64,000 nucleotides of DNA from Methanocellales archaeon (GTDB lineage: Archaea > Halobacteriota > UBA148 > JAUWXC01), in NCBI GenBank assembly GCA_030018435.1, contig JASEEY010000002.1, positions 1-64,000 on the forward strand, written 5' to 3'. A model generated the notes under the pieces. The model was not told where the DNA came from. It worked only from the letters and a program-made list of their open reading frames with translations, and made no database searches. Both the position numbers and the translations under genes were made by a program. Shown piece after piece: positions 1 to 64,000 of the stretch (the first letter of the stretch is position 1; every line of letters begins with the position of its first letter).

Positions 1-48
1 GACGTGATCAACACGGCATCGTGTCCGGTTGTAGTCGTGCCAGGGTGA
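1..48 (+). CDS. C-terminal fragment of a protein resembling universal stress protein (UspA) tails, truncated by window edge
   Basis: Frame 1 reads DVINTASCPVVVVPG*, similar to the CPVLVV-type end of Usp proteins; only 15 aa visible. Confidence 0.45.
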   Translation, partial: DVINTASCPVVVVPG

Positions 49-213
49 TAAAAAATTAAAAATTCAGAAGATATATCTCTTCGGCATCCTTGATATCCTG
101 CTCGCTCCCGAATCTCTCTAACCTTCTTTCGGAATTTTTTCAACCCCTTCGTTTTTATTTGTTCTTTCAGAAATCATCCTTTTCACCTGTTTTCCCCTAC
201 AACCTTCATCTTA

Positions 214-1899
214 TCATTTATGCGCAAAATATGCCCCTATAACATCGTCCACGGAGTCGATCTTTACAAATCCAAATCGCTCAAACTGGACGACATTGCC
301 AAGTTCTGATTTGATACCCTCCTCACCAATGCCCTTGTATTTTCGGTCTGGAGCAAGCACTTCTACCTTGACTCCATCAACAGGCGCCCAGTGAATGATA
401 TTCCCTTTCTTGATAATGCTCAAATCATTTCCCATATGTTCGGCCTTGAGGGGTTTCGAACTCATAATTTTGATATTGTACAGGTCCTTAAGTCGCAATA
501 TCTCGCCCTTTTTCGTCCTTTCCGCATCGTCCTTGCACACAAAAACCTCTCCTCGGACGGAAATCTCCCTAACGCCTCTATCTATACTGGGATGTAGCGG
601 CGCCTTTGCCACCATTGGCGGTGCATTTTTTATCGCCATGCGCACAGGATCATGAACAAAGAAATATCGATTCGCCATAGGATCTATGCGTTTTCTATTC
701 TCGGCGTACAGCGTATCCATGCTGACCGCGATATCCGTCTCGCTTATGCCCAGGTCTATCATGAAGTTTCTAATCGCGTCTGGTTGTATCCCTCTCCTTC
801 TGAAAGAGCGTATCGTCGGCAACCTGGGATCGTCCCAGCCTTCATACAAGCCCTCTTCAATGGCTTTTTTCATCCCACTGGTACTGAGTTTGCCGAACTC
901 ATGGATTTTGATGCGCCCCCAGTGCAAGGTCTTGGGATATTTCCACCCCAGATACTCATAGATGAATTTCTGCCTTTTTTCACTGTCCATGAGATCTTTA
1001 CCTCTGATTATGTGCGTGATTCCAAGCAGGTGATCTTCTATCGCCGACTCGAAATCGAGCATGGGCCAGACTTGATATTTGTCACCAACTCTCGGGTGTG
1101 CTACCTTGATGATCCTGAAGGCAACCCAGTCACGCAGCGCAGGATCCTTGTGTTTGATATCGGTTTTTATCCGTAGGACTGCCTCCCCTTCATCGTATTC
1201 CCCAACCAACATCTTTTTCCATGACTCGAGATTGTTTTTGGCATCCCGCCCTCTATGCGGGCATGCTTTTTTAGAATCCTTCAATTGTTTGAACGTTTTC
1301 TGCGCGCAGAAGCAGACATAGGCTTTGCCCATCTTTATTAGTTTCTCAGCATACTCGTAGTATCTGTCTATCCTGTCGGATGCTATCACGATTTCATCTG
1401 GCTTGGCGCCAAGCCACTCGCAATCCTCCTCGTACCACATATATGCCTCTAACATGGGCCTTTTAATCTTGGGGTCGGTATCATCAAATCTGAGAATGAA
1501 CTTGCCATTGTACGTCTTGGCATACTCGTGATTTATGATGATACCCCTTGCAGTGCCTAGCGTTGGCGGTCCATTGGGATTGGGCGCAATCCTCATTACC
1601 ACACCATCTGTTACATCCAATTCAGGAAGTCTGCGTTCTTTCTCCCTTTTTTCGTACAATTCTTCTATCAGCTCAGGTGCCGTTCGTTGCAATTCAGCCT
1701 TCCTTTGTTCGGGACTCATCGCAGCGACATCGGCTAAAACCTCCTCTACTAGGAGCGTAATCTCCTCTATCTTTGACCTAAGCTCGGGATGCAATCCCAT
1801 TAATTTGCTCATTACCGCATCCTTTCGCGGGGCAGAGTCGTACTTAATAGCATTCTGCAGGGCGTATTTGCGTATAACGCGTTTGATCTCAGTTTTCAT
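214..1899 (-). CDS. gltX: Glutamyl-tRNA synthetase (archaeal type)
   Basis: RIAPNPNGPPTLGTARG class I signature; KLSTS-like motif; start likely the internal MKTEIKRV, not the ORF start. Confidence 0.95.
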   Translation of the reverse strand: MKTEIKRVIRKYALQNAIKYDSAPRKDAVMSKLMGLHPELRSKIEEITLLVEEVLADVAAMSPEQRKAELQRTAPELIEELYEKREKERRLPELDVTDGVVMRIAPNPNGPPTLGTARGIIINHEYAKTYNGKFILRFDDTDPKIKRPMLEAYMWYEEDCEWLGAKPDEIVIASDRIDRYYEYAEKLIKMGKAYVCFCAQKTFKQLKDSKKACPHRGRDAKNNLESWKKMLVGEYDEGEAVLRIKTDIKHKDPALRDWVAFRIIKVAHPRVGDKYQVWPMLDFESAIEDHLLGITHIIRGKDLMDSEKRQKFIYEYLGWKYPKTLHWGRIKIHEFGKLSTSGMKKAIEEGLYEGWDDPRLPTIRSFRRRGIQPDAIRNFMIDLGISETDIAVSMDTLYAENRKRIDPMANRYFFVHDPVRMAIKNAPPMVAKAPLHPSIDRGVREISVRGEVFVCKDDAERTKKGEILRLKDLYNIKIMSSKPLKAEHMGNDLSIIKKGNIIHWAPVDGVKVEVLAPDRKYKGIGEEGIKSELGNVVQFERFGFVKIDSVDDVIGAYFAHK

Positions 1900-2036
1900 C
1901 TCATACTTCCTACGCTTTAAACCAATAATAGGCTTGCGTAACAAAATCTTTATTCTCTGCAACCGTAACAGATATTTGAGGTGACCCCAGTTGGCCAAGA
2001 AAAAGACCCAGAAAACGAAGAAAAAGAGATGTTAGG

Positions 2037-3008
2037 TTAATACGTACGCATTACCAAATAATCTGCCAGCTCTTTTAACAATATCTTTGCTTTAGAATCG
2101 GGCAACATATCTAGCTTGGCTTTCCCTTGCGCTACTAATTTGCGCGCCTTTTTCATTGCATAGTCTATCGACCCCGCATCGCGCAACGCTTGCACCGCAG
2201 CTTCAATCTCTTCATCAGACGATCCTCGTTTGATATGATCCAATTTAACGCCCTTCTTGAGTGCATGAATCCTGATCAGAGTCTTCTTGCCCTCCATGAG
2301 GTCACTTCCCCTTTCCTTCCCCAGTCGTTCTTCTGGCGTGATCAGGTCAAGCACATCGTCGCGTATCTGGAATGCGATTCCGGTGATTCTCCCGATCTCC
2401 CAGAGTGCTTTTGCTTCATCCTCATTGCAACCACCGAGTATTCCACCGATCGAGGTAGCTGCAGCGAAGAGTACACCGGTCTTCTTCTCGACCATTTTCA
2501 TGTACTCTGCCTCGGAAACCTTGGGCAATCCCTCAAACACCATGTCCATCCACTGCCCCTCACAGATTTCTGTACATGTGCTCGAGAGGATATTCAGACA
2601 GCGTATTATTCTCGATGGGGGCGCATCGACGCCGGCGAGGATCTCGACCGCCTTTGAGTAGAGCGTATCTCCAGCCAGAATTGCAGCGGGCAATCCCCAT
2701 TTTATGTGAACCGTGGGACAGCCTCTTCGCAAAATATCTTGGTCCATGATATCATCATGAATCAGCGTGAAATTGTGAATCAGCTCGATGGAAAAAGCGG
2801 CTGGGAGTACCTTCTGTACATTGCCGCCGACAGCTTCAGTTGCGAGAATCAGCATAGCCGGACGAAGTCTTTTTCCCCCCGCCTCTATCAAATGCCTGGA
2901 TGCCAGGTATAACTCTTCTGGCTGTGCGATGGGCAATAGTTGATCGGTCAGACCATCGATCATCTTGCCTCTTTTCTTAACTTCCTCGATTATGTGCACA
3001 TGACTCAC
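2037..3008 (-). CDS. idsA: Geranylgeranyl/polyprenyl diphosphate synthase
   Basis: DDIMD and IRDDVLD aspartate-rich motifs. Confidence 0.93.
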   Translation of the reverse strand: MSHVHIIEEVKKRGKMIDGLTDQLLPIAQPEELYLASRHLIEAGGKRLRPAMLILATEAVGGNVQKVLPAAFSIELIHNFTLIHDDIMDQDILRRGCPTVHIKWGLPAAILAGDTLYSKAVEILAGVDAPPSRIIRCLNILSSTCTEICEGQWMDMVFEGLPKVSEAEYMKMVEKKTGVLFAAATSIGGILGGCNEDEAKALWEIGRITGIAFQIRDDVLDLITPEERLGKERGSDLMEGKKTLIRIHALKKGVKLDHIKRGSSDEEIEAAVQALRDAGSIDYAMKKARKLVAQGKAKLDMLPDSKAKILLKELADYLVMRTY

Positions 3009-4339
3009 CCAAGATAAATTTCCTGTCCATTTCGTAGGAGATGCACCGTGTCGCCCAACCTATAGCCGACGTCTTCAGCCAATTCTGCATATGCCGATGT
3101 CATGCTCAAATCCCCATGTGTGGGAACGATGTGCTCTGGATTGATCATTCTGAGAAATTCCCAGTGATCCTCCCTGGATGCATGCCCTGAAACATGCACG
3201 TTATCGTATATTCTTGCCCCTTTCATTCGCAACTTGGTTTCAACGGCATATCGATTGGACATGTTAGTTGGAGTCGGTATCACGTTAGCCGAGAATATGA
3301 CCTTATCGCCTACATCAATCGCATATGGTGTCGAGCCATTGGCAATTCTTGAGAGTACCGCACCGGGTTCTCCCTGATGACCTGTAACGATGGGCAGATA
3401 TTTATCCTTCCCTTCCATTATCTTTTTGAGAATCTTATCGACGGATTTTTTGCTTCCAAACATGCCCAGTGACTTAGGGAAATTGACATATTTCATTCGC
3501 TCTGCTGTCCCTGCGTATTTTTCCATCGATCTCCCCAGTAGGAGGGGGCGCCGCCTCATCTTCTCTGCTGCATCAACGATCGTTTTAATCCTTGCGATGT
3601 GCGACGAGAATGTGGTAACCAATACGCCAGTATCAGTCTCCTCTGTGCCCAATAATACATCTCTAACTAGGTCACGTGCGATTCGCTCTGATGGTGTCTT
3701 GCCAGACCGTTGCACGTTTGTGCTCTCAACGATCATGGCAACTACACCATCATTGCACAAACCCTTCAATCGTTTAAAGTCGGGCTTTTCGCCAAGGGTA
3801 GGCGTCCTATCCAACTTAAAATCATTGGCGTAAAGTATCGTTCCATCTGGGGTGTGAAGCGCGGCAAACACGCAATCTACGATGCTATGCTGGACTCGAA
3901 TAAACTCGAGCTCTATAGAGGGTGCGATCTGGGTAGTTTCGCCAGCATTTAGCGTGAGCAACTTGTTCTCAGTGCCAAATTTGCGCTCTGAGGCGATTTG
4001 TTGCGAAATCAGCTCGATCGTGAATGGCGTTCCTATGATGGGAGCTCCGTAGCGGTGTGCCAGTTTTGATACAGCACCTATATGGTCCATATGTCCGTGT
4101 GTGCATACAATGGCTTTTACTTCGCCCTCCACATCGCTCATTATCGTATCGTCTGGAATGGCGCCCATTTCGATGAGGTCCAACGAGTGCATCTTTTCCA
4201 CTTCCACATCTTCATGAATCTGCACCCTATCGAGTCTAACGCCCATATCCATTATCACGACATCTTTTCCGCAACGAATTGCGGTCATATTTCTTCCTAC
4301 TTCGTCGTATCCACCAACTGCAATGACGCCAATCCCCAT
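3005..4339 (-). CDS. RNase J-type metallo-beta-lactamase/beta-CASP ribonuclease
   Basis: THGHMDHIGAV motif, beta-CASP region, ORF in isoprenoid cluster. Confidence 0.88.
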   Translation of the reverse strand: MGIGVIAVGGYDEVGRNMTAIRCGKDVVIMDMGVRLDRVQIHEDVEVEKMHSLDLIEMGAIPDDTIMSDVEGEVKAIVCTHGHMDHIGAVSKLAHRYGAPIIGTPFTIELISQQIASERKFGTENKLLTLNAGETTQIAPSIELEFIRVQHSIVDCVFAALHTPDGTILYANDFKLDRTPTLGEKPDFKRLKGLCNDGVVAMIVESTNVQRSGKTPSERIARDLVRDVLLGTEETDTGVLVTTFSSHIARIKTIVDAAEKMRRRPLLLGRSMEKYAGTAERMKYVNFPKSLGMFGSKKSVDKILKKIMEGKDKYLPIVTGHQGEPGAVLSRIANGSTPYAIDVGDKVIFSANVIPTPTNMSNRYAVETKLRMKGARIYDNVHVSGHASREDHWEFLRMINPEHIVPTHGDLSMTSAYAELAEDVGYRLGDTVHLLRNGQEIYLG

Positions 4340-4349
4340 TCTTCATCAC

Positions 4350-5450
4350 CTATCTTGAAAATCGTCCAAGGCTATGTCCTCGTTGCTCCAGTATTTCTCT
4401 TGTCATCCCTGTTATCACGACCTTGGCTTTTTGTGCATCATGAATAGAACGACAACCGGTCAAGAACATCGCCACCCTCAGTTCTTCAATCATGACATTC
4501 AGTTTATCGATCACTTCCTTCTTGCCTTTGAGCGCAGGCGCTACCAGCGGCAAAGCTACGCCGCAGAGCGAAGCGCCCAAGGCAAGACATTTTGTCATGT
4601 CTATGCCGGTGCGCACACCGCCGGTTGCGATTATCGGCATGTCAACAGACGATTCGACGATGCTTATAGCTGTAGGAATGCCCCAGTTCCAGAACATTTT
4701 GCCGAGGTGCTCTGCCAATGTATTGCCCTCTGCCCTTGCCCTGTAAGCTTCCACACCCGCCCAGGAGGTTCCGCCAAGCCCTCCAACGTCTATTGCAGAC
4801 ACGCCAGCTCTTTTCAATGTAGTTGCCACCTCTTTTGATATACCGGCGCCTGTCTCCTTCACTATTACGGGAACGTTTACGCTTCTGCATATTTCCTTGA
4901 TCGCATCAAGGCAACCTCTCGCATCGACATCTCCCTCTGGTTGAATCGCCTCTTGTAAGAAGTTGAGATGAATTGACAACGCATCTGCATCGACCATCTC
5001 AATCGCCTTTTCGACATCACTTATTTCATACTCTCTTAGTTGAGGCGCGCCGATGTTGGCACATACGAACGCGTTGGGCGCTACCTCCCTTACAATGCGA
5101 AATGAATCTACCTGCTTAGCGTCCTCAATTGCTGCTCTCTGGCTGCCAACGCCGATGCCGATGCCGAGCGCTTCTGCCGCACCTCCCAAGGCTGCATTTA
5201 TCGCCTTGGTGTCTGGATGCCCCCCTGTCATGGGGGCGATCATGATGGGCGCATTAAAGCGTTTGCCGAGGAAAGTAGTACTCAAGTCGATCTCGTCTTT
5301 ACTAATCTCAGGCAACGCATTATGGATCAGCATGATGTCTTCGAATCCCGTCGGAGAGGATTCTACGTCTTCCTTAGCGCATATGCGCAGATGCTCGATT
5401 TTCCTCTTGGATGTTTGTCCCAAATTAATCACTCCTGATAACCGTTCCAA
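4350..5450 (-). CDS. fni: Type II isopentenyl-diphosphate isomerase
   Basis: PIMIAPMTGG, GGLGGTSW, IATGGVRTG FMN-binding motifs. Confidence 0.93.
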   Translation of the reverse strand: MERLSGVINLGQTSKRKIEHLRICAKEDVESSPTGFEDIMLIHNALPEISKDEIDLSTTFLGKRFNAPIMIAPMTGGHPDTKAINAALGGAAEALGIGIGVGSQRAAIEDAKQVDSFRIVREVAPNAFVCANIGAPQLREYEISDVEKAIEMVDADALSIHLNFLQEAIQPEGDVDARGCLDAIKEICRSVNVPVIVKETGAGISKEVATTLKRAGVSAIDVGGLGGTSWAGVEAYRARAEGNTLAEHLGKMFWNWGIPTAISIVESSVDMPIIATGGVRTGIDMTKCLALGASLCGVALPLVAPALKGKKEVIDKLNVMIEELRVAMFLTGCRSIHDAQKAKVVITGMTREILEQRGHSLGRFSR

Positions 5451-6195
5451 AATCTACGTTGCCTTCTAAAAATGCTGTGACGTTTCCTTTTTTCGATGCG
5501 TTGAACACATAGGAGGGGGTGCCACTCTCTGCCAGTCTTACCAACTCGCTCACCTTGCCTGACATTCCTCCGGTAACATCAACGTTCTTAGAAGCAGTTA
5601 GTAACGGCTTTATGCTACTAAACGTTTTTGGGGTGATGGATGTTATTACCTTGCCATCATCATCCATTATCCCATCGACATCAGTACCAACTCCAACTCT
5701 TTTAGCATTCAAGCGTTGCGCCAAATGCAATACCATCTGGTCCCCTGATAATATCGAGACCCCCCAATCTAAATCCATCACCACATCGCCGTGAATGACC
5801 GGAACGACACCTTTGTCCATCATCAGTTCAATTTGCGAGGTCATCATTTTGTTTAATCTCCCCTTGGATGATATCACGCAGTTCATCGGGTGCACGGGCA
5901 TAGCAGCAATACCATTTTCAATCAGTTCTTTGACTACTGCCCTATTGAGCTCTTTTACCATTTCATGCGTTAGCATTGCCCCTGTATAGTTCTGCCTTCC
6001 CGACGCATCAAGGCCAAATTTCTTGGCTATGGGGTGTCCAAAAGAGCCAGCGCCATGAATTAGTATTAGACGTCTCACATCGCCAGATGCAATCTCCTTT
6101 GCAATCCTGGCTATCTCCTTTCGATTGAGTTTACCTTCCTTGCTCTTATCTGTTAAGACGCTCCCGCCAATCTTCAGAATCGTAACTTCACTCAC
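5425..6195 (-). CDS. Isopentenyl phosphate kinase
   Basis: Amino acid kinase fold (ILKIGGSVLTDK, HGAGSFGH), in mevalonate cluster. Confidence 0.9.
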   Translation of the reverse strand: MSEVTILKIGGSVLTDKSKEGKLNRKEIARIAKEIASGDVRRLILIHGAGSFGHPIAKKFGLDASGRQNYTGAMLTHEMVKELNRAVVKELIENGIAAMPVHPMNCVISSKGRLNKMMTSQIELMMDKGVVPVIHGDVVMDLDWGVSILSGDQMVLHLAQRLNAKRVGVGTDVDGIMDDDGKVITSITPKTFSSIKPLLTASKNVDVTGGMSGKVSELVRLAESGTPSYVFNASKKGNVTAFLEGNVDFGTVIRSD

Positions 6196-7096
6196 GCCTT
6201 ACACCTATCTCCGTTATTTTGGTTTTAATGGCCACTCCACCAACGCTTTCTATGGCAGATGTGATGCGCTCTACATGCGCTTTATCCGCCAGTGCAACCA
6301 TGCATCCTCCGCCGCCAGCACCGGTTAACTTTACTCCTAGGGCACCTGCACCTCTTGCTGCATAAATCAGTGTTGATAGTTCGGCACACCCAACGCCAAG
6401 CGACTCGAGCAGGCCTTGATTTACGTTCATCAATTCGCCAATAGCGCTATAATCCTCTTTTTCTACTAAAATCTCGCCTTTCTTGGCTAAATTGCCGATT
6501 GAGTGGAATATTGGCTGGATCACTCCTGGGTACCTGTCCCTGAGCGCTCTTACCTGTTGCACAAGCGTTTTGGTCGAGGAAATTTTGCCAGTATTTCCCA
6601 CTACGATCTCGCAATCCAGATTTCTTAGTCGATTCCCATCTGGCATGAGCACTACGCCCCCAATCGTAGAGACATACGTGTCAGTAGGACTGGCAGCGCC
6701 TTGTACATCCTTTTCAACTGAGTACCCCAATTTGGCTACCTTTTCCTTGCTCAGTCCAACGCCAAACTCTTCGTTCAGGGCAGCCAACGTCGCGATCGTG
6801 ACCGCAGCCGAGGAACCGAGTCCAGAGCTCACTGGAATCTCAGAGTCAATCGTAACCCTTGCTCCATCAAATCTAGTCAGTTCCCCCATCTTTTCAATCG
6901 CTTTGCTGACGTATGGGTGCTTGTCTTTTCCCTTGCCTAACTCTGAGGTTATCAAAACTTCTGAATGTTTTTGAACGGTAACACGCGCCCGCAAATCTAT
7001 CGCGCATGCAATGGCAGGCTCACCATAAACCACGGCATGCTCGCCAAATAAGAATATCTTGCCAGGTGCGGAATAGGTGACCATCTCAATCTCCAA
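6188..7096 (-). CDS. mvk: Mevalonate kinase
   Basis: GHMP kinase motifs PVSSGLGSSAA and KLTGAGGGGC. Confidence 0.93.
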   Translation of the reverse strand: MEIEMVTYSAPGKIFLFGEHAVVYGEPAIACAIDLRARVTVQKHSEVLITSELGKGKDKHPYVSKAIEKMGELTRFDGARVTIDSEIPVSSGLGSSAAVTIATLAALNEEFGVGLSKEKVAKLGYSVEKDVQGAASPTDTYVSTIGGVVLMPDGNRLRNLDCEIVVGNTGKISSTKTLVQQVRALRDRYPGVIQPIFHSIGNLAKKGEILVEKEDYSAIGELMNVNQGLLESLGVGCAELSTLIYAARGAGALGVKLTGAGGGGCMVALADKAHVERITSAIESVGGVAIKTKITEIGVRRE

Positions 7097-7877
7097 CGCT
7101 TATAGCTGCGTATCCAACTACGCTCGATTTATCTCTTGTAATATCACCGCTCGTGGCGTATTTCAGCAGCTCTCCTCTCATCGCTCCCAGGGCTTTTGCA
7201 GTCTCCATCATCACCGCAATCGGGCCATAGCCACAGACTGAGGCACGCTGCTGATACAAGCGCGAATAAAAGGTTGGAGTATCCAATTTGAGAATTGGCT
7301 CGATCACCGACCGATCCTTCTCACGCGCTACAGCGTCGGGCTCATAATGCGTAAAATCAGAAGATGCCACTATAATAGCTTCCTCATTCTTCAAAGCGTC
7401 TGTCAGGGCGGAGCCAACCTCTTTGGCTGTCTTTTCGTCTTGCAGGCCCATACATATGGGAACGATTTTAAAATCGCTAAATCTAACTTGGAGAAAAGGC
7501 AGTTGAACCTCTATTGAATGCTCATATTGATGCGCAGTTTCATCCTTACTAACGTTAGGAGGAAGTGCATCTATGATATCCTTATCCACTTCTACCTCTC
7601 CAAGGGGCGTGCTCCATATATCTGATGACACCGCTACAGCAGAGCCAACTCCGTGGTGGTTTGGCCCTATGATGACAAATGTTTTTATCTCCGGGAGCGA
7701 TGCATAGACATGTGCAGCGACCTTGCCGGAATACACGTAACCGGCATGCGGAACCACTGCCCCCTTTATATCTTTAGACACCCCTACTTCTGCAGCAGCT
7801 ATGTAACCTTCGACTTGGCGCCTCAGGGTTTCAGCATCGCTTGGATAAAATTGTCCAGCTACGACCGCTCTTCTCAT
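7086..7877 (-). CDS. MEMO1 family protein
   Basis: VVPHAGYVYSG, GPNHHG, SSDFTHYE motifs. Confidence 0.92.
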   Translation of the reverse strand: MRRAVVAGQFYPSDAETLRRQVEGYIAAAEVGVSKDIKGAVVPHAGYVYSGKVAAHVYASLPEIKTFVIIGPNHHGVGSAVAVSSDIWSTPLGEVEVDKDIIDALPPNVSKDETAHQYEHSIEVQLPFLQVRFSDFKIVPICMGLQDEKTAKEVGSALTDALKNEEAIIVASSDFTHYEPDAVAREKDRSVIEPILKLDTPTFYSRLYQQRASVCGYGPIAVMMETAKALGAMRGELLKYATSGDITRDKSSVVGYAAISVGD

Positions 7878-7887
7878 TTAATCGCCT

Positions 7888-8499
7888 TCACAATTCTGCT
7901 TCGAAATCGTCTATCGAGTAGTTAAATGCCTCGCCCCTCTCCCTGAGTATTTCTTTGGCGAGCAACCAGTATACCGTAGCGAGAGCCTTTCTTCCCTTGT
8001 TATTCGTTGGAATCACCAAATCGAGGTTTGAAGTTAGATTGTTGCTATCGCACAGCCCTACGACTGGGATTCCAATGCTCACAGCTTCTGTAACGGCTTG
8101 TGCATCCCCGGTCGGGTCTGTCACGATCAGTACACCGGGCTCCATATATCTATAGTACTGGGGGTTGGTCAATGTACCAGGAATAAATCGACCTACAATT
8201 GCCGTTGCTCCAATAGCCTTGACCAACATTTCTACCGGGCGCTGTCCATATTGCCGTGCAGATACGACCAATATCTTGGAGGGATCATATTTTGCTAGGA
8301 ATTTTGCAGCAGTCCTGATGCGCTGATCTGTTGCTTGTATGTCCAAGACATATAATCCATCCGTCCTCACCCTGTAAATGAATTTCTTCATATCTTCCGT
8401 CTTCTGTTGCGTTCCTATGTGAACGCCTGATGCCAAGTACTCCTCAACGGGAATCAATGGTTCGTAACCCGTGTCTTGCTTTACGTCTTCATTCATCAT
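7888..8499 (-). CDS. rps2: Ribosomal protein S2 (uS2)
   Basis: ASGVHIGTQ and PGTLTNP motifs; gene order. Confidence 0.95.
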
Positions 8500-8505
8500 A
8501 ATACC

Positions 8506-9714
8506 TCAGCGAGTTATGCTTGCCATTCTTGGGCCAGATATATCTTCTTCTATTCTGACCAACTCATTAAGTTTTGCTATGCGCTCCCCTCCAATCACGC
8601 CTGTCTTGATGATGGGAATATCAAATGCAACTGCCAAGTGTGCAATCGTCTCATCCGGGGTCTCGCCGGATCGATGAGACATCACGCAATGATATCCATT
8701 GTCCTTGGCTAACTTTATTGCCTCGTACGTGTCTGTTAGCGTCCCTATCTGGTTGGGCTTAATCAGGACGGTGTTAGCAGCCCCCATCTTGATGCCCTCT
8801 TTTATTCTCTCAGGGTTTGTAACGAATAGGTCGTCGCCGCAGATTAGGCATTCTACCCGCTCTGTTAACTTGGCAAAACCATCAAAGTCGTTTTCCTCCA
8901 ATGGATCCTCCACATAATATAGACTATATCGTTCTATCAACTGGGACACATATTCAATTTGCTCCTCGGGACCGCGTTTGGTATCTGAGTAGACGTACTT
9001 AGAACCATCCCATAGCTCTGTTGCAGCTACATCAAGGGCGGCGCGTATTTTAAATCCAGTTGAATCGGATATATCCCCAATCGCTTCTGATATGATTGCA
9101 AGCGCCCCCTCATCGCTGATAGGAGGTGCCCACGCCCCCTCGTCACCTTTGCCGCATTGTACTCCTTTTTTATCCAGAATCGTCTTAACCTTTTTGTGCA
9201 CTAGGGCATTGGCAAATATCGCATCTTTGACGTTTTTCGCTCCCACAGGAATGACGAGAAATTCTTGGATGTTCGTAGCGCCTTTTGCGTGTGCGCCACC
9301 CCCTATAACGTTGCCCAAAGGAAAAGGAAGCATACGCGGTGAAGGGTTGAGATATCGGTATAATGGAATGCCAGATGAAGATGCAGCTGCCTTTGCAACT
9401 GCCAAGGATATCGCTACGGCTGTATTACCACCTATGTTTGAGAAATCCTTCGTGCCATCTATTTCGTGTAAAAGCGTGTCTATTTTTTCCTGTTCGGTGG
9501 CATCTAAGCCGATCAATTTGGATACAACGAGCTTTCTTGCCTTGAGTACTGCCTCCGGTGCGGGAATTGACTTCGCCTCAAATGTGCCAGCACTTGCACC
9601 CGAAGGTGCAGCACACCGTCCAAAGCCGTTGCCCGTGTATACATCAGCCTCGATGGTTTCGTTTCCCCTGCTATCCAATATCGTCCTGACAGCAATACTC
9701 TCGATTTTCATCAT
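8506..9714 (-). CDS. eno: Enolase
   Basis: [25 protein letters not shown] motifs. Confidence 0.96.
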
Positions 9715-9896
9715 TTGCTCATCCTTTTTACCGTTATGGGGATCACGCCCTTCTCAAATTCTAGCATTGCAATATCGATCGGATCGTATGACTTCGTCGA
9801 TATCAGGACTGGGGCCCCCATGGCAATCTGCAGGCCCCTAGCCCCAATTATCCTGGCTTTTTCGAATCTCGTGTATTTTTTATCGAATTTATCCAA
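9711..9896 (-). CDS. rpoK: RNA polymerase subunit K
   Basis: RpoK/omega-like sequence [22 protein letters not shown]. Confidence 0.92.
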
Positions 9897-9931
9897 TTTA
9901 TCTCCTCCAGAGATACTAAAACAGTTTCGAG

Positions 9932-10006
9932 TGGGGTTGCTGAGATTTGAACTCAGGTCACAGCGTCCCGAACGCCATAGGATGGACCAGACTACCCTAC
10001 AACCCC
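9932..10006 (-). tRNA. tRNA-Pro(CGG), no intron
   Basis: Acceptor GGGGTTG/CAACCCC, anticodon loop TTCGGGA, T-loop TTCAAAT, 75 nt. Confidence 0.92.
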
Positions 10007-10015
10007 CTTATTGGG

Positions 10016-10039
10016 TACACTTTGTTTAAACTATGTGTA
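10016..10039 (+). repeat. Dispersed palindromic repeat copy 1 (TACACTTTGTTTAAACTATGTGTA)
   Basis: 22/24 identical to the copy at 57360; overlaps rpoN stop codon; 9 nt upstream of tRNA-Pro 5' end. Confidence 0.75.
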
Positions 10040-10321
10040 TTGTGCCAGTACATCCACCAGCTCCACATGTGACATCAACATTCGGCGACAGCAGTATCTT
10101 TCGATACCTAAATCATCTAGGATATCTCCTACTTCGATATCATCTGTTCCAAGCTCTTTCTTCTTCTCCTCTGCCCGCTTTTTATATTCATCCCATACAC
10201 TGGATATGACTTTTCCACACGTGAAACATCTAATTGGAATCATGGCATCACCTGTATGACTTTTGTCGCTTCGCCCTTGCTCCAGGCCCGCCAAACTTTT
10301 TGCGCTCCTTTTGTCTGGCAT
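10031..10321 (-). CDS. rpoN: RNA polymerase subunit N
   Basis: [11 protein letters not shown] and RYCCRRM zinc motif. Confidence 0.93.
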
Positions 10322-10643
10322 CGCTAACTAAAAGGTTTCGGTCATATTCTAAGAATGCCTCCTTGAGCGAGGCATCATTCGTCCATTCAACCAATCCTTT
10401 GGCTACCGCGGTCCTAACCGCGTCCGCCTGCCCCATAACACCCCCTCCACGCACATTAACGTCGATATCCAGTCCGGTAACGACGTTTCCGGCAAGGGTT
10501 AGCGGCTCTAGTATTTTAAGCCTCGCTAATTCTGGCTCAAGGATTTCTAGGGGCTTTTTGTTTACCCTGATTCGTCCACTTCCACTCTTTATTGTAGCCC
10601 TCGCGATTGCTTTCTTCCTCTTGCCACTTGTATTGACTATCAT
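10248..10643 (-). CDS. rps9: Ribosomal protein S9 (uS9)
   Basis: [13 protein letters not shown]-terminal RAKRQKSYR. Confidence 0.95.
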
Positions 10644-10649
10644 ACTTCA

Positions 10650-11066
10650 TCACCAAGATGCACCGAGTTTTTTGCTCAATTCGCCCAACCGGATGTATCG
10701 TGCACTTAATCGTGTCGCCTTAGCACTTTCAATGGTTTCGAACGACTTATCCTGTAGTTCATTCGGTACCCCGATATATACCCTTAACCGCGAGTATGCA
10801 TCCCTGCCACGTTTTTGTTTATACGGGAGCATACCTCTTATCGTTCTCTTCAGTATCCTATCCGATCTCTTCGGAAAATATGGTCCCTTTTCTTTGCCCC
10901 CTTTGTTCCTTAAGCTTTTGTATTCTCCTAATATGCTCACTTTTGACCCAGAGATTACGGATTTTTCTGCATTCACGATGGTGATTTCCTCGCCTAAGAG
11001 AAGGCGCTTCGAGATATTTGATGCCAATCGTCCCAATATAAGTCCATCTGCATCGATGACGGTCAT
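10650..11066 (-). CDS. rpl13: Ribosomal protein L13 (uL13)
   Basis: [20 protein letters not shown]. Confidence 0.95.
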
Positions 11067-11081
11067 CTACACTCTCCTTTT

Positions 11082-11139
11082 TACACTTCGTTTAAGCTTC
11101 GCATACCACTTCGTTTAAGCTGCGCGTAAGCTTTGCGTA
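11082..11139 (+). repeat. Two adjacent copies plus a partial third of the dispersed palindromic repeat
   Basis: TACACTTCGTTTAAGCTTCGCATA / TACCACTTCGTTTAAGCTGCGCGTA / AGCTTTGCGTA, in the rpl18e-rpl13 gap. Confidence 0.75.
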
Positions 11140-11144
11140 TTCAT

Positions 11145-11498
11145 CTATTGAATTATCCTAACCCCTTTACCAGAGGGTTTTTTCTCTATCAACTCTTCGA
11201 TTAAAGTGCATTCCCCCTTGGCGGACGTGATTTTATCGTTTGCGGAAGGGGTGAAACTGAGCGCTGCTACAGTAACTGGATGATCTAGAGCGCCTGCACC
11301 AAGTACCTTGCCTGGCACAAGCACGGTCTCATTTTTACTTGTATGCCGATTGATCTTGCTGATATTCACCTCTGCATAGCGGCGTGTAGGTCGCTCTAAT
11401 CTTTCGGCAACGCTCCGCCAGATCGATACATTTTCCTCCCTAGACCTGGCTTTGAGCGTTTCTATCAGTTTTGTCAGTCTTGGATTCGTTTTTGCCAT
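11145..11498 (-). CDS. rpl18e: Ribosomal protein L18e (eL18)
   Basis: Family sequence and operon position. Confidence 0.93.
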   Translation of the reverse strand: MAKTNPRLTKLIETLKARSREENVSIWRSVAERLERPTRRYAEVNISKINRHTSKNETVLVPGKVLGAGALDHPVTVAALSFTPSANDKITSAKGECTLIEELIEKKPSGKGVRIIQ

Positions 11499-11522
11499 TT
11501 TCGCTCCTCAATCCGTTGAGAG

Positions 11523-11652
11523 TGCGGGGGAAGGGATTTGAACCCTCGAACCCCTACGGGACAAGGCCCTCAACCTTGCGCCTTTAGCCAACCTTTTTGC
11601 AAGCAAAAAGCTTGACCAAAAAGGGTTATTGGCCAGACTTGGCAACCCCCGC
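11523..11652 (-). tRNA. tRNA-Leu(GAG) with ~45-nt D-loop insertion/intron (about 11584-11628)
   Basis: GCGGGGG/CCCCCGC acceptor, anticodon stem CAAGG-TTGAGGG-CCTTG, class II variable arm; 130 nt against 85 nt once the insert is removed. Confidence 0.85.
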
Positions 11653-11653
11653 T

Positions 11654-12436
11654 TTATGTTACCCCACTTAAACTTTTTGTCAACGCCTTAGCTTTTTTCT
11701 TGATCTCATCAGCAGCCCTTAGGACCATCTCCATACACGGCATCGACCCATCTGCCTCGACGGAAAACACAAATGAGGCGGGGTCTGCGCTGATTTTTAT
11801 CGCCCCCGACTCACATGCTTTCTCGCAAAGGTGGCACAGTGAGCATTTTATCTCATCTTTGACCACCACTGTTTCATTTAGCTTTAATATGTTCTTGGGG
11901 CAAACATCCACACATGCGCCGCATCTGTCACACCCTGAAATGACGATTTTTGGCAAGTTTTTGTAGCCGCAGGCGACTGCTGGTTGCCATTTTGCATGAT
12001 CCTTGCCCTTGCCCAATCTGGCTATCGCCTCTAATACCAGTTTTTGATCCTTTTTAAGCTTGACGATGGGAATGTCCGTTTCTGTGGGAACGACCTTTGG
12101 ATCGCTGGACTGCAGATCACCCGAGTAAACCGTTTTCGGTCCTTCAACGCTGAGCGTTAGGGATACCTGACATCTTGGGCATCCATCCTCGCACTTGCAC
12201 TCAGAGCGAAGTACATATAAATCCAAATCCGTCCTCAGAGGTATCAGTCCAAGACGCAGGGCAAGTACTTCATCGTACAACACGGATGTGTTCTCGTATA
12301 TGTTAACATCATCTATCGCCAGGGATGGCACCTCAGCCATCATGCTACGCCTCAGGGCATTTGCAAAAGCTGAAGAGACACCAGACAACACAAATTGCGC
12401 TCTCGATTCGGACAATTCGATTACATCGACGTTCAT
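11654..12436 (-). CDS. rpoD: RNA polymerase subunit D with two ferredoxin-like 4Fe-4S motifs
   Basis: LRRSMMAEVPSLAID; CDRCGACVDVCP and CSLCHLCEKAC. Confidence 0.95.
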   Translation of the reverse strand: MNVDVIELSESRAQFVLSGVSSAFANALRRSMMAEVPSLAIDDVNIYENTSVLYDEVLALRLGLIPLRTDLDLYVLRSECKCEDGCPRCQVSLTLSVEGPKTVYSGDLQSSDPKVVPTETDIPIVKLKKDQKLVLEAIARLGKGKDHAKWQPAVACGYKNLPKIVISGCDRCGACVDVCPKNILKLNETVVVKDEIKCSLCHLCEKACESGAIKISADPASFVFSVEADGSMPCMEMVLRAADEIKKKAKALTKSLSGVT

Positions 12437-12826
12437 TTAGACTCTTCTCCCTCTTTTCCCGCCGGGCGCGCGCGTTCCATCATGTGGTACAGGTGTCACG
12501 TCTTCAATCCGTCCGATTTGCAAACCGGCCCTGGCTAATGCCCTTATTGCAGCCTGCGCTCCTGGACCTGGACTGCGTTGTTTGTTACCGCCTGGCGCCC
12601 TCACTCGTACGTGAACGCCTATAATACCCTTCTCCTTTGCCTGCTCCGCAACGTTCATCGCAAGTTGCATCGCTGCGTATGGCGAACTCTCATCCCTATC
12701 TGCTTTAACCACCATTCCACCCGAGGACTTCGCAATGGTCTCAGCTCCCGTCAAGTCGGTTATCGTGATAATCGTGTTGTTGAAAGATGCATATATGTGT
12801 GCAACTCCCCATTTTTCACCTGGCAT
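12437..12826 (-). CDS. rps11: Ribosomal protein S11 (uS11)
   Basis: [20 protein letters not shown]. Confidence 0.96.
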
Positions 12827-12835
12827 GGATTCACC

Positions 12836-13372
12836 CTACTCCGTCGCTTTTGCTTTAGCTTTTGAGCTTTTTGTCGTCATCGGCGACCCGACGTAGTATC
12901 CTATCTGCGTTTCCTCATCCTTTCGGACCAAATAACTTGGGACGGTGACCCTTCTCCCCGCAACTGCTATATGTCCATGAGTGATGAGTTGACGTGCATG
13001 TCCCATGGAATTTGCAAGACCTTGCCGATGCACTTGGGTTTGGAGTCTCCGTTCTAATATGTCTTCAGTCTTTAGAGCAAGGACATCATCCAATTTGGCA
13101 TCCTTCTCTAAGAGATTCATCTTTTTTAGTTTTTCTAGAGTTTTTATTTCCTTTTCCTTGGCGTGATCACCCTCACCAGTAACAGTTGACCTTGCGAGCA
13201 ATTTTCGTGCCGCTCGCCGATATTTTCTTAGTATGCTGTGCACTTTCCATAGCTCTCGCTTATTTCTCAGGCCATATTTTTTGACCAGTGCCACTTCATC
13301 GGCCATCCTCACTGCCTGCCATGGATGACTTGGCGGCTCATACCTTTTGCGACTCTTTCCAGGATATCCCAT
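12836..13372 (-). CDS. rps4: Ribosomal protein S4 (uS4)
   Basis: S4 RNA-binding domain, operon position. Confidence 0.95.
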   Translation of the reverse strand: MGYPGKSRKRYEPPSHPWQAVRMADEVALVKKYGLRNKRELWKVHSILRKYRRAARKLLARSTVTGEGDHAKEKEIKTLEKLKKMNLLEKDAKLDDVLALKTEDILERRLQTQVHRQGLANSMGHARQLITHGHIAVAGRRVTVPSYLVRKDEETQIGYYVGSPMTTKSSKAKAKATE

Positions 13373-13382
13373 TATTCGTCAC

Positions 13383-13886
13383 CTATTTCTTCTCTGTTTT
13401 TTCTTTCTCTGCTTTTTCTGCGAGTATCCTCTTTCTTACAACGCCAACCACGGCGCCCCTTCTTCCAGTGGATCTGGTTCTCTGACCTCTTACCTTCAAT
13501 CCCCTCTCGTGCCTGATGCCCCTATAACTCCGTATCTTCTTTAACCTGTTAAGGTCTTCTCTGAGCTGTAGCATGAGTTTAGAGCCGATTATGTGTCGAT
13601 TGACTCCAGTTATACTATCCTTCTGTCTGTTAACCATCCAAGGAGGGGCAGTTTTTTCAAACTCATCGACTGACTTCTTTAGTCTGTCGATTTCCTTATC
13701 TGATAGGTGCCCCATCGTCGCATTTGGGTCTATCTCAGCTCTCTGAGCTATCACTCTTGCCACCCTTCTGGAGATGCCTTTTATGCCGGTAAGTGCATAG
13801 CATACGCTCCTATGTCCGTCCAAGTCAGTATTGACAATTCTGACTATGTGTTTGATCTTTTCGTCCGCTTTTTCGTTCTTTGGCAT
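13383..13886 (-). CDS. rps13: Ribosomal protein S13 (uS13)
   Basis: IRHERGLKVRGQRTRSTGRRG. Confidence 0.95.
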   Translation of the reverse strand: MPKNEKADEKIKHIVRIVNTDLDGHRSVCYALTGIKGISRRVARVIAQRAEIDPNATMGHLSDKEIDRLKKSVDEFEKTAPPWMVNRQKDSITGVNRHIIGSKLMLQLREDLNRLKKIRSYRGIRHERGLKVRGQRTRSTGRRGAVVGVVRKRILAEKAEKEKTEKK

Positions 13887-13897
13887 CTATCCCCCAG

Positions 13898-13994
13898 CGC
13901 CGAGGAAGGGATTTGAACCCTTGCAGTGCAAATGCACAACAGGCTCTCTGAATCAATTCCAGGCCTGCGCCATACCGGGCTAGGCGACCTCGGC
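13898..13994 (-). tRNA. tRNA-Ser(GGA) with 11-nt intron at 37/38 (13946-13956)
   Basis: GCCGAGG acceptor, stem CAGGC/GCCTG, loop CTGGAA|TTGATTCAGAG|A; BHB central helix CTGG/TCAG with AAT and AGA bulges; G73. Confidence 0.9.
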
Positions 13995-14001
13995 ACTAAA
14001 C

Positions 14002-14991
14002 CTATGACGTCTTATGCGTCCACGCCTTTGGGTATATGCCCGGCTCCATTAAGACCCTGTCGGTGTCAACGGCAATCCCACTCTTAGCACCCAGCATCTG
14101 CTTTGACATCATCTTTGCCGTGCCGAGACATACCGCCTCACCCTTCAAGGTGAATACCGTCACTGGCTCTTCAACTTTGATATCACTTTCTACAGTCAGT
14201 ATTCCTGGGATTGCAAGGTCTGCACCGTGACAGATTGCATCTACTGCCGTATCCCTTATGACTATTTTTGGCAAATGCTCCAATGCAGACTCCATCGGAA
14301 GGATAATCTTCCTGAGATGAGATTCAATGCCATCTTCCTTCCACAAGACATAGGCATCCTTGAGATCGTGCAAGGTTTTTAGATTTGCTTCTGTAAATGG
14401 TCCCGATTTGGTCCTGCGCAGCTCCAGCATGTGTGCGCCGGTTCCCAGCACCTCGCCGATATCATGGCAAAGTTTCCTGATGTACGTTCCTGACTCGCAA
14501 CCCACTTTGAACAGTACGTCTTTGTTCTCTATTTCTAGTACTTCCAAATAGTAAATTCTTCGTTTGCGAATCTGTCGCTTCACTGCGGACTTCATTGGAG
14601 GTCTCTGGTATATGGTTCCAACGAACTCAGCGCAAGTTTCCATTATCTTTGTTTTTGAAGTACTTCTGTGAAGTCTCATTACACATATATATTCTTTGCC
14701 TGCAGTTAGAAGGGCGCCGACGGCTTTGGTGGCATCTCCAAGCATTATGGGGAGCACACCCGTCACTTTAGGGTCTAATGTCCCACTATGACCGGCCTTG
14801 CTCACATGTAAGATCTCCTTGACCCACGCAACTACCTCATGCGATGTTGGACCAAGCGTCTTGTCTATGTTCATCACTCCTTTGTTGATATGCTCTTCGA
14901 TGTTGCGCTTCTCAGGTACACATCCATATCTAGCATCGGTTGTATCTGATGCCTTTGCCAGCGTTTCTCTCTTTTCGAATAGGAGATTCAT
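14002..14991 (-). CDS. truB: tRNA pseudouridine synthase (TruB/Cbf5 family)
   Basis: IDKTLGPTSHEVV, GHSGTLDPKVTGVLP, PUA domain. Confidence 0.93.
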   Translation of the reverse strand: MNLLFEKRETLAKASDTTDARYGCVPEKRNIEEHINKGVMNIDKTLGPTSHEVVAWVKEILHVSKAGHSGTLDPKVTGVLPIMLGDATKAVGALLTAGKEYICVMRLHRSTSKTKIMETCAEFVGTIYQRPPMKSAVKRQIRKRRIYYLEVLEIENKDVLFKVGCESGTYIRKLCHDIGEVLGTGAHMLELRRTKSGPFTEANLKTLHDLKDAYVLWKEDGIESHLRKIILPMESALEHLPKIVIRDTAVDAICHGADLAIPGILTVESDIKVEEPVTVFTLKGEAVCLGTAKMMSKQMLGAKSGIAVDTDRVLMEPGIYPKAWTHKTS

Positions 14992-15515
14992 TTAGTACTC
15001 AACCTTATAGCGGAACAAATTATCTCCGCAACGCCGTTGCCATCCCATTTTGACGAATCGATTATCAAATCATAAGGCTCTAGGTCGTTGATGTTGATGC
15101 CGTAGTGCTTGAGGTATCGTCTTGCTTCGCCCTCCCCCCTCTCCTTTGTTTCGCGCATCGCGCGCTCCAATGGTATGCCATCTCTCTTCGCGATCCGCTT
15201 ACAGCGAACCTCAATCGGCGATTTGAGCCATATCTTAAGGTCAGCATTTTTCACCATCCATCCAGATAGTCGCCCCTCGACCAAGATGTCATCCTCATCT
15301 TTCGCGATCTGAGCTTGCCGTTGGTCGATTGCCCTGTCTATTTCTACGTCAGATTCCGCTAGTTTTCCGAACTCCGAAAGCGTCATATTTCGCTCAGCCG
15401 CCATCATCCTAAATGTGTCTCCAGCCGATACCAATCTCAGCTTGAACCGACTCACGACGATTTTTGCTATGGTAGTTGTACCGCTGCCAGGCAATCCGCT
15501 TAGTGTGATGATCAT
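14988..15515 (-). CDS. cmk: Cytidylate kinase
   Basis: ITLSGLPGSGTTTIAK; internal start MIITLSG. Confidence 0.9.
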   Translation of the reverse strand: MIITLSGLPGSGTTTIAKIVVSRFKLRLVSAGDTFRMMAAERNMTLSEFGKLAESDVEIDRAIDQRQAQIAKDEDDILVEGRLSGWMVKNADLKIWLKSPIEVRCKRIAKRDGIPLERAMRETKERGEGEARRYLKHYGININDLEPYDLIIDSSKWDGNGVAEIICSAIRLSTK

Positions 15516-15517
15516 GA

Positions 15518-16123
15518 TTATGTCCCACCCATGTTCAACGCCTTCCGGATTATTTGACTCACTGACATGGAACAAAGAGCATACCAGAATATCCATACTG
15601 GTATGAATTTAAGGACTCTATCGGTGGACAATATTTTAAGACCGTAAAATGGTAAGACGATTTCGGCCGTTGGGTACAAGGTGAACATCAAGTAATACAG
15701 CCAGCCGAATATCGGTAACGTTACCAACATGATATATGCCATGGGTTTGAGCTGCTGTTTTGACACCTCGGCTTGCATCTCCATGATCCCTCCCCTTTGC
15801 TCCTCCAACTTCTTTAACTTGTGTTTGTTCTCCGACAACTGTGCCTCTTTAAACTCCTTTTGGAATTGCTTCATCCGCTCGGTAGCACGCTTGGTTTTTT
15901 CCCAGTCGATGGTATATTTCTGGATAAGCGACGTATACAACCCCGTGATCACAGCCAGGACGAATATCACGATATATACGGGAAAAACGGTCAGAGGATT
16001 AAATAGATAGTCCATCGTCGCTCCAAGCGACTCGCGAAATCCTTGGTTCATAAATCCCAAGATGAGACCAAATCCGGCGATCAGCGCCACCTTATCCAAG
16101 ACATCTTTCAACTTACCCTTCAT
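15518..16123 (-). CDS. DUF106/EMC3-TMCO1 family membrane protein (YidC/Oxa1 superfamily)
   Basis: Hydrophobic segments plus coiled region; position between cmk and adk. Confidence 0.85.
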   Translation of the reverse strand: MKGKLKDVLDKVALIAGFGLILGFMNQGFRESLGATMDYLFNPLTVFPVYIVIFVLAVITGLYTSLIQKYTIDWEKTKRATERMKQFQKEFKEAQLSENKHKLKKLEEQRGGIMEMQAEVSKQQLKPMAYIMLVTLPIFGWLYYLMFTLYPTAEIVLPFYGLKILSTDRVLKFIPVWIFWYALCSMSVSQIIRKALNMGGT

Positions 16124-16772
16124 TTTTTACACCCTCAAAAATCTTGCAAAGATCCTCAAATACCGTGGATATTTCCTTTGCTCCGTCTACCGGGATCAGT
16201 AACCCCTCTTTTTTATAATACTTTATGAGCGTTTCTGTCTGACGTTGATAAACCTTGAGCCTATTCTGGATTGCTTCTTCTTTATCATCATCTCTCTGAT
16301 ATAGCTGTCCACCGCACTCGTCGCATTTACCTTCTTCTTTAGGCGGATTGAATTGTATGTGGTAGTTAGCGCCACACGACTTACATGCCCTCCTGCCGGA
16401 GAGTCGCGCAATCACCTCTTCCTTTGGCACCTCTAAATTAATCACTCCATCGAGTTTTTGATTTAACCTGTGCAAAATACTTGATAGTGCATCTGCCTGC
16501 GTTTTCGTCCTGGGAAACCCATCTAAGATGAAACCTTTTGAACAATCCGGACTGGATAACCTGTCTCTTATAATGCCTATGAGGATTTGGTCTGGCACCA
16601 ATTCGCCCCTATCCATATAAGATTTCGCTATCATCCCCGATTTAGTTCTCTCCTTTATGCTCTGTCGTAAGATATCTCCCGTGGCTATGTGTGGAATGCC
16701 GTATTTTTTGGCCAGTCTCTCCGCCTGAGTGCCCTTGCCAGCACCCGGTGGACCAAGTAATACGAATCTCAT
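16113..16772 (-). CDS. adk: Adenylate kinase with zinc-binding lid
   Basis: GPPGAGKGTQAE; CKSCGANYH...CDECGGQL. Confidence 0.94.
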   Translation of the reverse strand: MRFVLLGPPGAGKGTQAERLAKKYGIPHIATGDILRQSIKERTKSGMIAKSYMDRGELVPDQILIGIIRDRLSSPDCSKGFILDGFPRTKTQADALSSILHRLNQKLDGVINLEVPKEEVIARLSGRRACKSCGANYHIQFNPPKEEGKCDECGGQLYQRDDDKEEAIQNRLKVYQRQTETLIKYYKKEGLLIPVDGAKEISTVFEDLCKIFEGVKNEG

Positions 16773-16776
16773 TTAG

Positions 16777-18276
16777 TCATTCCCCTCCTAGGAACTTTCT
16801 CATAACTGGGTGCATCTCCATCATCTGCTCTGACGCCAGTTGCTCGTACATCTGGTAGACGATGTCCACCGTCAGCAAAAGCCCCATGCCACCGACGTTT
16901 CCAATTAGACCAAACAGACTCGCTATGACCGTAAGTGCTCCCACGAACGCACCGCCGATTATCGTGACCTTTGGTATATAGCGTTGCATGACCCTCTCGA
17001 GCGCGCCGACATCACGTCTAAATCCAGGGATTTGTAAACCAGAGCGTTGAATCTGGGCTGCAACGGATTTCGCTCCCATGCCACTGGTTTCGATCCAGAA
17101 TATTGCAAAGATTACACCACCAACGATCATCACGGTCATGTCCGTTGCCGCTCTAAGGACGATCTGCCATAACTGCAGATGCACCAGTTCAGGATTTTGC
17201 CATACCAAGGAAGGGATCCAGTCTCCAGGGCCATGTAGCGGCTCCAAGTAGTACATTATACCTGAGATCGCCATGTTTCCGCTAAAAGCTCCTATACTGG
17301 GATTATGTCCTATGAAAGGCAGATTGCTGTTCCAGAGCAGCATTCCGAGCATCTGGATGTTTGCCTGCAGTGCCCTGACAAGTATCATGGGCAAAACGCT
17401 TGCATAGATCAATTTTACTGGAAAACGCCCTCTGGCACCTCTTACTAGGGAGTGTGATAGCGGAATTTCAATTCTAACGCTCTCCACATATGTGACCACC
17501 AGGAAGACGACAATTGTGGAAATCAAAGCAAGAAAACCCCCTCTAAGCAGGAGGAATATCAATCCACTTCCGGTGAGCAATTGTGAGATGGGTATGGTGG
17601 TGAAAATGTAATGCCATCTCGGAATGAGGCCGATTGCAAGTCCTGTATAATCAACCTGCCAGTTAAAGATGCCACCAACTAGGGCTTGGGATATCCCAGC
17701 GACGATGAACAAGCCGACACCAGAGCCGATGCCCCATTTTGACACCACTTCATCCATGAACAGGATCAGGATCCCACCAATGCAAACCTGGATGAAGATG
17801 ATCCAGGTTAATATGCCAGGGGAAATGCCTAGCGCACCAGCCAGCGCCGCATCGGGTCGTAGGTATCCCCCCACTATCTGCGGAACTGTTTCTAGAACGA
17901 TCATGACGAATACGAGGAGCTTTTGTGTCCCTTGGAATATCGCCTGATCGCTAGGGTTGCTCAAGTCTAACTTGATGATGTCCGCGCCGACGAATAGTTG
18001 TAGGATGATTGAGGCTGTGACGATCGGTCCTATACCCAATAACACGATCGAGCCGGAGGCACCTGCCATGATCGCCCTGTACATCGCGAACAGGTCTTGT
18101 GATTCAGGAGCAAGGCCAAACAGGGGGACATTTGTAAGTGCAAAATAGATTATGAGTATCGCAGCAGTCCACATCAGCTTATTTCTGAGGTGAACATGTC
18201 CTTCAGGCCGTTCCACCGTTGGCAGGCGATTAAGAAGAGGTTCTAAACGATCCTTGATACTTACTCCGTCCGTCAT
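16777..18276 (-). CDS. secY: Preprotein translocase subunit SecY
   Basis: Multi-TM, operon position, SecY motifs. Confidence 0.95.
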   Translation of the reverse strand: MTDGVSIKDRLEPLLNRLPTVERPEGHVHLRNKLMWTAAILIIYFALTNVPLFGLAPESQDLFAMYRAIMAGASGSIVLLGIGPIVTASIILQLFVGADIIKLDLSNPSDQAIFQGTQKLLVFVMIVLETVPQIVGGYLRPDAALAGALGISPGILTWIIFIQVCIGGILILFMDEVVSKWGIGSGVGLFIVAGISQALVGGIFNWQVDYTGLAIGLIPRWHYIFTTIPISQLLTGSGLIFLLLRGGFLALISTIVVFLVVTYVESVRIEIPLSHSLVRGARGRFPVKLIYASVLPMILVRALQANIQMLGMLLWNSNLPFIGHNPSIGAFSGNMAISGIMYYLEPLHGPGDWIPSLVWQNPELVHLQLWQIVLRAATDMTVMIVGGVIFAIFWIETSGMGAKSVAAQIQRSGLQIPGFRRDVGALERVMQRYIPKVTIIGGAFVGALTVIASLFGLIGNVGGMGLLLTVDIVYQMYEQLASEQMMEMHPVMRKFLGGE

Positions 18277-18283
18277 TTACACC

Positions 18284-18715
18284 TCACTTGGCGAGGACGC
18301 ATTTGCCACCTGCACCCTCTATTTTGCTCTTCGCGCTCTCGGAAAATTCGCTTGCTGTGATAATCAGCTTTTTCGTCACTTTGCCGCCGCCGAGCACTTT
18401 ATCTACACCAATCTTGTCAACATCGATGTGAATTGCTCCACTTTTTGTTTTTTTTGCAAAAAGCAGGTCGCTAGAAATCTGATCGAGTGTACCAACATTT
18501 ATGGTTGCCTTTTTGCTGATAACTTTAAGCGGCCGCTTGAAGCCGTATTTCCCAAAAGGTCTACCCTCTTGTAATGCCCTAACAAAGTGATGCTTGCAGC
18601 CTCCTGCTCTTCCTCTGCCACCCCTGCTGCCACCACCCCTGCGTTTCTTATGCTTGCCAGCGCCAAAGGTTCTTGATCCCCTGAATTTCTTGGTCTTCTG
18701 CCGCATCATCATCAC
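18284..18715 (-). CDS. rpl15: Ribosomal protein L15 (uL15)
   Basis: [26 protein letters not shown]. Confidence 0.95.
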
Positions 18716-19173
18716 CGCATTTGCTTGATCAGCGCGTTAATCTCTTCACCATAAAATCCAAGAGCTCCGCCCTGTTGGAATGTTTTCTTAATACCTCTAT
18801 GACCTTTACGCGGGGGGTGAAGCCTGAATACCGGCTTAAGCTTTGGGACATCTTTGAGTGACACCTTTTTCTCGCATACAGCCTTGGCAAACTCTTCTAT
18901 TGATTTGTACTTCGTGTTTTCTTTTACGTATTCATCCGCAAGTGGTGCACCCCCTTCAAGTTCGCCTCTCTTTCGGAGAATAAGGGCTAGCGAGTCTGCG
19001 TTGATACGTCCCCATGCCACATGGTCTTTCACTTTTTGAATCATGCCCTTGTAGTTTGGTGTTTCGTCTACTATAGTGCAATGGTTAGCCCTATTAAGAC
19101 GCAACATTTTTAGCGTATCTCGCACTTCTGGGCTGAGATTAACGCTACCCCTCAGTCTGATTACCGCGTACAT
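18712..19173 (-). CDS. rpl30: Ribosomal protein L30 (uL30)
   Basis: [23 protein letters not shown]. Confidence 0.95.
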
Positions 19174-19174
19174 T

Positions 19175-19783
19175 TTAACGCCTCATTATTGCAGTTTGTT
19201 TAAGCGCTTCATAGGTGGCTTGGGCAAAGTTCAAGGTGGTTCTGGTATCTCCTCTAGTTTCGGTCCAAACATCCTTAATGCCCGCCACTGTCAGCACTTT
19301 TTTAGCGGTTTCGCCTGCGGCTATTCCCAGTCCATGCGGTGCTGGCTTAAGCGTGATCGTGGCGCTACCCGCTTTTCCTTTGACTTCAAATGGGACGCTA
19401 TGTGGCCGTTCACATCCACACTCCCAGGAGCCGCAACCTCTCTTAACCGGGACGAGATTCAGTTTGGCCTCAGAGATCGCTTTTTTGATAGCAGGTCCGA
19501 CTTGTACATCCTTGCCACACCCCACCCCGACATAGCCATCATAATTTCCTACAACGACTGTTGCCCTAAACTTCACCCTGCGCCCGGAATCGGTCATCCG
19601 TTGAACCATATTGATGTCCAAAACCTCGTCCACCAACTCTGGTAGTAGAGCGTCTATAATCTGAGGCTCTTTTAGAGGCAATCCAGAGGTGAACACCTCA
19701 TCCAAAGAGGAAATTTGCCCTTCTTGGACCAATCTGCCCAGCTTGGTCTTTGGCACCCAGACTTCTTCTTCACCCAATTCCAT
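19175..19783 (-). CDS. rps5: Ribosomal protein S5 (uS5)
   Basis: [15 protein letters not shown]. Confidence 0.95.
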
Positions 19784-19788
19784 GATAT

Positions 19789-20334
19789 CTACTCACCTTT
19801 TTTGGCAAATTCGCTCAATATTTTTTTCTTAATTTTATCGAAGTGATTTGGCACGTCCGATTTCAATCCTTTCTCGTTAGCATATTTGGCAATATGATCT
19901 CCCCTAATTCGCCCATCGCTCGGGAATATGGATGGGTCGTGTGGAACCTTCATACCGGCATCAATTATGCCTTTTAGCGCGGCATAAATCCTGGTGCCAT
20001 GCCTTGATGAGTGTAGGCCGATGTCCAACACGCCGTTTCTATGTCCTGCCTTCAATGCCCTCAGACCGAATAACAATCCCGTTAGGTACGCTGTGGGCGT
20101 GTTTCCAGTTGCGCCTTCATATCCAAATTTTTGAAGCTCCGTCGATGTTGCCGATGCTAGAACTACATCTCCTTTTTCACCGGGTGATATAAGTTGCACT
20201 CTCATGTGCCTTGGACTTTTTCGCACCACCACTCGTGGCTTTTGAGATAATAGCAATTTGAGCCTCTGACGGTAGTTCGTCTTGTGCTCTCTTCTGCGTC
20301 TGAACTGAAGCCGGTGCTTTGGACCTTTTGCCAT
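19789..20334 (-). CDS. rpl18: Ribosomal protein L18 (uL18)
   Basis: [17 protein letters not shown]. Confidence 0.95.
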
Positions 20335-20335
20335 T

Positions 20336-20791
20336 TTATGTCTCCTTGATAATTCCTATACTTTCCAGGTGGGCGTTAAGGTGTGCGACGCTTCTAAACT
20401 CTCCGCCCTTTGCTTTATTGTAGAGTTTGCGATATGTACTTGCATCTATTTTGCCCTCATCTCTAAGCGTTTTCAGTTTGCGTCTTAGGGCTCTGATGCG
20501 TTTCATCCACTGCTCTTTCCTCGGCATCCTGGCGCCTTTTGCTCCTCTCCTGCTGCCGTGCCCTTTTCGATGCCCGTATTTGCGCTTTGCCATTTTCGCC
20601 CGTACTCGTCCCTTGCTGACACCTTTCTCGGGTTTTCGTTTGATGACCCCTTCCTCAATTAGGGCGCGAACATCAGCTCGCGTAATTGCAGCGGCAATAT
20701 CCTCTGATCTTTTACCATCCATCCATACCCGTGTTTCGCCTACGCCAAGAATCTCAGCAGCCATTCTCCTTTGGTTGGATAGGTCTACCAT
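20336..20791 (-). CDS. rpl19e: Ribosomal protein L19e (eL19)
   Basis: [18 protein letters not shown]. Confidence 0.95.
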
Positions 20792-20792
20792 G

Positions 20793-21461
20793 TCACTCCT
20801 TCCTCATTGGATTTAATATCTTAATGCCAAGCTCTTCCGCTCTTTCTTCTATATCCAATCGCTTCTTGATACCGACCTTGCTGCTGACCCTAATGGCCTG
20901 CATGGTTGCATCGACCTTTTCAACATCGCTGGGTCTGTGTACCAAGACCTCCTCATAGCCCGATGGATGCAATCCTCTCACTTCTTTAGGACTCCTATAC
21001 CCAATACGCACTAGCGCGCCTTTCGCGGCTATTCCACTGCGCAACTTGTTGTGAAGCCCTCTGGGACGTCTCCAGCTTTCGCCAACCCTCTTTTTCTTGT
21101 GCCAATCATGGCGTCTAAAGGCAGGCTTTTTGCTTTTTTGCCTTTTTCTCACCTTGAGAAGACGTTCTCTAACATCAGAGAGAACTTTGATGGGTTTCTT
21201 TACTGTTTTCTTCTTGGGCACCCTCTTTTTTGCAGGAGCTTTCTTCTTTGCAACTTTCTTTTTAGTTGCAGGCTTGACTTCTCCTGCTGCCTTTTTGATG
21301 TTCTTTGCCAGAGACGCGTTTATACCCTTGACTGCTACGAGATCATCTAATGAGACTTGTTGAATGCTTTCCACAGAGGTAAATCCTGCCTGGTATAGTG
21401 CAGCAGATTTTGCTTTACCCAGTCCCTTTATTTTAGGAAGTCCCTTAACCGCCTTATTCAT
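20793..21461 (-). CDS. rpl32e: Ribosomal protein L32e (eL32) with N-terminal helix-hairpin-helix extension
   Basis: [25 protein letters not shown] core; N-term [26 protein letters not shown]. Confidence 0.94.
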
Positions 21462-21464
21462 CTC

Positions 21465-21998
21465 TCATTCCTCTACTACATATATCCCGTCTTGGAATAC
21501 CCGGGGATCAAATCTCCTGATTCTGGTCGCCTGCTCGATGTTTGCAGCAGTTTGGCTGACAAGCTCCTTGTCAATGCCTGTGACGATTACTTCGTCACCA
21601 CTCACCTGGACGTTTGAATTGCCCAAGATCTTCACTTTTCTTGGTTTTCTCTCTCCCAAGAAATTGCTAATTGACACTACATCGCCCATGACCTTCACCT
21701 GGATGGGGAAGTGCGAGTAAACGATTCTCAATTTACGCTCAAACCCTTTGCTCACGCCCACCATCATGTTCCTGATATGCGAGGCGAACGTGCCCACAAT
21801 TGCCCTCTCCCTTCTTCTGGGGATTTCAGTGCTCACTACTATTTCCTTGTCCTTCTTTTCAATGCTAATTCCAGGGAACTCAAGCTCGCGTTGCAACTCT
21901 CCTTTTGGACCGGAGACCTTGATAAGGCCCCCTTCTATTTCAACGTTCACGCCTTCTAGGATTGATATTCTCTCTTTAAATTTCTCCATCATCTTCAC
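21465..21998 (-). CDS. rpl6: Ribosomal protein L6 (uL6)
   Basis: Family sequence and operon position. Confidence 0.94.
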   Translation of the reverse strand: MKMMEKFKERISILEGVNVEIEGGLIKVSGPKGELQRELEFPGISIEKKDKEIVVSTEIPRRRERAIVGTFASHIRNMMVGVSKGFERKLRIVYSHFPIQVKVMGDVVSISNFLGERKPRKVKILGNSNVQVSGDEVIVTGIDKELVSQTAANIEQATRIRRFDPRVFQDGIYVVEE

Positions 21999-22388
21999 CT
22001 AAAATACGTACGCGAGAAGCACGCCTCCTACTCCTCTCTTCTTGGCCTCTCTATGAGACATGACTCCTTCAGGAGTGGAGAGTATGAGGACTCCAAAATC
22101 TCTTGATGGTAAATATATCTTTTCCCATTTTTCAAATTCGCCTTTTTTAACGGAATATCGCGGTTTTACAGCCCCACATTTGTTGATTTTGCCATGCAAC
22201 TTGACTGTGAATTTCCCTCCTTTGTCGTCGATGAGCTCAAATTCGTCAATGTATCCTTCATCCTTCATGACGTTGAGGATGTTACCAATTGGCTTCGATG
22301 CTGGGTATATTGTGCACTCTGGCTTACCAGCGTATTCGGCATTTTTGATTACTGCCAATGCATTTGCAATCGAATCCACTAACGTCAT
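21999..22388 (-). CDS. rps8: Ribosomal protein S8 (uS8)
   Basis: [30 protein letters not shown]. Confidence 0.95.
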
Positions 22389-22397
22389 CGAATCTCC

Positions 22398-22541
22398 TCA
22401 ATATTTTTTAAACCCCATGTCGCGTGCTACCTCTCTAAAGCACTGACGGCACAGGTAGATACCGTATTTTCTCACCAGCCCTTGTTTTCTTCCACATCTT
22501 TTGCAGGAGTGCGCACCTCGCCCGAATCTCTTGTCCGTCAT
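22398..22541 (-). CDS. rps14: Ribosomal protein S14 (uS14, zinc type); below ORF-track length cutoff
   Basis: Hand translation [47 protein letters not shown]. Confidence 0.95.
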
Positions 22542-23044
22542 ACCACTTCTACTCCAAACTCTTCTTTCAGAAAGACGATCGTCTCCTCTTTGGACAGTCT
22601 TTGACGGCGGGGCATTTTTTGCAATCCAATTTTCCGTTTCCCAACTCTGTGTCCCGGTCGCTTAAGGGAAACAGTAACGTCCATACCAAATATCCCCACT
22701 TCGGGGTCATACTGCATATTAGGGAAGTCGGTATGCTCCTCAATGCCAAATGAGAAATTGCCTTTTTCGTCTAACTTGGTTTTATCCAGCTTATCGTCCT
22801 TTATCGCAAGTGCGGATTGCAAGAATTTCTTTGCTGCATCTTTCCTGAGCGTTACCTTGCACCCAATGGGCTCTCCTTTTTTGATCCCGAATGCAGGTCT
22901 CGTTTTCTTTGCGATCGTCCTAACCGGTTTTTGTCCCGTTATTTTCGTTATGATGTCCTCGGCGTTGAGTAATTTCTGTCCTCCTTCCCCCAAACTTATA
23001 TTGACCGTGACTTTGTCGATTTTAGGATGCCTCATATCTGTCAT
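22538..23044 (-). CDS. rpl5: Ribosomal protein L5 (uL5)
   Basis: Family sequence and operon position. Confidence 0.95.
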
Positions 23045-23728
23045 TTACTCACCCAGTTCAATCGCTGGCTTTTTGGTGCCGACGACACAAACGTAATCTT
23101 CTATAACCTCAAACTCCTTGTCATTCTCCATAACCACCATGTTTGGTTGCGAACTTCTGAGCAGTTTCAACTCCTTGATCGTTCCAACCTCGCCTAAGTG
23201 CCGTCCACCGGTAATCATCGCTAGATTACCGGGTTTACGTTCTAGACGTTGTTTTATCTTTCGTTGCGGCAGTTCGAGCACGACAGAATCGCCGGGTCGA
23301 TATTCGTTGGTGGCAATGACGTTTGAGCCGTCGTGCAGGTTAAGCAGGATTTTTCCTCCTTTGATCATGGTCTTGTTATTGACCCTGCATAATTTTAGGG
23401 TTGGATCTTTAACGGGGATGGGTATAAACCGCCCTTTTGAATCGAATACTACCCTGTAATGCTTCTTGATGACGGGAATCGAGATTACGTCGAAGATCCC
23501 CACGGGAAATCGATGATCTCGTCTGACCACACCATCTACGAGTACCTGTCCATCGTTCAGCATGTGCTTGACTTCCTTGATGTTATCTCCAAGTTTTAAT
23601 ACATCGCGCAGTATGATGGCAAGCGGCATACATGTCTTATGCGGACCAAGCCTTGGTGTGACGACCCATTTGTGGGTCTTCCTGGCTATTGGCCAAGCGG
23701 TGGGCGCTGAAACCCTTTTTCGATGCAT
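23045..23728 (-). CDS. rps4e: Ribosomal protein S4e (eS4)
   Basis: S4 domain plus KOW; operon position. Confidence 0.94.
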   Translation of the reverse strand: MHRKRVSAPTAWPIARKTHKWVVTPRLGPHKTCMPLAIILRDVLKLGDNIKEVKHMLNDGQVLVDGVVRRDHRFPVGIFDVISIPVIKKHYRVVFDSKGRFIPIPVKDPTLKLCRVNNKTMIKGGKILLNLHDGSNVIATNEYRPGDSVVLELPQRKIKQRLERKPGNLAMITGGRHLGEVGTIKELKLLRSSQPNMVVMENDKEFEVIEDYVCVVGTKKPAIELGE

Positions 23729-23735
23729 ATCTATC

Positions 23736-24086
23736 TTACCTCTTTAAACACTCCTCTCTGCGTCTATCCTTGAGGTGTAATTTGATGATTTGAACATTTG
23801 ATGGGCGAATCGGACGTGCTACCTCTGAGTCATCTGCCTTTTTGACGGTGACTCCATCAACGGTTATGACCCCTCGCGTAAGATCAACGCTCTGAACCTT
23901 GCCCTCTGTGCCGGCGTGATCGCCTTTCATTACTTTCACGACATCGCCCTTGATCACGCGAGCATTTCGCTTGGAGTATTTCTCCCTGAGCTCTCTGCCG
24001 AGGGGTGCTCTCAAGAATTTCTGTCGCCTGTGCAATGGTGCCTTCGCCCGTTTCCTGCGCTGTTTTCTTGGTTGTGCCGATGTCAT
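23736..24086 (-). CDS. rpl24: Ribosomal protein L24 (uL24)
   Basis: KOW motif GDVVKVMKGDHAGTEGKV. Confidence 0.94.
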   Translation of the reverse strand: MTSAQPRKQRRKRAKAPLHRRQKFLRAPLGRELREKYSKRNARVIKGDVVKVMKGDHAGTEGKVQSVDLTRGVITVDGVTVKKADDSEVARPIRPSNVQIIKLHLKDRRREECLKR

Positions 24087-24096
24087 TCCTTTTACC

Positions 24097-24495
24097 TCAC
24101 ACGATTATCGTTGCTGCAGATGCGATCTTGGAAAATCTCTCTGCCGCTTCCCTAGCTACTGGGCCTTTGATCTCGGTCCCTTTTGGCTCACCTTTTTCAT
24201 CAGTAAGCACGGCCGCATTGTCCTCAAATTTTACCCTGATGCCGCTTGGGCGCCTGAATTCTTTTTTCTGTCTGATGACCACTGCATGGAACATCTGTTT
24301 CCTCATCTCAGGTGACCCCTTTTTCACGGAAACCACGACCAAGTCTCCTATACCAGCTTTTGGGTATCGCCTTTTTATACCTCTATAATCCTTAACGGCA
24401 ATTATTTGTAACATCCTCGCACCAGTGTTGTCCGCACACTCGAGCAAAGTGCCAGTGTGCACGGAACGCGGAATCTTGGCTTTATGTCCTTTCAT
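24097..24495 (-). CDS. rpl14: Ribosomal protein L14 (uL14)
   Basis: [19 protein letters not shown]. Confidence 0.95.
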
Positions 24496-24818
24496 TTTTT
24501 TCTAACCTCAATTATCACGAACTTCTTCGTCTTACTCAGCGGACGACACTCCGCTATCTTAACCACATCTCCTTCCTTTGCGTCTATGCAGGGCGGATTG
24601 TGTGCATGAATTTTTGATCGCCTCTTCTCATATTTCCCATACTTGGGCCTCCATCTGGCGAACTCCCGTCGGACAACTGCCGTTTTGTCCATTTTAGAGC
24701 TCACGACCCTACCCTCTAAGACTTGTCCACGTACGGGCAGCGTGCCGTGAAACGGACAGTTTTCATCAGAGCATTCATTTTTTGGTGCTGTTACATCCAA
24801 TCCAATGTCCCTTGCCAT
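24492..24818 (-). CDS. rps17: Ribosomal protein S17 (uS17)
   Basis: [27 protein letters not shown]. Confidence 0.95.
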
Positions 24819-24821
24819 GCT

Positions 24822-25085
24822 TCAACCTCGAATTCTGTCTTCTGGTTGGAAAAGTAACAATTCGCCATCGACCTTGACTTTAGCTTCAGGCAAGGTAAAT
24901 ACAAAGCTCGCATTCTTTTTTGCCACTCTTTTCTCCTTGCCATCGTGCTCAATGGTGATCATATTCCGCGTCTCATCGATGACATTTCCTTTAATCCCAA
25001 TCAGACTTGGATTTGTGCTCTCAACAACCTTGACGGGGAGCCCAATCAGTTCGTGATGGATTAGGTTTTTCGGTGTGATTTTCAT
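24822..25085 (-). CDS. rnp1: Ribonuclease P protein component 1 (Rpp29/Pop4 homolog)
   Basis: HHELIGLPVKVVESTNPSLIGIKGNVIDETRNM. Confidence 0.92.
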   Translation of the reverse strand: MKITPKNLIHHELIGLPVKVVESTNPSLIGIKGNVIDETRNMITIEHDGKEKRVAKKNASFVFTLPEAKVKVDGELLLFQPEDRIRG

Positions 25086-25086
25086 T

Positions 25087-25290
25087 TTACCTCTCTCCTA
25101 GCTCTCTTTGAATCGTTTTGATTCTGGCAATGGTGCGTCGTATTTCTCTAATTCTGCCAGGGTTTTCCGGTGCACCACCAGCAGAAGCCATTGCCCTCTC
25201 CCTGATAAGGTCGCTGCTAAGCTTCGTTATCTGCTCCTCCCTCTCTTCGGGTGTCATTTTTCTTATTTCATCAAGCCTTAGAATTGCCAT
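25087..25290 (-). CDS. rpl29: Ribosomal protein L29 (uL29)
   Basis: [17 protein letters not shown]; overlaps rps3 3' end by 20 nt. Confidence 0.94.
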
Positions 25291-26113
25291 TACTCATCTC
25301 CTTGGCATTGCTCTTGGTTTTTGTTTTAGAGGTTTTCTTAGATTTTTTGATCTTTTCCTTTTTTGCCCTCTTCTCTGGTGCCTCTTCTGGCTTAATCTCT
25401 TCAGCTACTTCTTCTGGTTTTTCAGCCTCTTCCTTGGCCTCTTCAAATTTCTCCTCGACTTTTTTCTCTACCTTTTCAGGTTTTTCTTCAACCTTTCCAA
25501 CCTCAACCTCCTCTGGCGGAGCCCCCACAATCTTGAAGTCATCTGGCAGCTCGACATCCGGCGGGACGATTCTAACCTTCACGCCAATGACGCCCGACTT
25601 TTTGGTCGCGGTGGCAAACCCCTCATCGACGATTCTTTCAACCCCTTCTCCGGCATGTTTGATGTATCCAGCCAATAACTTCTCCGTTCTTTTTCTTGGG
25701 CCCGTCAGCTTTCCGGAGATTATAATCTCACAGCCAAGCCCCCCCGCATCCATTATTCGTTGCAACGTAGAATGACCAGCCTTTCTGAAGTACCATCCTC
25801 TCTCCAGTGCATTTGCCAGGCGGGTCGCCATCATCTGTGCGTTTAGTTCAGGTTTTGTAACCTCTTGTACATCGATTTGGGGATTATCCATATGGAATCT
25901 GGTGTCCAGCTCTTTGGTCAGCTCGTTTATGGTTTTTCCAGCTTTTCCGATGACCATCCCTGGTTTTTCTGCATAAATCGTGATCTGCGTACCCATGGGC
26001 GTCCTGGTGATCTTCATCCCCCCATAGCCGACCCTCTCCAGTTTCTTGGCAAAGTACTCTTGTAATTGGGACTTCTTCAGCCCCTCCTGAACGAATTTCT
26101 TTTCGGTGGCCAT
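25271..26113 (-). CDS. rps3: Ribosomal protein S3 (uS3) with E/K-rich C-terminal tail
   Basis: KH domain; low-complexity tail [26 protein letters not shown]...[12 protein letters not shown]. Confidence 0.95.
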
Positions 26114-26574
26114 TATTCCACCTCTTCTATGATAAGTTCGACCGTTACGGTCTCGGTATCTTTGGGAGTCGCCCTTCCCATCGCCCTGGGCATCATTCCT
26201 GGAATTACACGCCCTTTCTTGGTGGCGATGTGTTTGATCATCATCCGTTCCGGGTCCAGCCCTTTGTACTCAGCGTTGCTTCTGGCATTGGCGATGAGCT
26301 GGAGCATTTCGGCGGCAGCTTTTTTTGGATATCGTCCAGCATACCATCTGTCCAGTCCCCTTTTGTGGCCAACGTCTCTCTTGTGCCGTTTGAATGGTAC
26401 CACCCTCTTCATGGCGACGACATCCTCTAAGAAGGACTTTGCCTCGGTTATGTGCATTCCTCTCAATTCCCTGCATATTTCCAATGCGTGTTTGGGCGAG
26501 ATGTGCACCTCATGAATCATGGCCTTTGCCATTTTATCGGCTTCCGCCTCCGTGGAATAATCAACTCTCGACAT
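26113..26574 (-). CDS. rpl22: Ribosomal protein L22 (uL22)
   Basis: Family sequence and operon position. Confidence 0.94.
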
Positions 26575-26578
26575 GTCA

Positions 26579-26986
26579 TCACTTCAACGGCACGTACTTG
26601 CTCGACCTTGTTGCGCCTATACCAGCGCTTCCGTGCACAACCTTTTTTCGCGTTAGCGCAAACTCTCCCAGATGATGTCCAATCATCTCCGGCTGAATTT
26701 TTACTCTGATGAACTGCTTGCCATCATGCACCTCAAATTCCCGGCCAATCATCTCTGGCAGTATGATCATATCCCGCAGATGCGTTCTGATCATGGATTC
26801 GCCCTTCCTGATGCGTGCCAACAATTTCTTGTGCGTTTCTGGCAATCCTCGCTTGACGACCCTGCGCGCTCTTGCGGGCAGCAGCTCGGCAATTTCCTCC
26901 AGCCTCATATTTTTCAGTTCATCGAGGGTATGTCCCCTATATGTGAACGCCTCTTTTCTCTTGGGCAACTTAGTCTCGACGGCCAT
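26579..26986 (-). CDS. rps19: Ribosomal protein S19 (uS19)
   Basis: [28 protein letters not shown]. Confidence 0.95.
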
Positions 26987-26990
26987 ATCA

Positions 26991-27710
26991 TCACCTCTTC
27001 CCCTTTCCGGTTCTTCGCGCTCCTATGGATCCAACCTTTCTTCCTGGAGGAGCGCCTTTGCCCACAGTTTTTGGCTTTCCAGGATGTTGCTTACCTCCGC
27101 CACCGAATGGGTGATCCACCGCATTCATTGCGACACCTCTCACCCTTGGATATTTCCCTGCCCGTGCTCTCATTTTATGATATTTTTTACCCGCTTTGAG
27201 GAACGGTTTATCTGTTCGACCTCCACCTGCGACAACGCCGATCGTGGCTCTGCATTTGGGGTCTAGCCACTTAGTCTTGCCGCTTGGTAGCTGGACTACG
27301 GTTTTATGAAGGTCATGAGCGACGAGAACCGCATATGTGCCTGACGACCTCGCGAAAGAACCGCCACCTTTTGGTCTGCTCTCCACGTTGCATATAAGCG
27401 TCCCCTCAGGAATCTCTGCAAGGAGCAATGTATTACCAGGCTTGATTTCTGCGGATATGCCACATGCGATCACGTCACCGACTGCGATACCCTCTGGTAT
27501 GAGAATGTATTGTTTATCGCCGTTTTCAAACATGACCTTGGCAATTGGTGCACTTCTAGCGGGATCGTGCTCTATGCTGATAACCTCTCCCTTAACGGTT
27601 TCGTCAACGCCCGTCTTTGGGTGTTTGAGCTCTGCCTTGTATCGGTGGGATGGTGCCCTATATGTTGGCGTTCCCTTTCCTCTGCGTTGAGATTTGATCC
27701 TTTTTCCCAT
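26991..27710 (-). CDS. rpl2: Ribosomal protein L2 (uL2)
   Basis: [23 protein letters not shown]; internal start [15 protein letters not shown]. Confidence 0.95.
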
Positions 27711-27723
27711 CTTCTTTGCCTCA

Positions 27724-27975
27724 CTAGAATATTCCCAATCTGCTCGCAATCTCCTCGGCTGAATCCTCTGGCGACAGCGTGACTATTGCTTTTTTCTGCC
27801 CTTTTGTCGTCATCATCGTCCTGACGTTGATAACCGTGACATCGTACAGTCTTTCAATTTCTTTCTCGATCTGCTCTTTTGTCGCATTGACATCAACCAG
27901 AAATTGGAGTTTGTTTTCGGCGCTCATCTGGATGGTTGCCTTTTCCGTTATGAATGGATGCTTGATTATCGTCAT
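27724..27975 (-). CDS. rpl23: Ribosomal protein L23 (uL23)
   Basis: [12 protein letters not shown]. Confidence 0.95.
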
Positions 27976-28739
27976 CTGAGCGCACCCTCCAGTTTAGATA
28001 ATGCGGATTTCGTCCAGATCGTTAGCCTGCCGGGCTGCGTGCCTGGCGCCAGCAACTCCGCATTTAGCTGGTTTACCGTTACCACATCCACTCCAGGCAG
28101 ATTGCACGCTGCCTTGGAAATACCCCTATCTTCAGAAACTACGATCAGAAGACTCTTTTTGCGCTTATACTTTCTCCCTCTCATCTTGCCTTTACCTGCT
28201 CGGATTTTCTTTCCTCCCTTGGCCCGGAGGACGTCATCCCATAGGTTGGCAGTTTGCAGAAATTCTATCACATCGGACGTCTTTTTCACTTTTTCTAAAG
28301 AATTCTCGACGACGAGCGGCACTTTTGCCCCGAATTTGTGCCCTCTACTCTTGACCAGCTCGGCATTGGCAGTCGCAGCAATTGCAGATCGTATGGCTTT
28401 TCTCCGTTCCTTTGCGTTAATTTTCTCGGAGAGGATTTTTTGGGGCTTGGATGGGTGTGCTCTACGCCCACCTACTGCTTGTGGCACTCTAGCGACTCTA
28501 CTACCGCCCTTGATTCGTGGCGCTCTGGAGACACCTCTGCCGGTACCCCATCCTTCGGCTGATGTCCGCATTCCAGCATATATGTCAGGACCGTAAGGCT
28601 GCAGCCTGTTGGCCTGCGCTGCAAGGACCGCCCTTTTTATCAGGTCAGGCCTGTATTCTTCCTCGAAGACCTTGGGTAACTCTACCTTTCCCTTGACTTT
28701 TCCCGATAAACCTATGAGTTGCACCTTCATGATCATCAT
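27972..28739 (-). CDS. rpl4: Ribosomal protein L4 (uL4)
   Basis: Family sequence and operon position. Confidence 0.95.
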
Positions 28740-29749
28740 CCTTGTTTGGATTCTAAGCTAATATGTCTGATTTCTGGAGCCTCTTTTGGCACCATTTTCG
28801 GTCTGATTGCCGACCTCATCCTGATCAAGCGCTTTGCAGGACCAGGAACAGTTCCCTTGAGCAATACGAACGTGTTCTTGACAATGCCGTAGTTCAAGAA
28901 CCCCCCCTTTGGTGTGATCTTATCTCCATCCGAACCTATCTGCAGGATGCGCTTATTAAATTCAGTCCGCTGATGATAACCGGTTTGCCCCAGCTGTGGC
29001 ACCCTCCAGCTTATTCTAGCAGGATGCCATGGTCCCAGCGTTCCGATGTGCCTTTTTTTACCCGTTCTCGCATGTTTGCGCTTTTGAACTTGCACTCCCC
29101 ACCTTTTCACAGGACCTTGAGTTCCTTTGCCCGTTGTGATGGCTGCCACATCCACGAGTTCTCCATTCTTAAAAACATCCGATACATCTATTTCCTTGCC
29201 CAGGATGTCCTTCGCATATTCAAACCTGGCGGGAACATCTCCCCCACCTATGCGGTTCTCCATCATATCCGGCTTTTTCTTTGGAATGCTCCCTACATTC
29301 TTGGGCAATGTATAGGTTAGTATTCGGATATCGTCTACCACACCCTTAGATATCAATTCACTGATGCGCTTTAGCGCCGCCCCCGTGTCATGTTTTTCGG
29401 GTGGTGGCAGCAATCTACTGAGCTCTGGGTCCAGTTTTTTCGCCCATGCTTCTGCTACGGATTTGGTGCCATATAGTGTATGGGAATAAACCCGAATAGC
29501 TGCTACTCTCATAGCAGGTGTTTCGATGACTGTAGCAGGGACGGAAATTTCCATGCCCTCTGTGAGGCTATGCGGTATGTCATCTACCATTGTCAGATGG
29601 GTCATTCCGGCTTTGTAACCGGCAAATCCCTGTACCTTCGGTTCACCCTCACCCTCTGGCCAAGACCCGAATTTTGCTACGTGTGCCTTTGCCCTCTTTC
29701 TCGGGCTGAATGCCAGGGAGCCCTTTCTCGGACTGTGTCTTTTTGTCAT
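28736..29749 (-). CDS. rpl3: Ribosomal protein L3 (uL3)
   Basis: [31 protein letters not shown]. Confidence 0.95.
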
Positions 29750-29759
29750 TTTCGCTCCG

Positions 29760-30572
29760 TTATCTAACTAAGTTTAATATCGATAGGGTTGCAAATACCG
29801 CCTCTTCTGTTCTAACGGTGGCGGTTCCCTGATTTGGTATAGTGTTGATGACGTAGTCTGCAAGGTCGGAAAGCGTGCAGCCCTCCTCGTGCAGGATATC
29901 CCCTATACCCCTTGTGGGAGAACCAAACACAACTGAGACGCTCTCTTTCATCGCTTTCTGCAATTGAGCGAGTAATCGCTCATCTACAATGCTACCCTTT
30001 CTTGATGTTGCAATTACCAGTGGTTGCGCTTTGAGCGTCTCGCCCAGCGTTCCTGAGATTTCGGTTTGATATCCCCAGTACTGGGGGATTTGACGTCTAT
30101 CCCACAGCTCAGCTTGCAGGGGTCTTCGCGAAAAGATCCTGACGGTCACACGCTCTCCCTTGCGCACTGTTCTGTCAGCACGCAACGGAACTGGGCCTTC
30201 TGTGCCGATATCGACCCAAGCGCCTTCGTCAGATCCGACCACGACTCCTTCTCGATATTCTCCTACTTCAGGAGATGAACGCGATGGATGATGGGGTGTC
30301 CGTAGCGGCGGGATCACTCCCACATACTTAAGCTCGTCCATCAAAGGGAAGAGGTGTTTTCTCAGATATTGCGGCGTTTCCGCGTATCTGAGCACCAGGT
30401 CGATGAATTTGCTGTCATCGTATTCTGGATCTTTGTATACGATGATTCTGTCCACCCTGAAAATGGACGCCGCCCTGGCGATTTGTCCCACCTTGTATGT
30501 CTTGATTCGCTGGTCCTTGCTCTCAGACGTCAAGGACGATGGTATTATTATCGACAGATCACCGCTGCGCAT
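29760..30572 (-). CDS. SPOUT-superfamily RNA methyltransferase, archaeal rpl3-upstream family
   Basis: [12 protein letters not shown] knot-type motif, OB-like insert, syntenic position. Confidence 0.82.
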
Positions 30573-30656
30573 CTCGTGTTTCCTCCTAGATTGGACTATT
30601 CTTATATAAAGGTTGCCTGTGATAAGTTTTGTGTGTGGCTTTTCTGTATTGGGGAC

Positions 30657-31148
30657 TTACTCAATTTCTCTCAGTAACTCCACAAGTACGTCTTCTCTGA
30701 TTCGATATCCCTTCTGGATGAGTTCGAACACACTTTCTTTTAAATTTCTTTTTGACAGATGTCCTTCCTCATACAGTTTGGAGAGGGTCCAGAGCGTGCC
30801 TCTCGGTCTTAAACCTAAAACTCTCGCCAATCTTCTAATCCTTGCCTCATCTATCAAAATATCCTCTATCTTCTGATCCAAAGCAAGAGATAAAGCGGCC
30901 TTTTCGCCCTGTTCAATTGGGACATCTTTCAATTTGGCGATGTCTGTGCTTTTTACGATGATCAATCCATCTTTTATCAATTCCTCTATGATGCTGGCAT
31001 CTAAGTAGCCTTTTTCTTTACCAACGACAACGACCTCGTTATGGACCTCCTCTGGGATTAGCACTTCAGCGAAAAGTTCTTTTAAAAAATGCAGTTTTCC
31101 TATCTTGGCCAAGTATATCAGAGGAGTGGAATCACTCACTACCCGCAC
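30657..31148 (-). CDS. DUF3368 PIN-domain toxin
   Basis: VVSDSTPLIYLAKIGKL; ILIDEARIRRLARVLGL. Confidence 0.88.
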   Translation of the reverse strand: MRVVSDSTPLIYLAKIGKLHFLKELFAEVLIPEEVHNEVVVVGKEKGYLDASIIEELIKDGLIIVKSTDIAKLKDVPIEQGEKAALSLALDQKIEDILIDEARIRRLARVLGLRPRGTLWTLSKLYEEGHLSKRNLKESVFELIQKGYRIREDVLVELLREIE

Positions 31149-31455
31149 GCTTTTTCCTCCGAATCGGCCCTAGATCCTCTGCTAGTTCCTCTTTCCCATA
31201 GTCGAGGTATAACCCCTCCTTGGATACCAGATCGATCATTTCCCAAAGAGAGATTTTGGCAATCTTCGCAGCTCCCCGAAGTGATGTCTTCCCAGCTTTA
31301 TAGAGTTCTATGGCCTCTTCCCTTTTTTTCATCTCCACCGCATCGGCTAGGAGCCTTCTTATCATGGCAGATTTGTCCAATTGCTCCTTCTCTGCAAGCT
31401 CTTCGACATCTCTCGCTAACTTGTCAGACGCTCGAGTGGTTAAGGTTGCAGTCAT
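31132..31455 (-). CDS. UPF0175 family antitoxin
   Basis: ELYKAGKTSLRGAAKIAKISLWEMIDLV; likely start MTATLTTR inside the called ORF; overlaps toxin start. Confidence 0.85.
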   Translation of the reverse strand: MTATLTTRASDKLARDVEELAEKEQLDKSAMIRRLLADAVEMKKREEAIELYKAGKTSLRGAAKIAKISLWEMIDLVSKEGLYLDYGKEELAEDLGPIRRKKRAGSE

Positions 31456-31589
31456 ATGTCTCACTTTGTATCGTTTCGTATACATATATTTTGTATACAA
31501 CTTAAAGTTTTTCCTCAAAAGTTCACATTTTTGGACTGATAACTTCATAGGATATTATTAATCAGAGTTAAGTGATAAAGTAGATTAGT

Positions 31590-31670
31590 ATGAAAAAATT
31601 TGAATTTCTGGAGCGTCAGTACAGGCGCCTTGAAGAAAAAGATGAGTTCACCCCTCTGGATGAGATCTGA
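31590..31670 (+). pseudogene. 26-codon remnant resembling the tail of a RelE-partner antitoxin
   Basis: MKKFEFLERQYRRLEEKDEFTPLDEI*; EFTPLDEI tail identical to the antitoxin at 63505-63693. Confidence 0.5.
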
Positions 31671-31732
31671 TGGTGTTCTCCGAAGGTGCTCCGATAACTA
31701 TTATTAATCAAGTGACAAATGAAGACACCAAC

Positions 31733-32155
31733 ATGAAGAAATTCGAGTTCTTGGATTTTGCGACTGCGGACGTTTGCTTTAGAGCATATGGTGCAACGCT
31801 GGATGAATTATTTGCTAACGCCGCTCTAGCGATGCTCGAGGTCATGGTGGAGACGAAGAACGTCGAGCCGAAGATTACGAAAGAAATTGAAGTCAAGGGC
31901 GAAGACCTGAAGTCGTTGATGTTCGATTGGTTAAACGAATTACTCTTTTACGTCGACTCCGAAGGTTTGGTGTTTTCCAGGTTCGATGTCGAGGTGGATG
32001 AAAAACGGATGGCGCTCAGCGCAAAGGTCTCAGGCGAGCGGGTAGACCTCCAAAAGCACAGGATTAAAACTCAGGTAAAGGCCTGCACGTATCACAAGAT
32101 GGAGGTCGAGAAGCGCGATGGAAAATGGATGGCGCAGGTGATCGTCGATGTGTGA
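31733..32155 (+). CDS. Archease (RtcB cofactor)
   Basis: MKKFEFLDFATADVCFRAYGATLDELFANAALAMLEVM; DWLNELLFYVD. Confidence 0.92.
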   Translation: MKKFEFLDFATADVCFRAYGATLDELFANAALAMLEVMVETKNVEPKITKEIEVKGEDLKSLMFDWLNELLFYVDSEGLVFSRFDVEVDEKRMALSAKVSGERVDLQKHRIKTQVKACTYHKMEVEKRDGKWMAQVIVDV

Positions 32156-32291
32156 TGTGGCGAAGGTGGAAAAGAGGAAATGTCCCAATTGCGGCGCAAG
32201 CCTAGAATTCGTCCTCGACGAGTGGATGTGCGCAGAGTGCGAGTATCATGAGGAGGCGCCAAAGAAGGAGGTGAAAGGGTCGTTTAGGTGA
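32148..32291 (+). CDS. Small zinc-ribbon protein (47 aa), overlapping archease stop
   Basis: Hand translation MCDVAKVEKRKCPNCGASLEFVLDEWMCAECEYHEEAPKKEVKGSFR*. Confidence 0.75.
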   Translation: MCDVAKVEKRKCPNCGASLEFVLDEWMCAECEYHEEAPKKEVKGSFR

Positions 32292-32347
32292 ATTTATGGC
32301 GCGTCTTAAGAAAGATATCTCTTCACATTTAGTAATTATGTTAACCA

Positions 32348-32689
32348 TTATAACTGATGTTTCTCAGAGTTTAGTAAATTATTATAGATTTCGTCTAAAT
32401 TTCGAGAAATGCTCCTTATTCTTTTATTTATTCTTCTTGTATCTAATAGATAAAGAATCACTATAACTATGGATATTGCTCCAAAAATCGCATATAATGT
32501 TTTCACATGTTCGGGGATGACTTCTCCTACTACTAATAATAATGTTAATAATAGAATAATACCCGTTAGGGCAACATTATGTGTAAGATTTTCTCTATAC
32601 AACGCTACATCTAACTTCTTCTTTTCATAATCAATAAGCAAATTCCATTTGTCTTTTTGAGTAAGTTTTGGTTTTTGCATGTTGAGCAT
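32348..32689 (-). CDS. Small two-TM membrane protein of unknown function, coupled to rtcB
   Basis: Start overlaps rtcB stop (TGATG); TM segments VALTGIILLLTLLLVVGEV and LYAIFGAISIVIVILYLL. Confidence 0.65.
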   Translation of the reverse strand: MLNMQKPKLTQKDKWNLLIDYEKKKLDVALYRENLTHNVALTGIILLLTLLLVVGEVIPEHVKTLYAIFGAISIVIVILYLLDTRRINKRIRSISRNLDEIYNNLLNSEKHQL

Positions 32690-34140
32690 CACCCCTTCAC
32701 AACACCCATCGGGACGAGTTTGGCAACCGTCTTGCTGATGCCCGCCACTTCGCACACGCGCACGACTTCATGAATGTCTTTATACACGCCCGGCGCCTCT
32801 TCCGCTAAGACCTTCCAGCTTGCTGAGCGTGCGAATATGCCCTTGCTTGCCAGGTTTGCCTTTACCCTCTCACCCCTGAATTGTTTCAGGGCAGCATGCC
32901 TGGACATGATTCGCCCTGCGCCATGGCAGACCGAGCTAAAAGTTTCTTCTTCAGCCATTTTTGTTCCCACCAAAACGTAGCTGGCAGATCCCATGTCCCC
33001 TGGAACGAGCACAGGCTGACCGACATCGCGATAATCTCTTGGTATATCACTCGCTCCGGGACCCAGACACCGGGTTCCACCCTTGCGGTGCACGAAAACC
33101 CTCGCCCTCTTCCCATCTATCTCATGCTCCTCTAATTTGCCGATGTTGTGCGCAACGTCGTAGACAACATCAAGACCAAGCTCGTCCTGCGACATGCCCA
33201 GAATCTTGGTAATGCTCTCTCTCACCCAGTGGGTTATCATCTGTCTATTGCACCACGCGAAATTGGCGGCGCAGGACATGGCAGCGAAGTAATCCTCGCA
33301 CTCCTTCGTTCCCGCCGGTGCATAGACCAATTCACGGTCAGGCAACTTTGCCACCTCTGCTCTAAACACGGTCTCGAGAATTCGCAGATAATCCGTACAC
33401 ACTTGGTGTCCAAAACCCCTGGAGCCGGTGTGAATCATGACACAGACCTGCCCTTCACGTGCTATGCCAAACGTTTTTGCAATATCCGGTAGGTAGATTT
33501 TGTCCACCTTCTGAATCTCCAGAAAGTGATTTCCTGCGCCCAAAGACCCCAATTGCGGAGCACCCCTTTGTTTTGCCTTCAGCGAAACCTTTGCTGAATT
33601 GGCAGATTTCATGCACCCCTTTTCTTCTAGGTGCTCGAGGTCTTTTTCAATTCCATAGCCGTTTTTCACGCCCCATTCTGCCCCCATCTCGAGAACTTCG
33701 TCAAGTTGCTGCGGAGATAACCTGATCTTTCCACCCTTGCCGACACCAGAGGGAACGTTCTGGAATATCTCCGTCACAAGTCCTTCTAAATGCGGTTTGA
33801 CATCCTCCGTGCTCAGATTCGTCCTCAACAGGCGAACGCCACAGTTGATGTCAAAACCTATCCCTCCTGGAGAGAGGCCGCCCGTTTCAGAATCCAGGGC
33901 GGCAACGCCACCGATTGGAAAGCCGTAGCCAAAATGCATATCCGGTAATGCGATGGAATGTTTGTAAATTCCCGGCAGGCAGGCGACGTTTGCAGCCTGC
34001 GTTATAGCACTCTCCTCAACCTGCTTCAGCAAGGTCTCTGACAAGAATATCCATGTCGGGACGTGCATTCCTTCAACAGCGCCCTTGGGTAACTCCCACA
34101 GGCATTCGTTGAGTTTTTTTAATTTCTCCTTCAATGTCAT
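32689..34140 (-). CDS. rtcB: RtcB tRNA-splicing ligase, no intein
   Basis: PDMHFGYGFPIGGVAA, GIGFDINCGVRLLRT, GAGNHFLEIQ. Confidence 0.96.
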   Translation of the reverse strand: MTLKEKLKKLNECLWELPKGAVEGMHVPTWIFLSETLLKQVEESAITQAANVACLPGIYKHSIALPDMHFGYGFPIGGVAALDSETGGLSPGGIGFDINCGVRLLRTNLSTEDVKPHLEGLVTEIFQNVPSGVGKGGKIRLSPQQLDEVLEMGAEWGVKNGYGIEKDLEHLEEKGCMKSANSAKVSLKAKQRGAPQLGSLGAGNHFLEIQKVDKIYLPDIAKTFGIAREGQVCVMIHTGSRGFGHQVCTDYLRILETVFRAEVAKLPDRELVYAPAGTKECEDYFAAMSCAANFAWCNRQMITHWVRESITKILGMSQDELGLDVVYDVAHNIGKLEEHEIDGKRARVFVHRKGGTRCLGPGASDIPRDYRDVGQPVLVPGDMGSASYVLVGTKMAEEETFSSVCHGAGRIMSRHAALKQFRGERVKANLASKGIFARSASWKVLAEEAPGVYKDIHEVVRVCEVAGISKTVAKLVPMGVVKG

Positions 34141-34154
34141 TTACTCCTTTTTTA

Positions 34155-34320
34155 CGCCGAGGAAGGGATTTGAACCCTTGCGTTCCAGAGGAACACCGGT
34201 TGTCTTTCAAGGAGAAACTACGTTTCTCCCTTGACCCTCTTATTTTTCCGTTAACGCTTTTGCACGAAGTGGAAAAGGGTTATTCAAGACCGGCGCCTTA
34301 GTCCACTTGGCTACCTCGGC
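34155..34320 (-). tRNA. tRNA-Ser(TGA) with 81-nt intron at 37/38 (34202-34282)
   Basis: GCCGAGG acceptor, stem CCGGT/ACCGG, loop CTTGAA|intron|A, class II arm, G73; intron contains hairpin GGAGAAAC-GTA-GTTTCTCC; 85-nt mature product. Confidence 0.88.
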
Positions 34321-34385
34321 AACCGCGATAGAAAAATGGACTTGGCACATATTAACGTTACCCTCATATTGCAGGAGGACAATGG

Positions 34386-34411
34386 TATGCGTAGCTTAAG
34401 CGAAGCGCATA
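34386..34411 (-). repeat. Dispersed palindromic repeat copy (TATGCGTAGCTTAAGCGAAGCGCATA)
   Basis: CTTCGCTTAAGCTACGCATA on minus strand matches 18/20 of the 11082 copy; 2 nt upstream of tRNA-Arg. Confidence 0.65.
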
Positions 34412-34413
34412 GC

Positions 34414-34487
34414 GGGCCCGTAGTATAGTTCGGATAGTACAGGGGCCTCCGGAGCCCTTAACCCGGGTTCAAATCCCGGCGGGCCCG
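34414..34487 (+). tRNA. tRNA-Arg(CCG), no intron
   Basis: GGGCCCG/CGGGCCC acceptor, anticodon loop CTCCGGA, 74 nt. Confidence 0.93.
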
Positions 34488-34504
34488 TGGACTTTGAAAG
34501 GACT

Positions 34505-34816
34505 TTACCCTTCTAGCACGATCTCGATGCTGACATCTTCCGGGACCTGAATCCTCATCAGCTGTCGTAGCGCCCTTTCGTCCGCGTCTATATTTATCAG
34601 GCGCTTGTGCATCTTCATCGTCCAATGCTCCCAAGTGGCGGTACCTTCTCCATCTGGACTCTTTCTGCATGGCACTACAAGCTTCTTTGTTGGGAGTGGA
34701 ATTGGCCCAGAGATATTTACGCCCGTTCTTTCAGCGATTTGCTTGACCTGATTGCAAACATCATCCAATTTATTCGGACTGGTTCCTGATAGTCGTATCT
34801 TTGCTCGCTGGGCCAT
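34505..34816 (-). CDS. rps10: Ribosomal protein S10 (uS10)
   Basis: [31 protein letters not shown]. Confidence 0.96.
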
Positions 34817-34829
34817 TTTTCCATCCTAA

Positions 34830-36095
34830 TTATCGAGACTTGATGTCGGTGCACATACCAGCAGCGATCGTCATCCCCATGTCCCGGATCGCAAATCGTC
34901 CTAGCTGTGGAATGTCCTTGACCTTTTCGATGACCATTGGACGTGTTGGTTTAACCTGTACAATCGCTGCATCGCCCGTTTTCAGGAAATCTGGCTTTTC
35001 TTCCTTGGTCTGTCCAGTCTTGGGATCCAGCTTACTTTTAAGTTCGGTTAACGTGCAGGCAACCTGCGCGGTGTGACAGTGGAAAACCGGTGTGTATCCT
35101 ACTGTAATCGCAGATGGATGCTGAAGTACGACTATTTGCGCCGTGAATTCATCCGCAACGGTTGGTGGTTTGTCAGGGTGTCCACAGACATCCCCTCTTC
35201 GTATGTCCTCCTTGCTGATCCCTCTAACGTTGAACCCTATGTTATCGCCTGGAACTGCTTCTGGAATCTCCTCGTGATGCATTTCGATCGATTTGATCTC
35301 GCCGCTAACGTTTGCTGGCTGGAATATGACCTTATCGCCTTTCTTCATCTTGCCCGTCTCCACACGTCCGACGGGAACGGTTCCAACACCGGAGATGGTG
35401 TACACATCCTGGACCGGGACGCGCAGCGGCAACGTGACAGGCTTCTCTGGCTCTTTCAGCATATCAAGTGCTTCTAACACCGTGGGTCCAGTGTACCACG
35501 GCATTTTCTCGCTTTCCTTGGAAACTGCATCTCCCTTAAACGCAGAAGTCGGTATGAACTGAATACCTTCAGTCTTGTATCCAACCGTTTTGAGGAGCTT
35601 TTCGACATCAGCTTTTACCTGTTTGTACCTGCCCTCATCATAGTTAACGACGTCCATCTTGTTGAGGACCACGATCAACTGATTGACCCCGAGCGTTCGC
35701 GCTAGGAATATGTGCTCCTTGGTCTGGGGCATCACCCCCTCTTTTGCATCTACCACCAGCACGGCCGCATCTGCTTGCGATGCGCCGGTGATCATATTTT
35801 TTACGAAGTCCCTATGCCCAGGACAATCAACGATGGTGAAGTAGTATTTGGGTGTATCAAATCGCCTATGGGCGATGTCGATGGTGAGCCCTCTCTCCCT
35901 CTCTTCTTTCAACGAGTCCATTACCCATGCAAACTCGAACGTAGCCTTTCCTTTTGCCTCTGCCTCTTTCTTGTACTCTTCAATTATGTGCTTTGGTACA
36001 GCGCCAGTCTCGAACAATAGTCGTCCCACGAGTGTCGATTTCCCATGGTCAACGTGTCCGATCATCGCCAAATTCAGGTGTGGTTTTCCTGCCAT
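34830..36095 (-). CDS. tuf: Translation elongation factor EF-1 alpha
   Basis: [28 protein letters not shown]. Confidence 0.96.
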
Positions 36096-36220
36096 AATCT
36101 TCCTCCTTCATATTTGCTAATTACACTTAATCTGTGACGTGGATTATGCTTTTCTTAGACTTATACAATTCGGTTCCAGTTTCATCGTGTCTATACAATA
36201 TACCTTTCACTTCTTTTAGG

Positions 36221-38383
36221 TCACGAGATTTTTAAACCTTTTCTTTGCCGGATTTGCCGAATCAATCCTTCCTGCAGATTTTGCGGGAGTACCTGGAAGC
36301 CAGCGTGTTCAGTATTCCACAGAGCCCTTCCTTCTGTAGCGGAACGTATATCTCCAGCAAATCCAAACAGCTCTGCCACCGGAGCCTTGCCTCTGATAAA
36401 ACTCATGTCTCCTTCTTGCTGTATCTCCAAAATATGACCTCTACGACCTTGAATCTCTCTGGTGGCGTTACCCATCAAATTGGTCGGTACGTGTATATAT
36501 ACATCTTGGATCGGCTCGAGAATTGCTGGTTCTGCCTGTCTGACCGCTTCGTGAATTGCCTGTCTAACAGCTGGAATGACCTGCGCGGGCCCTCTGTGTA
36601 TTGCATCTTCATGGAGCTTTACATCTACCAGCTTGACCTTTATGCCCTGACACGGCTCTCTTGCAAGTGGGCCAGTTTCCATGGCCTCTTTAAATCCTTC
36701 GATAATGAGTTCGATCGTTTCTCTCAGGTATTGAATGCCTTTTGTCATATCCACAAGCACGTTGGAGTTGAAGATCTCCGCGACGTTTTTCGCCTGCTCT
36801 TTGTCCATCCCAGCATTCATCAACAGGTCTCTCCGCTCCAGTGCATCCATCCTCATGAAAACCTCGCCGGTTTTAATCATTTTGACGACAGCCTCCTCGA
36901 GAGGCTCAACCTCTATATAGAATCTGTTGTGTCTGTTTGGAGATACGCCCTCCACAGGCCCTGCACCGCTTTGAACGGTTTCCCTATAAACTACAATTGG
37001 CGACGAAGTGGTAATGGGTACCTTATAATCTCGTCCAATCCTATGAGTGACAATCTCCAGATGCAGTTCACCCATTCCAGATATGAGATGCTCTCCTGTC
37101 TCTTCGTCAATTTTAACGTTGAGCGTCGGATCCTCTTTTGATATCTGCCGTAGCACTCCAATCAACTTTGGCAAATCCGTCATGCTTTTTGCCTCAACTG
37201 CAACGGTCACCACGGGCTCGCTGACATGTTTTATGCCCTCAAATGGCAGCATATCCTTCAACGAGGTGATGGTAGATCCCACTATAGCGTTCTTCATTCC
37301 TGTTATCGCGGCAATGTTTCCAGCTGGAATTTTTTCAACCTCTAAACGCTCAGCACCCATGAATACGCCCACCTGCTGGACTCTGTTGGTTTCATATGTG
37401 CCGGAGATGTAAAGTTCTTGGCCACGTTCGAGTGCTCCACTGAACAATCTTCCAGTAGCGACCTCTCCCGCATGTGGATCTATGCTGATGTCCGTTACCA
37501 TCAATGCGATTGGTCCATTGGGGTCGCATTCCTCCATTGCTTTCCCCACCTCACTTGACTTGTCGCCCTTCCATATCACTCCTACTCTGTCTTTTTGTGC
37601 CGTTAGAGGATTTGGCAGGTGTCGTATGACCATGTCCAAAACGATCTCGTGCAGAGGACTTCTCTCAGCGAGTTCTTTCATCCTGCCGGTCTGACAGCAT
37701 TCATACACTTCCTTGAAACCTATACCGGTCCTCTTCATGTGTGGCACGCTGATCGCCCAGTTGTATAGCGCAGAACCGAAGGCGACGGTGCCATCAGTAG
37801 CATCAACCCCCCATCCTTGTGCGTACCGCTCTGGTTTCATGCCTTTGATCAACTTATTGATACTACCGATGAGGTTGCCGAGCCGGATTTGCATCTCCTG
37901 TTGGTCGATCTTAAGCTCGTTGATAAGTCTGTCCACCTTATTCACGAAAAGAATGGGTTTGACGTTCTCTTTAAGGGCTTGACGTAGCACGGTCTCGGTC
38001 TGTGGCATCGCCCCTTCTACGGCATCCACCACTACTACTGCTCCATCCACCGCTCTCATCGCTCTGGTTACATCTCCCCCAAAGTCGATGTGACCAGGCG
38101 TGTCGATGAGGTTGATTAAATATTCCTCGCCCTCCAACTCATGGACCATCGAGACATTGGCCGCATAAATTGTGATACCTCTGGCTTGCTCCTCTTCGTC
38201 AAAATCCATGAACAGCTGTTTGCCGGCCAGTTCCTTCGAGATCATTCCAGCACCGGCTAAGAGGTTGTCCGTTAGCGTCGTCTTCCCGTGGTCAATATGG
38301 GCAACGATGCCTATATTCCTGATTTTTTCTGGCTCGTACATCAGCGTTTTCACGCGTTCAATCATTTTCTTTCTTCTGGTCAT
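36221..38383 (-). CDS. fusA: Translation elongation factor EF-2
   Basis: [26 protein letters not shown]. Confidence 0.96.
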
Positions 38384-38385
38384 GT

Positions 38386-38943
38386 CTATCGTGCTGCCTT
38401 TGCTACCCTTTCCTTCTCTTCTTTTTTGCTGATCGCATAGCTCTTCACATCATATTCTGACGCCGCTATGATCTCTGAGGCGAGGCACTCTTCTATGCTT
38501 CTTTTGCTTTTGAAGGCTGCTTTTTGAGCGCCTTGGGCTATAAACATTAACGCCTGGTCTATCCTTCGTTGGGTGGAGGTATCTACGGATTTGGGGACTG
38601 AAATACCCCCATATTTTAACCTGACTACTTCCTCCCTTGGACCCGCGTTCTCTATCGCTTTTACGAGCAATTGGACAGGATTTTTTTCTGTTTTGTTGTG
38701 GACTATTTCGAACGCTTCTCTCACAATATTGAATGCCTTCTGTTTTTGACCCGTGCTGTGCTCTTTTCTCATCATTTTGTTGATCAACCGCTCTACGATG
38801 GATATGCCTGATTTGCTGAATTGCTGGCTGGCTACCCTGCCTCCTGTGTGGGGCGTTACAATTTCCTTGAGATTTACATACTGCCTGATCCCAGGATCCA
38901 CGATCTCAATCTCTAAAACATCCCATTTCCCAAATATCTTCAT
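38386..38943 (-). CDS. rps7: Ribosomal protein S7 (uS7)
   Basis: Family sequence and operon position. Confidence 0.95.
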
Positions 38944-38947
38944 GAGA

Positions 38948-39376
38948 TCACCTTACTGGCTTCTCCTTGCGACCAGACACCATCTCTTCCAGCGATACAT
39001 TGTTGACTTTTATTACCTTCCATCTCACACCTGGGATATCCCCCATCGCACCGCCCATCCTTCCTCCGATACCTTCAACGATGACTTCATCGTGTTCGTC
39101 TATGAAGTTAATCGCCCCATCTCCTGGGCAAAAGGCAGTTATCTGCCGTCCGTTCTTAATCAGTTGAACCCTGACACACTTTCGAATCGCGGAGTTGGGT
39201 TGCTTTGCCTCTACGCCCACTTTCTCGAGCACGATGCCCCTTGCTTGGGGCGCCCCCTCCAATGGATCTGCTTTTTTACCTAATCCAAGCGCCCGCCGCT
39301 TGTAGTAGATATCACTCCATCGATACTTTTTGCGCTCGCGCCTTAGCTTCCTAGCTGCATACATTCCTTTGCCCAT
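38948..39376 (-). CDS. rps12: Ribosomal protein S12 (uS12)
   Basis: [31 protein letters not shown]. Confidence 0.96.
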
Positions 39377-39382
39377 TTTACC

Positions 39383-39814
39383 TCACTGGATCACTATGTC
39401 ACCTATATCATGATGTCGTTGCGCTAACATCTTTGCTTTTTGTATATTCCTTCCGTTTCGCCCTATGGCAAATCCCCTATCTCTTGGCGAGATTTCTACA
39501 AATGCTAAACGTTTATCCCTTTTGCTTACCACGCTCACATTTTTTACTGGCACGGGATGAAGCGCATTTCGAATAAACTCATTGACGTCTTCTGAGTGTT
39601 CCACGATTTCAACGTGCTTTCCTATTGCTTTTTTTACTCCGTTGATGTTACTGCCTCCTCTGCCAATGGCCAGCCCCATCTCTCCTCTCTTGATGACGAA
39701 AATTACCCTGTCGTGTTCATCATCGATGACGCAATCCTTTGCCGTAGCGCCGGTCAGGTTCTCGAATAGCGCGATATAGCGAATTCCTTCAGCGGTGAGT
39801 TTTACCTCACTCAT
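39383..39814 (-). CDS. nusA: NusA-like transcription elongation protein (KH domains)
   Basis: Two KH-type GxxG segments; operon position; internal start MSEVKL. Confidence 0.9.
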   Translation of the reverse strand: MSEVKLTAEGIRYIALFENLTGATAKDCVIDDEHDRVIFVIKRGEMGLAIGRGGSNINGVKKAIGKHVEIVEHSEDVNEFIRNALHPVPVKNVSVVSKRDKRLAFVEISPRDRGFAIGRNGRNIQKAKMLAQRHHDIGDIVIQ

Positions 39815-40092
39815 CGAAGCACCGCCATGATGTCTGACTTGCCAGGATCTATAATCGCAAGGGCAGATATCGCGTATGGCTTGCCGCATGCCCTACCGAG
39901 ATCTATGCTGGGTTTAGCGTAGTTAAAGATGGGAATCTTATCTTCTAACTCCTTCATTACGTGACGGGGGCAATTGGATGCGAGAATCACCAGTTGTGCA
40001 TCGCTTTTTCTTGCCGCTTTTATTGTTTGATTTGAGCCGATGACCGCTTTGCCAGTTTTTATCACATTTTGCAATGCCTTGTCTACGTCCAT
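39811..40092 (-). CDS. rpl30e: Ribosomal protein L30e (eL30)
   Basis: GSNQTIKAARKSDAQLVILASNCP. Confidence 0.95.
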   Translation of the reverse strand: MDVDKALQNVIKTGKAVIGSNQTIKAARKSDAQLVILASNCPRHVMKELEDKIPIFNYAKPSIDLGRACGKPYAISALAIIDPGKSDIMAVLR

Positions 40093-40096
40093 TCGC

Positions 40097-41476
40097 TTAC
40101 TCCTTCGCTTTGTACATTAATTCAACATCGCCAGTTCCCAGTTGTATTGGTTGCCCTACAATTACATTTTCGGTAACTCCGGCTAGTTCATCAACATGTC
40201 CTTTTACACCTGCATCCAACAGATGATTCACCGTCACCTCAAAAGCCGCTCGTGAAAGCACGCTGGCCTTCTCGCCCGCTACGCCATGGCGTCCGATTTG
40301 CTTGACCTCTCCTTCTGCGGTTACCATGTCTGCCACCAGCATGATATGGCGTATATCCACCTCGAGCCCCTGCTCTCTTAAGGTGTCCATCGCCTCGGAT
40401 ATGATAGCATTGCGCGCCGCTTCTATCCCCAAGACTTCAGCGATTTCGTTGATGTTATTCGTTTTCGTCCTGCTGGCGTTTACACCTTCAAACTGAAGTA
40501 CCCTCTTGAGCGCTGAACCCTCTGTATACAGTACGTACTCGCCATTTTCTTTTCTGATTATAATCCTGTGGATCCCTTTGACACCTTTGAGCGTTATGCC
40601 CTTGACATCCTCCACCAATTGCAGCAATCCTCGGTATGAGTGCCGCCCTGGATTGACCGTGAGCTTCAATCCTTCCAGTTGTACATCTAAATTAGTTTCA
40701 GCGCCAACCTTTTTAGCGATTTCCTCAGCGGTAATATTTCGCCGAGATAGTATTTTTTCATTTAATTCAATCACTACCTGCATCTTTGCCATGTCAACAG
40801 CTATGCTTCCAACATCGATTATGTTGGTCTCTTCGATCTTCCACCCCAATGCCCTGGCTTTCTCTCTATCCCTTGCATATTCTGGCTCAAGTTTTATCCT
40901 CATTATGGGCGTGCTCGGTACTTTTCTGGCATCAGCTATCTCTATAAGCCTCGGTAATCCGAGGGTGACGTTGATCTCAGCCACTCCTGCATAGTGAAAC
41001 GTCCTCATCGTCATCTGCGTACCCGGCTCACCTATTGATTGCGCTGCTACAATTCCAACCGCTTCGCATGGCTCAATTCTCGCCCTTTCGTACGCGTCAA
41101 CGGACATTTGAAGGATGCGCTCCAGCTGTGCCTCTGTGGGTTTGACTTTGTTCAGATAGGTTCTGAGCTCATCGATTATGCTCAGCGGAAGTGGAAGCCC
41201 CTTCAGTTTTGAGTCAATTAATAGGGGCGTTACAGCGCCTCTTTCTTCTTTCTTGACTTTTTTCGTCGTTTTTGTTACCTTCGTGTCAATTTTACTCAAT
41301 TTTTCCATCACTTTACCGGCAGAGGTTTTTGAAATCCCCGCTTTCATTACATCTTCGATGGAGGCCTTCTTCAATTTACCCATCGTGAATCCCGCATTGC
41401 ATAGGGTTTCTGCCGTTTTTGCGTCGATGCCCCTTCTTTCTAATGCCTTTACTGTATCCTTTTTAGCCAATCTCAT
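40097..41476 (-). CDS. rpoA2: RNA polymerase subunit A'' with N-terminal helix-hairpin-helix-like extension
   Basis: [24 protein letters not shown]; ~90-aa N-terminal extension. Confidence 0.95.
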
Positions 41477-44106
41477 ACCTCCGCTAAGTCCTGGCCGGTG
41501 ACGTTTTGGACGATTCTGCGAACGTTTACGGATTTGCCATAGTCGCTTTTGGATGGATCGATGCCATCTTCTCCGTATTCAAACTGAACGATTAACCCTC
41601 TTGTATCTCGCACTGTCCCATCATATTTGACTTCGAGGTCTTGCAATGCGTTGATAAGTCTCCGTTGCAGGTAACCAGACTGTGACGTCCTGACAGCGGT
41701 GTCTACTAGCCCCTCTCTACCGCCTATGGCATGGAAAAAGAACTCTGTTGGGCTCAACCCCTTCTTATAGCTGCATTTTACAAAGCCCTTAGCAGCAGCG
41801 CCTAGATCTCTCTTCTTGAAATGTGGAAGTGTTCTTTCATCATACCCTCTTGTGATTCTCTCACCCCTAACGGATTGTTGGCCAACGCAGGTAGACATCT
41901 GTGTCAAGTTTAGCACTGATCCTCTGGCACCCGAAATCGCCATGGCTACCGCAGAATTGTCCAGACCTAGGTGCTGACTTGCGATGTTTCCGGCCTGGTC
42001 TCTGGCCTTTCCAAGCTCTTCCATGATCTTCATCTCCAGTGTTTCATCTATGGTCCTACCCGGCAAAGCATCAAGCTCCCCTATTTCATATGCATCGATC
42101 AAGCGCTTGACCTTTTTCTCAGCTTCCATCATGATCTCGTAAATCTGGCTTTGTGCCTCCTGCGGAATGTCCTCATCATCTATCCCGAAACTGAAACCAA
42201 AATGCATTATAACTCTAATTGCCAATCTCGTGGCATTGTCCAAGAATTTTTTCCCCTCGGCGGGGCCAAACTCTTTGACTATCCTATCGAGAACCTGACC
42301 GGTAAAAGCCCCGATCGCTTTCTCGTCGATGGTTCCACACAATAACTCGCCATTTTTAATCACTACATAGGCGTCCTTCTCGCACTCACTCTTTTTGCAC
42401 ACGTCACAGTTCTCACACGCTTTTGCTCTGTACGTTAGATCGAGCCCCTTGGGGAGCATCAAGCTAAATATCTGCCTGCCAGTCCAATACGGCTTGTCAT
42501 TTTCATATATGGCGGGCTTTGGTAGGTTTTTGATATGTGACTTTCTCAGTAGCTCTAGGGCGTCGTTTTCGTCAAAGAGCGTTGTACCACGTGTTAGGAG
42601 GAACAAACCAGTTATATGATCATGGATGCCGCCGATGATAGGACCGCCAAATCTGGGGGACAGCATGTTTCCCTCTACCGCTATCAAGATCCTCGCTTCC
42701 GCCCTTGCCTCCTCTGTCTGTGGTACATGGAGATTCATCTCATCTCCATCAAAATCGGCATTATAAGGCGGACATACCGTTGGATTCAGCCTAAACGTCT
42801 TATGGGGCATGACCTTGACTTTGTGCGCCATTATGCTCATTCTATGCAGCGATGGCTGCCTGTTGAATAAAACGGCATCTCCATCTTTTAGCTGTCTATC
42901 TACTTTCCATCCCGGCCCTAGCATCTCTGCCAACTCTTCACAATTCCTGTCTGTTACCTTGATACGTTGCCCGTCAAGCCTCTTCACGTAATTGGCACCT
43001 GGATGTCTCTCCGGTCCTCTGCGCACGTACTCCTTGCACTCTTTTATGTTTAGGGGCGTTACGTTCATCGTGATCGTCATTTCCTTGGCGATTTCCACGG
43101 GAACACCGACTTCATCGATGTCAAGATTTGGATCTGGAGATATGACGGTCCTTGCGGAGAAGTTCACCCTCTTGCCGGAGAGACTGCCTCTGAACCGCCC
43201 CTCTTTGCCTTTTAATCGCTGAGATAACGTCTTCAGCGGGCGACCGCTTCTATGGCGTGCTGGAGGAACGCCGGATACCTCATTATCTAAAAAAGTGGTC
43301 ACATGATACTGGAGCAACTCCCATAGGTCTTCGATAATCAGCTGGGGTGCTCCTGCCTCCCTATTTTCTTGAAACCGCTGATTTATCCGTATGATATCGA
43401 CAAGTTTGTGCGTTAGATCATCCTCAGATCTCTGCCCACTCTCTAGGGTTATTGATGGGCGTGCGGTCACTGGGGGCACTGGCAGTACTGTAAGGATTAT
43501 CCACTCTGGTCTAGCGTTACTCGCATCCATTCCGAGCAGCTCTACGTCATCATCTGGGATGCGCTCAAGTCTGTCGCGTATATCAGACGGCATCAGTTTG
43601 TGCCCCTCTTCTATGTATGTGGTCGGCTTTTCGAACTTGATATCCTTTTGTTCCTCCCCGCAATGGGGACACACACCTGTTTTGATGGAATCCTTGAACA
43701 TATCTTTTATAACGTCATCAGTTGATCGTTTTATTTTTTTCAATTTCTTGATATCATCTTGGTACTTCTTTTTCGCCTCTTCTCCCAGTAGCAGGCGTCC
43801 GCATTTGCGACATGTTGCCTGCAAAATTTTTCTAATCAGTTTCGCAAATCCGATATGGGCAACCGGGGCAGCAAGCTCGATATGGCCGAAGTGACCTGGG
43901 CACTCGCCAGGACGACCACCACATGTCCTGCACCGCAACCCAGGATCGATTACGCCTAGCCTGGGATCCATTAGTCCCATCTCGATAGGGAATCCATCAC
44001 TATCATATGTATCAGCAGTGATGATCTTGGTGGCACTCATCTTTCTCACTTCTTGGGGTGAAAGAAGACCAAATTTAATTCTTCCTATCCTTTTCAGTTC
44101 GGTCAT
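41473..44106 (-). CDS. rpoA1: RNA polymerase subunit A'
   Basis: [19 protein letters not shown]; internal start MTELKRIG. Confidence 0.96.
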
Positions 44107-44114
44107 GGCGCCTC

Positions 44115-47100
44115 CTATACGGCATCCTCCAGTTCTAAGCGAGGTGCGATTCCAAGCGTTTTCATTTCGTCCAGTAGTAGTTTGAACGCGTAGCTCATCT
44201 CCACTGGATGTATATCTGTATCGGCTCCGCAATTAGGGCAATATGCCACCTTTCTACGTCTGTCATACGTCGCAATCATTCCACAGTGACCACAGGCAAG
44301 TTCGGTTACTTTATCTGATTCATCCAACAATCGTTCCTTCAGGGCCATCGCAGCTCCGTGACCTATCAACACGTCTCTTTCCATCTCTCCAAACCTTAGG
44401 CCACCTTCCCTTGCCCTACCTTCGGTAGGCTGTCTGGTCAGAACCTGTACCGGCCCTCTTGATCTAGCGTGTAGCTTACCGGAAACCATGTGGTACAACT
44501 TCTGATAAAGAATGACGCCAATGAATATGTCCGCTTGGATTCGTTCGCCGGTAATACCATCGTACATAACTTCTTTTCCCGTATGGGAGAATCCGAACTT
44601 CTTGAGCACTGCACGTAAATCTTCCTCCTTCTCACCGGAAAAGGCAGTACCATCAATTCTACGCCCTTCCATCGTACCCACCTTGCCTCCAACCATTTCG
44701 ATCATGTGACCAACGGTCATTCTTGAAGGAATGGCGTGTGGGTTGATGATCAAATCCGGGACGATGCCTTGTTCCGTGAATGGCATGTCTTCATGTGGTG
44801 CTATCAGACCGACGACACCTTTTTGACCGTGTCGCGAGGCGAATTTGTCCCCCAATTCAGGAATCCTCTGGTCCCTGACTTTGACCTTTGCCAGCCGTGT
44901 GCCATTTTCAGTTTCGGTTAAAATGACGGTATCTACAACTCCTTTTTCGTTTGAGCGCACCGTTATGGATGCCTCTCTCCGCTTTTGTGGAGTTATACCC
45001 CCGAGCTCTGTAGCCTCCTCCAGGAACCTGGGCGGGCTTGTTTTTCCTATCAAGGCGTCATTAGGACCAACTACCGTCTCCGGGTTGATCAAGCCATCCT
45101 CATCGAGGTGGGCATAAACCTCGCTTCCTCTGGCGCCCCTTATCTCGGCATCGGGTATCTCAAATTTATCCTCCTGCCCTCCTGGGTATCTCCTCTCCTC
45201 GCCCTCATACGTCCTAAAAAAGTGACTTTGTCCTAGTCCGCGTTCTATCGAGCCCTTGTTGATGACTAGAGCATCCTCGATGTTATATCCTTCATATGAG
45301 AGTACTGCAACGACGAAGTTCTGACCGGCTGGCCGCATATCAAAACCAACAGCATCGGCCGTTTGTGTCTTAACAACCGCTAGTTGAGGATAGTGTAGCA
45401 CATGTGCTCTTGTATCCGGTCTAAGTTTCATGTTCGATGCGGGTATGCCAAGCGTTTGCTTGATCATCCCGGCACCCATCGTATTGCGAGGCGATGCATT
45501 ATGCTCAGGGTATGGAAGTATTCCAGTGCATATTCCCAAGATTAGTGATGGATCTACTTCGAGATGCGTATGCTCTTCGCTGATATCTGCTTCATTCATG
45601 GCGATAAACGTGTTTTCCTCCTCTTCCGCATCGATATACTCTATCACGCCTTGGGCAACCAAATCATCAAATGTGATCTTGCCATCTTTCAACTGCTGCG
45701 TGTGCTCCTCAGTTAAGAGAGGTTTACCATCTTCTACGATGATGAGCGGTCTTCTGGCCCTACCGGTGTCTGAATTTATTATTATTTCGTGAGTTTTCGG
45801 ATGGTATGCAATGTTAATTTGGTTAGAAATCGTTCCATTTCGCCTTTTTGCCCTTATGTCTTTCACGAACTCTTGTGGGTTCTCATGCGTTCCTATGAGC
45901 GCTCCATCCACGAACACCCTACTCTTCCTCTTTGGTGTCTCTCCGTTGAACTCTCTCTTCAGAGGTTTGACACCGAGCTCATATGGCATGGTCTTTATTA
46001 CGTTGGCATCCTCTACACCGATCGACAGCTCCACCATTTGAGCAAAGTTCTTGACCAATCCGCAGTTAGGACCTTCTGGCGTCTCAGAAGGACATATCCT
46101 GCCCCACTGCGTTGGGTGCAGATCCCTAGCCTCGAAATGTGGTTGCGATCTCGATAAGGGAGATATAACCCTGCGCAGGTGTGACAGCATCGCCATGTAG
46201 TCAGTTCTATCAAGTAATTGCGAAACTCCTGTGCGTCCGCCAACCCAGTTGCCCGTAGCTAAGGGGTGCATCAGTCTTTCTGTCAGCACATCTGCCCTCA
46301 CCGCTGTCTGAACGCTGAGCTCCCGATTCCTGATGCTCGCCCTTTCCAATTGATATTTGATATCTCTAGTAAGACGATTAAACGAAACCCGGAATAGGTC
46401 TTCCATCAAATCGCCAGCAAGTTTGAGTCGCTTGTTGGAATAGTGGTCTTTATCGTCTTCTCCTCTTCTTCCAAGGGCAAGTTCAAAGCACGCTTCGGCC
46501 ATTCGTCCGAGGAAATGCGCCTTTGCGAGCCTACTTCCTTCATCATCACCCAAGTGAGGGAGCAGATATCTATCAATCACGTAATTTGCTCGTTTCCTTT
46601 GGTAATCTCTAGCTTGACCAGCCGCAACTCTTTTGCCCAACTTATCCATTGCCTCTTCTATCGTCTCAACTTCTGCCTCCTCCAGATTCTCCAGCATGAA
46701 CTTCACTATTTCTGGGTCATCTGATACGGCATTCACGATCTCCTGGTCGCTCTCTAAACCAAGCGCCCTTACCAGGGTGACAAAATTGATTCTTCCTGCT
46801 ACCGATGGGAATGACACCTCGAGAATGGAATTGCAACTTCTCTCTACAATGACCAGTGCCCTATATCCACGTCGTTGAGAAAAGACCTTAGCCACTTCAA
46901 TTTTTTCACCGTACCTGTCGTCAAATTCCACGAGAATTTTGTTTGGTGCTAGGTCTTCTAGGCTTATTATGACTCGTTCAGCGCCATTTATGATAAAATA
47001 ACCACCCGGGTCTAGTGGGTCATCACCTAATTTGGTCATCTCCTCGGGCGAGAGACGACTTAGGTTGCATTTATTTGACCGCAACATGATGGGAAGCGTA

Positions 47101-47474
47101 CCTATCTCCGTTTCGACCTCATCCCCTTCCTCGATCTCACCGCTTTCATAATACTCTTTAACTATGGTCATTTTGAGATAAACTGGCGAAGCGTATGTGA
47201 TGTTTCTTAACCGCGCTTCTGTTGGGAATAGCTCCTCCCGTGAGCCGTCCGCCTCCTTAACCATCGGACTTCCGACTCTTATTTTTCCGAGTTTGACATA
47301 TACTTTGTATCTTCCTTGCGGATCCTCTTTTTCAATATCTGTCTCGATTATGCCCTGCTCATCGATGATTTTCTGGAGACCCACATCAAGGAATTTGTTG
47401 AACGAGTTGATATGGTGCTGAGCGATTTTTTCTCTGGCGAAATATGCCTTTGATAAGATTCTCCTATCTAACAT
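44115..47474 (-). CDS. rpoB: RNA polymerase subunit B, single unsplit polypeptide (1119 aa)
   Basis: Complete B'' plus B' regions in one ORF; CGHCG...CPNCG zinc motif. Confidence 0.96.
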
Positions 47475-47481
47475 GATCCTC

Positions 47482-47718
47482 CTAATCGACCACTAATCGA
47501 TATGCTATTGATTTGCCGGCTGTAAGGCTATCCCTGATGATTTTAACGACATCGCCGGATTTGGCGTCTATCTCTTTACAAATAGGGTCCACACTCTTAA
47601 TTTTTGGCAACTGCTCTTTGGTAATGCTATATTCAGTTAAGAGCGCCTCTACCTCTTTTTTTGAGATTATTACGTGTTCAGGTACCATCTCGTGGTCGAG
47701 TACATTGAATTTTTTCAC
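47482..47718 (-). CDS. rpoH: RNA polymerase subunit H, GTG start
   Basis: [18 protein letters not shown] start preceded by GAGGGTGAT. Confidence 0.94.
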
Positions 47719-47738
47719 ACATCACCCTCGCATGTAGA

Positions 47739-47857
47739 CGGGCTCGAAGGGATTTGAACCCTTGGCCACCTGGTCTCTTTCCACAACTTACAGAAACGAC
47801 CTTCCTTTAAAAAGTTGGTTAAAAGCCAGGTGCTCTGCCTAACTGAGCTACGAGCCC
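47739..47857 (-). tRNA. tRNA-Lys(TTT) with 45-nt intron at 37/38 (47775-47819)
   Basis: GGGCTCG/CGAGCCC acceptor, stem CCTGG/CCAGG, loop CTTTTA|intron|A; BHB central helix CTTT/AAAG and inner helix CCAACTT/AAGTTGtGG. Confidence 0.92.
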
Positions 47858-48063
47858 TTCTTTTGAACCTCTGCTCAAAGATGGATATGCGACATTCAAG
47901 CTCAGATACATTTACAACTCCAGACAAACCCTCACCATCGTTGTAGAAACCGGTTGACTGCACCGCTAATGCAATGCATTTATCTCATTTAAACTTTTCT
48001 CTCTCCACTGCAATTTAACAGAAAATATAATCTCTTTGCATGTATTATAATCTTTTCGATGCC

Positions 48064-49290
48064 ATGAAAATAAGATTTCTCGGTGGATGTAGGGAAGTAG
48101 GGAGATCAGCGATTCTCGTAGACGGCATCCTCTTGGATTATGGGATGAAGCCATGCAATCCTCCGCTATATCCGCTTAATGGCTTACGTCCGTCATCCAT
48201 CATCGTATCACACGCTCATCTGGACCATTCCGGCGTGGTTGCAAACCTGATGGATTTAAGGCCAGGGGTATTCATGACGCCGGTCACGCGCGACTTATCA
48301 TTATTATTGGCCCATGATACGCTGAAAATCTCTAAACGGCAAGGCATCTTCCCGTTCGACATGGAGGATGTGCAACTCTTGATGCAGCGAGTCCAGCCGG
48401 TAACATATCAGGACTGTTTCCAAGTAGACGGCTACTCGGTCAGACTTTTTGATGCAGGACACATCCCTGGGAGCGCATCTATCCATCTTGACGGCGAGAA
48501 ACGACTGCTCTACACGGGTGACATCAACACGCTAAATACGAGACTGTTAAATGGAGCATATGGTAGATATCCAGATGCAGATGTGCTGATCATCGAGAGC
48601 ACGTATTTCGGGAGAACTCATCCTAATAGAAAAGAATTAGAACGCCAATTCGTCGAATCGATCATTCAGACGCTGGACGATGGTGGAAGCGCGATACTCC
48701 CGTGCTTTGCGATAGGGAGGACGCAGGAAATCCTGATGATTCTGGATGCGTATGGTCTCAGTCCGTATGTGGATGGGATGGGTGTGGATGTGCAGCAGGT
48801 GCTCGAGAGACACCCTTCTTATTTGAGAGACATCGATGAACTTCAGGATGCATTTAACAATGCCAAGGTCGTCGAGCCTGAGCACCGCTCCTTGATACTC
48901 AAAGAACCATCCATTATCGTTACCACGGCAGGGATGTTAAATGGGGGGCCAGTGCTTTATTATCTGGGCAAGGTGCATGACGACCCCAGAAGCAAGATCC
49001 TTCTGACAGGGTATCAGATAGAAGGAACCAATGGATGGAGCGCACTGGAAAGAGGGTATGTGGAAATAGATGGTGAGATGATACCGCTCAACATGCAGGT
49101 TGAGTATTATGACTTTTCTGCTCACGCCGATGATGCGCAGCTTAAGAAACTCATCAAAGGATGTAAAAATGTAGGGATGGTGTTTCCCGTGCATGGCGAT
49201 GATGCTGAGGTTTTTGCTCAGTGGATTAGGAATAATTGCAGCTGTGACGCGATTGCGCCAAAAAACGGGGATGAAATTATACTGGATTGA
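48064..49290 (+). CDS. Metallo-beta-lactamase/beta-CASP exonuclease, CPSF73-like (COG1236 type)
   Basis: SHAHLDHSG, ESTYFGRTHPNR, SAHADDAQL; start MKIRFLGG likely. Confidence 0.88.
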   Translation: MKIRFLGGCREVGRSAILVDGILLDYGMKPCNPPLYPLNGLRPSSIIVSHAHLDHSGVVANLMDLRPGVFMTPVTRDLSLLLAHDTLKISKRQGIFPFDMEDVQLLMQRVQPVTYQDCFQVDGYSVRLFDAGHIPGSASIHLDGEKRLLYTGDINTLNTRLLNGAYGRYPDADVLIIESTYFGRTHPNRKELERQFVESIIQTLDDGGSAILPCFAIGRTQEILMILDAYGLSPYVDGMGVDVQQVLERHPSYLRDIDELQDAFNNAKVVEPEHRSLILKEPSIIVTTAGMLNGGPVLYYLGKVHDDPRSKILLTGYQIEGTNGWSALERGYVEIDGEMIPLNMQVEYYDFSAHADDAQLKKLIKGCKNVGMVFPVHGDDAEVFAQWIRNNCSCDAIAPKNGDEIILD

Positions 49291-49377
49291 AACAGATTGA
49301 ATTAAAACAAACCGCATAATTTTTATAGGATGAGCTATAATGTGCCCCCAATTGTTAATGATTAACGAGGTGGAATT

Positions 49378-49560
49378 GTGGATATAGCTGAATACGTAAT
49401 CCTTTGCGAACGATGCAAAACCCTTGTAATGGACGGCACCTCCAGTGAGGATGGTGAAGAACCCACCGCTTTGGAACTGTGGAGGAAAGAGAACCGACCA
49501 GGGATCCCGCACTGTCCAAAGTGCTGGTGTACGAGTTTGTCCATTCAAAAAAGAAGGTAA
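49378..49560 (+). CDS. Small Cys-containing (zinc-ribbon-like) protein, GTG start, 60 aa
   Basis: CERCKTL...HCPKCWC; AGGTGG upstream. Confidence 0.6.
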   Translation: MDIAEYVILCERCKTLVMDGTSSEDGEEPTALELWRKENRPGIPHCPKCWCTSLSIQKRR

Positions 49561-49572
49561 TTAATTAAAAAA

Positions 49573-49609
49573 AGGGTTGCTAATCTAATAGACTTAAATC
49601 AACAACCCT
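49573..49609. terminator. Inverted repeat AGGGTTG...CAACCCT in convergent intergenic region
   Basis: 7-bp stem, 23-nt loop, A/T-rich flanks between convergent genes. Confidence 0.35.
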
Positions 49610-49638
49610 AATTTCTAACTAAAAAATCTAGAGTTAAA

Positions 49639-49839
49639 CTATACCACTTCAGCTATAGCGAATCGACGCATGACTTTGTTAATTTTAATCTTAATCTCGT
49701 CGCCCACCTTCGTGTTGGGAACAAATATCACAAACCCCTCGATGCGGGCAATTCCGTCCCCTTCTCTAGCCATATCCTCTATCTTCACGTCGTACGTTTC
49801 CCCCTCTGTTACAGGGGCACTTGATTCTTTTCTATACAA
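49639..49839 (-). CDS. Small TRAM-domain protein
   Basis: [47 protein letters not shown]. Confidence 0.9.
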
Positions 49840-49925
49840 AACTTACACCTCTATCTCTGTATACATGACATAAGTCATGTTGTTAACAGAAATACCACCG
49901 GAAGTTTATAAAGGTTTGGCTGATA

Positions 49926-50252
49926 ATGGGCGGGTTGGTGATAAATGTGGCTAAAGGACTCCAACAACTATTTGTGTATGAACGAGATGCCAGCAGAATC
50001 GAACTGATAATTCGAATATTTTATTCGATGGCGATAGGCCTGGTATTGGGCATTTATGGTCTCCTTGCGAACATCTGTCTGTTTATTCAGTGGTTCGTGA
50101 TATTGATACTTGGGCGCAGAAACGAATCATTGAGCAATTTTGTCAAGGGATATCTGGAATATTTTGTGTCCATACAGTCGTATCTCAACTGGATGACCGA
50201 CGAGCGCCCCGGCATCATGCCAAAAGCAGTGGAGATACATATAAAGAAATAG
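49926..50252 (+). CDS. DUF4389-like small membrane protein
   Basis: RIELIIRIFYSMAIGLVLGIY, two TM segments. Confidence 0.6.
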   Translation: MGGLVINVAKGLQQLFVYERDASRIELIIRIFYSMAIGLVLGIYGLLANICLFIQWFVILILGRRNESLSNFVKGYLEYFVSIQSYLNWMTDERPGIMPKAVEIHIKK

Positions 50253-50255
50253 GTG

Positions 50256-50894
50256 CTAACGCACTCTCCATTTCATCAAAATGCCCTCATCCATATTTTC
50301 AACGCCCAATAACTCTAATTTTATGGGCTCTTTAAATCCCGCTCCGTCCACGAGCGTTGGCGCATCCTTCCCACCAATGATCATATTTCCGATGTACACG
50401 TAGACCTCATCGACCAAACCCTCACAAATCAACCCCCAGTTGAGCGTTGCACCACCCTCCACCATCAGTCTATTGATGCCTCTACTTTTCAGTTCACCGA
50501 GCAATTCTGGCAGTGAAACATGCTTGTCGCCAACTATGATGATCTCCGCCTTTTCCCTCAGCGCCTCAACTCTTTCGTAGGGCGCGGATCTGGATACAGC
50601 GATAATCGTTGGGCCGTCTTTTCTGGAGATGACTTCCGCATCCATGGGCGTTCTCGCCATGCTATCCACAACCACTCGAGTCGGATTTTTTCCCCCAGAC
50701 CTCACGGTTAAACCAGGGTTATCCGCCAAAACAGTGCCTATGCCGACCATTATGGCGTCTGCGCCCGCTCTAAGCTCATCAACCCGCTTCATATCGGCAT
50801 CGCTCGATATTCTTATTTGCTTGCGTTCGTACGTGGATATTTTACCATCAGCGCTCATCGCAGCATTGATAAAGACGAATGGTCTGGATTTCAT
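50256..50894 (-). CDS. 2,5-diamino-6-ribosylamino-pyrimidinone phosphate reductase (riboflavin pathway)
   Basis: FVFINAAMSADGKIS, MVGIGTVLADNPGLTVR, MVEGGATLNW. Confidence 0.9.
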   Translation of the reverse strand: MKSRPFVFINAAMSADGKISTYERKQIRISSDADMKRVDELRAGADAIMVGIGTVLADNPGLTVRSGGKNPTRVVVDSMARTPMDAEVISRKDGPTIIAVSRSAPYERVEALREKAEIIIVGDKHVSLPELLGELKSRGINRLMVEGGATLNWGLICEGLVDEVYVYIGNMIIGGKDAPTLVDGAGFKEPIKLELLGVENMDEGILMKWRVR

Positions 50895-51745
50895 TTCCCG
50901 CCTCCGTAAGATCTCTCGTGGTAAAACAAATATTCCTGGGCATAGCCAGCATACTTTCCGAAATACTCCCTTGCCAGCTCGCGGATTTTGTCATCGGATA
51001 CGTTTTTGTCTTGAAAATATTCCCGTCGCATAAGTCTTCTCATATGTACATCGATTGGAAACGCCTCCAACTTGTCTAATGAAAATAGTAGGACACAATC
51101 AGCGACTTTATGCCCTACGCCCCGCAGATTCATCAACTCCTCTTTGGCATCCAGATAACTATGCTTTTTCAGTCTTTCTAAATCAAAATTATTTCCACTT
51201 ACCAGTTTGGCTATTTCCAAAATCTCCCTTGCTTGCTTTTTACCGTACCGAAATCCACACATTCCTAATTTGTCCAAAGTAGTTCCTGCGATTACATCTG
51301 GTTCAGGAAAAGTATACTCTATATGATCATCGGACTTAATCACATTTCCAAAATTTTTCGAAAGATTAAAAATTACGCTCTTTATTTTCTTAATCGGAGC
51401 GTTGCGTGAGCAAACATAAGAAATCAGACATTCCCAGGGGTCCTGACTGACCAGCCGTAAACCCCTGTATCTGGCGATAGCTTCCTTCATCAATTTGTCT
51501 TTACCAATCTGTCCGTATACTTTTTCCATATCATCGTCCAATCTAAAATAACTCGCGATTTCCTCCGCAGCAAGATCTGACTTTACAGTTAGAATCTCAT
51601 CTTCCTGCTTTGCCAAGATGACGGAGTTTTTCACAACACCTATCCATTCATCTCCTTTTTTCTGCCATCTAAAGACCTGGCCACAGCGCAGCGTGTGGTC
51701 TAGATTAAAGATCTGTACAGGTATTTGATGTAGTTTCATTTCCAC
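50891..51745 (-). CDS. ogg: 8-oxoguanine DNA glycosylase (OGG1-like)
   Basis: GQVFRWQK, HhH LMNLRGVGHKVADCVLLFSL with catalytic K/D region. Confidence 0.9.
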   Translation of the reverse strand: MEMKLHQIPVQIFNLDHTLRCGQVFRWQKKGDEWIGVVKNSVILAKQEDEILTVKSDLAAEEIASYFRLDDDMEKVYGQIGKDKLMKEAIARYRGLRLVSQDPWECLISYVCSRNAPIKKIKSVIFNLSKNFGNVIKSDDHIEYTFPEPDVIAGTTLDKLGMCGFRYGKKQAREILEIAKLVSGNNFDLERLKKHSYLDAKEELMNLRGVGHKVADCVLLFSLDKLEAFPIDVHMRRLMRREYFQDKNVSDDKIRELAREYFGKYAGYAQEYLFYHERSYGGGK

Positions 51746-51814
51746 TCTCCGATGCTTTTTTATCTTTTTGACCCTTTATATCAATACGTCCTGTGATTTA
51801 TAAAAGGGGGGCTC

Positions 51815-52822
51815 TTGATGGGTAGCAAATTAGCGCCCCATCTTCGAGAAATAAAAAGGGCGCTGGATAAGAGCATTGAAGACGAAAAACTAGTGGCGGA
51901 TTTTAAAAAACTGGTAGAGGATTATAAGGTACCGATCGAAGAGGCTAAGAGGAGTATAATCAAAAAATATAGCAAAGTTGTCGCGGCAGCTGGGAAGCCA
52001 CCTGGATCCACTTCTAACGATCGCAGCGTTAAAAACTTGAGCCAGTTAAAAAGCGGCGATAAAGCTGTGAACGTTGTTTGCAGAGTCCTCGAAGCCAAGC
52101 AGATGAGCATAAGAACGAAAGACGGACAAAAAGACATCATTGGTGGCATAATCGCTGATGAAAGTACCAAGTTGCCTTTTACATCTTGGGTAATATCTCC
52201 CGTAATCTCGGAGGGGGACGTTATCAGAATTGAAAACGCATACGTCAAGGCGTGGCAGGGAATACCTACCGTCAGCATAGGCGAGCGCACAAACATGGTC
52301 AAGGTCGATGATGTACTACCACCCAAAACAGAGCTCAGCGCATCAAAACGACTCACCATAGGTGATGCAATCGCCAGGGATGGTGTATTCGATGTGATGG
52401 TAGAAGGAGATGTCCTATCCATTCGTCCGGGATCTGGTTTGATTGCTAGATGCCCGGAGTGCAAGAGGATGGTTCAAAAAAGACTCTGCAGAGTGCACGG
52501 GAAGGTGGATGCACAGCTGGACATGAGGGTCAAGGCGATTTTAGATGATGGAACCGGCGCGTTGACAATCGTGCTGAATAAAGAGCTAACCGAATGTCTG
52601 TATGGTAAATCGATGGAGATGTCGCAGAAACTTGCTGCAGAGGCAGGGGCCGGTGCGGTGGAAGAAGAGATAAGGAGAAAACTTGTGGGAACGCCACTTG
52701 CGGTCAGGGGGAATGTATCAAAAGGGGAATATGGCGTCGCCCTTGTAGCCAAGGAGGCACGGGTGCCGGAGAGCAAGTTAGAGAATGAGATGGTAAAGTT
52801 TCTGAGGGATGTCTGTGACTGA
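51815..52822 (+). CDS. Replication protein A homolog (OB folds, zinc motif)
   Basis: OB-fold segments; CPECKRMVQKRLCRVHG. Confidence 0.88.
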   Translation: MMGSKLAPHLREIKRALDKSIEDEKLVADFKKLVEDYKVPIEEAKRSIIKKYSKVVAAAGKPPGSTSNDRSVKNLSQLKSGDKAVNVVCRVLEAKQMSIRTKDGQKDIIGGIIADESTKLPFTSWVISPVISEGDVIRIENAYVKAWQGIPTVSIGERTNMVKVDDVLPPKTELSASKRLTIGDAIARDGVFDVMVEGDVLSIRPGSGLIARCPECKRMVQKRLCRVHGKVDAQLDMRVKAILDDGTGALTIVLNKELTECLYGKSMEMSQKLAAEAGAGAVEEEIRRKLVGTPLAVRGNVSKGEYGVALVAKEARVPESKLENEMVKFLRDVCD

Positions 52823-53753
52823 ACGAGAGTTGGCATGGAGGATCTTCGCAGGGGAGTTTAACAGGGCAGACCTTCAGCATAGTGAAGGCGATGATAGAGC
52901 GCCCAATTACATCATCACGCCCACTGGCGCAAAATGCAACAGACTGTTCGTGGTTGGAGTTGCAACGGAAATTGACAACATCGGTGCAGAGGAGGACCTA
53001 TGGAGGGTTAGGGTGTCTGATCCAACTGGGGTCTTTACGATTTATGCGGGACAGTATCAACCAGAGGCAGCCATATTCTTTTCGGAGCTTCAAATCCCCG
53101 CGTTCATAGCAGTCACCGGCAAAGCCAAGATATACGCGCCAGAGGACAGAACTGTGTATACGTCTATCCGTTCGGAAGATGTCAATATCGTTAATGCCGA
53201 TGTGAGGGATAGGTGGGTCTTGAATACGGCGGAGCGAACTATGGAGCGGATAAATGCGATGAAGCTCGCGTTATCCCCTAATATGCATGGAGAAGAGCTG
53301 CGTGATTACTTCAGAGGCAAAATAAGTATGGAATTGGCAGATGGAATCGTCATGGCGCTTGACCATTACCACATTACAGAAACGTATCTCCGCCAGCTGG
53401 TTGACATGACCAGAGGTGCGGTGGAGGGTATTTCTAAAGATGTTAGCAAGAAGCCCGAGTACATCATCGCCAAGCCCACGCTTCCCAAGGTTGTGGGGGA
53501 GAAAAAAGAGGGGGAATACATCGTCGCAGGTCTTGGCAGCAAGGATAAGGCGAAGAAAGCACCAGAGCCAAAAGAGGTCATGTTTAGTTTGCTTGAAAAA
53601 ATGGACCAAGGAGACGGTATCGGTTACTTGGACCTGATCAACGCTGCACGTAAACACAATCTTTCTAGTGACACAGCTGAGAGTGCCATTAGAGAACTCA
53701 TGGATGAAGGGCGTTGTTACGAGCCCAAAATTGGAATTTTGAAGAAAGTGTAA
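52809..53753 (+). CDS. RPA-associated protein (COG3390 type)
   Basis: NRLFVVGVATEIDNIG...LWRVRVSDPTGVFTIYAGQYQPEA; overlaps RPA gene. Confidence 0.82.
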   Translation: MSVTERELAWRIFAGEFNRADLQHSEGDDRAPNYIITPTGAKCNRLFVVGVATEIDNIGAEEDLWRVRVSDPTGVFTIYAGQYQPEAAIFFSELQIPAFIAVTGKAKIYAPEDRTVYTSIRSEDVNIVNADVRDRWVLNTAERTMERINAMKLALSPNMHGEELRDYFRGKISMELADGIVMALDHYHITETYLRQLVDMTRGAVEGISKDVSKKPEYIIAKPTLPKVVGEKKEGEYIVAGLGSKDKAKKAPEPKEVMFSLLEKMDQGDGIGYLDLINAARKHNLSSDTAESAIRELMDEGRCYEPKIGILKKV

Positions 53754-53755
53754 CG

Positions 53756-54523
53756 ATGATTAGATCCATTCTAGATGCGCCAGTATTGGTTGCCGAACGT
53801 CGCAAGCGAATTTTAGTTGCAGCAGACCTTCATCTGGGAATCGAACATGAGTTGCGTAGGAGTGGGGTTACCATTCCAAGCCAGACCGAGAAATTGTTCA
53901 ATCGACTGCTCGACCACATGGGACAAACTGATCCAGATAGGTTGCTCTTACTTGGAGATATAAGGCATAACATTCCATGGATTTCACACCAGGAGGCAGG
54001 GGAAATTCCAAAATTTCTGGGCAAGCTGGCAAGACATGTACCAATCGACATCGTTCCTGGAAATCATGACGGAGGGATGCACTCGTTAATACCAAGTGAT
54101 GCAGACATTACGTTCCATCCATCAAAAGGCATTGTCATGGATGGCGTTGGATACTTCCATGGACATACCTGGCCCTCTGCGGATGTGCTCTCCGTAGAAC
54201 GTGTACTGGTGGCGCATAATCATCCCATGGTGCGTTTTGTCGATTCATTGGGGCATGTGAGCATTGAGCCAGCCTGGATCCTGGCAACTCTCGATGCCGA
54301 TGTTCTGCTGAAGCGCTACAAATCCATAAAAACCAAAGAGGTAATGGTGATGCCTGCGTTTAATGAGCTGTGCGGTGGAACATCGTTCAACACTTCGACA
54401 CCAAAGACGTTGCTCGGTCCCATTTTCACCTCTGGAGCAATTGGATTGGAGGAAGCAGAGGTTTACCTGCTTGACGGGACACATATCGGGAAAATCAAAG
54501 ACTTGAGAAGGTTGGGTGAGTAG
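53756..54523 (+). CDS. Calcineurin-like metallophosphoesterase (COG1407 type)
   Basis: AADLHLGIEHEL, GDIRHNIP, PGNHDGG, AHNHP. Confidence 0.87.
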   Translation: MIRSILDAPVLVAERRKRILVAADLHLGIEHELRRSGVTIPSQTEKLFNRLLDHMGQTDPDRLLLLGDIRHNIPWISHQEAGEIPKFLGKLARHVPIDIVPGNHDGGMHSLIPSDADITFHPSKGIVMDGVGYFHGHTWPSADVLSVERVLVAHNHPMVRFVDSLGHVSIEPAWILATLDADVLLKRYKSIKTKEVMVMPAFNELCGGTSFNTSTPKTLLGPIFTSGAIGLEEAEVYLLDGTHIGKIKDLRRLGE

Positions 54524-57319
54524 ATGGGTGCATTTGACCTCCTAGATCCCAGGATTCAAGAGGCGCTTAGGGAAAGGAATTTTTTAGCGCCTACGAAACC
54601 ACAGGAGTTAGCTATTCCTCCAATATCAGAGGGCGAAAACGTACTGCTCATAGCGCCCACTGGCGCAGGCAAAACCGAGGCGGCTGTTTTGCCCATCTTT
54701 CATCGGTTGTTGGATAAGAGGAAGAAGGGCATCTCTGCACTCTACATCACGCCGCTCAGAGCGCTGAACAGGGACATGCTCCGGAGAATGGAGTGGTGGA
54801 GCGCCAAGTTGGGCATCGGCATCTCCGTCAGGCATGGCGATACTTCTGCACAGGAGCGCAGGAGACAGGTTTTGCATCCACCAGATATATTGATCACGAC
54901 GCCCGAGACGTTGCAGGCGATGTTCACGGGCAGGAGACTAAGGGAAATACTAGCAGGCGTGTCATACGTCATCGTCGATGAGGTTCACGAGTTAGCAGGA
55001 TCCAAAAGGGGTGCACAGCTTGCTATCGGTCTGGAGAGATTGGTCGAGATTGCAGGAGAGTTTCAGCGTGTGGGATTGTCTGCAACGGTGGGAAGGCCAG
55101 AAGAGGTGGCAAAATTCCTAGTCGGGACGAATAGAAGTGCGGAAGTCATTGAGGTCTCGATTGCCAAGTCGCTGAACTTCGAGGTGATCAGTCCTGAACC
55201 GATGCGTCAGGATTTCAAGGATGCAAAAAAATTAGTAACGTCGCCTGAGATGGCGGCGCATCTGCGATATATTAGCTCCATAGTTCAGCAGAAGAAATCC
55301 ACGCTTATCTTCGTCAACACCAGGCAGTCTGCAGAGGCGCTTGGCTCGCGATTTCATCTGCTTGGAGCTGACATTGGCGTGCACCACAGCTCCCTCTCAA
55401 AGGAGACGAGAATAGATGCAGAGGATGCGTTTAAGAGGGGCGACATCAAAGCGTTGATTTGTACATCTTCAATGGAGCTGGGCATCGACATCGGCGACAT
55501 CGAGCACATTGTTCAGTATGCATCACCTAGGCAGGTAACTCGCTTGCTCCAGCGAGTAGGGCGCTCAGGACATAAGTTAGATGAGATATCTAGGGGGACG
55601 ATAGTCGCAACCCATCCGGACGACATCGCCGAATCATGGGCTATCACGCGCAGGGCATACGCTGGAGAAATTGAGCCAATTGAGCTTCATGCCGCCGGCG
55701 ATGCGCTCGCGAATCAAATTTGTGGAATTGCGTTAGACCTTGGAAAGATGGACATTGATAGCCTTCACAAAATCATTTGCAGAGCCTACCCATTCCGGGA
55801 TATAACGCGTGCTCAGTTGCTTAAAACAATTCAACAATTAAGCGAGCAGCGATTGCTCTGGTTAGAGGGAAACAACATAGGACGCAAAAGAAGAACTTGG
55901 CAGTATTTCTACGAGAATCTCTCCATGATTCCAGACGAGAAGCGATACGAAATATACGATGTAATTCGTCGTCGTCCCGTGGGCAGTCTGGATGAAGCAT
56001 TTGTGGTTAACTTTGCATCTCCCGGAAAAACGTTCATCACCAAAGGTGACATGTGGCGCATACTGGAGTTGTCAGAGGGCGAGATAAAGGTGGAGCCAGT
56101 TGAGACGCCAAGCGGAGAGATACCTTCCTGGGCGGGTGAGGAGATTCCCGTGCCATATGAGGTGGCACAGGAGGTCGGACACATCAGAGCAAAAATTGCC
56201 AACATGTTGAATAGGTCGGATGAGGCGATAGTTAGGGAACTAAGAAAGACCTACCCAACTGATGCATTCGGCGTTAAAAAAGTGATAGAATTGGTCCGGG
56301 CACAAGATCAGGGTGGGTTCCCGCTTCCAACGGATGAGCGCATCACCATCGAGGGTGATGATACATCGGTCATCATCAATGCGTGCTTTGGGCACAAGGT
56401 GAACGAGACGTTAGGAAGGGTCATTGCGTCATTGCTAACTGCGCGCTTTGGCAGCAGCGTGGCGATGCAAGTTGACCCATACAGGATCAAACTGAAACTA
56501 CCCAAGCAACTGTCATTGGCAGAGATACGCAATCTTATCTCAAACATCAAACCCGAATACATAGGGCCTATCATCGAGATGACGCTCAAAAATACCTCGC
56601 TGTTAAAGTGGAAGATCGTTCACGTTGCAAGGAAGTTCGGCGCTCTGAATCATGATATTGATTACTCGCACATCAGTATGGACAAATTGCTCGGCATTTT
56701 TTATGGCACGCCCATGTACGAAGAGACCGTGCGAGAGATATTCCACGATAAATTAGATGTTCGCAGGGCAGAGGAAGTACTAAAAAGGGTGCGCAGCGGT
56801 GAGGTAGAACTTGCCTCATCCAATCTCAGTCCAATCGGACTTGCATGCGTACCATCTGGCGTGGAGTTAATCGCTCCTGAGAGGGCTGACGAATCGATCT
56901 TGCTCGCGCTCAAGGAACGCATCTTTAACGATAGAGTTATACTTTTCTGTGTCAACTGCAAGAAATGGAAATGTCTCAAAAAGGTGGCTCATGTTTCACA
57001 AACGCCACACTGTCCTCTCTGTGAGTCCAGAATGATAGCTGCGCTCAAGCCTTGGGAAGGAGAGGAGATTAAACTTACTCAGAGAGTCAACAAACTAAAA
57101 TCAAAAGATGACAAGGCGAGGGTGCGCAGGGTGTTCAGAAATGCAAACCTCGTTCTCTCGCATGGAAAAGCTGCAGTCATCGCGTTGGCAGGTCGAGGGC
57201 TTGGTCCAGAAATGGCTTCGCGGGTGATTCAAAGGCAAAGAGAGGATGAGGCATCGTTTTACAAAGATATACTAAAAGCCGAGCGGGCATATATGAGAAC
57301 GAGGCGCTTCTGGGATTGA
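54524..57319 (+). CDS. lhr: Lhr-type DEAD/DEAH helicase
   Basis: APTGAGKTEAA, DEVHEL, LSATVGRPEEV, QRVGRSGH; four-Cys motif near C terminus (CVNCKKWKC...CPLC). Confidence 0.93.
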   Translation: MGAFDLLDPRIQEALRERNFLAPTKPQELAIPPISEGENVLLIAPTGAGKTEAAVLPIFHRLLDKRKKGISALYITPLRALNRDMLRRMEWWSAKLGIGISVRHGDTSAQERRRQVLHPPDILITTPETLQAMFTGRRLREILAGVSYVIVDEVHELAGSKRGAQLAIGLERLVEIAGEFQRVGLSATVGRPEEVAKFLVGTNRSAEVIEVSIAKSLNFEVISPEPMRQDFKDAKKLVTSPEMAAHLRYISSIVQQKKSTLIFVNTRQSAEALGSRFHLLGADIGVHHSSLSKETRIDAEDAFKRGDIKALICTSSMELGIDIGDIEHIVQYASPRQVTRLLQRVGRSGHKLDEISRGTIVATHPDDIAESWAITRRAYAGEIEPIELHAAGDALANQICGIALDLGKMDIDSLHKIICRAYPFRDITRAQLLKTIQQLSEQRLLWLEGNNIGRKRRTWQYFYENLSMIPDEKRYEIYDVIRRRPVGSLDEAFVVNFASPGKTFITKGDMWRILELSEGEIKVEPVETPSGEIPSWAGEEIPVPYEVAQEVGHIRAKIANMLNRSDEAIVRELRKTYPTDAFGVKKVIELVRAQDQGGFPLPTDERITIEGDDTSVIINACFGHKVNETLGRVIASLLTARFGSSVAMQVDPYRIKLKLPKQLSLAEIRNLISNIKPEYIGPIIEMTLKNTSLLKWKIVHVARKFGALNHDIDYSHISMDKLLGIFYGTPMYEETVREIFHDKLDVRRAEEVLKRVRSGEVELASSNLSPIGLACVPSGVELIAPERADESILLALKERIFNDRVILFCVNCKKWKCLKKVAHVSQTPHCPLCESRMIAALKPWEGEEIKLTQRVNKLKSKDDKARVRRVFRNANLVLSHGKAAVIALAGRGLGPEMASRVIQRQREDEASFYKDILKAERAYMRTRRFWD

Positions 57320-57358
57320 TGTGAACTTCATTGATCGGTGATGTGCGCCACACCACGC

Positions 57359-58072
57359 TTACACTTTGTTTAAACTACGCGTAATCTGCGTCATGCTTTC
57401 CGTTCTATCGACGTCGTACCCAACCCATCTGGTTGCTTTCGCCTCTAATCCCATTGCCCGAATGGAAAACTTGTCATTTTCCTCTTTGATTTCAATCGCA
57501 CCATCGAACAATTTTTTGAGCGTTGCAACCGTCTTATCGTCATGCATGCCAGCCTCGAGCACATAAACGCCAAGAGCTTCTGCGGCTTTAATCCTGCCGG
57601 TGAAAACGTGTAAAAACCTGAAGACGGTTTGCAAATTGGAATACATCAGCATCGTCGACAGTGAGTTAACGATCAGTCTCGTTTTTCGAATTCTATCTGC
57701 TTGAAATTGCTCCAACAATTGACTTATTTTGACCCCAATCCCAGTTATGTCCAATGGGCTGGGGGCCATCTTTATGTTGGGTGTATCCGAGACTCTTATG
57801 CCCAGAGATGTCGAGACACAGTCCACAATTCCAAGTCGCTCTCTGTTTATCTCCAACTCATGTTGTTTAAACCATTTCAATACGCCGCTACCCGTCTCTT
57901 CCGTTGTCACGAGAATGACGCTCTCTCCTCTCGTTAAGCCCGCATACAAAATGTTGTAAATCAGGGCATCTTTCCTACACATCGCCGGTCCGATCAGCAT
58001 TATGTTTGATCCGCCCTGGGCCTCACCTAGGACTTTATCCAGTTCCGCTATTCCAAGCTTGTATTCAGACAT
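57359..58072 (-). CDS. KaiC/RecA-superfamily ATPase-like regulator
   Basis: LDKVLGEAQGGSNIMLIGPAMCRKDALIYNILYAGL; degenerate Walker A. Confidence 0.75.
   Translation of the reverse strand: MSEYKLGIAELDKVLGEAQGGSNIMLIGPAMCRKDALIYNILYAGLTRGESVILVTTEETGSGVLKWFKQHELEINRERLGIVDCVSTSLGIRVSDTPNIKMAPSPLDITGIGVKISQLLEQFQADRIRKTRLIVNSLSTMLMYSNLQTVFRFLHVFTGRIKAAEALGVYVLEAGMHDDKTVATLKKLFDGAIEIKEENDKFSIRAMGLEAKATRWVGYDVDRTESMTQITRSLNKV
57360..57383 (+). repeat. Dispersed palindromic repeat copy (TACACTTTGTTTAAACTACGCGTA)
   Basis: 22/24 identical to copy at 10016; encodes the last residues and stop of the KaiC-like gene on the minus strand. Confidence 0.75.
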
Positions 58073-58293
58073 GTAACTCGTTTTTAGTGTTTTTTAGAAT
58101 GATTTAGGGTGGTGTTTGTTTTATATATAATTTTCCGTACATTTCTGTACAGGCGCACAGGTTCATTACTGGGGCCGCAGAATTTACTTTTCGATTTGCT
58201 GCAGTCACGAATGTAGGTTATAAAAATGTGTTCAATATTTAAAATACTTAAAGATTCTGATTTTGCTTTTCACTATAACAATGGCGGTCGAAA

Positions 58294-59226
58294 TCACTTC
58301 ATCATCTCAGACCTGAGTTCGCCCATCGTAGCTATGCGCTCCGCAAATACATCGTGCTGATGAATGCTCTCCTCGTTGACTTGCTTGATCGTCACGATTG
58401 AATCATCTGGTATGTCCGGAAACGTTTGCACGATCATTTGTGCCATCAGCCTGACGCAATCCTCTGCAAATTTGGGATTTTTGTGCGCCATCTCTGTGAC
58501 AAAGACCTCATCAGGGCGTTTCAATAATTCATAAATCTGTGAGCTCATCGAGTTCTTTATCATATCGATCAGTTTTTCCATCCTGACATCATGCTCATCA
58601 TGCACCTCGATGGAGATCGATCCTTTTCCTCTTTGGTTATGCGTAGCCATTGGAATTTTATCGAGAAATGTATTGATTGTTTTTTCTGGCACGTTTAACT
58701 TTTGCAATTCGCTTTTAGCCTTCTCGCGCATGATTTCCTGCACACAAGGGCAGGCGGTCATGCCAACCACTTCTACGCCGACGGTCTTTCTGATATCCTC
58801 CTCTGCCCTGGTGGCAACCGCGCCAGCGAAGATGTTCACAACTTCTTGGCATTTAGTTTTCGTCTTGGGCGTTTGATGCTTGACGATGTATTCGCTTCTC
58901 ATCCTTACCTCTGCTTTAGAAGCATATTCGTGCCGATTAAGCAGGCGGCGCGCCACCTCGCTGCAAAGTTCTTCGATTTCATAAACGGGTGCAGCTATCG
59001 CTTCTTCCAGCACCTCATCGATCGCCTCAAAATTGCGTGACAGGTTGGCGCCTTTCCTATCGGAAGGCAGGTCCACAAATACGTCAAATGTGGAAATTAA
59101 GATGACAGGTCTCTTCCCTTCTCTGGCGACCTCTACGAGTTTCTTCACGTTGGTGACGCCCACTCTTGTCAGATCAATCTGAACATCTGGGTATCTTGCC
59201 TGTGCATCTGGTAAACGCATGCTCAA
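58294..59226 (-). CDS. mptA: GTP cyclohydrolase MptA/FolE2 type
   Basis: [13 protein letters not shown] and [15 protein letters not shown] motifs. Confidence 0.92.
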
Positions 59227-59879
59227 TGCCTCAACATTGGATATGGTTTTAAAACGCTGCCTGCAACCAAACTCAATTTCCTGCCAATCCGCGCAAAGCT
59301 GTTCATCGCCATCACCAATCCGCCGGCTCTTCCTGCCGCTATCTTCTCATCCTTATCTATTTTTTCCATTAGTTCTTTCTGGAGATTAAGCACATCATCA
59401 TATTGCTTCACGACTTTCTTGGCCCTTTTTCTATCCTCTTTCTCCAGGGCATCAAGTGCATTGTCAAACATATCCGCAATGATTTGGTTGGCCTTTTCCA
59501 ATATCTCTGAGTATTTCTCACCTTTTTCATATCTTATTCTGCCGCCAATGCGCATCTTGGCCAACACGCAAACATAGTCCGCCATCGATTCCAATAACGA
59601 TGCCAGATCTATCATGGAAAAAGCGATCGTGACATCTACGGGAACCATCGATGTCGCGACATATTTTAATGAATTCTCTCTAATTTTCACTTCCTTGGCG
59701 TTGACTTCATCATCCCTCTTCAAAACTCTCTGCACCAACTCCTTGTCTCTGGTCAGTATCGCTATCCATACGTCCTTGTACATCTCCCTGGAGATTTTGT
59801 ACATATCCCTGATGTCGCTTGACAGCTCCTGGAGCTCAATGTTCCCCTTTACGATCTCCCTTATCAATTTAAAGACCAT
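59223..59879 (-). CDS. PhoU-like phosphate regulator
   Basis: Helical PhoU-like sequence adjacent to Na/Pi transporter. Confidence 0.78.
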
Positions 59880-59888
59880 TCGTCCACC

Positions 59889-60917
59889 TCAACATAGCAA
59901 CGTTATCATCATAGCAGGTATTATGAAGAACGCTATGATTATATAGATTATTGCATAGCTCCCATGCGCTTGCACGGCATCAGCCAGTCGTTCGGCAATT
60001 CCTATTGGCACCTTTTTTAATGGATACCATATACATGTTCCGATTACGTTGAAGAATAGGTGTGCAAGGGCAGCTGCTATGGCTATCGTATTCCCTGTCG
60101 CTAGGGCTGCTATTAGAGCAGTCACCGTCGTGCCGATGTTCGCTCCCAGTGCGTATGGAAATACCATTGCTGTAGTTGCTAAACCAGCTCCAGCGAGCGG
60201 AACTGCCAACGAGAGTACGATGCTACTGCTTTGAACGATCGATGTGAATACCATGCCCGTTGCAAAACTCTTTTTTGAGTTGCCAAATGTCGTGTCTATC
60301 GCCCTTCTCAATCTACCAGTCATTATGACCTTCATGGAATCTGTCATGAGTTTCAACCCGACGAATAATAAAATAATGAATGCAATCATCAAGACGATGG
60401 GAGGGATATGTCGCGCGAAAACGTCTACGATGGGTCCGGTTACAATCTTCACAGGACTTGGAAATTTGACTGCCTCTTTTCCGACCAATGACGTGGCAAG
60501 GCTACTTGATACTATGCCCAGAAAATTCGTATAATACTGAAGAGGGAAAATTATCAGAACAGCCAGAATGTTAAAGACATCATCTACCGTACTGGCTGCA
60601 AAGGCCCTCTTGAACTCTGCCTTCCGTGTGATGTGTCCCAAGGAGACCAATGTATTTGTCACGGTCGTGCCCATGTTTGCACCCATTATAATTGGTATTG
60701 CCGTTCCTAGGTCCAGAGTACCGCTGGCTACCAGGGCTACGACCATGGAAGTCGTTGCGCTGCTGCTTTGAATCAGGGACGTTGCCAGCATGCCAGCAAA
60801 TAACCCTGCTATGGGATTGGGCACACTTCCGAGCACGAGGTCTGCAAAGGGTTTTCCCATAGCCTTTGCTGCATCACCCATCCCGACGATTGATATAAGA
60901 AAGATATATAAACCCAC
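59889..60917 (-). CDS. Na/Pi cotransporter (NptA/PNaS family)
   Basis: Duplicated QSSSATTSMVVALVASG / QSSSIVLSLAVPLAGAG motif. Confidence 0.92.
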   Translation of the reverse strand: MGLYIFLISIVGMGDAAKAMGKPFADLVLGSVPNPIAGLFAGMLATSLIQSSSATTSMVVALVASGTLDLGTAIPIIMGANMGTTVTNTLVSLGHITRKAEFKRAFAASTVDDVFNILAVLIIFPLQYYTNFLGIVSSSLATSLVGKEAVKFPSPVKIVTGPIVDVFARHIPPIVLMIAFIILLFVGLKLMTDSMKVIMTGRLRRAIDTTFGNSKKSFATGMVFTSIVQSSSIVLSLAVPLAGAGLATTAMVFPYALGANIGTTVTALIAALATGNTIAIAAALAHLFFNVIGTCIWYPLKKVPIGIAERLADAVQAHGSYAIIYIIIAFFIIPAMMITLLC

Positions 60918-60996
60918 GATGAAAATTATTGCCTTTTTTCTATCCTCTATACTACTACCTCCCGATGAACCTACGAATCAATTCCATATAAAAATC

Positions 60997-61548
60997 TCAT
61001 TTCCTTTTCTTCCTCTCCTCTTTAATCAGCTGATACACATGTCCTTTGAAGTTTGTCCCAATCAACTCTGTAAGGGTATCTGTAACACTGGATGCAAATG
61101 AGACCATATCCGCATCGGTGATGATGCCGAGCAATTTGCCATCCTCGACGACGGGTAATCTTCGTATGTCCTTCTCCAGCATTTTTTGCGCCGCACTTGA
61201 TATACTCTCATCGGGTTTGATGGTAACAAGTGGTTGAGACATCACGTCCTTTAACATCACTGAGTCAGGTGCTATGCCCTTGGACATGACCTTTTGTATC
61301 ATATCTCGTTCAGTCACGATGCCGATGGGTTTGTCATCCTCGGTTATTACCAGGCTGCCTATCTTGCGCTCCGCCATCTTTCGCGCCCCTTCTGATGCCT
61401 TCATGTTACCATCAGCTGTGATGACATTTGTGGTCATGATCTCCCGCACAGGCATCTTCATTGCCATTCTGTTTAGGCACTTATCGCAGTAAATCTGCTC
61501 GGACTCAATTGGTATGGGTGCTCCACAAAATGCACAAATTCTTCCCAT
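60997..61548 (-). CDS. CBS-domain pair protein with N-terminal zinc ribbon
   Basis: CAFCGAPI...YCDKC; two CBS motifs. Confidence 0.88.
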   Translation of the reverse strand: MGRICAFCGAPIPIESEQIYCDKCLNRMAMKMPVREIMTTNVITADGNMKASEGARKMAERKIGSLVITEDDKPIGIVTERDMIQKVMSKGIAPDSVMLKDVMSQPLVTIKPDESISSAAQKMLEKDIRRLPVVEDGKLLGIITDADMVSFASSVTDTLTELIGTNFKGHVYQLIKEERKKRK

Positions 61549-61663
61549 ATCTTCACCTTTCTTTCATTAAATTATTGTCTTGTTTTGTGTTATATACTTG
61601 ATGTTATTTGCGGCTTTAGAAGAAAGTGTTTTATAATCTGATGCACAATTAACAACTGGTATT

Positions 61664-61708
61664 ATGATGAAAGAAAGTAAAGCGAGGGATCGCCTTTTAC
61701 TACATTGA
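61664..61708 (+). promoter_or_regulatory. Putative leuA leader peptide [14 protein letters not shown] with hairpin
   Basis: Codons CTT TTA CTA in tandem; stop 16 nt before leuA ATG; GCGA-GGGA-TCGC hairpin at 61682-61693. Confidence 0.4.
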
Positions 61709-61724
61709 GTCGATTTGCAAGGGC

Positions 61725-63224
61725 ATGCCTAAAAACGTTAAGATATTTGATACCACGCTCAGGGATGGGGAGCAAACGCCTGGTGTATCTTTAACATCTC
61801 ATAACAAGCTCGTTATAGCGCATCAACTGGATAAATTGGGCGTTGACATAATCGAGGTTGGCTTTCCGATTGCATCGAAGGGCGAAAAGGAATCAGTGAG
61901 AAAAATCGCTCATGCTGGGCTCAGTTCAAAGATATGTGGACTAGCTAGGGTGACCAAATCCGATATCGATGCATGTCTGGATTGTGGAGTGAACATAGTC
62001 CATACCTTCATCCCAACCTCGGACATCCAGGTCAAGTACACGATCAAGAAGAGCAGGGAAGAAGTACTGCAGCTTGCGGTGGAGGCGGTGGAGTACATCA
62101 AAAAACATGGTGTAACGTGCCTCTTCTCTGCCATGGATGCTACCAGGACTGACATGGATTACCTGCTCAAGGTCTATCAGAGCGTTGAAAAGGCTGGCGC
62201 AGACATCATCAACGTTCCGGACACCGTGGGCGTGATGATACCATCGGCGATGCATAAATTCATCGGCCAAATTCACGATGCGGTAAAGGTCCCCATCGAC
62301 ATACACTGTCATAACGATTTTGGGCTGGCTGTAGCGAATTCTCTAGCGGCGGTAGAAGCGGGAGCGCGACAGGTTCAGGTGACCGTCAACGGTCTTGGCG
62401 AACGCGCAGGAAATGCTTCCTTGGAAGAAACGGTCATGAGTCTTCATTCCATCTATGGTGTCAAAACGAACATCAAAACCAAGTATCTGGTTGAGACGTC
62501 GCGATTAGTGGAGCGTCTGTCTGGAATTCACGTACCGCCTAACACGCCCGTGGTTGGGGAAAATGCCTTCTCCCATGAATCCGGCATTCATACACATGGC
62601 GTGCTCAGGAGAGCAGAGACCTTTGAGCCAGGGGTGATGACACCTGAAATGGTGGGGCACAAACGCCGCATAGTAGTTGGAAAGCATGCCGGGAAGCATG
62701 CTGTGAAGAAAACGTTGCATGAAGTCGGATTGAGGCCGACTGATGCGCAGCTTGATGAAATAATGCAACGTATAAAGGACTTGGGCGACAAAGGGAAACG
62801 CGTGACGGATGCAGACCTTTACGCGATTGCTGAAGCCGTCATGGGCGAAGTGACCAAAGGGGAGCAGGCGATTGTGCTAGAGGAGGTCTCGGTTATGACC
62901 GGCAGCAAGATCACACCCACCGCTGTGATCAAAGCAAAGGTTCACGGAAGGCAAAAAAGAGGAAGCCAGACCGGAGTTGGTCCAGTCGATGCTGCGCTGA
63001 AAGCGGTGCAAGCCATTCTTGGAAAGAAGGCCAAAATAAAATTGCGGGATTTTAGATTAGAGGCTATCACTGGCGGTTCTGATGCGCTGGCTGAGGTGAC
63101 GATTGGCGTGGAGGATGAAAAGGGGAATATCGTCACCGCAAGAGCTGCACGCGAGGACATCGTCATGGCGTCTGTGGAAGCATTAGTAAGCGCGATAAAC
63201 AGGCTGATGCTGACGAAACGATGA
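61725..63224 (+). CDS. leuA: 2-isopropylmalate synthase (LeuA-like; homocitrate/citramalate synthase family)
   Basis: [38 protein letters not shown]-terminal regulatory domain. Confidence 0.9.
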
Positions 63225-63248
63225 TGGTTAGCTCCAAGTTTTCAAGCT

Positions 63249-63515
63249 TTATTCGATCCAATGATATGCTTTACTCCTCGGCAGTATCTTTGCAACTAAG
63301 ATGTCTTTTTCCTTAATTACGTATATTGCTCTATAGTTTCCTATTCGTAGTCGATAGTATTCTTTTTTTGGTCCCACTAATTTCTTAATATCTGCTCTGG
63401 GCCTAGAATGATAAGGGTCTTCGCTCAAAGCCCTTTTGATACGTTGCTGTGTCTCCGCATGCAAGCTCTTGAGTTGTCGCCTTGCGGTGTCCGAAAGGAG
63501 AACATTATATTTCAT
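63249..63515 (-). CDS. RelE/ParE-family toxin
   Basis: YRLRIGNYRAIYVIKEKDILV; likely start MKYNVLL overlapping antitoxin stop. Confidence 0.88.
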   Translation of the reverse strand: MKYNVLLSDTARRQLKSLHAETQQRIKRALSEDPYHSRPRADIKKLVGPKKEYYRLRIGNYRAIYVIKEKDILVAKILPRSKAYHWIE

Positions 63516-63693
63516 CAAGAGGGGTAAACTCCTCTGTTTCAACTATGCGATCAATTTCTTCAAAAAAGGCGATCTTCCTTGCATTTTCCATCAACCGGCG
63601 GATAATCTCTTCGTAGGTCTCCCCCTTCTTCCCAAATTCCCGGAGCTCTTCACGGGTGTCCTTAGTGATTTGAATGGTAGTTGCTTCAGTCAA
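63505..63693 (-). CDS. Antitoxin, ribbon-helix-helix-like, partner of RelE-type toxin
   Basis: TTIQITKDTREELREFGKKGETYEEIIRRLM. Confidence 0.85.
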   Translation of the reverse strand: MTEATTIQITKDTREELREFGKKGETYEEIIRRLMENARKIAFFEEIDRIVETEEFTPLDEI

Positions 63694-63795
63694 TATGCAT
63701 CACCACTATATATATCTATATACTACTATATAAAGTTAAGTGGTATATATAATATTTCAATCCTTGTTTCACCACATTGCCGATACAACTTGTGA

Positions 63796-64000
63796 TCAAG
63801 CGACCTTTACTCCGAGCAATCTCTTCACGTCGCCTATTTTGTTCATAATGGTTGTGGTATCAGAGCCGGCGAAAAGTAGTCCACAAACCCTATTATCTTC
63901 ATCCAGTACGACTGAGCCGGAGTCCCCGCCCTTTGACATAGCTCCTGCGACCAGCTGATCCTTAAAGATCGCTGTTTTGCGTCCATATTGAACCCTTACA
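63796..64000 (-). CDS. C-terminal part of a trypsin-like serine protease-like protein, truncated by window edge
   Basis: VQYGRKTAIFKDQLVAGAMSKGGDSGSVVLDEDNRVCGLLFAGSDTTIMNKIGDVKRLLGVKVA*; GDSGS motif. Confidence 0.65.
   Translation of the reverse strand, partial: VRVQYGRKTAIFKDQLVAGAMSKGGDSGSVVLDEDNRVCGLLFAGSDTTTIMNKIGDVKRLLGVKVA

Follow-up and report, generated by a model that had tools for sequence, protein, structure and literature searches.

Between rpoD and rpl18e, in a ribosomal-protein operon of a Methanocellales archaeon, sits a tRNA-Leu(GAG) gene whose D-loop is interrupted by 45 nt of additional sequence. The window analysed here (64,000 nucleotides, positions 1 to 64,000 of contig JASEEY010000002.1, assembly GCA_030018435.1) carries this gene on its minus strand at 11523-11652, where the sequence reads GCGGGGG TT GCCAAGTCTGGCCAA (45 nt) AGGC GCAAGGTTGAGGGCCTTG ... 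CCCCCGCA. Exon 1 (11629..11652, minus strand; 24 nt, GCGGGGGTTGCCAAGTCTGGCCAA) extends to about position 21 of the tRNA and is the same in nine relatives. It is followed by the D-loop intron (11584..11628, minus strand; 45 nt, TAACCCTTTTTGGTCAAGCTTTTTGCTTGCAAAAAGGTTGGCTAA), delimited by the normal tRNA that its removal restores, by a test of its bulge-helix-bulge (BHB) register and by intron-to-intron matches, and then by exon 2 (11523..11583, minus strand; 61 nt), in which the anticodon GAG, a long variable arm and the discriminator A73 can be read directly. With the 45 nt taken out, what remains is an 85-nt class II tRNA whose anticodon is GAG and whose discriminator is A73. The sequence therefore agrees with the original prediction, which saw an insert in an otherwise intact tRNA-Leu(GAG), and the boundaries guessed at that time (GGCCAA/TAACCC...GGCTAA/AGGC) are those reached here. 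Both flanking genes come from the list of open reading frames: rpl18e (11145..11498, minus strand), downstream of the tRNA, served as the synteny query, and rpoD (Rpo3, with a ferredoxin-like insert; 11654..12436, minus strand) was named from its sequence and gene order. A single nucleotide separates the rpoD stop codon from the 5' end of the tRNA (11652-11654), so that a cut by RNase P would trim the rpoD message nearly at its stop codon.

This is the only tRNA-Leu(GAG) found in the source genome (1.02 Mb, 95% complete). A second intact copy had been named in advance as the finding that would speak against an intron in a functional gene; a search of the source genome returned no second GAG decoder, nor did any of the relatives that were searched yield another GAG gene. 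The codons CUC and CUU are frequent, with 57 and 52 counts in 16 neighbouring genes. A pattern written for the gene with its insert has a single match in the window and none in 100 shuffled versions, and the folding stability of the whole gene is high (z = -4.3). Standard tools fare poorly, as is to be expected of a tRNA with an insert in its D-loop: ARAGORN misses the gene and calls a false tRNA-Thr with a 41-nt intron at the Leu locus, while the Rfam tRNA model recognises the 3' part only, at 15.4 bits against a gathering cut-off of 29.

Within the UBA148 / Methanosarcinales Met33H lineage of the phylum, to which the host and its relatives are assigned, the interruption is pervasive. Sixty relatives were searched with L18e and the neighbouring DNA was recovered; in all nine same-order genomes with a recovered locus, the syntenic rpoD-tRNA-rpl18e arrangement contains a D-loop insert of 31-241 nt, with constant junctions, unrelated interior sequences and varying length. 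An insert that differs in length and sequence in nine of nine relatives excludes an assembly error. Nor is the GAG gene alone, as BLAST with mature sequence located D-loop introns in four of the five tRNA-Leu genes of the source genome, the others being UAA (44 nt), CAG (42 nt) and CAA (145 nt). The fifth, Leu(UAG), is uninterrupted in the source genome, G004 and G007 and interrupted in other relatives, a distribution of presence and absence that is the pattern of an intron. The interrupted-Leu pattern is matched in Methanosarcinales archaeon Met33H (G003; a complete single contig, CP061209.1), in the Methanocellales archaea CSMAG_2511, MAG-838, STD1_76 and MC 2, and in UBA148. Among 394 sampled genomes of the phylum at least 10 have a match, and these are members of this order together with Euryarchaeota archaeon CSMAG_2293 (G155, in three Leu genes) and G386, where a single Leu(UAA) match resembles ANME-2 records. 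Beyond the phylum there were matches in about a dozen Lokiarchaeia, in one Hermodarchaeum and in a single Geothermarchaeota record. All these tallies are minimum values, as the pattern restricts intron length to 21-51 nt and misses G002, G004 and G009 of the same order, whose D-loop introns are longer. Many Lokiarchaeia have a tRNA-Leu D-loop intron at the same site, mostly of 32-33 nt. The Leu D-loop is a recurrent insertion site, and what characterises this lineage is how densely the site is occupied.

The register of the predicted splice signal is unambiguous in the f3 relatives, where GGUC-AAA-CAAC ... GUUG-GACC-AAA-GGC forms a central helix of 4 bp flanked on either side by an AA^A bulge; cutting at these bulges would leave the normal D-loop GGUCAAAGGC. 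The window gene follows the same register (GGCC-AAU-AACC ... GGUU-GGCU-AAA-GGC). On the register map of its minus strand, the 5' strand of the central helix H is exon GGCC (G18 G19 C20 C20a; 11631..11634), paired with intron GGCU (11586..11589); the 5' bulge AA^U (11628..11630) sets the predicted 5' splice site between 11629 and 11628, with the same geometry as in 37/38 introns, and the 3' bulge AA^A (11583..11585) sets the predicted 3' splice site between 11584 and 11583. A BHB-like fold had been proposed beforehand, and a 4-bp central helix with a 3-nt bulge at each junction bears it out. The helix named at that time, CCAA/TTGG, does not hold: it would make one bulge 4 nt long, and the f3 relatives lack it. 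The central helix is instead exon GGCC with intron GGCU. Between the outer helix and the 3' bulge there is no continuity: opposite this bulge, on the 5' side, A13-U17a (6 nt) are unpaired and hold the D-stem apart from H, and the motif is consequently HBh'-like rather than a strict hBHBh' structure. At the 5' bulge, the inner helix h' is good in f1 (AACC/GGUU) and irregular in f3, with 70% of the first four pairs formed overall; the inner helix of canonical 37/38 introns is irregular likewise.

Across 28 non-redundant D-loop introns, all found by synteny or BLAST with the motif not assumed, 98% of positions are paired in the predicted register and 26 of the 28 introns are paired fully; alternative registers pair less, save those that slide along the same helix. 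Loci known from the pattern only (Lokiarchaeia, ANME-2, Geothermarchaeota and CSMAG_2293) were left out of this test, as the pattern demands GRYY before the junction and so partly builds in the pairing of H. Canonical 37/38 introns of the source and related genomes, taken as a control, show the same register, with 90% of positions paired and 32 of 46 introns paired fully. When the 3' strands are shuffled among introns the pairing still averages 97%, and 297 of 2000 shuffles reach the observed value; this lack of separation from chance follows from all strands being GGYY and GRYY, and no covariation is claimed. In this genus pairing is also partly confounded with repetition, since the GGCCAA of the exon is nearly repeated in the GGCUAA that ends the intron. 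For the window gene, the BHB register folds at -20.7 kcal/mol, 3.3 dearer than the -24.0 of the fold slid by the repeated AA.

Both genes expected for protein splicing, an endonuclease and RtcB, are present in the genome. All 11 genomes examined have one EndA gene each, with two PF01974 and two PF02778 domains, and the two N-terminal and two catalytic-domain matches within one gene indicate the alpha'2 architecture; in the source genome the gene lies at contig C23:27034-28053. The best PDB matches are A. fulgidus EndA structures (137.8 bits), and the aligned segment is without the 9-residue stretch that 3P1Y has beyond the wild type. A chimera of A. fulgidus EndA with the Crenarchaea-specific loop has been described (PMC6379350), and 3P1Y is read, from its extra residues, as the A. 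fulgidus enzyme with this loop inserted. A check of the endonuclease type had been proposed with the original prediction; it gives the alpha'2 type without the Crenarchaea-specific loop. Systems of the Thermoproteota type have an (alpha-beta)2 or epsilon2 enzyme with a CSL or ASL loop, whereas the enzyme here is a single-gene alpha'2, and relatives in which no such introns were found have the same EndA type. The RtcB ligase expected to join the exons is encoded in the window (32692..33999, minus strand; PF01139, E 2.2e-172). Reviews describe alpha'2 enzymes as narrow, with euryarchaeal introns at 37/38 (PMC4090602, PMC4033280, PMC6379350, PMC12397907), and HBh'-like motifs are said to be poorly cut by them (PMC6379350); A. 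fulgidus EndA is nevertheless able to remove a bulge-helix-loop intron from full-length pre-tRNA (PMC6379350). By the evidence of its genomes, this lineage appears to be an exception to the stated rule, or a wider case of it.

Introns at other non-canonical sites of the source genome bear on the boundary rule. The tRNA-Ile(GAU) gene (contig C1, about 25711-25954) has two: an intron of 17 nt interrupts the D-stem (about 23/24), and another of about 180 nt the 37/38 site. The D-stem junctions fit the same BHB register, with GUUG paired to CAAU. G004 and G006 lack this D-stem intron, their sequences aligning with the predicted spliced 5' part through 42 nt with no gap, and the G007 gene shows a 20-nt gap where the intron sits. 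Similarly, tRNA-Pro(UGG) (contig C1, 25462-25589) combines a 37/38 intron with a 22-nt intron in the variable loop (GTAG with CTAC), and its predicted doubly spliced product equals the uninterrupted gene of G010 (100% over 72 nt) and agrees at 99% with G005 and G008. Such uninterrupted counterparts are strong indirect checks of the rule by which the boundaries were set. By hand count, introns occur in this lineage in about 24 of 40 identified tRNA genes, D-loop, D-stem and variable-loop types included.

Some of these introns share interior sequence. The window intron contains a core bounded by inverted repeats (11588..11627, minus strand), and BLAST among introns shows 36 nt of it to be the 100% reverse complement of the Leu(UAA) intron core of the same genome. 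The core occurs as an exact reverse complement at C26:22381-22402 and C23:69970-69991 of the source genome, that is, in Leu(UAA) and Leu(CAG). A 22-nt version, CAAGCAAAAAGCTTGACCAAAA, has 11 copies (up to 2 mismatches) in 8 genomes, all 11 of them in tRNA introns: nine in Leu D-loops, one at 37/38 of Ser(UGA) in Met33H and one at 37/38 of Glu(UUC) in G004. The last two are called Thr and Arg by ARAGORN, and their isotypes were assigned from the anticodon arms. Relative to the tRNA, the core is inverted in the GAG gene of the source genome, in UAA of G003 and in CAG of G001 and forward elsewhere, which means that UAA and CAG orthologues carry it in opposite orientations between species of one genus. 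A second module derives from tRNA-Ser(UGA) of the window (34155..34320, minus strand), whose 81-nt 37/38 intron has sequence in common with Leu D-loop introns of relatives and recurs in their Ala, Gly and Gln 37/38 introns; G009 has 27 matches to it. Near-identical intron sequence at D-loop and 37/38 sites suggests that introns move between genes. Copying of introns from one tRNA gene to another is known from Thermoproteales (Fujishima 2010, as cited in PMC4033280), and in the literature searched on archaeal tRNA introns we found no description of exchange between two sites or of core inversion.

Four other explanations of the insert deserve consideration. The insert might be kept in the mature molecule as an enlarged D-arm hairpin of an unusual functional tRNA-Leu, as its stable fold and the feasibility of a D-arm extension would allow. 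Lengths of 28-241 nt among orthologues and isoacceptors with a non-conserved interior, and three genomes in which Leu(UAG) does without it, make this very unlikely; moreover, the same cores lie at 37/38 of other tRNAs, where they would be intolerable in a mature anticodon loop, and retention would place in helices the D-loop residues G18, G19 and A21 that are needed at the elbow. Slightly less probable again is a MITE-like, palindromic mobile DNA element that inserts anywhere and has met tRNA genes by chance, its splicing being incidental. Inverted-repeat ends and copies in both orientations are what such an element would leave, and of a related, looser motif, AAAGGTTGATCAAAA, some copies lie beyond recognised tRNA introns, but the Leu core has no intergenic or coding copy in 11 genomes, the BHB register is always kept at the junctions, and copies at the canonical position are without a target-site pattern.

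We give still less credence to a pseudogene or an assembly error, with CUC and CUU read by another tRNA. An assembly of 29 contigs at 95% completeness could miss a second GAG gene, yet the exons are intact, other GAG genes are lacking among the relatives searched, and the same interruption recurs in nine other genomes, one of them the single-contig chromosome of Met33H. The remnant of a self-splicing group I or II intron has nothing in its favour beyond being an insertion in a tRNA gene, and at 45 nt, with no group I or II Rfam match in the window and none at the locus under a relaxed threshold, its probability is negligible. Nothing but hairpin look-alikes below threshold came out of the relaxed search at the locus (mir-208, 25 bits; cut-off 56).

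The D-loop insert of the window gene is thus a real, conserved and most likely spliced intron. The original prediction, a non-canonical intron in the D-loop of a functional tRNA-Leu, remains the best reading, here on the grounds of conservation, a sole-copy tRNA and the pairing register. In full, we favour a protein-spliced archaeal tRNA intron at about 21/22 of Leu(GAG), drawn from a set that has spread between tRNA genes and sites (probability about 0.88). The endonuclease of usual archaeal tRNA splicing probably removes the 45 bases. In the precursor, the D-loop would supply half of the splice signal, G18 G19 C20 C20a pairing with GGCU near the 3' end of the intron; A residues at both junctions would form the 3-nt bulges AA^U and AA^A, and the intron would furnish the inner hairpin. 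The homodimeric (alpha'2) endonuclease would then cut both bulges and RtcB would join the exons, steps that we infer, as we do the direction of copying. The set may have spread in the lineage by copying between tRNA genes and between D-loop and 37/38 sites, and the inverted-repeat ends would allow a core to sit in either orientation without loss of the splice fold; replication template switching at the inverted repeats is one suggestion for how the core could flip. That this amounts to a euryarchaeal family of mobile introns, with an inverted-repeat core that passes from one tRNA gene to another, changes between the 37/38 and D-loop sites and inverts in place, and with splicing by a loop-less alpha'2 enzyme, is a broader proposition to which we lean with some reserve.

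If true, such a family would contradict the rule by which non-canonical introns require a specificity loop on an (alpha-beta)2 or epsilon2 enzyme. The accepted view links these introns to special-loop endonucleases, and this lineage has many introns, D-loop, D-stem and variable-loop ones among them, together with a plain alpha'2, so that a single enzyme and a single pre-tRNA suffice for a direct test of the link. The cores that different sites share, and that are flipped between orthologues, would offer material on how archaeal tRNA introns spread. There is a practical side too, in that ARAGORN and the Rfam tRNA model miss or mis-call such genes, making the tRNA sets of these genomes look incomplete. 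An intron of this sort in a euryarchaeal setting had been expected to be notable; the non-canonical intron is real, but instead of a lone oddity it belongs to a clade-wide and apparently mobile set.

The kind of intron is already known, and what is new is its setting, abundance and apparent mobility. Non-canonical archaeal tRNA introns occur at, for example, 20/21, 22/23 and 45/46 in Thermoproteota and Nanoarchaeota (PMC4090602), and those described here resemble them in lying outside 37/38, in their BHB-like junctions, in the tRNA restored by removal and in affecting several genes per genome. They differ in their Halobacteriota host, in the alpha'2 endonuclease and in the use of one recurrent site in up to five of five tRNA-Leu species, whereas for euryarchaea with an alpha4 or alpha2 enzyme PMC4090602 reports few introns, all at the canonical position. 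Similar introns in different tRNA species recall the copying in Thermoproteales (as cited in PMC4033280), although here one core occupies two insertion sites in both orientations, in another lineage and with another enzyme type. The one-gene, two-repeat EndA without a Crenarchaea-specific loop is like that of A. fulgidus (1R0V, 2GJW), which is classed as narrow (PMC6379350, PMC12397907); unlike it, the enzyme of this lineage, or a homologue, would have to cut HBh'-like sites in the D-loop. Asgard archaea also have abundant non-canonical tRNA introns (PMC11291895), and the tRNA-Leu D-loop site of Lokiarchaeia found here is the same, but they form a distant phylum.

Two further features of the window lie apart from the Leu gene. 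A tRNA-Ser(GGA) at 13898-13994 has an apparent 37/38 intron of 11 nt, the lower end of the 11-129 nt quoted for archaeal tRNA introns (PMC4090602). At 30139-30232 there is an L4-Archaeoglobi ribosomal leader (Rfam, 48.6 bits; cut-off 34.5), although the named relatives put the genome outside Archaeoglobi.
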